A stretch of DNA of 35,796 nucleotides from Emticicia sp. (GTDB lineage Bacteria > Bacteroidota > Bacteroidia > Cytophagales > Spirosomataceae). The position numbers and the translations under genes are program-made. The stretch is from the NCBI GenBank assembly GCA_023254245.1, contig JALQYE010000021.1, forward strand, positions 1 through 35,796, given 5' to 3'. Every line of letters starts with the position of its first letter. The stretch's first letter is position 1. Positions 1 to 35,796 of the stretch are shown here, in pieces. The notes beneath the pieces were generated by a model. That model worked only from the letters and a program-made list of their open reading frames with translations. It made no database searches and was not told the DNA's origin.

Positions 1-338
1 TTACGCTTGGCATAAATTGGCTTCTGAAAACCTTCATAAGATTTCAGAATATAACTACGATTTTTCTTTAAAGTCTCAATCCAAGTGTAAAGAAACGCCA
101 GTAATTTCTCACGAACAGAATAGTTTTGATACACTTCTTCACGCTCAGCAGCTGCACGAGCTTCAATGAAAAGAGCCTTCCAAATTTCACTTTCTATCTG
201 CGGAAACGACGAGTACTCATCATAAAAAGCTTCTTCTTTAATCTTCAATTTCTTACAAAAAGCATAAACCGACTCTGGTTGTTTTCCGTTTTCGAGTACG
301 TATTCGGTGTATGCTTGTCTTATTTTTTCTTGTGTCAT
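1..338 (-). CDS. TetR-family-like transcriptional regulator, 3' end cut by window edge
   Basis: This gene is absent from the ORF track because it runs off the left edge. Reading the minus strand from the ATG at 338-336 gives at least 112 codons without a stop, starting MTQEKIRQAYTEYVLENG. Residues about 20-50 (SVYAFCKKLKIKEEAFYDEY) look like the helix-turn-helix of a TetR-type regulator, followed by an acidic and aromatic helical region (REKLLAFLYTWIETLKKNRS) typical of the C-terminal domain of a Bacteroidota TetR-like family. It would act as a cytoplasmic DNA-binding dimer; its ligand and targets cannot be read here. The TAA seen at 3-1 on the minus strand is out of frame, so the protein continues beyond the window. 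It lies downstream of a REP-like hairpin pair and the oxygenase gene, on the same strand. The family assignment is by pattern only. Confidence 0.7.
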   Translation of the reverse strand, partial: MTQEKIRQAYTEYVLENGKQPESVYAFCKKLKIKEEAFYDEYSSFPQIESEIWKALFIEARAAAEREEVYQNYSVREKLLAFLYTWIETLKKNRSYILKSYEGFQKPIYAKR

Positions 339-342
339 AATA

Positions 343-427
343 TGTAGGACAGGTTTCTAACCTGTCAGTTATAGCGATAAAATTTGGGCTTAAATGTCAA
401 TGAGACAAGTTAGAAACTTGTCCTACA
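343..427. repeat. REP/BIME-like nested palindrome (two inverted hairpin units)
   Basis: Two 24-base units face each other: TGTAGGACAGGTTTCTAACCTGTC at 343-366, shortened here to its core GACAGGTT-TCT-AACCTGTC, and GACAAGTT-AGA-AACTTGTC followed by CTACA at 404-427. Each unit is itself a hairpin with an 8-bp stem and a 3-base loop, and the two units are inverted copies differing at two paired positions. It lies between the oxygenase and TetR-like genes. This architecture is typical of REP/BIME elements mobilised by RAYT-type transposases, but none is encoded in the window. It could also act as a transcription attenuator between the two minus-strand genes. Confidence 0.75.
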
Positions 428-429
428 AC

Positions 430-1398
430 CTAAAATATTTTCGACATCAAAACCGATGTTGTGTTATATACTTTCAACAAAGTGTTTGGGATATTTGTTT
501 CGGCAATGCCAAGCATTTTGGCATATTTTTCGCCAAGAAGCATTCGGGATTGCGATTGCAGTAAATCGGCCGTGATTTCGCTCGGAGCAAATGAGCGAAC
601 TACATTCATCAATGAAGCCGTAAGTTGTTGACCTTCAAGTGATTCCCGAAACTGTCGTTCGGCAATTTGCTTATCTATTTTCACAGCTTCTAAATAGCTA
701 TCGGGCATGATTTCTTTTTGCACTCCCAATAAGAATCCTATCACATTCCAAGTATTGATGTAGGCATCTTCATACGATTTATCAACCGAATAACCCAATT
801 TTTCCATGCCACGCAATACTACCAATGAAAAAGCCAGATTTGTACCGAGCATATCTTCTTGGTTGATGGGGTGCCCCCAAGCCAAATCCCATTGCTGGGA
901 ATGAAGTGTGAAATACCTAATGGTTGCGTGCAAGAGCCTTACTTTCAGGCAAATAGAAAATATTCGTTCGCTCTGCCAATTATCATAATTCATAACGGCT
1001 TTCAGAAAATTCCCTGTTTCGGTCAGGCGTTTGTAAGTATCATTCTTGATTCTTTCCGACATATACAACACCTTCGCTCCATCGGCTCCTAAATAGCAAT
1101 AAGGCAACGAATAAAGCCCCAAAATCAGCCCAATATTTTGTTGGTTTTCACGGTAAAAATCGGTGGCACGAATAAGTTTTTTTTTATCGTAGAAAGCTGG
1201 TAATGAGGAATTTAAAACTAAAAAAGATTGGAGAATAGGAGATTGATTTTGAAAGCTAAGATTTTGGTAATCAGAAAAAAACGGCATCAATTGACGTAAA
1301 GAAGATATTCCGTATTGCTTAACAATTTGTTCGATAATTTCGTCAGCTTCATTATCGCCCAAAGCTCGATATTTACTCAACCCTGCTTTACTAATCAT
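430..1398 (-). CDS. Oxygenase MpaB family / DUF2236 protein (latex-clearing-protein-like fold)
   Basis: A 322-residue protein without a signal peptide. The segment KVRLLHATIRY (residues about 152-162) followed by WGHPINQEDMLGT (about 174-186) is the hallmark of the DUF2236/MpaB superfamily, whose members include the haem b rubber oxygenase Lcp and the fungal oxygenase MpaB. Conserved Arg and His residues (R154, H157, R161, H166, H176) are candidates for haem contacts. The physiological substrate is unknown. It starts 17 bases after the end of the upstream membrane-protein gene, so the two are probably co-transcribed, and a REP-like hairpin and a TetR-like gene follow. The ATG at 1398-1396 is the only sensible start. 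The family is fairly sure, the reaction is not. Confidence 0.8.
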   Translation of the reverse strand: MISKAGLSKYRALGDNEADEIIEQIVKQYGISSLRQLMPFFSDYQNLSFQNQSPILQSFLVLNSSLPAFYDKKKLIRATDFYRENQQNIGLILGLYSLPYCYLGADGAKVLYMSERIKNDTYKRLTETGNFLKAVMNYDNWQSERIFSICLKVRLLHATIRYFTLHSQQWDLAWGHPINQEDMLGTNLAFSLVVLRGMEKLGYSVDKSYEDAYINTWNVIGFLLGVQKEIMPDSYLEAVKIDKQIAERQFRESLEGQQLTASLMNVVRSFAPSEITADLLQSQSRMLLGEKYAKMLGIAETNIPNTLLKVYNTTSVLMSKIF

Positions 1399-1415
1399 AA
1401 ATTTTTCGTCTATGA

Positions 1416-2093
1416 CTACTTAACGGCTTGATAATCTAAAGTGTTTGATTTTATAGGAAATAACTTCACATTTGCCAAGCCAGAGAAGAACAAAAGATGA
1501 CCAAATACGAATGAAAATCTACTGATGAGCTCAACAAACCAACGAGAATCCGAAAACAAGATTTTGCCAAAAATCAGAGAAAAAACCATAAAGCAATACC
1601 CTAAATATTTCTGCCTAAAAATCTCACTATCACTTTTTTTCAAGGATATTAAAAGAAAAATAATGGCAATCTGAATAGCTAAAATATATGCCAAAATATT
1701 ATTTTTTCCACCTACAAGTGCCGCTATAATCAGAAAAACAATAAGATAATTGATTGCCCATCGAAGCAATTTTTTGGTCAAACGAAGTTTTCCAATATCA
1801 GAATATAGAATGCAAAGCAAAAAGCTATATTTGAAATAAATGAGCAAAATCATGATTGACTCTATTGCTGCACCAAACTTAAAAAACAGATAATCCATAA
1901 AAGCGGCCATCACTATGGGAATACTGATAAGAAGCGAGCGTTTCGGGTTCAACTTTAGTTGATTTACCCAAAGCACCAAAATTATCATCTGAATCGGCCG
2001 AATCCATACACTAATTTCTTGACCAGGTATAATACAATTGATTAAGTCAATAATAGCAAGCAATACAAACAAAAACATTAGTGCTGTTTTCAT
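1416..2093 (-). CDS. Polytopic inner-membrane protein, possibly YhhN/TMEM86-like
   Basis: A 225-residue, very hydrophobic protein with about eight predicted membrane helices and short polar loops. The overall topology, the helix containing MAAFMDYLFFKFG, and the C-terminal pair GKILFSDSRW and FGHLLFFSGLAN resemble the YhhN/lysoplasmalogenase family, where acidic residues in these places form the active site. The match is weak and the classic GD motif is not clearly present, so this is only a suggestion. It is the first gene of a likely two-gene minus-strand unit with the MpaB-type oxygenase (17-base gap). An ether-lipid or membrane-lipid role for the pair is speculation. Confidence 0.55.
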   Translation of the reverse strand: MKTALMFLFVLLAIIDLINCIIPGQEISVWIRPIQMIILVLWVNQLKLNPKRSLLISIPIVMAAFMDYLFFKFGAAIESIMILLIYFKYSFLLCILYSDIGKLRLTKKLLRWAINYLIVFLIIAALVGGKNNILAYILAIQIAIIFLLISLKKSDSEIFRQKYLGYCFMVFSLIFGKILFSDSRWFVELISRFSFVFGHLLFFSGLANVKLFPIKSNTLDYQAVK

Positions 2094-2288
2094 GGTCTAT
2101 ACATAATAGGTCTTTTTGGGAATACTATCATAAAATTAAATAATAATTACTAAAACCGAGTAGATTTATAGCAGTTTTTATTTTTTCAATGAATACGTTT
2201 ATTGGCAAGTTTATTGCACGATTTTTGTTTTAACAATAAAACTATTACTGAACCAGTTATTAAAATATACTCAGTCTTGGACTAACTA

Positions 2289-3116
2289 ATGCTTTTTTCA
2301 AAAACAAAATATCTATTTTTATTAAGTTTGCTATTCACTTTTATCGTTCTACTTGCATGCAACGACAAAGAGATAACACTCTTAAAAGAGAAACCAGCAA
2401 TCACCACTCAAAAATTGTGTTACTTAAAAGATGCTGACCACGGGCATGGTGTAATTTATAATTTAGGATACAACACCAATAATCAGTTAATTTCTTTCGA
2501 TGGTTTTCCTGATTTCAATAAAATCAACTACGACAATAGCTTTCCAAAGAAAGTCTATAGCTCGTTTGATGATTCATACTACATAACTTATGAATATGAT
2601 TCGAAAGGCTATCTTACCTTAATTAATTTTCTGGGAAAAGATAGCCGAGATAAACCCTTTGAGTTTAAGAGTAAGGTCTATACAAATACAAAAAAGCAAA
2701 TCGAAAGGATTGATTTAATAATGCCCGTATTTGATGAAGTTTTGGTGACAAAATTTGAGTATGATGCCAATAGTAATATTAAAAAGATGTATTTGGTAGA
2801 AAACGGCAAAAACAAGCTTTTGCTCGAAAACCTTAGCTTTGATGATAAAAAATCGCCTTATCTCAATACTCCACTCAACAATCTGATGATGTACTTTACG
2901 ATATTCTCAGCAACCATTGGTGGCGAAAATACTACTTACTTTCAGAACAAAAACAACGCTACTTCGACCAAAATCTATAACGATAGCGGCGATATGACCT
3001 ACACTTACAAATACGAATACACAGCTGATGGCTATGCATCTAAAGCAAAAGTTACCAAAAAACAGAATGGTAAAGAAGAGTCTCACGATGAAACCTTCAT
3101 CTACACTTGCAAGTAA
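2289..3116 (+). CDS. Lipoprotein with YD-like beta-strand repeats
   Basis: A 275-residue protein with a type II signal peptide: a basic N-terminus, a hydrophobic core and a lipobox LLAC with the lipidated Cys at residue 24, followed by Asn-Asp. The mature part contains several Tyr-Glu-Tyr/Asp-x-x-Gly units (ITYEYDSKGYL, TKFEYDANSNI, YKYEYTADGYA), like the YD/Rhs-type or DUF4595-like repeats found in many Bacteroidota lipoproteins, and ends in FIYTCK. It is probably exposed on the outer membrane or in the periplasm. Function is unknown. It stands alone: the neighbour upstream is on the other strand, and 132 bases separate it from pyrG, which has its own promoter-like element. The ATG at 2289 fits the signal peptide. 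Confidence 0.75.
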   Translation: MLFSKTKYLFLLSLLFTFIVLLACNDKEITLLKEKPAITTQKLCYLKDADHGHGVIYNLGYNTNNQLISFDGFPDFNKINYDNSFPKKVYSSFDDSYYITYEYDSKGYLTLINFLGKDSRDKPFEFKSKVYTNTKKQIERIDLIMPVFDEVLVTKFEYDANSNIKKMYLVENGKNKLLLENLSFDDKKSPYLNTPLNNLMMYFTIFSATIGGENTTYFQNKNNATSTKIYNDSGDMTYTYKYEYTADGYASKAKVTKKQNGKEESHDETFIYTCK

Positions 3117-3212
3117 ACCAAATATACTGTTTTTAATAGATTGATTATCAATTCTTTACTACGAAAAAGGTAAATTTATGTTTTTTTAGCCATAGAATCC
3201 ACCAAAATTTCG

Positions 3213-3220
3213 TACCTTTG
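3213..3220 (+). promoter_or_regulatory. Bacteroidota -7 promoter element for pyrG
   Basis: TACCTTTG matches the TAnnTTTG consensus exactly, 28 bases before the pyrG ATG. No clear TTG/TTTG -33 element is present at the usual distance, so the promoter is inferred from the -7 box alone. Confidence 0.55.
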
Positions 3221-3248
3221 TATCCCGTAATCAAAGACAACAAACCTC

Positions 3249-4889
3249 ATGTCAGTACACGGGCAAACACGTAACCCTAAGTATATTTTCGTAACGGGTG
3301 GCGTTACATCTTCACTCGGCAAAGGCATTATTGCCTCTTCTCTTGCCAAACTTCTGCAAGCCAGGGGACTATCAGTAACCATTCAAAAATTCGACCCGTA
3401 TATCAACGTTGACCCGGGAACACTTAATCCATACGAACACGGCGAGTGCTATGTAACCGATGATGGAGCAGAAACTGACCTCGATTTAGGTCACTACGAA
3501 CGTTTCTTGAATGTTCCAACTTCACAGGCAAACAACGTAACAACTGGACGTATTTACTACAACGTAATTACAAACGAGCGTCGTGGAAATTATCTTGGCA
3601 AAACCGTACAAGTAATTCCGCACATTACTGACGAAATTAAACGTAATATTTTACAACTGGGTGAAACTGGTGAGTACGACATCGTTATCACCGAATTGGG
3701 TGGTTGCGTTGGTGATATCGAATCACTTCCTTTTGTTGAAGCTGTACGTCAATTAAAATGGGATTTAGGAGCTGATAATTTGCTCACAATCCACCTTACA
3801 CTTGTACCTTACCTAAGTTCGGCTGGTGAGTTAAAAACTAAGCCAACGCAACACTCAGTAAAGATGTTACAAGAATCGGGTGTACAACCTGATATTATTG
3901 TTTGCCGCACCGAACACCCACTTCCTGCTGATATTCGCCGCAAAATTGCTCTCTTCTGCAATGTTGAGCAAAGCTCAGTTATCGAAGCAATGGATGCCGA
4001 AACTATATATGATGTACCTGTATTGATGCAAAAAGAACGCCTCGACCAACGTGTACTTTATATGCTCGACATCTACAACGACCAAGATGCCGACATGGAA
4101 GCGTGGAAAGGCTTCTTGGATAGATATAAAAATCCTGTTGAACACGTAAAAATTGGTTTAGTAGGAAAATACGTTGAGCTGAAAGATGCTTACAAATCAA
4201 TCATCGAAGCATTTATTCACGCAGGAGCAGCCAATAAATGTAAAGTTACCATCGAGTGGATTCACTCAGAAAGCCTACAAGTAGATAATAGTGCTGAGAA
4301 ATTTAAAGGCCTTGATGGTGTTTTAGTTGCCCCAGGTTTTGGCGAGCGTGGTATCGAAGGTAAAATTGCCGCAGTAAGATATGTACGTGAAAACAACATT
4401 CCGTTCTTCGGTATTTGTTTGGGAATGCAAATGGCCTGTATCGAATTTGCACGAAATGTAATTGGTCTAACAGAAGCTCATTCTACTGAGATGTATCCAG
4501 AAACGCAATTCCCAGTAATTGATTTGATGGAAGAGCAAAAAACAGTGACCGACAAAGGCGGCACGATGCGTTTGGGAGCTTATGCTTGCAAAACTAAAGA
4601 TAAAACATTGGCTCGTAAAATTTATGGCAAAGCCAACATAAGCGAACGTCACCGCCACCGTTGGGAATTCAATAATAAATATTTGAAAGACTACGAAGCA
4701 GCAGGAATGGTGATTTCGGGTGTAAATCCAGATAGCGGGCTGGTAGAAATCGTTGAATTACCAAATCACCCGTACTTCATTGGCGTTCAGTTTCACCCAG
4801 AATTGAAAAGTACGGTCATGAATCCTCATCCGCTTTTTGTCAATTTTGTAAAAGCTGCCATTGATTTTTCGGCATCAAAAAAGAAATAA
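3249..4889 (+). CDS. pyrG: CTP synthase (glutamine-hydrolysing)
   Basis: A 546-residue cytosolic enzyme, the usual family length, that converts UTP, ATP and glutamine to CTP, the last step of pyrimidine nucleotide synthesis. The N-terminal amidoligase domain (residues about 10-275) begins with the P-loop-like GGVTSSLGKGI and contains the ELGGCVGDIES motif; most homologues have Thr where Cys is seen here. The C-terminal class I glutamine amidotransferase domain (about 300-540) has the nucleophile loop GICLGMQ with Cys390 and the VQFHPE motif with His516 and Glu518 completing the triad. The ATG at 3249 gives the expected N-terminus. A hairpin terminator follows and yidC lies 223 bases downstream, a common Bacteroidota neighbourhood. 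Essential housekeeping gene; no anomalies. Confidence 0.98.
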   Translation: MSVHGQTRNPKYIFVTGGVTSSLGKGIIASSLAKLLQARGLSVTIQKFDPYINVDPGTLNPYEHGECYVTDDGAETDLDLGHYERFLNVPTSQANNVTTGRIYYNVITNERRGNYLGKTVQVIPHITDEIKRNILQLGETGEYDIVITELGGCVGDIESLPFVEAVRQLKWDLGADNLLTIHLTLVPYLSSAGELKTKPTQHSVKMLQESGVQPDIIVCRTEHPLPADIRRKIALFCNVEQSSVIEAMDAETIYDVPVLMQKERLDQRVLYMLDIYNDQDADMEAWKGFLDRYKNPVEHVKIGLVGKYVELKDAYKSIIEAFIHAGAANKCKVTIEWIHSESLQVDNSAEKFKGLDGVLVAPGFGERGIEGKIAAVRYVRENNIPFFGICLGMQMACIEFARNVIGLTEAHSTEMYPETQFPVIDLMEEQKTVTDKGGTMRLGAYACKTKDKTLARKIYGKANISERHRHRWEFNNKYLKDYEAAGMVISGVNPDSGLVEIVELPNHPYFIGVQFHPELKSTVMNPHPLFVNFVKAAIDFSASKKK

Positions 4890-4940
4890 CATAATCATAA
4901 ACTTTCAGAATTCTTTCAGAAAGTAAGCAAATATTTATTC

Positions 4941-4988
4941 ATAGCCTTATGACTTTCATTATTTTATTGAAGTTATAGGGCTATTTTT
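4941..4988 (+). terminator. Rho-independent terminator after pyrG
   Basis: ATAGCCTTATGACTT (4941-4955) pairs with AAGTTATAGGGCTAT (4970-4984) over 15 positions, two of them G-U wobbles, with a 14-base loop, and is followed by a T run at 4984-4988. It lies about 50 bases after the pyrG stop codon. Confidence 0.75.
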
Positions 4989-5015
4989 ATGATTAACGGT
5001 CTAAGTGTCAGATAC

Positions 5016-5042
5016 TTGATTAGGATTTATAACTAATCTTTG
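5016..5042 (+). promoter_or_regulatory. Possible yidC promoter
   Basis: TTG at 5016-5018 and AATCTTTG at 5035-5042 resemble the TTG / TAnnTTTG promoter pattern, with one mismatch in the -7 element and a 16-base spacer. The leader would be about 65 bases. Weak evidence. Confidence 0.3.
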
Positions 5043-5112
5043 CGAATTTTGTAGTAGAATGCGGCAGCTCTCAGTGAGTGCCCTTATATTTTTTACGTAT
5101 TTTTAAACTTTA

Positions 5113-6978
5113 ATGGAAAAATTAGTAGATAGAAACCAGCTAATTGGTATCGTGTTGTTGATGTGTATGTGGGCAGGTTACATGTATTTCATGCCACAAA
5201 CCCCACCCGAACAGCCTGCGAAGGTTGCACCAAAAACTGAAGCTAAAGCAATTGCTACACCTAATGTATCGACCGATACAACTGCCCTAAAAGCCGCTTT
5301 TGGCGATTTTGCAAGTGCAGCCACAGGTACAGCCCAAGATATTGTTATCGAAAACCAAGATGCTAAATTCACTTTTAGTACACTTGGAGGCTCAATCAAA
5401 GAAGCCGTTCTGAAAAATTACTCAACGTATTCAGATTTTCAGAAAGGAGCAAAAAATCCGTTGGTTTTATTCGACTCTAAAAGCTCAACAATGAGCTTAG
5501 AAGTTCAGACCAACAAAGGAAAAGTTGATTTAAAGAAACTTTATTTCACTTCTGACTCAAAACCAACAGTTTTGAAAGAAGGTGACTCAACTAAAGTGAC
5601 TTTTCGCCTAAACTTAGGTCAAAACCAATACATCGACCAAGTTTATACCATCAAAGGTAAAGGCTATACGATTGATTATGACATTAATTTTGTGGGTGTT
5701 GATGCCCTCGTGCAAAACCAACCAGCAAGATTTTTCTGGCAAGATAATCTTAAAGTGTTGGAGCATGATATTGCCGAAAACCGCAAATCAGCTCAAATCA
5801 ATTACTGGAATGCCAAAGAAGATGAATTCGATGATTTGGGTGCAAACGCCGCTGGTAATGCAGATTTAGCAGCCGAAGACCCAATCAAATGGTATTCATT
5901 TAAGCAAAAATATTTTGTTTCGGGTTTTGTGGCTAAAAATCAGCCATTGACAGGTGCGAAACTCAAATTAGTTACTCCTGAAAACGACCAAAACATTGTA
6001 AAAACTGTTGAAGTTGATGCAAATCTGGCTATTTCAGACCTAAAAACGGGAAAAGGGAATTTCCGTTTCTATTTCGGGCCCAACGATTATGATTTAGTAA
6101 AAGTAGTAGCCGACGGTTTCCACCGCAACGTTTACTTAGGATACGATTTCGTGAAGCCAATCAACCGTTTTGTGTTTGTGCCGCTTTTCAAATTAGCTGA
6201 ATCGTTTATCAGTAATTACGGTCTTTTGATTATTGTGGTAGTACTTGTGCTGAAAACTTTGCTAACACCTTTGATTTACAAGTCATACATCAGTTCGGCT
6301 AAAATGCGTATTTTGGCTCCTGAGTTAGCCGAAATCAAAGAAAAAGTAGGTGATGACCAAGTGAAAATGCAACAAGAACAAATGAAGCTCTACCAACAAG
6401 TGGGCGTAAATCCACTAAGTGGTTGTGTGCCGATGTTGTTACAAATGCCAATTTTGATGTCGGTGTTTTTCTTGTTCCCTAATATGATTATGTTCCGTCA
6501 GAAAAACTTCTTGTGGGCATCAGACCTTTCAACGTATGATTACCCAATTAGTTGGGCAACCAACTTACCAGTTGTAGGCAACCACATTAGTTTGTTTGTG
6601 GTTTTGATGACTATCTCAAGTTTGGCGTTTACGTACTATAACAACCAAATTACGCCAGACCAACCAGGGCCAATCGACATGAAGAAAATGAGTTATGTTT
6701 TCCCGATTGTGTTCTTCTTTGTCTTGAATAGTTTCCCTGCGGCATTGAGTTTTTATTACTTGGTTTCAAACGTTGTTACGATTGCTCAACAACAAATTGT
6801 GCGTCGTTTCGTTGATGAAGATAAAATTCGCAAAATCTTAGACGAAAATAAGGTTAAATTTAAGGCGAATCCGCAAGCAGCTAAAAAAGGCAAGTTTGCT
6901 CAATTCATGGAAAATCAAGTAAAATTGGCTGAGGAGAATCGTAAGTTACAAAACAACGAAAAGAAAAAGAAAAAATAA
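5113..6978 (+). CDS. yidC: Membrane protein insertase YidC (Oxa1 family)
   Basis: A 621-residue inner-membrane protein that inserts and folds membrane proteins, alone or with SecYEG. It has an N-terminal anchor helix (LIGIVLLMCMWAGYMYF, residues about 10-27), a Pro/Ala/Thr-rich linker, a large periplasmic beta-sandwich domain (about 65-345), then the conserved insertase core: a helix near 370-395, the cytoplasmic amphipathic hairpin starting YISSAKMRILAPEL, the segment VGVNPLSGCVPMLLQMPI, and three further helices to about residue 570. The tail is lysine-rich and ends in six lysines, as in ribosome-binding YidC tails. Length and domain order fit gram-negative YidC. It follows pyrG with a terminator in between, so it is probably transcribed separately. 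Confidence 0.97.
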   Translation: MEKLVDRNQLIGIVLLMCMWAGYMYFMPQTPPEQPAKVAPKTEAKAIATPNVSTDTTALKAAFGDFASAATGTAQDIVIENQDAKFTFSTLGGSIKEAVLKNYSTYSDFQKGAKNPLVLFDSKSSTMSLEVQTNKGKVDLKKLYFTSDSKPTVLKEGDSTKVTFRLNLGQNQYIDQVYTIKGKGYTIDYDINFVGVDALVQNQPARFFWQDNLKVLEHDIAENRKSAQINYWNAKEDEFDDLGANAAGNADLAAEDPIKWYSFKQKYFVSGFVAKNQPLTGAKLKLVTPENDQNIVKTVEVDANLAISDLKTGKGNFRFYFGPNDYDLVKVVADGFHRNVYLGYDFVKPINRFVFVPLFKLAESFISNYGLLIIVVVLVLKTLLTPLIYKSYISSAKMRILAPELAEIKEKVGDDQVKMQQEQMKLYQQVGVNPLSGCVPMLLQMPILMSVFFLFPNMIMFRQKNFLWASDLSTYDYPISWATNLPVVGNHISLFVVLMTISSLAFTYYNNQITPDQPGPIDMKKMSYVFPIVFFFVLNSFPAALSFYYLVSNVVTIAQQQIVRRFVDEDKIRKILDENKVKFKANPQAAKKGKFAQFMENQVKLAEENRKLQNNEKKKKK

Positions 6979-6993
6979 ATCTTTTGATAGTGA

Positions 6994-7096
6994 ATGATGA
7001 ATGTTTGATAGTGTATGCTTAGTAATACTCTTGGGTAATGACAACCTAAAGAGAGATTCATGATTACTAAACTCTATATCATCAAACATTCATCAT
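6994..7096. repeat. Long inverted repeat between yidC and the next gene
   Basis: ATGATGAATGTTTGAT (6994-7009) is perfectly complementary to ATCAAACATTCATCAT (7081-7096), 16 bp with a 71-base interior. The interior holds a further weak inverted pair (AGTAAT near 7019 and ATTACT near 7066). No T-run follows, so it is not a classical terminator; it could be a processing or attenuation structure or the remains of a small palindromic element. Confidence 0.5.
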
Positions 7097-7131
7097 CAAA
7101 CATATCAAATACTTAACCAAACCTCTAACCT

Positions 7132-8811
7132 ATGAAAAGGTGCTATAGTCTTTTCATCCTTTTGCTGATAACGCACGCATTAGTGGCACAACAAGCCACT
7201 CTTTCAGAAAGGGAATATGCCCTAAAATACAAAAAGGCAGTGCAATTATACGCTGGGCAACAATATCTTGAAGCCCAAAGCGAACTCACTCCACTCACCA
7301 ATCGAAAGTACACTAACTCGATGGTGCCTTACGCCCATTTCTATCACGCCCTTTGTTCATTCAAACAAAATAAGTTTTTTGAGGCCCGCATCGTATTACG
7401 TCAGCTTTTTGAACGGTTTCCTGATTGGGATAAAATTGATGAAGCATATTACCTCTATGCCAATGCCGCACTCTCTGATAATTATATAGATGAAGGAATG
7501 CAGTATATTAACCGTATTTCAGGAACAATCCTCAAAAAAGATATCGAAAATATGCTTTACTACCATTTCAGTAAAGTAACAGACCGCACTCAACTAAAGC
7601 AACTCAATCAGAAATTCCCCAATAATGCAATTATCGCACAAATACTCGTCGATAACATTCAAAAAAGCCGAAATGTAAGCAAAGAAGAGTTAGAGATTTC
7701 TGACCAACTTACTAATCGCTTTAATTTAGGCGAAAGCACTACTAACCCAAAAAAGTCAACTACTCAACACAAAAGAGAAAATAAAGGGGTAGTAAATATT
7801 GCAGTCTTATTACCTTTCAGACTTAATGATTTCGATGCTAGTAAAGGAAACCGTGCGAATCAGTATATCTATGATTTATATGCAGGAATGAAATTGGCTA
7901 AAAATAAACTCGAAGCAGAGCAAATCAATGTTAATTTACTAACATTTGATATTGACCGTGATGCGAGCCTAATATCAGCCTTAGTGGAAGATAATCAGTT
8001 TTCTCAAATTGATTTATTGATTGGACCACTTTATCCCGAGGCCAATAAAATAGCAAATAACTTTGCAAAATCGAATGATGTAGTGCAGGTGCATCCGCTT
8101 TCAAATAATCGACAACTCATATCGAGCGATAAAAATACGTTTTTGGCAGCCCCATCATTTGAGACACAATCGGCAAAAGCACTGGAATACATGAAAACGC
8201 AAACGATTGGAAGAACAGTTGCAATTTATTACGGCAATACCCGAAAAGACTCAACCTTCGCTTATGCCTATCGCGATGAAGCAACAAAGGCAGGAATTGA
8301 AGTAATTACGATAAGGAAATTTACAAATCCCGAAGATATTGACACTCGCCGCCGACCAAGCCATGTTTTTATTTCAGGCAGTGAAACTACTTTTGGAGGA
8401 AAAGTCATCAATGCTCTTGATAAAAAGAAAGTTACTTCACCAATTATAGCCGCATCTTCGGCATTTGATTTTGAAGGGTCTTCGCTTACTATTTTTAGTA
8501 GAGAACTCTCTTTAATTCAATTAGATTATGTCAATCGAGATAAAGATGAAGTAAAAAACTTTAGAAGTCTTTATTTCAATGAACAAAATATTGCTCCTTC
8601 CTACTACAGTTATTGGGGCTATGATATGCTAATTTTCTATGCAAGAATGCTTAACGCTGGTAAAAATCAACTGCGTAATAGCCTGAATGCCATTGAATAC
8701 ACCCAAGGATATACCTTAGATGGATTTGATTATACCAACGGCTCAAATGAAAATCAGATTGTGCCGATTATCAAATATCAAGATGGGAGATTTATTGAAG
8801 TAATGCGATAG
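7132..8811 (+). CDS. Exported TPR plus periplasmic-binding-fold protein
   Basis: A 559-residue protein with a Sec signal peptide (MKRCYSLFILLLITHALVAQ, cut near VAQ-Q). Residues about 30-135 form tetratricopeptide-like helices (YALKYKKAVQLYAGQQYLEAQ; AHFYHALCSFKQNKFFEARIVLRQLFERFPDW). A low-complexity Ser/Thr/Lys linker near 200-218 joins this to a type 1 periplasmic-binding fold (about 220-559: VNIAVLLPFRLNDFD, YAGMKLAKNKLEAE, IDLLIGPLYPEA). No permease or ATPase genes are nearby, so it is unlikely to be part of a classical ABC importer. TPR plus binding-protein architecture is also found in the peptidoglycan-synthase activator LpoA; a cell-wall or envelope sensor role is an inference from that analogy. 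A strong terminator follows. Confidence 0.75.
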   Translation: MKRCYSLFILLLITHALVAQQATLSEREYALKYKKAVQLYAGQQYLEAQSELTPLTNRKYTNSMVPYAHFYHALCSFKQNKFFEARIVLRQLFERFPDWDKIDEAYYLYANAALSDNYIDEGMQYINRISGTILKKDIENMLYYHFSKVTDRTQLKQLNQKFPNNAIIAQILVDNIQKSRNVSKEELEISDQLTNRFNLGESTTNPKKSTTQHKRENKGVVNIAVLLPFRLNDFDASKGNRANQYIYDLYAGMKLAKNKLEAEQINVNLLTFDIDRDASLISALVEDNQFSQIDLLIGPLYPEANKIANNFAKSNDVVQVHPLSNNRQLISSDKNTFLAAPSFETQSAKALEYMKTQTIGRTVAIYYGNTRKDSTFAYAYRDEATKAGIEVITIRKFTNPEDIDTRRRPSHVFISGSETTFGGKVINALDKKKVTSPIIAASSAFDFEGSSLTIFSRELSLIQLDYVNRDKDEVKNFRSLYFNEQNIAPSYYSYWGYDMLIFYARMLNAGKNQLRNSLNAIEYTQGYTLDGFDYTNGSNENQIVPIIKYQDGRFIEVMR

Positions 8812-8873
8812 ATACTGGTTATTAGTTGATTTATGACTGGAAAATTAGTTTGCAGCACAAAACATAAAAAAAT

Positions 8874-8905
8874 TGGGATTGCAGTCGTGCAATCCCATTT
8901 TTTTT
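8874..8905. terminator. Strong bidirectional terminator between convergent genes
   Basis: TGGGATTGCA (8874-8883), loop GTCG, TGCAATCCCA (8888-8897) form a perfect 10-bp stem. Eight T follow on the plus strand (8898-8905) and a T-rich run (AATTTTTTT) follows on the minus strand, so it can serve both the plus-strand TPR gene and the minus-strand coiled-coil gene. Confidence 0.92.
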
Positions 8906-8924
8906 ATGCAAAATCAATGCAAAA

Positions 8925-9908
8925 TTATTCAAATAATTTATCGTACTGATTACCTGAAGATTTACTCGAAGAAACACTGCTTCCTGCAATCAAGGCTTTC
9001 TTATCATCTCCCAAAAGGAGTGATACACCCTCTTTCTCCCATTTCTCCAACATATTTAAGCCTTCTTCTTCAAATACGCCATTTTGAAGGTCAATCGAAT
9101 CCATGAAGTTGGAAGATACTTCCATGAAACGTTGCATTTCGCCTACTTTTTGGCTCACATCATCGGTGATTGATTCCATGGCCATATCAAACATTTGGCG
9201 TTGGTCTTTGTCTCCGTTCATGATATTCATCGCCGAACGCATTGCTGAGTGGCTCGCACGAATTGCCTTACGCTCTTGTTCTTTCACCACCACTTGGTCT
9301 TTAATGTCTTCGAGCATAATTTCAGAGTTTTCATACATTTTACCCAATACTCGGTAAAGAATTTCCATTTTTTTGTACAAATCATCGAGTTTCATGTTCG
9401 ACTCTTGCAAACGACCCGCCTTACGAGCTTTCAGCACCATCATGGCTTGTCTGTCAGTTTCCTTAGCTTTGCTTGCCAGTGTAAGGTCATTCTGAATCTG
9501 TTTTTTGTTGTTTTCGATGATAGTTTTCAAATTTATCATCTGTCCTTTTAGCTTCGAAATTTGCTGATTCATCTTACCTAAATTTCCTTGAAGCTCATCA
9601 ATATACGTTTTCAAGATTCCGATAGGGTCGAGTTGAATGAATAATCCCGTAACCCAACGCATAATGCTTTTATAAATGTAAAAAATCAAATTTCGCATTT
9701 TAGGGTCGAGAATCATATAGATTACCGCCGCCAAAACAATCAGCAAACCAGCTAAATAGAGCGTATTTGATGCCAACGTTATCAGAAATGGTAATGCTTG
9801 GTATAGCAAATATCCTCCTCCCAATAATGCACCTGCGGCAAAAAGCATTCCCGTTGTACCTTCTGGGCGATTCCAAAATGATTTAGGTTTTGATTCTTGT
9901 AATTCCAT
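8925..9908 (-). CDS. Membrane-anchored coiled-coil protein of unknown function
   Basis: A 327-residue protein. After a short polar N-terminus there are two adjacent membrane helices (residues about 19-42, GMLFAAGALLGGGYLLYQALPF, and 45-67, TLASNTLYLAGLLIVLAAVIYMI), then a long, almost uninterrupted charged helical region (about 95-260) rich in Lys, Glu, Gln and Met, predicted to be a coiled coil, and a Ser-rich tail. This recalls membrane-bound PspA/IM30-like or XpaC-like proteins in shape, but I cannot identify a known domain. It follows, on the same strand and 148 bases downstream, another coiled-coil protein; the two probably work together at the inner membrane. A REP-like hairpin lies between them. 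Confidence 0.65.
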   Translation of the reverse strand: MELQESKPKSFWNRPEGTTGMLFAAGALLGGGYLLYQALPFLITLASNTLYLAGLLIVLAAVIYMILDPKMRNLIFYIYKSIMRWVTGLFIQLDPIGILKTYIDELQGNLGKMNQQISKLKGQMINLKTIIENNKKQIQNDLTLASKAKETDRQAMMVLKARKAGRLQESNMKLDDLYKKMEILYRVLGKMYENSEIMLEDIKDQVVVKEQERKAIRASHSAMRSAMNIMNGDKDQRQMFDMAMESITDDVSQKVGEMQRFMEVSSNFMDSIDLQNGVFEEEGLNMLEKWEKEGVSLLLGDDKKALIAGSSVSSSKSSGNQYDKLFE

Positions 9909-9920
9909 TGTTAAAAGACC

Positions 9921-9942
9921 ACCCCCAGCCCCTAAAGGGGAG
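9921..9942. repeat. Short REP-like GC-rich palindrome
   Basis: The stretch ACCCCCAGCCCCTAAAGGGG (9921-9940) contains the palindrome CCCCT-AA-AGGGG (9929-9940) and stands out as GC-rich in an AT-rich intergenic gap. From memory, similar CCCCAGCCCCTAAAGGGGAG sequences are scattered between genes in many Bacteroidota genomes. A copy count in the genome would settle it. Confidence 0.45.
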
Positions 9943-10056
9943 TTTTGTTTATTTTATGATTGATAACCGTTGAGAGAGGGGCTAACCTCCTACTGGTTTA
10001 GGTAATATTTTAATGGATAATTGAGAATGGATTATTCTCAGATAAAACTACATTTT

Positions 10057-10722
10057 CTATTTCAAATACTTCTTCATGTTTTCAACATCTTGTCCGATTT
10101 GGCCAATTAAATCGCTGTAAGTAGCATGAAAATCGCTGAGAGTTGTTTCTATTTTTACGACTGCTTCCGATATTTCTGCTTTCATTTTGCCCATGTCTTC
10201 TTGGTGGGCTGCTATTTCTTGCGTGAGTCTGGCAATTTGCTCGCCTTTGGCTTTAATTGTTGCATCAAGGTCTGTAATAGCTTTTTCTTTACTTCCAATT
10301 TGCTTTTGACGTTGTGCATTGACCGATTCTTGAAATTTTGAGTCTTCGGTCTTTAATACATTCAGATAAAACTGTGCCGAATCATTGAGCTGCTGGCTCG
10401 AAACACCCATTGCTTGTGCCGCAGCATAAGCCGAACTATATCGAGTTGCTTCATCCATTGGCATTTTAGCAAGGGTTTGCAAAGATTTTTTGTATTCCAA
10501 ATAATCAAACCCAGGCTGATTATTCGTTTCCATTGCTTCAAACAAAATGTCGTAAAACTTATCTGAGACTTTGCCCGTTGGCATTACTACCTCAGTTTTT
10601 GTTGTCGCCGTAGCGGGCTTGGTAGTTGCATCAGTTTTTGCAGAAGTAGCTTCGGCAGCTTGTCCATCGGTTGGAGTCTGAACAATAAAAATACCTTTTA
10701 ATTTTGATAAAAAATCGCTCAT
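10057..10722 (-). CDS. Soluble coiled-coil protein, partner of the membrane coiled-coil protein
   Basis: A 221-residue protein with no signal peptide or membrane helix. Residues about 17-48 are a low-complexity Ala/Thr/Lys linker (KTDATTKPATATTK). Residues about 50-130 form a compact helical domain (KFYDILFEAMETNNQPGFDYLEYKKSLQTL; MDEATRYSSAYAAAQAMGV), and 130-221 is a heptad-like coiled coil (IGSKEKAITDLDATIKAKGEQ). I do not recognise a named family. The gene is followed after 148 bases by the membrane-anchored coiled-coil gene on the same strand, which suggests a two-component cytoplasmic/membrane complex. The ATG at 10722-10720 is the first start in the frame. Confidence 0.65.
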   Translation of the reverse strand: MSDFLSKLKGIFIVQTPTDGQAAEATSAKTDATTKPATATTKTEVVMPTGKVSDKFYDILFEAMETNNQPGFDYLEYKKSLQTLAKMPMDEATRYSSAYAAAQAMGVSSQQLNDSAQFYLNVLKTEDSKFQESVNAQRQKQIGSKEKAITDLDATIKAKGEQIARLTQEIAAHQEDMGKMKAEISEAVVKIETTLSDFHATYSDLIGQIGQDVENMKKYLK

Positions 10723-10728
10723 TGTTTT

Positions 10729-10831
10729 TAGGTTTTAGGACGTAGATTTTAGGTATTAACTTTTTGTGTTCACATTAGTTATATATAACTTTTGGCATGT
10801 AGTAAGGAAAAAAGGTTTGTCCTAAAACCTA
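10729..10831. repeat. Inverted repeat in the 318-bp gap before the DUF1553 gene
   Basis: TAGGTTTTAGGAC (10729-10741) is perfectly inverted as GTCCTAAAACCTA (10819-10831). Flanking words (GTAGATTTTAGGTA on one side; TACATCCTATATACCT on the other) extend the pairing imperfectly. The rest of the divergent gap 10723-11040 holds no credible gene; the small plus-strand ORF at 10792-10989 has no recognisable features. Confidence 0.5.
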
Positions 10832-11006
10832 ATTCCTACATCCTATATACCTCAAATGCGATACAAACTTTTGGGTATTTCAAGGATTCTGCAAATTATT
10901 TCATACAACCCAAGCAAAAGGTGTGTCGAATGGCTAAATTTAGTGATGATATTTTGAATATAAATTATTCTCACAAAATATTTATATGAAATCAGCTCGA
11001 AAGTCT

Positions 11007-11014
11007 TAAATTTG
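11007..11014 (+). promoter_or_regulatory. -7 promoter element for the DUF1553 operon
   Basis: TAAATTTG matches TAnnTTTG exactly, 26 bases before the ATG at 11041. A clear -33 element is lacking; ATG at 10985-10987 occupies the position expected for TTG. Confidence 0.45.
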
Positions 11015-11040
11015 TAAGACCCATACTTGTATAGACATCT

Positions 11041-13788
11041 ATGAAACGCTCAAAACTATTTCTTCTAAGTGCTTCTGTTGCGGCTGTTATTGGCTCAATG
11101 GCGTTTAGCTTCAATCCATTCAAAAAAGAGGTTGATTTCAATACTGACGTAAAGCCGATTTTGAACAAACACTGCGTGGCTTGTCATGGCGGGGTAAAAA
11201 AAGCAGCAAACTTAAGTTTTTTGTTTTCGCACGAAGCTATCAATACTAAAGGGAAATCGGGAAAAATTGCGATTGTGGCGGGCAATGCCGAACATTCGGA
11301 ATTTTATAAACGACTCATCACGAATGATTTAGACGAGCGAATGCCAAAAAACGAAGAACCACTCAAAAAAGAAGAAATAGAAATACTGAAACGCTGGATT
11401 GATGGTGGTGCAAAATGGGGCGAACATTGGGCGTATCAGAAACCCGAAAAACCAAATGTACCATCAATTGGTGGATTCTTTGCTCGAATCGGGCTCTTTA
11501 AAGACGATGAAACTCGCTTTGCAAAAAACGAAATCGACCATTTTGTGTTGGAAAAACTCAAAAAAGAAGGACTTTCGCATGCTCCCGAAGCCGAAAAAGG
11601 CACATTGCTACGGAGAGTTTATTTAGATTTAACTGGCCTACCTCCTACCGAACAGCAATTACAAGATTTTTTGAAAGATGAATCGGACGATGCCTACGAA
11701 AAGGTAGTGAATAAACTTCTGGCTTCGCCTGCGTATGGTGAGCGTTGGGCAGCTATGTGGCTCGATTTGGCTCGCTACGCCGACACCAAAGGCTATGAGC
11801 GTGATGTTTACCGAAATATTTGGCGGTATAGAGATTATGTAATCAAGGCTTTTAACGAGGATAAGCCTTTCGACCAATTTACGATTGAACAACTGGCGGG
11901 CGATTTATTGCCCAACCCAACTGATAATCAACTCGTTGCAACGGCTTTTCATAGAAATACCATGACTAACGATGAAGGTGGAACAGTTGACGAAGAGTTT
12001 AGAGTAGCCGCTCAAATTGACCGTGTAAATACTACTTTTGATGTTTGGCAAGGAACAACAATGGCCTGTGTGCAGTGCCACACGCACCCGTATGACCCTT
12101 TCGTGCATGACGAATATTATAAAACAATGGCGTTTTTTAATAATACTCGTGATGAAGACGTGGTGAGCGAAACCCCCTATTTGAGATTCTATAAAAAAGA
12201 AGACTCAACCAAAATTCAAGAAATAAAAAAGTGGATTTTAAGTAAAAGTTCACCCCAAAAAGCCCAAGAATTTGAGCATTTTGCCCGAGTTTTAGAACCG
12301 AAATTCAATTCACACGACATTGAGCAATTATCGCCTGTCACTTCTTCCCTGCTCGATGCCAAATATTTGGGACTTCAACATACAGGTTACGGCAGGTTAC
12401 GGAACGTTACGCTAACTGGTAAAAACAGAATGTTGATGACCTTCAATACGGGCAACGAAAAAGGCACACTACTCGTAAGAGATAATGCCTTAGATGGTAA
12501 AATTTTGGTAAATATTCCGATATTCAAGACCCGTGACACGGTGATGTTTTATAATTTGCCGAAGTTAGAAGGCAAACATGATTTGTATTTTGTATTTACC
12601 AATCCCAAAACTCCGAAAGAATGGTTACAAATCAAATGGGTAGCATTTCAGAATACTTTTGCAGAAACACCTGATTATCAACTCGTTGAAGCAAAATACA
12701 AAGAAGTTTTAAATGCAAAAGCTGATTACAGTCCGATTTTAGTAGAGGGTACAGGAGATTTGGCACGAAAACAACATATTTTCGAGCGAGGAAATTGGCT
12801 CGTAAAAGGCAAAGAGGTTAAACCTGACGTTCCGAAATATTTATCACAAATGCCAAAGGAATATCCTCGTAATAGATTAGGTTTTGCTAAATGGTTGGTA
12901 GATGGCCAAAATCCACTTACTTCGAGAGTGATTGTGAATCGTTTTTGGGAGCAGATTTTCGGCACTGGAATCGTAGAAACTGTTGAAGATTTTGGGACAC
13001 AAGGTTTTACTCCATCGCATCCCGAAATGCTTGATTATCTGGCCGTTACTTTTCAAGATGATATGCAATGGAGCGTCAAGAAACTACTTAAAATGATGGT
13101 AATGTCAGGCACCTATCGTCAATCTTCGGTAGTCAATCAAACTTTAGTTGAGAAAGACCCCACGAATAAATTCTTAGCTCGTGGCCCACGCATCAGGCTC
13201 ACGGCCGAGCAAGTTCGTGACCAAGCGTTGCTCGTGAGTGGGCTTTTATCGCAGAAAATGTACGGTAAAAGCGTAATGCCTTATCAGCCCGAAGGAATGT
13301 GGCAGTCGCCGTGGAGTGGAGAATCGTGGAATACATCAAATGGTGAAGATAAACATCGTCGTGCGATTTATACATTTTGGAAACGCACTTCACCTTATCC
13401 TTCGATGATGTCGTTTGATGCACCGAGCCGAGAATTTTGTCAGTCGAGACGCTTACGCACCAATACCCCTTTGCAAGCACTCGTAACCCTCAACGACCCT
13501 GCGTATGTAGAGGCAGCTCAAGAGTTGGCAAAAAGTATGTTAAAGAAAGGCAAAACGCCCGAACAACAGATTCAGGCAGGTTTCAATAAAATTATGATGC
13601 GAGATATTGATGAAAGAGAATTACGAATTCTTACGAAACTTTATCATCAAACCGAACAACAATACAAGAAAAACCCTGTGGAAGCCTATAAGTTTTTTGG
13701 TCGCTCAGATACTTCTCCTTCTTTGGCAGCTATGGCCGTTACAGCTAACGCAATGATGAATTTAGATGAAGTGGTGACGAAGGAATAA
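11041..13788 (+). CDS. Exported c-type-cytochrome-like protein with PSCyt1, DUF1549 and DUF1553 domains
   Basis: A 915-residue exported protein. After a signal peptide (residues 1-23) comes a planctomycete-type cytochrome c domain with a CVACH haem motif at 45-49 and distal Met candidates near the RMPKNEEP stretch. The DUF1549 (PSCyt2) domain follows (about 160-370: LRRVYLDLTGLPPTE, ARYADTKGYERD, FDQFTIEQLAGDLLPNP) with a second Cys-x-x-Cys-His, CVQCH, at 343-347. The C-terminal DUF1553 (PSD1) domain spans about 625-890 (NRFWEQIFGTGIVETVEDFG; SFDAPSREFCQSRRLRTNTPLQALVTLNDP). Family members are periplasmic and often linked to polysaccharide or sulfated-sugar use; the reaction is unknown. Here the usual DUF1501 partner is missing. 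Two small genes follow at 11 and 45 bases and may share its transcript. Confidence 0.9.
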   Translation: MKRSKLFLLSASVAAVIGSMAFSFNPFKKEVDFNTDVKPILNKHCVACHGGVKKAANLSFLFSHEAINTKGKSGKIAIVAGNAEHSEFYKRLITNDLDERMPKNEEPLKKEEIEILKRWIDGGAKWGEHWAYQKPEKPNVPSIGGFFARIGLFKDDETRFAKNEIDHFVLEKLKKEGLSHAPEAEKGTLLRRVYLDLTGLPPTEQQLQDFLKDESDDAYEKVVNKLLASPAYGERWAAMWLDLARYADTKGYERDVYRNIWRYRDYVIKAFNEDKPFDQFTIEQLAGDLLPNPTDNQLVATAFHRNTMTNDEGGTVDEEFRVAAQIDRVNTTFDVWQGTTMACVQCHTHPYDPFVHDEYYKTMAFFNNTRDEDVVSETPYLRFYKKEDSTKIQEIKKWILSKSSPQKAQEFEHFARVLEPKFNSHDIEQLSPVTSSLLDAKYLGLQHTGYGRLRNVTLTGKNRMLMTFNTGNEKGTLLVRDNALDGKILVNIPIFKTRDTVMFYNLPKLEGKHDLYFVFTNPKTPKEWLQIKWVAFQNTFAETPDYQLVEAKYKEVLNAKADYSPILVEGTGDLARKQHIFERGNWLVKGKEVKPDVPKYLSQMPKEYPRNRLGFAKWLVDGQNPLTSRVIVNRFWEQIFGTGIVETVEDFGTQGFTPSHPEMLDYLAVTFQDDMQWSVKKLLKMMVMSGTYRQSSVVNQTLVEKDPTNKFLARGPRIRLTAEQVRDQALLVSGLLSQKMYGKSVMPYQPEGMWQSPWSGESWNTSNGEDKHRRAIYTFWKRTSPYPSMMSFDAPSREFCQSRRLRTNTPLQALVTLNDPAYVEAAQELAKSMLKKGKTPEQQIQAGFNKIMMRDIDERELRILTKLYHQTEQQYKKNPVEAYKFFGRSDTSPSLAAMAVTANAMMNLDEVVTKE

Positions 13789-13799
13789 AAATATAATTT

Positions 13800-14117
13800 A
13801 TGAACTTACTTTTTGTATGCAGCAGAAATCAGTGGCGAAGCCCAACGGCTGAGGAAATATTCAAAAATAATCAAGAACATCAAGCAAAATCGGCTGGAAC
13901 TGAGCCTTCGGCACGCATAAAAATTACCGAAAAGCTTATCAACTGGGCAGATATTATCTTTGTAATGGAAAAGAAACATAAAGAACGACTTAAACAAAGA
14001 TTTGCTACGGTGGTCGATGAAAAAGAGGTAATTGTCTTAGATATTCCTGATGAGTATCAATTTATGGATGAAGAATTAGTAGATTTAATCAAACTTTCGG
14101 TTTCACCCTATTTATAA
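13800..14117 (+). CDS. Minimal low-molecular-weight protein tyrosine phosphatase-like protein
   Basis: A 105-residue cytosolic protein, shorter than the usual 140-160 residues. It starts MNLLFVCSRNQWRSPTAE, a phosphatase P-loop CX5R with nucleophile Cys7 and Arg13. The second P-loop cysteine of classical enzymes is Trp here and the glycine is Arg. The downstream segment LDIPDEYQFMDEEL supplies acidic residues where the family has its general-acid Asp-Pro loop. Related short proteins occur widely in bacteria. It lies 11 bases after the DUF1553 gene and 45 bases before the isomerase-like gene, so it is probably co-transcribed. Whether it is a true tyrosine phosphatase is uncertain. Confidence 0.8.
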   Translation: MNLLFVCSRNQWRSPTAEEIFKNNQEHQAKSAGTEPSARIKITEKLINWADIIFVMEKKHKERLKQRFATVVDEKEVIVLDIPDEYQFMDEELVDLIKLSVSPYL

Positions 14118-14162
14118 AATCATTAAATTTAAATTCAATCTATCAAAACCTACGATAAACTT

Positions 14163-15065
14163 ATGGAAAGAAGAGAATTTCTTCAAAAAGGTGCATTAGC
14201 ACTGGCAGGTACAGCCGCTTTTTCGAGCGATTTATTAGCTGCAAAAAAAGAAAAACATGTAGTGGGAGTCCAGCTTTATTCTATCAGAGAAGATATGAAA
14301 AAAGACCCGCTCAATAGTCTGAAGAAAATAGCCGAAATGGGTTATACACACGTAGAACACGCTAACTATATCGACCGCAAATTTTATGGATATTCGGCCA
14401 AAGAGTTTCGCAAAGTATTAGATGATTTAGGTCTAAAAATGCCAAGTGGACATACTGTAATGGGTAAAAAACACTGGGATGAAACAACAAAAGACTTTAC
14501 AGACTCTTGGAAACAAACAGTAGAAGATGCAGCCATTTGTGGACAAAAATATGTAATAAGTCCATCGCTTGATATTAGTATGCGTAAAGACTTAGAGCAA
14601 TTAAAGTATTTTATGGATGTTTTCAATAAATCGGGAGAGCTTTGTAAAAAATCAGGTATGAAGTTTGGTTACCACAACCACGATTTTGAGTTTAGTCTAA
14701 AACTCAGTAGTATCAAGGTTTATGATATAATTATGCAGAACACAGACCCAAGTTTGGTTGCACAGCAACTCGACATTGGTAATATGTACGGTGGTGGCGG
14801 ACGTGCTGCCGATTTATTAAAACAGTACCCAGGTAGATTTGAATTAATGCACGTGAAAGACGAAATCAAAAGTGCAACCGAACACATTGGTTGGGAAAGT
14901 GCGATTCTCGGCACGGGTGTAATCGGTGTGAAAGATATTATTGATACAGGTAAAAAATCGGGTGGTACAACTCAATTTATCATCGAACAAGAGTCTTATC
15001 AAGGTAAAGCTCCACTTGATTGCATGAAAGAAGATTTGGCAATCATGAAAAAGTGGGGCTATTGA
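14163..15065 (+). CDS. Tat-exported sugar phosphate isomerase/epimerase-like TIM-barrel protein
   Basis: A 300-residue protein with a twin-arginine signal: MERREFLQKGALALAGTAAF, where RREFL matches the RRxFL motif, cut near LLAA. The mature part is a xylose-isomerase-like TIM barrel (VGVQLYSIREDMKKDP; FGYHNHDFEF; VAQQLDIGNMYGGGG; LMHVKDEI; IIEQESYQG). His and Glu/Asp residues in YHNHDFEF, LDIGN, HVKDE and IIEQE are the likely divalent metal ligands of the family. The substrate is unknown, probably a sugar or sugar acid handled in the periplasm. It is the last gene before a strong hairpin and follows the DUF1553 and phosphatase-like genes closely, which fits a carbohydrate-linked unit. Confidence 0.87.
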   Translation: MERREFLQKGALALAGTAAFSSDLLAAKKEKHVVGVQLYSIREDMKKDPLNSLKKIAEMGYTHVEHANYIDRKFYGYSAKEFRKVLDDLGLKMPSGHTVMGKKHWDETTKDFTDSWKQTVEDAAICGQKYVISPSLDISMRKDLEQLKYFMDVFNKSGELCKKSGMKFGYHNHDFEFSLKLSSIKVYDIIMQNTDPSLVAQQLDIGNMYGGGGRAADLLKQYPGRFELMHVKDEIKSATEHIGWESAILGTGVIGVKDIIDTGKKSGGTTQFIIEQESYQGKAPLDCMKEDLAIMKKWGY

Positions 15066-15110
15066 TATACTTCAGCTCATAACATTCCTTATAAACTTTA
15101 GTTTTTAATG

Positions 15111-15152
15111 TAAAGTACACAAAGCAGCTTCTTTGTGTACTTTATGTTTTTA
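15111..15152 (+). terminator. Rho-independent terminator after the TIM-barrel gene
   Basis: TAAAGTACACAAAG (15111-15124), loop CAGCTT, CTTTGTGTACTTTA (15131-15144) form a perfect 14-bp stem, followed by the T-rich stretch TGTTTTTAATTCTT. It separates the DUF1553 unit from the aldo/keto reductase. Confidence 0.85.
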
Positions 15153-15175
15153 ATTCTTACAACAAACCAAAATTT

Positions 15176-16132
15176 ATGAAATATTTTAGTTTTAGTAATG
15201 GTGATAAAATGCCTGCTTTGGGTTTAGGTACATGGAAATCGGCCAAAGGTGAAGTGTATAAAGCCGTAAGAGAAGCTATTTCCATTGGTTATCGCCACTT
15301 TGACTGTGCCTTCATTTACGGTAATGAAGCCGAAATTGGTCAAGCCATTGCCGATGCTATCAAAAATGGAGAAGTGAGTAGAGAAGAACTTTGGATAACT
15401 TCAAAACTTTGGAATAATCGCCACCGAAAAGAAGATATTCAAGGAGCAATCGAAATTACGCTTCGTGATTTACAGCTTGACTATCTTGACCTTTATCTGA
15501 TTCACTGGCCAATCGTACTCCGTAATGATATTGATTACCCTCAAAGTGGAGAACATTTAGTAAGTCTCAATGACGTTTCTCTGACCGAAACTTGGACAGG
15601 AATGATTGATTTGAAAGCCAAAGGCTTAACCAAACACATTGGAGTTTCTAATTTCAGTATCAAAAAAGTTGAGCAAATAAAAGCAGACACTGGTGTATGC
15701 CCAGAAGTTCTACAACTCGAACTTCACCCATTTCTACAACAAAAAGCCATTCTAAATTTTGCCAACGACAATAATATTATTCTCACAGGTTATTGTCCAC
15801 TTGGTTCGGCCGATAGACCAGCCAGTAGAGTTTCGGTGGGAGAACCAAAGCTATTTGAGAATCAGATGATTCTTGGTATTGCCTCAGAAATTGGTTGCTC
15901 ACCTGCACAAGTAATGCTCGCTTGGGCTGTTTGTAGAGGAACTTCTGTTATTCCGAAATCGGTTAACCCACAACGTTTAGCTGAAAATTTAGCGGCAGCC
16001 GATATCAACCTCTCAGCAACTCAAATGGAAGCCATGAGTGCTTTAGATAAGCATTATAGATATATTAAAGGAGATTTCTGGTGCTTAGCTGGCAGCGATT
16101 ATACGGTAGCGAACCTTTGGGATGAGCAATAA
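15176..16132 (+). CDS. Aldo/keto reductase, NADPH-dependent
   Basis: A 318-residue cytosolic TIM-barrel oxidoreductase, typical length for the aldo/keto reductase superfamily. The catalytic tetrad is complete: Asp43 and Tyr48 in FDCAFIYGNE, Lys77 in WITSKLWNN and His110 in LYLIHWPI. The cofactor-binding end IPKSVNPQRLAENLAAADI contains the Lys-Ser and Arg residues that contact the 2'-phosphate of NADPH. The sequence resembles the aldehyde/aldose reductase group (YGNEAEIGQAI, GVSNFSIKKVEQI). It probably reduces aldehydes or ketones in detoxification or sugar metabolism. It has its own region after the terminator; the Crp/Fnr pair follows 103 bases downstream. Confidence 0.93.
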   Translation: MKYFSFSNGDKMPALGLGTWKSAKGEVYKAVREAISIGYRHFDCAFIYGNEAEIGQAIADAIKNGEVSREELWITSKLWNNRHRKEDIQGAIEITLRDLQLDYLDLYLIHWPIVLRNDIDYPQSGEHLVSLNDVSLTETWTGMIDLKAKGLTKHIGVSNFSIKKVEQIKADTGVCPEVLQLELHPFLQQKAILNFANDNNIILTGYCPLGSADRPASRVSVGEPKLFENQMILGIASEIGCSPAQVMLAWAVCRGTSVIPKSVNPQRLAENLAAADINLSATQMEAMSALDKHYRYIKGDFWCLAGSDYTVANLWDEQ

Positions 16133-16203
16133 TTTGGGGTATTTATCTACAAATTTCACCATTTGTAAAAAAAGAATGTCATAAAAGGCAAATTTTATGC
16201 TCA

Positions 16204-16234
16204 TTTGTGATTCATTTTTCAAGAGAATCACAAA
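16204..16234 (+). promoter_or_regulatory. Perfect inverted repeat abutting the start codon of the first Crp/Fnr gene
   Basis: TTTGTGATTC (16204-16213) and GAATCACAAA (16225-16234) are perfect 10-bp inverted arms with an 11-base spacer; the second arm ends one base before the ATG at 16236. The arms contain the CRP-like words TGTGA and TCACA, but 17 bases apart in place of the canonical 6. It may be an operator for autoregulation or an mRNA hairpin over the start site. Confidence 0.55.
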
Positions 16235-16235
16235 A

Positions 16236-16817
16236 ATGAATCATTATTACGAAAAACTCTTCGATTATGTATCTGAAATTCTGGTAATGCCAGAATCGGA
16301 CAAAAAGCTTTGTAGGCAATTATTTAAGCCTATTTTTGTGCCCAAAGATACCATCATTGAAAGAGCCGAAACGGTTCATCAGAATCATACATTTATTGTT
16401 TCGGGTTTCATGCGAAACTTTTATATTGATAACGATGGCAACGAAATAACCAATGATTTGAACGACGGCCCGAGGTTTTTTACTTCATATTTTCATTTTT
16501 TGAATCGTACGGTTTCAAACGAAACCGTACATACCATTACCGATTGTGAATTACTACAAATCAGTCGAGATGACGTCGATATTGCAGCTACTCAAGGCAT
16601 TACGCAGAAAGATTATACCGTTCAGATTTTGAATAAACGCTTGGAAATCAACAAACAACGGGCTTTTGATATGGCCAACCTAACAGCCGAAGAACGTTAT
16701 AATAAATTTGTGAAAGAAAACCCCAATATCATTCGTCATGTACCTTTGGGTTATATTGCTTCATTTTTGGGCATTACCCAACGACATTTGAGTAGATTAC
16801 GAAAAGAACATAGGTAA
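16236..16817 (+). CDS. Crp/Fnr family transcriptional regulator (first of a tandem pair)
   Basis: I place the start at the ATG at 16236 (193 residues, MNHYYEKLFDYVSEI) and not at the track's 16197, because the latter would run the coding region through a perfect inverted repeat and adds 13 residues not typical of the family. Residues about 20-130 form a cyclic-nucleotide-binding-type beta barrel (IFVPKDTIIERAETVHQNHTFIVSGFMRNFYI); the C-terminus is a winged helix-turn-helix with LGYIASFLGITQRHLSRLRKE. No iron-sulfur cysteine cluster is visible. The recognition helix reads QRHLSR, differing from the E..SR of FNR. It lies 9 bases before a second regulator of the same family and is probably co-transcribed with it. 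The effector is unknown. Confidence 0.9.
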   Translation: MNHYYEKLFDYVSEILVMPESDKKLCRQLFKPIFVPKDTIIERAETVHQNHTFIVSGFMRNFYIDNDGNEITNDLNDGPRFFTSYFHFLNRTVSNETVHTITDCELLQISRDDVDIAATQGITQKDYTVQILNKRLEINKQRAFDMANLTAEERYNKFVKENPNIIRHVPLGYIASFLGITQRHLSRLRKEHR

Positions 16818-16826
16818 AACACAAAA

Positions 16827-17390
16827 ATGACAACTGTAATTTTAAAAAAAATTGGTTATTTCTCAGATAAAGACATTGAACTTTTTGAAAAAAGCCTGTC
16901 CAAGAGAATAATTCAGAAAGGTGAAATTCTCCTCAAACAAGGTCAAATTTGTCAAACAGTATATTTTATTTCAAAAGGGGCATTTTTAGAATACAATTTC
17001 AAAGACGAAATCGAACAAAATATCATTGATTTATACCTCGAAAATCAATGGCTTTTGAATAAACAAAGTTTTGTGCGTCAAGAGCCTTCTGATACCATCA
17101 TCGAAGCATTTTGCGAAAGTACCGTTTGGGGCTTAGACATTCACACTATTCATCACTTGATTGCACATTCACCAGCCTTTCTGCAACTGGGAAGTATTTT
17201 AGAGCCAGCACATTCACGAGTTAAATTTTTCGATAACTCACTTACGCCATTACAAAAATATCAATACCTCCTCGATAATCGTAGAGAGATTATACAGGTT
17301 TTTCCCTTAAAAATTATTGCTTCTTATCTAAAAATAACACCCGAAACCCTCAGTAGAGTAAGAGAAAAACTATCAAAAAGACTTTCTTGA
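16827..17390 (+). CDS. Crp/Fnr family transcriptional regulator with FNR-type recognition helix (second of the pair)
   Basis: A 187-residue protein with an effector-binding beta barrel (residues about 15-110: IIQKGEILLKQGQICQTVYFISKGAF) and a helix-turn-helix at about 160-182 (FPLKIIASYLKITPETLSRVRE). Glu173, Ser176 and Arg177 in PETLSR line up with the E..SR residues by which E. coli FNR (ETISR) reads the TTGAT half-site. Two perfect TTGATnnnnATCAA palindromes lie just downstream; the first overlaps this gene's own stop codon. It lacks the N-terminal cysteine cluster of oxygen-sensing FNR, so its signal must differ. It starts 9 bases after the first regulator. Diverged in sequence from its neighbour, so the duplication is old or the two were brought together. 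Confidence 0.9.
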   Translation: MTTVILKKIGYFSDKDIELFEKSLSKRIIQKGEILLKQGQICQTVYFISKGAFLEYNFKDEIEQNIIDLYLENQWLLNKQSFVRQEPSDTIIEAFCESTVWGLDIHTIHHLIAHSPAFLQLGSILEPAHSRVKFFDNSLTPLQKYQYLLDNRREIIQVFPLKIIASYLKITPETLSRVREKLSKRLS

Positions 17391-17401
17391 TTAGAATCAA
17401 G
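17386..17401 (+). promoter_or_regulatory. FNR-box-like operator in front of the VOC gene
   Basis: CTTGATTAGAATCAAG is a perfect 7+2+7 palindrome matching TTGATnnnnATCAA. It overlaps the TGA stop of the second Crp/Fnr gene. Its centre (17393.5) is 34 bp from the centre of the -7-like element at 17424-17431, which puts it near -41 if the usual Bacteroidota numbering holds, the class II activator position. Confidence 0.75.
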
Positions 17402-17423
17402 TAATTATCTGAGTTTGAAACTG

Positions 17424-17431
17424 TACTTTTA
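17424..17431 (+). promoter_or_regulatory. -7-like promoter element for the VOC gene
   Basis: TACTTTTA matches TAnnTTTG in all but the last base. No TTG is found 17-19 bases upstream, as expected for a promoter that depends on an activator bound at the adjacent palindrome. The ATG is at 17449. Confidence 0.45.
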
Positions 17432-17448
17432 GAGATAAAAAAATAACC

Positions 17449-17820
17449 ATGAAACATAACGCTATTTCTATCAGACCGTTTATTGGAGCAAAGAATTTTG
17501 AAATTTCTCGTAGCTTTTACCGAGACTTAGGTTTTCAAGAAGTCATTTTAGGACATAATTTTTCTTACTTCAAAACCGAGGGTATCGGCTTTTATTTACA
17601 AGATGCCTACGTAAAAGATTGGGTTGATAACTCCATGATTTTTTTGGAAGTAGATGATACTGACCGCTACTACGACGAGCTTTTAAAACTAAATTTAACC
17701 CAAAAGTACGATGGTGTAAGACTAACGCCAGTCAAAGTATTACCGTGGGGAAAAGAGTGCTTTCTGCACGACCCATCGGGCATATTATGGCATTTTGGTG
17801 AGTTTTTTAATAAAGAGTAA
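17449..17820 (+). CDS. VOC (glyoxalase/bleomycin resistance) superfamily protein
   Basis: A 123-residue single-domain protein of vicinal-oxygen-chelate type: two beta-alpha-beta-beta-beta modules, the first from IRPFIGAKNFEISRSFYRDLGF to GIGFYLQD, the second from SMIFLEVDDTDRYYDELLK to CFLHDPSGILWHFGEF. The DPSGILWHFGE ending is the usual family signature. The exact reaction (glyoxalase, fosfomycin- or bleomycin-type resistance, dioxygenase) cannot be told from sequence. It has its own promoter-like region with an FNR-like palindrome 47 bases before the ATG, so it is likely a target of the neighbouring regulators. Confidence 0.85.
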   Translation: MKHNAISIRPFIGAKNFEISRSFYRDLGFQEVILGHNFSYFKTEGIGFYLQDAYVKDWVDNSMIFLEVDDTDRYYDELLKLNLTQKYDGVRLTPVKVLPWGKECFLHDPSGILWHFGEFFNKE

Positions 17821-17826
17821 AGCTTT

Positions 17827-17842
17827 CTTGATTACAATCAAG
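17827..17842 (+). promoter_or_regulatory. FNR-box-like operator in front of the six-helix membrane gene
   Basis: CTTGATTACAATCAAG has the same fourteen palindromic bases as the site at 17386-17401 and differs only in one of the two central bases. Its centre (17834.5) is again 34 bp from the centre of the -7 element (17865-17872). Confidence 0.78.
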
Positions 17843-17856
17843 TGTAGGCTTTAAGA

Positions 17857-17896
17857 TGAGCATCTACTTTTGTAGCATCACAAAAATAGATGCTCA
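17857..17896 (+). promoter_or_regulatory. -7 element enclosed by a 10-bp inverted repeat ending at the start codon
   Basis: TACTTTTG at 17865-17872 matches TAnnTTTG exactly. It is flanked by the perfect inverted arms TGAGCATCTA (17857-17866) and TAGATGCTCA (17887-17896); the second arm ends on the base before the ATG at 17897. No TTG lies at the usual -33 distance, consistent with activator dependence. Confidence 0.6.
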
Positions 17897-18541
17897 ATGA
17901 AAACAACTTTCACAAAATTTACAGGTTATTGCTTAGTTATTGGCTCGGTCTTGATGATTCTCACGATGGTTTTACACCCCGCAGGTGGTGATTTAAAGCA
18001 TATCATCAAAATTTCAAATGTGCTTATCATCAGTCATTCGATTGGTATTTTAAGCATGCATTTTGTACTGTTTGGCTTCTATGGTTTATCCGAGAACTTA
18101 TTAACCAAAAATCGCCTCTCCTATTTAGGCTTTGCATTTATCATTTTTAGTTTGATTGCAGGAATGATGGCTGCTTCAATTAATGGTTTAATATTGCCGA
18201 TGTTTGCTTCAAAGTTTTCGACCGAATCTGGGAAAAACCTCGAAACCGTCAAACTTATAATCAGTTACGGTTCTAAATTCAATAAGGCTATGGATTATAT
18301 TTTTATTTCGGGATATTCGATTGCCATGTTTATTTGGTCATTCATTATTATTCAAACCTCAAAACTACCTCGTTGGATTGGCTTTTATGGTTTTATTCTT
18401 TTGGCATTCGTAATCATAGGTTTTATAGTCGAATTCAATTTTATCAGCGTTTGGGGATTCAGAATCTACATTTTCGGAATTGTTAGTTGGATTTTATTCA
18501 CTGGAATATCTATGATAAGACCAACGTCTCAGCACAAATAG
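17897..18541 (+). CDS. Six-helix membrane protein of unknown function
   Basis: A 214-residue inner-membrane protein with about six helices (YCLVIGSVLMILTMVLHP; VLIISHSIGILSMHFVLFG; GFAFIIFSLIAGMMAASI; IFISGYSIAMFIWSFIII; GFYGFILLAFVIIGFIV; IYIFGIVSWILFTGISMI). Histidines in helices 1 and 2 (LHPAGGD, SHSIG, MHFV) are the only polar residues that stand out; they could bind haem or metal, but that is speculation. It does not match a family I can name. An FNR-like palindrome and a consensus -7 element precede it, and a DUF2306 membrane-protein gene follows 101 bases downstream with its own palindrome. Confidence 0.7.
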   Translation: MKTTFTKFTGYCLVIGSVLMILTMVLHPAGGDLKHIIKISNVLIISHSIGILSMHFVLFGFYGLSENLLTKNRLSYLGFAFIIFSLIAGMMAASINGLILPMFASKFSTESGKNLETVKLIISYGSKFNKAMDYIFISGYSIAMFIWSFIIIQTSKLPRWIGFYGFILLAFVIIGFIVEFNFISVWGFRIYIFGIVSWILFTGISMIRPTSQHK

Positions 18542-18593
18542 CATTTATATTAAAAAATCGCCACTCATCCTAATAGGACATTTGTCTAAAAAC

Positions 18594-18646
18594 GCATAAA
18601 GAATAGCACCTTAATTTTGAAAAAACAAAAACGCTATTCTTTATGC
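18594..18646 (+). promoter_or_regulatory. -7 element inside a 14-bp perfect inverted repeat that covers the start codon
   Basis: GCATAAAGAATAGC (18594-18607) is perfectly inverted as GCTATTCTTTATGC (18633-18646), the second arm including the ATG at 18643. Between the arms lies TAATTTTG (18612-18619), an exact TAnnTTTG element, implying a leader of only about 20 bases. The layout suits a repressor that bridges both arms over the promoter, or an activator at the upstream arm. Confidence 0.65.
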
Positions 18647-19467
18647 AAAACAATACGCTTTCTTCCGAAAATCTGAATTATAACTCAAAATTATTAGATT
18701 TATCCGCAAAACTTTGGTTCGTTATTGCCTTTGTTGGTCAATGGATTTTTGGCTTTTATGTAGTTTCGGTTTACCATGTTTCAACTTTCAAAGGCAACTT
18801 TGAAAAATGGAATACTGTGCTACCAAAAGGCTATGTTGTGGGCGACTGGAAAGGAAATCTGATGGTTGGCATTCATGTAATTTTAGCTGCAATTATGATA
18901 ATTGGTGGCCCTCTACAATTTATTCCGCAGGTACGTGAAAAGCTTCCAACTTTTCATCGTTGGTTGGGTAGAATTTATGTTATCACTGCCATTGTAGTAA
19001 GTTCGGCAGGTTTCATTATGGTCTGGACACGTGGCACGGTTGGCGATACTTTTATGCACATAACCAACAGTATTCAAGTCGTTTACATTATATTTTTTGC
19101 TATTCAAACAATTAGATTTGCTCAAAAACGACTAATACAAGAGCACCGAAAGGCGGCACTTCGCCTTTTTATGGTAGCCAATGGTGTTTGGTTTTTCAGA
19201 GTTGGACTAATGGCTTGGTTAGTCATCAACCAAGCACCTGTAGGCTTCAATCCCGATACTTTTACAGGGCCATTCTTGTGGGTACTATCTACTTTTGCTT
19301 ATGCCGTTCCGATTTCTTTCATTTTGCTCGAACTGTATTTTTATGCTCAGAAAGTACAACGACAAATTTTTTCTAACATTACCTCAGCAATTATTTTTTT
19401 ATTTACAATCATTATGGCTATCGGGATTTTTGGAGCAACAATGGGCATGTGGCTACCAAGAATATAA
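18643..19467 (+). CDS. DUF2306 family membrane protein
   Basis: A 274-residue inner-membrane protein with about seven helices. The signature GGPLQFIPQVREKLPTFHRWLGRIYV (residues about 90-115, shortened here to GGPLQFIP and FHRWLGRIY) and the later EHRKAALRLFMVANGVWFFRVG are typical of DUF2306. The conserved histidines (MVGIHVILAA, FHRWLG, MHITNS, EHRKAA) are placed like those of membrane haem or copper proteins, but the family has no assigned activity to my knowledge. The start at 18643 lies inside a perfect inverted repeat. It is the last gene of the Crp/Fnr-associated group and converges with the porD-like gene. Confidence 0.87.
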   Translation: MQNNTLSSENLNYNSKLLDLSAKLWFVIAFVGQWIFGFYVVSVYHVSTFKGNFEKWNTVLPKGYVVGDWKGNLMVGIHVILAAIMIIGGPLQFIPQVREKLPTFHRWLGRIYVITAIVVSSAGFIMVWTRGTVGDTFMHITNSIQVVYIIFFAIQTIRFAQKRLIQEHRKAALRLFMVANGVWFFRVGLMAWLVINQAPVGFNPDTFTGPFLWVLSTFAYAVPISFILLELYFYAQKVQRQIFSNITSAIIFLFTIIMAIGIFGATMGMWLPRI

Positions 19468-19505
19468 ACATTAAAGAACTGATAATAAGAACATTGGTTA
19501 TAAAA

Positions 19506-20414
19506 TCACTTTACTAACTTTCTATAAAGTTCGGTTTTTGAAGGGTCAACGGCAGACAATAAGGTGAATGCTTTTTGCTTTTCATCTTTGGTAGCTTCCG
19601 AAAATATGTTTACCATTTCTTGATTTTTAGCATTCATAAAGCTATTCAAAAGTACCGAATTAGTCTTTAATTGCTGCATAGCTTTTATGGAGTTCAGTAA
19701 ATCCATTACTTGTTTGCGTCCGCCTACTGGGTCAATCGTAAAGTTATCAAGAGCAATGCGGTGATAATTATAAAGCCCTTCACGAAAAGCAGCCAACTGC
19801 TGATTCTGAAGATTTTCTACCAACCAATAACGATTACGTTGGTCACCTGATTGTTCCCAGCCACCTTGCCCAGCACTTGAGGCTAAGTTGGCAATATTAT
19901 AGGCTCTCGTCAAGTACGGATTTCCACCTAATTTCCCAAACGAATCATAATCAACCGTAAGGGCAATTAAGGAATAGAAACCTAAAATTGATGTTAAATT
20001 ATTGGTAAAAGTTTGCTCGTTGAAATTCATTTGTCGGTCTTCGGGCGTGAACGAAATATTGAAATTTCGGTCAACATAACTCAGCACTATGGTTTCGTAA
20101 GTAGTGTTATACACAGGACGAATCACCTGAAACTGAGCATTCCCTTGATAGACATTTTGCTGCGGAGATTTTGTAAATGTAATAATCAAATTACATTTGA
20201 TACGTTCTTCTTGGCTATAAATATCGCTTGTCCAGCGTTTTCCGTTCATAAAATCGCTAATTGCCGTTTTCATGTCAACAAACACTTGCTTTTCTGATGC
20301 CTGCTGAGACTGCAATTGGTCAGAAACAATCGTTACGTTACAGTTTATTTCCTGAGCTTTACTCACAAACGAGCCAGTTAGTAATGCTAATAATACAAGT
20401 TTTTTCATTTTCAA
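19506..20414 (-). CDS. DUF4835 family protein, PorD-like (type IX secretion-associated)
   Basis: A 302-residue protein with a signal peptide (MKMKKLVLLALLTGSFVSKAQ, cut near KAQ-E) followed by EINCNVTIVSDQLQSQ, the usual N-terminus of the mature DUF4835 protein. Later landmarks are FMNGKRWTSDIYSQEERIKCN and YYSLIALTVDYDSFG-like FYSLIALTVDYDSFGKLGGN. The family is restricted to Bacteroidota and, as I recall, is annotated as the type IX secretion protein PorD in some databases. It sits 90 bases downstream of coaBC on the same strand, a conserved arrangement. Either ATG at 20414 or 20408 could be the start. Its exact role in secretion or gliding is not visible. Confidence 0.85.
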   Translation of the reverse strand: MKMKKLVLLALLTGSFVSKAQEINCNVTIVSDQLQSQQASEKQVFVDMKTAISDFMNGKRWTSDIYSQEERIKCNLIITFTKSPQQNVYQGNAQFQVIRPVYNTTYETIVLSYVDRNFNISFTPEDRQMNFNEQTFTNNLTSILGFYSLIALTVDYDSFGKLGGNPYLTRAYNIANLASSAGQGGWEQSGDQRNRYWLVENLQNQQLAAFREGLYNYHRIALDNFTIDPVGGRKQVMDLLNSIKAMQQLKTNSVLLNSFMNAKNQEMVNIFSEATKDEKQKAFTLLSAVDPSKTELYRKLVK

Positions 20415-20504
20415 TAAATGTTAGTTGTGTTTGTCAAAACACTATCTTTAAATTAGCTAACGTCGGTATAGTTTTGAACCATGCCGATGTTTTCATAAAG
20501 TTTT

Positions 20505-21701
20505 CTATAATTTGCTCATGACAGTTGCCAAAATATCTTGAGCAACTTCTTTTTTGGTTTTAAGGTCAAAGTCATATACTTGTCCTTCTCGGTCAATGAT
20601 TTTGATTTTGTTTGTATCATAACGAAAACCAGCACCACTATCTTGTAAAGAATTCAAAACTACAAAATCAAAATTTTTGCGTTCGAGTTTTCCCTTCGCA
20701 TTTTCAAACTCATTATCGGTTTCAAGTGCAAAACCTACAATTATCTGACCAGTTTTTTTCTGTTGCCCCAAAGTAGCCGCAATGTCGGTAGTTTTAGTTA
20801 ATTCAATATTAAACACATCTTCCTTTTTTTTAATCTTTTTATCAGCAACGTTCAACGGTGTATAATCGGCCACGGCCGCCGAAAGTACCACAATATCGCT
20901 ATCAGCAAAATATTTGGCGGCTGCTTCAAACATTTGCTGTGCAGACTGTACTTTTTCAACTTTTACGCCTTTGGGCGGGGTAATCGAAACTGGTCCACTT
21001 ACGAGCGTAACCTCCGCCCCTGCCATCTCAAATGCCTCGGCAATAGCAAAACCCATTTTACCCGATGAATGATTACTAATAAATCTCACGGGGTCGATTG
21101 GCTCTTGGGTTGGCCCTGCCGTAATCAATATTTTTTTGCCTTGAAATACCGATATTTTCGAGAAATATCGGCTCAACTCATGTACTATTTGTTCGGGTTC
21201 GGCCAAACGTCCTTCCCCCACTAAGCCACTTGCCAATTCACCAAATTCAGCATTGATTATCTGATTTCCGTACGAAGTCAGTTTTCGTAAATTCTCAATC
21301 GTGCTTGGGTGCTTGTACATATCCAAGTCCATCGCTGGAGCAAAAAACACTTTACACTTAGCCGATAAATACGTGGCAATCAATAAGCTATCACAAACTC
21401 CATTGGCACATTTAGCGAGCGTATTGGCCGATGCAGGTGCAATAATCATCATATCTGCCCATAAACCAAGCTCAACGTGATTGTTCCATTCTCCCGAATC
21501 CCCTTTCGTAAAATTGGACAAAACAGGGTTTTTAGAAAGTGTCGAAAGTGTCAGGGGGGTAATAAAGTCTTTGGCCGATTCGGTCATGATTACCTTTACT
21601 TCGGCTCCTTCTTTCACCAAAAGTCTAACTAATAATGCCGATTTATAGGCGGCAATACTTCCCGATACTCCTAACAATATTTTTTTATTCTTTAAGCTCA
21701 C
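20505..21701 (-). CDS. coaBC: Bifunctional phosphopantothenoylcysteine decarboxylase / phosphopantothenate-cysteine ligase
   Basis: A 398-residue cytosolic enzyme performing two successive steps of coenzyme A synthesis. The N-terminal flavoprotein CoaC half (residues 1 to about 180) has GVSGSIAAYK, the active-site His75 in NHVELGLWAD, the FMN region PASANTLAKCANGVCDSL and PAMDLDM (Asp in place of the Asn of PAMNxxM), then LVGEGRLAEPE. The CoaB half (about 185-398) has ITAGPTQEPIDPVRFISNHSSGKMG, SAAVADYTP and the Lys-rich KKIKKKEDVFNIELTKTTDI. The start codon is GTG (21701-21699): no in-frame ATG lies just upstream and MSLKNKKILLGVSG is the expected N-terminus. porD-like gene follows; tamB is divergent. 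Confidence 0.96.
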   Translation of the reverse strand: MSLKNKKILLGVSGSIAAYKSALLVRLLVKEGAEVKVIMTESAKDFITPLTLSTLSKNPVLSNFTKGDSGEWNNHVELGLWADMMIIAPASANTLAKCANGVCDSLLIATYLSAKCKVFFAPAMDLDMYKHPSTIENLRKLTSYGNQIINAEFGELASGLVGEGRLAEPEQIVHELSRYFSKISVFQGKKILITAGPTQEPIDPVRFISNHSSGKMGFAIAEAFEMAGAEVTLVSGPVSITPPKGVKVEKVQSAQQMFEAAAKYFADSDIVVLSAAVADYTPLNVADKKIKKKEDVFNIELTKTTDIAATLGQQKKTGQIIVGFALETDNEFENAKGKLERKNFDFVVLNSLQDSGAGFRYDTNKIKIIDREGQVYDFDLKTKKEVAQDILATVMSKL

Positions 21702-21882
21702 GTTAAATTTTCGTTTGGGTCAATGATTCTAAGTATTTTTTATTTCTCTGTGGTTATTTTTATGGCTGGCACAGTTTTTTGGTTATAATTACTTTCGTAC
21801 AAAATTGAGATAATTCATAATAAAAATCAAAATCTAAATGCGAAGTCTTCGCTTTATACGTTAAAAGTACGTAGTTTTTGGC

Positions 21883-21890
21883 TAAATTTG
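21883..21890 (+). promoter_or_regulatory. -7 element immediately before tamB
   Basis: TAAATTTG matches TAnnTTTG exactly and ends only four bases before the tamB ATG at 21895. TTA sits 19 bases upstream, near the -33 TTG position. If used, the transcript would be leaderless or almost so. Confidence 0.5.
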
Positions 21891-21894
21891 TTTG

Positions 21895-24800
21895 ATGAAA
21901 CGACTTCTCCACATAATAGGTTGGCTGATTGTTGGAATTTCTTTGCTATTAGGGGGTATTTTGATGTACCTACAATCTCCTACAGGACAAGATTTTCTGA
22001 CAAAGGAACTCGTTTCATACCTACGAAAAAAACTTCAAACCAAAGTTGAAATTGGCAAAGTAAGATTCGATTTTCCTGACTGGGTTTCGCTCGAAAATGT
22101 TTATATCGAAGACCTCACAAAAGACACATTAGTATCAGGAAAACGCCTTTATCTCGACCTTGATATGCTGGCATTGCTGCAAAACCGTGCCGATATTAAT
22201 CAAATCAAACTTGAAGGTATTCGATTGAAAGTTAACCGAACACTACCCGATACTACGTTTAACTTCACTTTCATTCTAAAAGCTTTTGATTCGGGAACTC
22301 CGACTGATACTGCTTCCAAGCCATTCGATTTGGGAATGAAAGGTGTAAAACTCCAAAATGTGCATATCACCTACAAAGATGCAGTTTTAGGAACCGATGC
22401 CGATGCAAATTTCGCTTATTTGGAAACAAAGTTTGATAAGTTTCACCTCAACCAATCGCAATTCCATCTTGCATCTATTAACGGAAATAATGGCTCAGTT
22501 ATTCTGAATCTTTATAAACCTTTAGAAAAAACAGTAACTATTGCCAAAAACTCAAAATCTCTTACTGATACCCTTGATTTTAATTTCAAGAAACTCAATT
22601 TAACCAACATAAGTTGGCTATTTGACAGCAGCGAAGATGGCATCAGTAGTGGTGGAAAAATAGACACGATGCAAGCCGAAGGTGAAAAGATTTACTTAGA
22701 AAACCAAGAAATCAAATTGCCAAAGGTGCTACTCAACAATGCCACAGCATTTGTAGAATTTGCAAAAAAGTCACAACAAAGCTCACCAATAATAAAAAAA
22801 GACACTACCGAAAGCAAAACGTGGAAACTGAATTTGGGTGAAATAATTGTAAAAAACACGAATCTCCGCTATGATGACAACAATACTACCAAGCAAGTAA
22901 AAGGCCTCGACCCTGCCCATATCGATATCGAAAAGTTAGGTTTTAAACTCGATAAATTTGTTTTTGCTCAAAACCAGATTTCGGGAATTTTGAAAAATAC
23001 CACTTTCCAAGAAAAGAGTGGTTTGAATGTTCAGAATATTAGTTCTGATTTTGCTTACACCAATAAAGCTCTGACTCTAAAAAAACTTATTATCAAAACG
23101 CCGAATACATTACTGCAAGATGAACTGGCGATGCAGTACAGTTCGGTAGAAGATTTTAGTAAAAACTTAGGTAATGTTGGTATCAAGCTAAACCTAAAAA
23201 AGAGTCAACTGGCGGTAAAAGACTTATTAATTTTAGTACCAACCTTAGCCGAGAACCCTACTTTTAAAGAAAAAACCAATGAAATAATAAAAGCTGATGG
23301 AATAATCAGCGGGCGAGTAAACAACCTTGTAGTTTCAAAATTAACAGTTGATGGATTTGGTGAAGCTCACCTTCAAGTGAAGGGTAAAATCGTGGGTTTG
23401 CCCAATACCGATAAAATGGCAGTTGATATGGAACTGGGGCAATTAAGCATGACCAAAGCCGATATACTACGAATGGCGGGTGATAGTGCTATTCCTAAAA
23501 GCATCGAATTACCCCAATTTGTAAGTTTAGAAGGAAAAATAAAAGGCGGATTACAAAACTTAGTGCTTGATGCTTCGCTTGATTCTGATTTGGGCGGAGC
23601 GGCATTCAAAGGTACTTTGAAAAATATTACTGCCGATAAAAATCAACTATATGATGGGCAAATCAACTTACAAGATTTTGACTTAGGTAAACTAACCAAA
23701 CAACCCGAAAAAGTTGGTAAACTTACGCTAAATGCCACTGTCAAAGGAACAGGTTTCGACCCGAAAGCGATGAATACAACCGTTGATGGCGTAGCTCAGA
23801 AAGCCATGGTAAATAGTTATGAATATAATAACTTACGCCTAAAAGGCTCAGTCAAAGACCAAATAGCCAATTTCAATGCCTCGGTCAACGACGAAAATGC
23901 GAAAGTGGTGCTAAGTACCAAAGTCAACTTAGCAAACGAATATCCAGCCATTGAAGCCAAAGTAAATATCGACGAACTCGACCTCAATAAGCTAAAACTT
24001 TATGCGGGTAGTCTGAGTCTGAAAGGCGATATTGAAATGAATATGGTTTCAACAAACCCTGACAATCCACTCGGTAAAATCTTGATTAACAATGCAGTAA
24101 TAAGAAAAGATGGTAAAACTATCCCTTTAAACGGCATTGATTTAGATATTCGTAATACCAACAACCGACGAGACATTACACTAAAATCGCCGTTTCTAAA
24201 TGCTCAGATTGATGGCCAATTTATCTACACCCAACTAAGCGATATACTATTAACCGAAGTAAATAAGTATTTTGCTTTACCCGATATTGCGTATAAACCC
24301 ATCACCACACCTTACGATTTGAGTATTTCGGCAAAACTAAATAACCATCCCATCATCAAAAGTTTTGTTTCGGGAATAAGCAAATTAGATACGGTAAATT
24401 TCGATGCACAAATCAATAATCAGCGAGATACAACACTGCAAGCAAACCTGTTTATACCCAAAATTGAATACGATACTTCAAGCATTGATAATGCCCGATT
24501 CAAGATTTTTGGAGCAAATAAACGTGCTAAATACGAAGGAAATATCGCTCAAATCTTTTACAGTGATTATCGTTTCCGTCGTATTTTTATAGGTGGCGAT
24601 GTTGAAAATAATGTTTTGGGGCTAAATCTTATTGCCAAAGATTCGCTCAATACCAATCGTTATGGATTGGCCGCTAACCTGCGTTCGATTGATAAAAAAC
24701 TTCGTTTGCACCTTAATGAAAAAGGTACTTTGATTGACTATAAAGCATGGACGGCCGACTCGACAGGTTATCTTGAGTATAGCCCAGCGGGTATTTATAT

Positions 24801-26820
24801 CAGTAACCTACAACTTCGCCAAAACAAACAACGATTAACCATTAATAGCCAAAGTACCACACCCAATTCACCGCTAAATATTCAGATTGATAGTTTAAAT
24901 CTAAAGCCTTTTGTCACGCTCGCCACACAAGATTCTACCTTGGCCGATGGTACATTAAATGGTTTATTTAAATTAACTGACTACATGAATGCTCCAGAGT
25001 TTACAGGAGATTTAGCCATCAAAAACTTTGTCTTTACCCAAATACCCATAGGAGATTTGCAGATAAATGCTGCCAACGAAACATCCGACAGAATCAATGT
25101 GTTGGCAACAATTTTGGGGAATAATAACGATATTAACATCAACGGAAAATATCTTTTGAAAGAAAAGAAACCACTCGATTTCAAGATAAATATCAATAAA
25201 ATTGGAGCAAAAACAGTAGAAGCATTCAGTTTTGGCCAGTTAAAGAACGCACGAGGCAACCTAAGCGGCCTACTCAATCTGAAAGGAGAACCAAGCAAGC
25301 CCATACTTGATGGAAGTATCAAATTCGATACTGTTTCGTTTAGTTTAACCCAACTGGGGGCTGTTTATCGTATTCAAAACCAGTCAATGAACTTTAAAAA
25401 TAGTATCATTTCATTTAATAAGTTCATCATTGCCGATTCTCTTGGCCAAAATATGACTGTCAATGGAAATCTTTCACTACAAAATATTCCAAATTTTAAC
25501 TATAAGCTAACCATCGACACCAAAAATTTTATGGTGCTTAATGGAAGCCGAAAAGACAATGATTTCTTCTATGGTAAAGGCTTTGTTGATGCAAATCTGA
25601 ATATTCAGGGAATTGGCACAAAACCAGCCATTGAGGGTAATGTAAAAGTAAAAGACGGTAGCGATATTACGGTTCTACTCCCCGACCGAGAAATTGATAA
25701 AGCCGAAACCGATGGCATTGTTGAATTTGTAAATCTTAAAAATCCATCAGCAGCCAATGTTGCCAAAGTTGATTCAAACGACATTGCCCCTACATTTGAT
25801 TTTGCTGAAGAAGTTTCTCTTAATATCGAAGTCGACGATAAATCTCAACTTACAATCATCGTTGATGAACTCAACGGCGACAACATCAAGGTAAAAGGTA
25901 ATGCCCAACTCAATACTGGTATTACACCAAGTGGGCAACCTTATGTGCTTGGGTTATACGAACTTACCTCTGGTAGTTATGATTTATCATTCCAATTTTT
26001 GAAAAAAGAATTTGCTATTAAAAAAGGTAGCAATCTACTCTGGACAGGCGACCCAATGCAAGCCCAAGTAGATATTACGGCGGTTTATAATATTGAAGCT
26101 GAAGTACCCAAAGCAGTTGCCTCTGATAAGAGTACCAACAAAACCAAAACTCCGCTCGAAGTACAACTCAAAATGAGCGGAAATCTATCGAGTCCAGTCA
26201 TTGATTTTAAAGTTGTCGTGGCAGAAAATGCACCTTCTGACATAGCCAGCGAAATTGAGAAAGATGGGTACTTAAAAACACTTGAGCAAAACCCCGTAGA
26301 AATGAACAAACAGGTTTTTGCCTTATTGGTTTTGAATAAATTCTTGGGCGAACAATCGAGTGATTTCTTTTCGGGCATAAATCCCGAAGCCATTGCTCGA
26401 CAAAGTGTTAGTAAATTGCTCACAGACCAACTCAACTTGCTGGCTGGTGATTTAATTAAAGGTATCAAACTTGATTTCAACCTTAACTCAACCGCCATGA
26501 ATACCGATGCGGGTAATAAAGCCCGTACAGATTTGAATGTCGGTTTAAGTAAGGCATTTCTCAATGACCGCCTTAAAATTGCAGTTGGCCGTAACTTCCA
26601 ACTCGAAAACACTACTGGTTCGGCAGCAAACTCCAATGAAATCGTAGATAATATTTCGCTTAATTATAACTTAAGCAAAGACGGACGTTACCTGTTTAGT
26701 GCCTACCGCAAAAACCAATATCAAGCCATTCTTGATGGCTTTGTGGTCGAAACTGGGGTGGCATTTACACTCACCCTCGACTATGCGTATTTTAAAGAGT
26801 TATTTGAAAGGAAAAAATGA
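21895..26820 (+). CDS. tamB: TamB, translocation and assembly module inner-membrane component (AsmA-like / DUF490)
   Basis: The track starts at the TTG at 21892; the ATG at 21895 gives the natural 1641-residue protein MKRLLHIIGWLIVGISLLLG. One N-terminal membrane helix (residues about 5-25) anchors it in the inner membrane. A very long periplasmic region of repeating beta-strands follows (AsmA-like start DWVSLENVYIEDLTKDTLVSG, many L-x-G-x-L repeats), expected to form a taco-shaped lipid-binding groove spanning the periplasm. The C-terminal DUF490/TamB domain (about 1200-1641) holds GDPMQAQVDITAVYNIEAEVP, LSSPVIDFKV, VFALLVLNKFL and LLAGDLIKGIKLDFNL. It works with the Omp85 protein of the next gene, which it overlaps by four bases (ATGA), in outer-membrane homeostasis and possibly phospholipid transport. 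Confidence 0.95.
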   Translation: MKRLLHIIGWLIVGISLLLGGILMYLQSPTGQDFLTKELVSYLRKKLQTKVEIGKVRFDFPDWVSLENVYIEDLTKDTLVSGKRLYLDLDMLALLQNRADINQIKLEGIRLKVNRTLPDTTFNFTFILKAFDSGTPTDTASKPFDLGMKGVKLQNVHITYKDAVLGTDADANFAYLETKFDKFHLNQSQFHLASINGNNGSVILNLYKPLEKTVTIAKNSKSLTDTLDFNFKKLNLTNISWLFDSSEDGISSGGKIDTMQAEGEKIYLENQEIKLPKVLLNNATAFVEFAKKSQQSSPIIKKDTTESKTWKLNLGEIIVKNTNLRYDDNNTTKQVKGLDPAHIDIEKLGFKLDKFVFAQNQISGILKNTTFQEKSGLNVQNISSDFAYTNKALTLKKLIIKTPNTLLQDELAMQYSSVEDFSKNLGNVGIKLNLKKSQLAVKDLLILVPTLAENPTFKEKTNEIIKADGIISGRVNNLVVSKLTVDGFGEAHLQVKGKIVGLPNTDKMAVDMELGQLSMTKADILRMAGDSAIPKSIELPQFVSLEGKIKGGLQNLVLDASLDSDLGGAAFKGTLKNITADKNQLYDGQINLQDFDLGKLTKQPEKVGKLTLNATVKGTGFDPKAMNTTVDGVAQKAMVNSYEYNNLRLKGSVKDQIANFNASVNDENAKVVLSTKVNLANEYPAIEAKVNIDELDLNKLKLYAGSLSLKGDIEMNMVSTNPDNPLGKILINNAVIRKDGKTIPLNGIDLDIRNTNNRRDITLKSPFLNAQIDGQFIYTQLSDILLTEVNKYFALPDIAYKPITTPYDLSISAKLNNHPIIKSFVSGISKLDTVNFDAQINNQRDTTLQANLFIPKIEYDTSSIDNARFKIFGANKRAKYEGNIAQIFYSDYRFRRIFIGGDVENNVLGLNLIAKDSLNTNRYGLAANLRSIDKKLRLHLNEKGTLIDYKAWTADSTGYLEYSPAGIYISNLQLRQNKQRLTINSQSTTPNSPLNIQIDSLNLKPFVTLATQDSTLADGTLNGLFKLTDYMNAPEFTGDLAIKNFVFTQIPIGDLQINAANETSDRINVLATILGNNNDININGKYLLKEKKPLDFKININKIGAKTVEAFSFGQLKNARGNLSGLLNLKGEPSKPILDGSIKFDTVSFSLTQLGAVYRIQNQSMNFKNSIISFNKFIIADSLGQNMTVNGNLSLQNIPNFNYKLTIDTKNFMVLNGSRKDNDFFYGKGFVDANLNIQGIGTKPAIEGNVKVKDGSDITVLLPDREIDKAETDGIVEFVNLKNPSAANVAKVDSNDIAPTFDFAEEVSLNIEVDDKSQLTIIVDELNGDNIKVKGNAQLNTGITPSGQPYVLGLYELTSGSYDLSFQFLKKEFAIKKGSNLLWTGDPMQAQVDITAVYNIEAEVPKAVASDKSTNKTKTPLEVQLKMSGNLSSPVIDFKVVVAENAPSDIASEIEKDGYLKTLEQNPVEMNKQVFALLVLNKFLGEQSSDFFSGINPEAIARQSVSKLLTDQLNLLAGDLIKGIKLDFNLNSTAMNTDAGNKARTDLNVGLSKAFLNDRLKIAVGRNFQLENTTGSAANSNEIVDNISLNYNLSKDGRYLFSAYRKNQYQAILDGFVVETGVAFTLTLDYAYFKELFERKK

Positions 26821-29255
26821 GAAAAGCCCACTTTTTATATACTCAAATTGATTTTTTTTCTTTTTTCAGAAAGAAAGTAAGAGGCTATATCATTTACTTT
26901 ATTTCTTGTCTCTTGGGTTTCTTCGTGCTTAGTTCTTGCTCCGTAAACAAATACATTCAATCAGGCGAAAGCCTTTATACAGGTGCAAAAATAAAGACCA
27001 ATATTGATTCGAGTTTAAATAAAAGCCAAAAGAAGGTTCTCGAAGAGCAACTAAACACCATTATTCGTCCAGTGCCGAATAGTACCATTTTGGGCTTTCC
27101 GTATAAAGTTTGGTTTTATTATGTAGCAGGAAAACCTAAAAACGAAAAAAGCCCACGAGCTTGGTTCAGAAAGCGTTTTGGTGAAGTACCCGTTTTGGCA
27201 AGCAAAAGAGCCGTAACTATCAATACCGAAATCATCAGTAACTATCTAAATAACGAGGGATATTTTCGCTCAACTGCTACGGGCGAATTAGTTGTGAAAG
27301 GCAAAAAAGCTGAAGCTATCTACGTAGCCAATGTAAAACCTCGGTACTCGATTGGTAAAGTAGAATTTATTAAGAAAGATAGCTCAGTTTTCAGTAAAAG
27401 TCTCATTCAAACCAAAGAGAATTCGCTACTAAAAGTAGGCGAGCCATACAGATTTGATAATATCAAACTCGAGCGTGACCGCATTGATAAAGCTCTAAAA
27501 CTAAATGGCTACTATTACTTTCGACCTGATTTTCTTATTATTAAAGCAGATTCCAATCAAAACACTCGTCAAGTAAATTTATATCTGGAGCTTAAACCTA
27601 ATATTACTCAGACCTCGCTCAAACAATATACCATCAAAGATGTTTTAGTTTATATTGATACGCCCGATAGCACGACTAACACGGGTATTCAAGTTAGGTA
27701 TGGTCTTAGAGTTTTTGACCCAAAACGAGCATACACTAACAAAGTATTTAACGATGCCATCGGTTTTCGTAGCGGACGCCTCTATAATAGCCAAACCCAC
27801 GATGCTTCACTTTCAAGATTAATCAACTTGCGGAATTTTAAGTTTGTAAAAAATCGCTTTGAGATGGTGAATCGCTCTGATTCGGCACTCATTAATGTAG
27901 TTTACGACCTTACTTCGCTCAAAAATAAATCATTGCAAGCAGAAGCCAATTTCCTGACTCGTTCTAATAACCTTGCGGGTACTCAACTGGGGGTTAACTG
28001 GCTCAATAGAAATATCTTTAAAGGAGCAGAAATCTTGAAAATTGGAATTAATACTGGTTTCGATTTCCAACTTACCAATAAAAAGCTCAATAATACACTC
28101 AATAGCTATTATCGTTTGGCCGCCGATGCCGATTTGACTTTTCCGAGATTCCTACTCCCATTTTATAGCGTTCGAGCAGGCAGGAATCAAGCTTTACCCA
28201 AAACCAATATCAATTTAGGATATGTTCGTTTGGTTCAAAAAGGTGTCGGTATCAACCCAGATAGTAGCACTTACCGTTATAATCAATACACAATTACCTC
28301 ACTCAGAAGCTCATTGAGTTATAGTTTACGAAAAAATGCTGCCGTAGAGCATAATTTTACGCCACTTTCCATCAATCTGATAAAACCACAAAATATCAGT
28401 GAAGAGTTTACGGATAAAATTTTCAGAAGTGCAGGAGCTGGAAATGTACAAGATTTACTGCGTTATGACCAGATTTTAATCACACGTCTGATTTTAGGTG
28501 GACAATACAACATCGTTTATACACCCGTACAAAGCCCTTTAAGTAAACATTATTTTTACCTCAATGCGGGGGTTGATATTGCAGGAAATCTGGCAGGACT
28601 TTTTGTAAAAAAACAAACTGATGATTCTAAACGTATTGCTAATACTGTTTTTGAGCAATATGCTCGTTTTGATGTCGAAACTCGTTACTATTTAGACTTA
28701 ACTCCTAATATCCGACTGGCAAACAGGGTAATACTGGGCTATGGTTTACCTTATGGAAACTCCAAAAGTTTACCAAACCAAGTAAAACAATACTTTGTGG
28801 GTGGAAGTAATAGTATCCGAGCATTTAGGGCGAGGTCTATTGGCCCTGGCAACTACAATATTTTAGGTGATAGCACGGCTATTTTTACAACGGCTTATGG
28901 CGATGTAAAACTCGAATTAAACTCAGAGCTACGCATAAAGGTCAGTCAGTTAATAAACTTAGCTACCTTTATTGATTCAGGAAATATTTGGTTGGCAAAA
29001 TACAATGATTCTTCGGGGTATCCAGAAAGTAGTGTTTTTGGCAAAAATTTTTACAAGCAACTGGCCGTTGGTGGTGGTTTGGGTTTACGTCTTGACTTCA
29101 CGTATGTCAAACTTCGTCTTGATTTGGCTACGCCATTTTGCAAACCGTGGCTACCCGAAGGTGAGCGTTGGGTGATTCAAGACATCAAACCATTTGATAA
29201 AGCATGGCGAAAACAAAACCTGATTCTAAATATTGCAGTCGATTATCCATTCTGA
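26817..29255 (+). CDS. tamL: TamL-type Omp85 (BamA/TamA-like) outer-membrane lipoprotein
   Basis: An 812-residue outer-membrane protein. The N-terminus is a signal peptide with a lipobox, LSSC, placing the lipidated Cys at residue 41; this lipidation distinguishes Bacteroidota TamL from proteobacterial TamA. The basic n-region is unusually long (about 22 residues with a Phe-rich run, FFSFFRKK). Residues about 45-350 contain POTRA-like modules (YSIGKVEFIKKD, YRFDNIKLERDRIDKALKLNGYYYF, LYNSQTHDASLSRLINLRNFKFV). The C-terminal half is a 16-strand barrel with the conserved Omp85 elements QYFVGGSNSIRAFRARSIGPG (loop 6) and the final strand NLILNIAVDYPF ending in Phe. Start and stop overlap tamB (ATGA), so translation is coupled. 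Partner of TamB. Confidence 0.95.
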   Translation: MRKAHFLYTQIDFFSFFRKKVRGYIIYFISCLLGFFVLSSCSVNKYIQSGESLYTGAKIKTNIDSSLNKSQKKVLEEQLNTIIRPVPNSTILGFPYKVWFYYVAGKPKNEKSPRAWFRKRFGEVPVLASKRAVTINTEIISNYLNNEGYFRSTATGELVVKGKKAEAIYVANVKPRYSIGKVEFIKKDSSVFSKSLIQTKENSLLKVGEPYRFDNIKLERDRIDKALKLNGYYYFRPDFLIIKADSNQNTRQVNLYLELKPNITQTSLKQYTIKDVLVYIDTPDSTTNTGIQVRYGLRVFDPKRAYTNKVFNDAIGFRSGRLYNSQTHDASLSRLINLRNFKFVKNRFEMVNRSDSALINVVYDLTSLKNKSLQAEANFLTRSNNLAGTQLGVNWLNRNIFKGAEILKIGINTGFDFQLTNKKLNNTLNSYYRLAADADLTFPRFLLPFYSVRAGRNQALPKTNINLGYVRLVQKGVGINPDSSTYRYNQYTITSLRSSLSYSLRKNAAVEHNFTPLSINLIKPQNISEEFTDKIFRSAGAGNVQDLLRYDQILITRLILGGQYNIVYTPVQSPLSKHYFYLNAGVDIAGNLAGLFVKKQTDDSKRIANTVFEQYARFDVETRYYLDLTPNIRLANRVILGYGLPYGNSKSLPNQVKQYFVGGSNSIRAFRARSIGPGNYNILGDSTAIFTTAYGDVKLELNSELRIKVSQLINLATFIDSGNIWLAKYNDSSGYPESSVFGKNFYKQLAVGGGLGLRLDFTYVKLRLDLATPFCKPWLPEGERWVIQDIKPFDKAWRKQNLILNIAVDYPF

Positions 29256-29276
29256 GTTGTTGTTTATAAACACAAA

Positions 29277-29336
29277 AAGGAAGGCTTCGCTTATAGCGAA
29301 GCCTTCCTTGAATAATTCTTTCTATAAAGAATTTTT
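29277..29336. terminator. Bidirectional terminator between convergent tamL and rpoZ
   Basis: AAGGAAGGCTTCGC (29277-29290), loop TTATA, GCGAAGCCTTCCTT (29296-29309) form a perfect 14-bp stem; on the minus strand it is followed by a T run (CCTTTTTGTG), serving rpoZ. A second hairpin AATTCTTT-CTAT-AAAGAATT (29314-29333) followed by T can stop plus-strand transcripts from tamL; it overlaps the rpoZ stop codon. Confidence 0.9.
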
Positions 29337-29640
29337 ACTCAGCGTCTTTCCAACGATATTCTACTTTATCTTCAATAAACTCTTCCAATGCTACCGAAGT
29401 TGGTTTTGGTTGACGCTCATAGAAACGTGAAATTTCAATTTGCTCACGGTTCTCAAAAATCTCTTCTAAGTTATCAATATTTGAAGCAAACTCACCCAAT
29501 TTTTGAGTCAATTCTTCCTTAGTTTTAATAGCAACTTGTCTGGCACGTTGCGATGCAATATAAACCGACTCATAGACATTACCAGTTTTAGCGGCTAATT
29601 TATCTACGTCTCTTGCAATGATTGAAGGATTTACTGCCAT
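29335..29640 (-). CDS. rpoZ: DNA-directed RNA polymerase omega subunit
   Basis: A 101-residue protein if begun at the ATG at 29640-29638, MAVNPSIIARDVDKLAAKTGNVYES; the track's ATG at 29667 adds nine residues not expected for the family. The core KTGNVYESVYIASQRARQVAIKTKEEL contains the (K/N)-R-A-R-Q-(I/V) omega signature that latches on to the RNA polymerase beta' subunit. The acidic C-terminus (LEEFIEDKVEYRWKD) is typical of Bacteroidota omega. It aids assembly and stability of RNA polymerase. It follows bamD on the same strand, as in many Bacteroidota, but coaBC, its usual next neighbour, is displaced by the tamB-tamL pair. Confidence 0.92.
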   Translation of the reverse strand: MAVNPSIIARDVDKLAAKTGNVYESVYIASQRARQVAIKTKEELTQKLGEFASNIDNLEEIFENREQIEISRFYERQPKPTSVALEEFIEDKVEYRWKDAE

Positions 29641-29724
29641 ATTTTTAATTTTGCTCCCTACTTTCAAAGGAACTTTATTTTAAATTTACTTATATCTATT
29701 TATAACTATTACTAAACAATTCTA

Positions 29725-30657
29725 TCAAGGATTACTTTTGCCTGCTTTATCATCTTTTTTAGTTGCGGCATCTTCTCTCTCTTTGGCAACTCTTGCAGCC
29801 TCTTTAGCCTTCAATTCTTTTACTTCCTGTTCGTACTTAACGGCTTTTTCTAAACCTTTAGTGGAACCATCATATACCTTTTCAGCTTGCTTGATATATT
29901 TGCTTTTAGGAAATTTATCAATAAAATCTTCATAAAACTTTAAAGCATCTGTGTAGCGTTCCTTTTGTTTATTTTCAAAACTAACCGAAGCTAAATCATA
30001 TTGTGACTGCACTTTCAAGAACGATAACTCTTCGATATACTCAGAATCTGGAAAATCTTTTTGGAAATTATCAATCGCCACTACGGCCGCCTTATAATTA
30101 GCAATCGTCACACCACTGGTTTTATAATAAAGTTTAGCCTTTTCGTAAGCTTTTTCTTCCAAACGGTGTCTTAGTTCTTTCAAGTTTTGATTACAACTTT
30201 CGGCATACTTACTTTCGGGAAACGAATTAATGAAAGTTTGCAAAGCTTCAATAGCTGTAAGCGTACTTGATTGGTCGAGGTTAAAGTTTGGAGAGTCTTT
30301 GTACATCGAGTTGGCGTACATATAAAATGCTTCTTCGGCCATTGGACTATTGGCGTAAGTGGCATAAAAACTCTTAAACAAATAAGCACTCATACTATAT
30401 TGTTTTTGCTGATACTGTGCATAAGCATTATAAAACTGTGCGTTTTCGGCGAGCGAGTCACCTTTCAACAACGGAATGATTTCTTCAAAAAGTATGCCTG
30501 CTTTGTAGTAGTCACCTTTCTTGTAATAATCATTTGCAGCTTTATATTTCTCATCGGTAGTACCTTTCTTCTGAAGCTTCATAAACTTACTTGAACAAGC
30601 TGAAAGCATCAAAATACTAACAAATAACAGGGCGATATGTGGTCTTTTTAAAAACAT
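29725..30657 (-). CDS. bamD: Outer-membrane protein assembly factor BamD
   Basis: A 310-residue lipoprotein with lipobox LSAC (lipidated Cys21) and SSKF after it. The body consists of about five tetratricopeptide-like repeats (KYKAANDYYKKGDYYKAGILFEEI; FYNAYAQYQQKQYSMSAYLFKSFYATYANSP; ALQTFINSFPESKYAESC; AIDNFQKDFPDSEYIEEL; ALKFYEDFIDKFPKSKYIKQA), the BamD architecture. The C-terminus is a charged Lys/Glu/Ala helix. It sits at the inner face of the outer membrane and hands substrate barrel proteins to BamA. rpoZ follows on the same strand. An exact TAnnTTTG element ends five bases before its start codon. Confidence 0.93.
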   Translation of the reverse strand: MFLKRPHIALLFVSILMLSACSSKFMKLQKKGTTDEKYKAANDYYKKGDYYKAGILFEEIIPLLKGDSLAENAQFYNAYAQYQQKQYSMSAYLFKSFYATYANSPMAEEAFYMYANSMYKDSPNFNLDQSSTLTAIEALQTFINSFPESKYAESCNQNLKELRHRLEEKAYEKAKLYYKTSGVTIANYKAAVVAIDNFQKDFPDSEYIEELSFLKVQSQYDLASVSFENKQKERYTDALKFYEDFIDKFPKSKYIKQAEKVYDGSTKGLEKAVKYEQEVKELKAKEAARVAKEREDAATKKDDKAGKSNP

Positions 30658-30662
30658 GGGTG

Positions 30663-30670
30663 CAAAGATA
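30663..30670 (-). promoter_or_regulatory. -7 element of bamD, implying a near-leaderless transcript
   Basis: On the minus strand TATCTTTG (plus CAAAGATA) matches TAnnTTTG exactly and is only five bases from the bamD ATG (30657). No matching -33 element is clear. Confidence 0.5.
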
Positions 30671-30793
30671 ATAAAAATGCTACGTTTTTGTAACGAATTT
30701 TACAGCTTAATTATTTCTAATAAGTAAAATATAAGTGGTTTATGGTCTGAAACAGCTCAAATCTAAGATATTTGAAATAAGCGAGTTAAAGAA

Positions 30794-31573
30794 TTAGACT
30801 TGCTCAACCAATACTTTCATATCATTGAGGTAAATATTACCAAATTGTGTGGCAAAAGCTACGTCGCTGGCGTCACGTCCGTAGGCCAAAACCACCCTAT
30901 TTCCTTTGGGCTTAGCTTGTGTGGCATCGAATGTAAACCATTGGCTTTCAAGATATACTTCAAACCATGCGTGTAAGTCCATGGGGGTGAGTTCATATAA
31001 GTACCCCACTACCATGCGGGCAGGAATATTAATTGCTCGACAAAGTGCAATGCAGAGATGAGAAAAATCTCGGCAAACACCAATTCGACTTAAATTAATA
31101 TCGCAGGCAGATGATGAAGATGAACTATAACCATATTCGTAAATTATATTCGTTTGTACCCATTGGCATATTGCATCAACTTTTTCATAGCCTGTTCGAT
31201 AAGCTTGTGTAATTTCGTCGGCCATGTACAAAAATCTATCTGACTCACAATACCTACTTGGTAATAAATAAATTAAGGTGTAATCGGGGAGCTGTTCAAC
31301 CGAAACAGCTTGGGCAGCAAAGTTAACATCAATCGTTTCAGAAGTTTCGACGAGTGCCGAGGCTTGAATTTTAAAATTACCTATCGGACTCAGTAATCTT
31401 TGGCAAAGGTTCCCATAAATATCTTGATATTCATTAAAGTTGGTGAATGGAGAAAGTAAAAATCGTTCATCTAAAATCTGTTGTGCAGCCCCACTTTGCG
31501 GGCGAAGCATCATAACTAAAGGAACATTTTCAGGACAATCGTAATCAAGCTGACAAGATACTCTTAATTTCAT
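30794..31573 (-). CDS. Transglutaminase-like (papain-fold) family protein
   Basis: A 259-residue cytosolic protein without a signal peptide. The N-terminal half (residues about 1-105) is the beta-rich bacterial transglutaminase-like N-terminal domain (MKLRVSCQLDYDCPENVPLVMMLRP). The C-terminal half has the full catalytic triad: Cys167 in GVCRDFSHLCIALCRA, His201 in MDLHAWFEVYL and Asp216 in FTFDATQ. Family members act as cysteine proteases or amidases; the substrate is unknown. A Ser-rich stretch (SSSSSSACD) precedes the active site. A TATCTTTA element (minus strand, 31589-31596) near the start could be its -7 box. It is 136 bases upstream of bamD and is probably a separate unit. Confidence 0.9.
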   Translation of the reverse strand: MKLRVSCQLDYDCPENVPLVMMLRPQSGAAQQILDERFLLSPFTNFNEYQDIYGNLCQRLLSPIGNFKIQASALVETSETIDVNFAAQAVSVEQLPDYTLIYLLPSRYCESDRFLYMADEITQAYRTGYEKVDAICQWVQTNIIYEYGYSSSSSSACDINLSRIGVCRDFSHLCIALCRAINIPARMVVGYLYELTPMDLHAWFEVYLESQWFTFDATQAKPKGNRVVLAYGRDASDVAFATQFGNIYLNDMKVLVEQV

Positions 31574-31983
31574 TTAGACTATTTTTGATAAAGATAGTGT
31601 AATTCTTCAGAAGAAGAAATCCTTTTATAAAATACATTGAAAATATACGTTTCTATAGTTTTATGTCTATCCACTCAAACATACTCAATTCATTTTTTTA
31701 AAATTAAATACGAAAACAAATCTTTCATTCGTTATAGACGTGAGAATAATGGTAAATTACTTTATTCTGTTCGTTCTGATAAAATATTAGATTCTTTCGA
31801 TAAGGAATTTCTGTCAATGTTTTTTGATGCCGTTTTATGATTTTTTAATTGGAAAAATCATCATTTTACTTTAGCTTTATGTTCTAAATAAGTTGAACTG
31901 CGAAGAACTATAACTTTTTCAATATTAGTTTATATTTTTCCGTGAATTCATGCTTATTACTTTTAACTTTCCTAATAACCAAA
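31574..31983. other. 410-bp AT-rich gap between divergent genes, no credible gene
   Basis: This divergent region carries promoters for the transglutaminase-like gene and the kelch gene. The plus-strand ORF 31637-31840 (67 codons) has no recognisable domain, signal or start context; parts of it (IRYRRENNGKLLYSVRSDK) look protein-like enough that a decayed gene is possible, but I do not call it. No hairpin or repeat stands out. Confidence 0.4.
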
Positions 31984-33897
31984 ATGTTAATTTTTAAAAG
32001 CGTAGCTTTTATTGTACCCCTCTGCATAAAAATCAAAAAAAACTTCCCTTTAATTATTCTAACGGTCATTTCTTTTAATTGTTTTTCTCAAAATCAATGG
32101 ACTTGGATGTCAGGATATTTGGTAAGTGATGCAGTATGGAATTCGCCCCGCCCTTTGCCCTCGCCATTAAGTGTGCGAGGCACTCCTTGGATTTTAGGAA
32201 GTACCGTAAAGCCGTCTGTCAGAGAACACTCCGCTGGAGGTATAGCTAACAATAATGAAATTTATGTATATGGAGGTGCTTCTTTAGAATCAGAGTACTC
32301 TTCTGACTTTTGGGTCTATGATATTTCTCAACAGAAATGGGCTTTTATTTCAGATTTAGGAGCTACGGCCATTACTGACTCCATTACCAAAGAAAGTACA
32401 ATAGCAAATCCAGGTGGAAGAAATAGGGCAGCCTCTACCGTTGATAAAGATGGCAATATTTGGATGTTTGGCGGCCTCTATTATGATAAGTTTATTTCTA
32501 CAACCTACGCGAGGTCAGATTTATGGAAATATAACCCAAAAACAAAAAAGTTTGCCTACTTTGGTGAATTTGATGGCTCACAGTCAAAGCCAGTTGCCCG
32601 ATACAGAGCCAGAGCTTGGTTTGATGATAACAATAATATGTGGATGTATGGCGGTGCAGTAGATTACTCTAATGGTTCGCAATCTTTCAATGATTTATGG
32701 ATGTTTAACACCACCACCAAAAGTTGGACTTTTATCAGTGGAGACAAAAATCAATCTTATTGTAAAGATTGTCCAAATGGCTTGTATCCTGCAACTCTTG
32801 GAACTGGTGGAACGCAGTATTTTCCTCGTGCAAGGTCTGATTATGGCTACTGGCAAGATAATTCAGGCAATATTTGGATTTATGGTGGTTACGCAGAATC
32901 GCATGGTTCAGATGAATACGGCGACCTCTGGAAGTTTAATCCTACAACTAAATTCTGGACGCTTATTTCGGGGAATAGTACCTTAAACCCTCCCAAAACG
33001 GCTACCAATCCTGGTTCAAGAAATGCTCCTTATTGTTGGGTCGGAAATGACAACAAACTTTACATGACTGGTGGACAAAGGCAATACTGGTATTTTTTGA
33101 GAGATACTTGGCGAGTAAACCCTACAAACGGTAGTTGGGAAGCTGTAAAAACAGATACCTTAACCAATGAAGTTCCTATTTCAGCAGGTTTGAAGATTGA
33201 AAACTCTACTAATATGCCAGGGTCTTCGGTCAATACGCTCAATCACCTGACTACTGGCTCTCATACCTATATGTTTAGTGGATATGGCATGGGGTCTAAT
33301 AACCTTTTGGGCTTTACAGGAGCCATGTGGAGATATTCTTTAGATGGCTACAATTCCAATTTGTTGCCAGTTGCCAATTCAGATTCACTTGTTTTGCCTT
33401 ACCGAGATTCTATTGCTTGTAATATAAAAGCCAATGATTTACCCAGAGTTGCATTTAAAAACTCAACTTTTGATATTGATATAAACCTTGCAGGAATCCA
33501 AAAGAGTCTTACCACAACCAATGGAACTTTTACGGTTGATAGTACAGGGATTGTTTGGTTTAAGCCAACAGCTAATTTTACGGGTACAGCTCTATTAAAT
33601 TATACCTACCAAAATTCAGCCAAGTATGTTTCGAATACAGCACAGCTTAAATTGATAGTATATAAATGTGCAACGACCCAATTAACTCTTTCATCGCCTT
33701 CGAATGATATTACTAATGGGGTCTATCAATACAGCAATAATGAATCCGCCAAATTAACTAATAAAATAAATCCAACGGGTAGCAATAAAGTTACGGTACA
33801 AGTCAATGCTGCTACTGCGGTTGTTCTACTTCCTGGAGTTATAATTACCCCAAATAATGGTTCAACATTTGAAGCCAAAATAGCTGGCTGCAATTAA
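31984..33897 (+). CDS. Secreted kelch beta-propeller protein with Ig-like and 3-coathanger-type C-terminal domains
   Basis: The track begins at a GTG (31942); I prefer the ATG at 31984, giving 637 residues, though neither start is certain. A signal peptide ends at NCFSQ-NQ. Six kelch-type blades follow, each with a Gly-Gly pair and a [DA]-x-W-x-[FVY]-[ND] turn (IYVYGGA...DFWVYD; IWMFGGL...DLWKYN; MWMYGGA...DLWMFN; IWIYGGY...DLWKFN; LYMTGGQ...DTWRVN; TYMFSGY...AMWRYS). Next is an Ig/cadherin-like module (NGTFTVDSTGIVWFKPTANFTGTAL, cited in part), then a C-terminal module ending VVLLPGVIITPNNGSTFEAKI-AGCN, the pattern of the 3-coathanger stack domain. The protein is likely secreted, possibly surface-bound; the ligand is unknown. 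The LRR lipoprotein gene starts 11 bases later. Confidence 0.82.
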   Translation: MLIFKSVAFIVPLCIKIKKNFPLIILTVISFNCFSQNQWTWMSGYLVSDAVWNSPRPLPSPLSVRGTPWILGSTVKPSVREHSAGGIANNNEIYVYGGASLESEYSSDFWVYDISQQKWAFISDLGATAITDSITKESTIANPGGRNRAASTVDKDGNIWMFGGLYYDKFISTTYARSDLWKYNPKTKKFAYFGEFDGSQSKPVARYRARAWFDDNNNMWMYGGAVDYSNGSQSFNDLWMFNTTTKSWTFISGDKNQSYCKDCPNGLYPATLGTGGTQYFPRARSDYGYWQDNSGNIWIYGGYAESHGSDEYGDLWKFNPTTKFWTLISGNSTLNPPKTATNPGSRNAPYCWVGNDNKLYMTGGQRQYWYFLRDTWRVNPTNGSWEAVKTDTLTNEVPISAGLKIENSTNMPGSSVNTLNHLTTGSHTYMFSGYGMGSNNLLGFTGAMWRYSLDGYNSNLLPVANSDSLVLPYRDSIACNIKANDLPRVAFKNSTFDIDINLAGIQKSLTTTNGTFTVDSTGIVWFKPTANFTGTALLNYTYQNSAKYVSNTAQLKLIVYKCATTQLTLSSPSNDITNGVYQYSNNESAKLTNKINPTGSNKVTVQVNAATAVVLLPGVIITPNNGSTFEAKIAGCN

Positions 33898-33908
33898 AAC
33901 ATAAAAAA

Positions 33909-34727
33909 ATGAAAAAATATTTTTACTCTTGTTTAATCGCTGGTGTATTTGTAGTAGCTTGTAGCTCTCGCACCATCGAAATCGACCCTAATATTATTCT
34001 TATTCAAGATAGCAATTTTGAAAAAGCTTTAATTGCAGCAAAAATTGATTCTGATAGCACAATCAATGGTCAAATCAAAAGGACCGATGCAGAAGATGTC
34101 AAGGTTTTGAGCATTCCGAACTTGCAAATAAAATCATTGAGTGGTATTGAAGGCTTTAAGTCTCTTACCTACTTAGATTGTTCGTTAAATCAATTGACTA
34201 CTCTCGATGTAAGTCAAAATACTCTTTTGGAGTCATTCGATTGTTCGTCAAACCTTCTTACTAATATTGATTTGACTAAAAACCCCAATTTGGCGGCGTT
34301 TAATTGTATTAATAATCAACTAAAAGATTTATCCATTCCAAGCAAGCAATTATACGCTCTCAATGCCGCTAATAACTTACTCGTTACGATATCGGTCGAT
34401 GCAGCTACAAGGCTTGGATTGCTTTATTTATCGAATAATCAACTCAAAACCCTTAACTTAATCAATAATCTGGCTCTTGCCGAGTTGAAATGTAATAGTA
34501 ACAAACTCACGATAATTGATTTGAGCAAAAACACTAAATTACGTTATTTAGATGTATCGAACAATACACTCTCAACACTTGATTTATGCAATAATACCGA
34601 AATTTCCAGACTCATTTGTTCGTCAAATAATATTGCTAAAATTACGATTCCTAAAAAGATTCAACCACTTTTTGTGAATAATACGGCGTTGATTGATAGT
34701 AAAACTTCTTATTCAACTTGTGATTAG
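33909..34727 (+). CDS. Leucine-rich-repeat lipoprotein
   Basis: A 272-residue lipoprotein: signal peptide MKKYFYSCLIAGVFVVAC with lipidated Cys18. Residues about 40-75 form a cap with EKALIAAKIDSDSTING, a start typical of Bacteroidota LRR proteins. From about 85 to 250 there are roughly eight repeats of about 20-21 residues of the type LTYLDCSLNQLTTLDVSQN, with alternating L-x-x-L-D/N-x-S-x-N-x-L, forming a solenoid. Such proteins bind other proteins or glycans at the cell surface. It starts 11 bases after the kelch-protein gene with an AAAAAA stretch between them, so the two are probably co-transcribed and may interact. No terminator is obvious before ppk1. Confidence 0.88.
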   Translation: MKKYFYSCLIAGVFVVACSSRTIEIDPNIILIQDSNFEKALIAAKIDSDSTINGQIKRTDAEDVKVLSIPNLQIKSLSGIEGFKSLTYLDCSLNQLTTLDVSQNTLLESFDCSSNLLTNIDLTKNPNLAAFNCINNQLKDLSIPSKQLYALNAANNLLVTISVDAATRLGLLYLSNNQLKTLNLINNLALAELKCNSNKLTIIDLSKNTKLRYLDVSNNTLSTLDLCNNTEISRLICSSNNIAKITIPKKIQPLFVNNTALIDSKTSYSTCD

Positions 34728-34863
34728 AAATGATTGCCATAACATATTAAAATAGCATTAGAATTGCGTATTTTTTTATAAAACTATCGTTAAATTATTG
34801 TTAAATACTTGAATTTTACGCCTTTTTTGACTTATTTCGCAGAACACATTTTGTTGTCGAGCG

Positions 34864-35796
34864 ATGGAAGAAAGCATAAAAAATATACCCAATGATAAAG
34901 GCTCGAAAAGTAGCCTTTTTTCTTTTTTAAACGGATTAGTACCAAGCAATAAAACCAGCGAATCAAAAGGTATTGCCGAAGACTCAAAAATAAATCGTTA
35001 TGCTGATAGTATTGAGCAGTCGAATTATCTGAGTCGTGATTTAAGTTGGCTGAAATTCAACGAGCGTGTACTTGACCAAACTCGTGAAAAAGACCTTAAT
35101 TTATTTGAGCGTTTGAAGTTTCTGGCCATTACAGCTTCTAATCTTGATGAGTTCTTCACGGTTCGTCTGGGTAGCCTTTACAATTATCTTGACTTCAACA
35201 AAGAACGCATCGACTATTCGGGTTTGCGTGAAATTCCTTTCCGAAAAGCACTTATGCTCTCGGTTAAGCAATTTTGTCAAGAACAAGATAGAATTTTTAA
35301 AGAAGAACTCACTCCACTATTTTCTGATTATAAATTTAAAATCGTTAAAATAAACGAGTTATCCCCTGCTGAATTAGAAGAAACCATTGCGTACTTCGAT
35401 AATACGGTTTATCCGATGCTTACGCCAATGCTTTTCGACCACACGCATGCTTTCCCTGTCTTGATTGCGAAAACATTGATTTTTGGAGTTGTAACTGATG
35501 CCAATCGTTCAACACTTTTTCCTGATGATAGCGAAAACAAAAAACTTTCGTTTGTACAGATTCCTGGAAACCTCCCACGATTCTTTACGATTGAGCGTGG
35601 AGAAGACATCTTGTTTTTACCAATTGAAGAAATCGTTCGTCACGAAATAAAGAAACTTTACCGCAATATTGAAATTCAATCGGTAAATCTATTCCGTATT
35701 GTAAGAAATGGCGATTTTACGCTCGAGGAATCGGATGATATTGAAGCTGACTTCGTGGACGAAATTAAGCAAAAAATTAAAAGTCGTCGATTGGGC
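34864..35796 (+). CDS. ppk1: Polyphosphate kinase 1, N-terminal part (cut by window edge)
   Basis: The frame opens at the ATG at 34864 and stays open to the end of the window (311 codons); it is missing from the ORF track because it has no stop here. After a variable N-terminus of about 60 residues comes the PPK1 N-terminal domain: YLSRDLSWLKFNERVLDQ, LFERLKFLAITASNLDEFF, VRLGSLYNYLDF; then the head domain with YPMLTPMLFDHTHAFPVL, VQIPGNLPRFF and FLPIEEIVRHEI. PPK1 reversibly transfers the gamma-phosphate of ATP to polyphosphate, for stress and phosphate storage. The catalytic histidines lie in the missing C-terminal part. The extended N-terminus (SKSSLFSFLNGLVPSNKT) is longer than in E. coli. 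Confidence 0.95.
   Translation, partial: MEESIKNIPNDKGSKSSLFSFLNGLVPSNKTSESKGIAEDSKINRYADSIEQSNYLSRDLSWLKFNERVLDQTREKDLNLFERLKFLAITASNLDEFFTVRLGSLYNYLDFNKERIDYSGLREIPFRKALMLSVKQFCQEQDRIFKEELTPLFSDYKFKIVKINELSPAELEETIAYFDNTVYPMLTPMLFDHTHAFPVLIAKTLIFGVVTDANRSTLFPDDSENKKLSFVQIPGNLPRFFTIERGEDILFLPIEEIVRHEIKKLYRNIEIQSVNLFRIVRNGDFTLEESDDIEADFVDEIKQKIKSRRLG

Follow-up and report, generated by a model that had tools for sequence, protein, structure and literature searches.

The promoter of a DUF2306 membrane-protein gene in the 35,796-nt stretch of Emticicia sp. DNA analysed here (the window) lies inside a perfect inverted repeat that reaches into the start codon. We interpret it, with a probability of about one half, as an activator-dependent sigma-A promoter nested in a hairpin that would block translation of readthrough RNA. 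Under this interpretation, an activator of the Crp/Fnr family, most likely encoded by the gene at 16236–16817, would bind a palindrome centred near -42 and recruit RNA polymerase to the -7 element TAATTTTG (18612–18619), with transcription beginning near 18624, within the repeat. The gene's own mRNA would carry the right arm only and keep its start codon open, whereas RNA arriving from co-directional upstream genes would carry both arms, fold (about -19 kcal/mol) and bury the start codon. The membrane protein would thus be made only upon activator firing, and stray RNA would be silenced by the hairpin. The operator, its fixed spacing, the co-occurrence of the regulator, the repeat and the recurring complementarity with different arms come from comparison; activation, the start site, readthrough and the translation block are predicted.

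The repeat and its gene neighbourhood

The DUF2306 gene (18643–19467; PF10067, E 7e-12) is on the + strand, as are the other genes, operators, promoter elements and start-abutting repeats of its group. The genes upstream of it are two for Crp/Fnr-like regulators of the cyclic-nucleotide-binding type (regulator 1, 16236–16817, PF00027 E 4e-6, which is 0.5 bit under the gathering score; regulator 2, 16827–17390, PF00027 E 1e-7), one for a glyoxalase/bleomycin-binding-like small protein (17449–17820) and one for a membrane protein without a name (17897–18541). While the open reading frame of regulator 1 opens at 16197, its start is most likely the conserved one at 16236 (MNHYY in the window), since its orthologues likewise begin MNHYY or MEHYY. 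No terminator-like sites were found on the + strand between 16000 and 19600, and no Rfam matches above the gathering score in 15900–19600. The nearest relative carrying this DUF2306 gene is Emticicia aquatilis. Elsewhere in the window there are two perfect hairpins with short loops, one of 14 bp at 15111–15144, a possible terminator in the interval between a gene that ends at 15065 and one that starts at 15176, and one of 15 bp at 29277–29309.

The initial annotation described a 14-bp perfect inverted repeat whose arms, 25 bases apart, enclose an exact TAnnTTTG element, and its coordinates and letters were confirmed. The left arm, GCATAAAGAATAGC, occupies 18594–18607, and the right arm, GCTATTCTTTATGC, its reverse complement, occupies 18633–18646, taking in the ATG (18643–18645) and the following C, as had also been reported. 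Chance origin of the repeat is rejected: arms of at least 14 bp with a spacer of at most 60 are expected about 0.02 times by composition across the whole window and about 5e-6 times over one given ATG, and 0/2000 local shuffles held such a repeat. The window contains three perfect arms of at least 14 bp, compared with 0 in shuffles. Two further start-abutting repeats claimed for this gene group were found, at 16204–16243 and 17857–17896, and the arm sequences indeed differ among the three.

Several simple explanations were rejected or merely considered. A search for the arm sequence across the organism's own genome, which had been proposed as a check, returned exact matches only to these two arms, and a shared regulon for the arm sequence was rejected on this basis. 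An intrinsic terminator was rejected, as the repeat is not followed by a T run. An invertible promoter was only considered; the arms stand 25 bp apart and are not the same in the three promoters.

A Crp/Fnr-type operator lies upstream of the repeat

The initial annotation overlooked the elements that are likely to bind regulators, namely a palindrome at 18574–18589 and a second operator type before neighbouring genes. The upstream block CCACTCATCCTAATAGGACATTTGTCTAA (18561–18589) is kept in 37 homologous promoters, drawn from about 40 Spirosomataceae genomes, with strong conservation of the block CCGCTCATCCGTATTGGACATTTGTCTAA, and contains the palindromic operator core TTrGACATTTGTCyAA (18574–18589, centre 18581.5). 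In the window, the operator centre is 30.5 bp upstream of TAnnTTTG, and in 36/37 homologues the distance between operator and -7 element is constant, at 24 or 25 nt after GACAnnTGTC.

At class II promoters activated by Crp/Fnr proteins, a dimeric palindrome lies at about -42, at a fixed distance from the core promoter element. The DUF2306 promoter resembles these in having a palindrome near that position, a fixed distance to its core element and an adjacent Crp/Fnr-family gene; it differs in its Bacteroidota -7 element, TAnnTTTG, in that a pattern search over the family found one such operator-promoter in the organism's own genome, and in that activation is predicted. The position of the operator follows from Flavobacterium, where TAnnTTTG is located at -12 to -5 (PMC9723704). 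This placement puts the predicted transcription start at 18624, with a leader of 19 nt (the median 5' UTR in flavobacteria is 24 nt; PMC9723704) and the operator centre at about -42 to -42.5, the class II reference being near -41.5.

The operator also travels with a regulator. All genomes with the operator at the DUF2306 gene encode a regulator 1 orthologue (36/36, E 1.4e-75 or better), while four Runella genomes contain the DUF2306 gene but lack both operator and regulator, a co-occurrence with a probability of 1.1e-5 by simple counting that makes no correction for descent. In G052, G057, G122 and G174, the regulator 1 orthologue precedes an unrelated gene that has this operator in front of it. 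From these patterns we consider this Crp/Fnr-type operator, rather than the reported arms, to be the likely site of the regulator, and regulator 1 to be most likely the protein that binds 18574–18589 and the likely activator of the DUF2306 promoter.

The same spacing bears on the idea that the real transcription start is upstream of the left arm, so that the hairpin would be part of the main mRNA and act as a 5'-UTR riboregulator (a thermosensor or small-RNA target). An AU-rich stem that hides the start codon would suit such a role, but in the homologues TAnnTTTG or a close relative keeps a constant distance to the operator and sits inside the hairpin, the second operator type of the group has the same 30.5-bp distance, and there is no Rfam match. 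We regard this as highly improbable.

The second operator type consists of FNR-box-like CTTGATTnnAATCAAG palindromes before the 17449 and 17897 genes, each 30.5 bp from a TAnnTTT element. Before the glyoxalase-like gene, the operator CTTGATTAGAATCAAG (17386–17401) is paired with the -7 element TACTTTTA (17424–17431), and before gene 17897, CTTGATTACAATCAAG (17827–17842) is paired with TACTTTTG (17865–17872). With this promoter spacing, CTTGATTnnAATCAAG occurs at just two places in the organism's own genome, and it is conserved upstream of homologues of the 17897 gene. Regulator 2 is the natural candidate and likely binds these operators. The companion repeats are located at two of the group's start codons. 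First, a 10-bp inverted repeat, TGAGCATCTA...TAGATGCTCA (17857–17896), lies directly before the ATG at 17897, in a region that folds at -19.3 kcal/mol. Second, a 10-bp repeat at 16204–16234 ends one base before the ATG at 16236 and is overlapped by a 12-bp pair at 16208–16243; beyond Emticicia, the 16204 repeat is not conserved. With the window promoter left out, hairpins at the second operator type gave z -2.8 for the whole right side and -1.2 for the start-codon region only, which is weaker support than at the DUF2306 promoter.

Complementarity recurs with different arms

Among orthologous promoters, the arms are conserved within genera and replaced between them. In E. aquatilis both arms are letter-identical to those of the window, with a spacer of 23 instead of 25, whereas other genera have different pairs, such as GCGAAAAA/TTTTTCGC (L024), AGAAAGG/CCTTTCT (L027) and TCATAGC/GCTATGA (L067). 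The initial annotation was to fall if orthologous promoters lacked conserved arms, and the result is divided, with identity in E. aquatilis speaking for it and the different sequences in other genera against it. In Dyadobacter the usual finding is an inner palindrome, TTTAAGTTTG..CAAACTTAAA, which surrounds the -7 element, ends before reaching the ATG and varies in spacing between 21 and 23 bp. Significant outer arms are missing in about half of the lineages, among them most Dyadobacter, and these retain only the inner palindrome. Near-perfect forms of the inner palindrome in Dyadobacter, Spirosoma and Larkinella (e.g. L036, L041) present facing TAnnTTTG-like elements on both strands, with sequence conserved over genera.

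We compared complementarity across these promoters without alignment, pairing the 21 nt before the -7 element with either the promoter's own start-codon region or that of another. Own-arm pairing was better than swapped pairing (permutation z -5.9, 20 pruned sequences). For six control region pairs in the pruned set, z ranged from -2.4 to +1.1. After dropping both Emticicia sequences with the reported arms, z for own-arm pairing was still -3.7 to -4.9. Against composition-matched shuffles, 9/22 pruned homologous promoters reached p<0.05 (Fisher 7e-9; 2e-7 without the window), compared with 1/54 other Emticicia promoters (Fisher 0.70). Considering this difference, complementarity is a property of this promoter family and not of the genome. 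In G057, where the same promoter precedes an unrelated downstream gene, the hairpin has p 0.001. Column-wise covariation (RNAalifold, pair counts) was no better than in shuffles, and arm swaps between nearest relatives did not significantly weaken pairing (p 0.14 and 0.31).

A genome-wide design was rejected, as promoters from sampled stretches of two Emticicia genomes lack general complementarity (the same 1/54), with a few outliers. Further repeats that span TAnnTTTG and reach the start codon were seen at L083 (G000:C111:1-20000, minus-strand gene 10426–13701), L094 (8052–8090) and L085 (2600–2650), with arms of 16, 11 and 16 bp; they precede genes for two TonB-dependent receptors and a GH97 glycosidase. 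On the minus strand of L080 (G000:C444:1-20000), a 20-bp perfect repeat, CCCCTAACCCCTAAAGGGGG, lies 4 bases before an ABC-transporter ATPase gene (14770–15507) and may belong to a dispersed repeat family.

Two explanations of the arms other than a translation-blocking hairpin are addressed by these comparisons. Template-switch mutations could make and mend quasi-palindromes without selection, as would be consistent with weak column covariation and with pairing that is best when only Watson-Crick pairs are counted. Such neutral origin appears quite improbable considering that control promoters of the two Emticicia genomes lack such pairing and that distant lineages show it again at this position. 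The arms could also serve as an operator for a further protein, namely a repressor binding both half-sites around the core promoter. The repeat surrounds the -7 element and start site, a usual location of repressor sites, E. aquatilis and the window have identical arms, the inner palindrome is conserved in sequence over several genera, and there is no preference for G-U pairs. However, neither half-site sequence nor spacing is conserved among orthologous promoters: the arms vary from one genus to another and from one promoter of the group to the next, and the centre-to-centre distance shifts by 2 bp even between the closest orthologues, as the inner palindrome does between 21 and 23 bp. The arm also has no other exact match in the genome, complementarity extends into the start codon, and no candidate repressor gene was identified, such that we consider a repressor unlikely.

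The initial annotation had left a choice between different regulators and one shared RNA-level logic. The RNA-level logic is favoured, and a repressor on the arms is less likely, because the arms differ by lineage, occur at a single site and shift in spacing between closest orthologues, yet complementarity recurs. Strand asymmetry does not separate action as RNA from action as DNA, as sense and antisense scores are similar and G-U pairs add nothing.

Predicted folding of readthrough RNA and own mRNA

The two RNAs expected from this locus differ strongly in predicted structure. Readthrough RNA of the window contains both arms, with the ATG in the 14-bp stem, and folds at -18.9 kcal/mol (z -8.3). 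The gene's own mRNA would carry the right arm alone, because the predicted start at about 18624 sits in the loop, and is predicted to be unstructured at its beginning (z +0.5). The cost of opening the start region in the window rises from 1.7 kcal/mol in own mRNA to 16.4 kcal/mol in readthrough RNA; the corresponding homologue means are 3.2 and 7.5 kcal/mol, and those of control promoters 2.9 and 4.3 kcal/mol. The difference between homologues and controls has p 6e-6, calculated over sequences that are not independent.

Outside Runella, the homologues inspected have co-directional upstream genes. At the single Runella locus examined (L072), the upstream gene is divergent and a repeat is still present, which counts against insulation from readthrough. 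Insulation is nonetheless favoured because of the opening costs, the co-directional upstream genes and the lack of terminator-like sites on the + strand. A long stem in readthrough RNA would fit equally well if the hairpin were a processing or stability element of that RNA, e.g. an RNase III site. We find this improbable, considering that the stem includes the start codon and that the cost of opening it increases more than it does for control promoters.

Relation to known systems and implications

Hairpins that silence RNA from outside are familiar from the IS10 and IS50 transposase genes: when RNA begins outside the element, the repeats at its ends conceal the start of translation. The likeness is that an inverted repeat would mask a translation start in outside transcripts only; the difference is that here the repeat spans one promoter, with no transposon or element ends. 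Another parallel is sigG of Bacillus subtilis, for which a hairpin has been proposed that prevents translation of transcripts coming from the operon upstream and that transcripts begun at the gene's own promoter are unable to form (PMC5942855). The DUF2306 arrangement would work like that hairpin, a likeness for which we claim no class membership, as in both the promoter's position would leave its own transcript unable to fold into the long hairpin, with start site and readthrough being predicted in our case. The systems belong to different phyla and promoter classes: sigG involves sigma-F/sigma-G and a ribosome-binding site, while the DUF2306 promoter has a Crp/Fnr-type operator, the start codon itself in the stem and arms that are replaced between genera. 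Among open-access papers we found nothing direct on promoter-nested hairpins in Bacteroidota or on DUF2306 with Crp.

A broader version of the translation-blocking hairpin is speculative and in our judgement doubtful: in Spirosomataceae, and perhaps more widely in Bacteroidota, genes under conditional activation, beginning with Crp/Fnr targets, might commonly be insulated by nesting the core promoter in a start-codon hairpin with repeatedly reinvented arms, as a terminator substitute where Shine-Dalgarno sites are little used. For the DUF2306 gene, the comparison provides an uncharacterised membrane protein with a concrete Crp/Fnr-type operator and a likely regulator across a bacterial family. 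It also suggests a route by which genes in packed, terminator-less neighbourhoods may be kept silent against readthrough and, if confirmed, would make promoter-nested hairpins searchable as a class.
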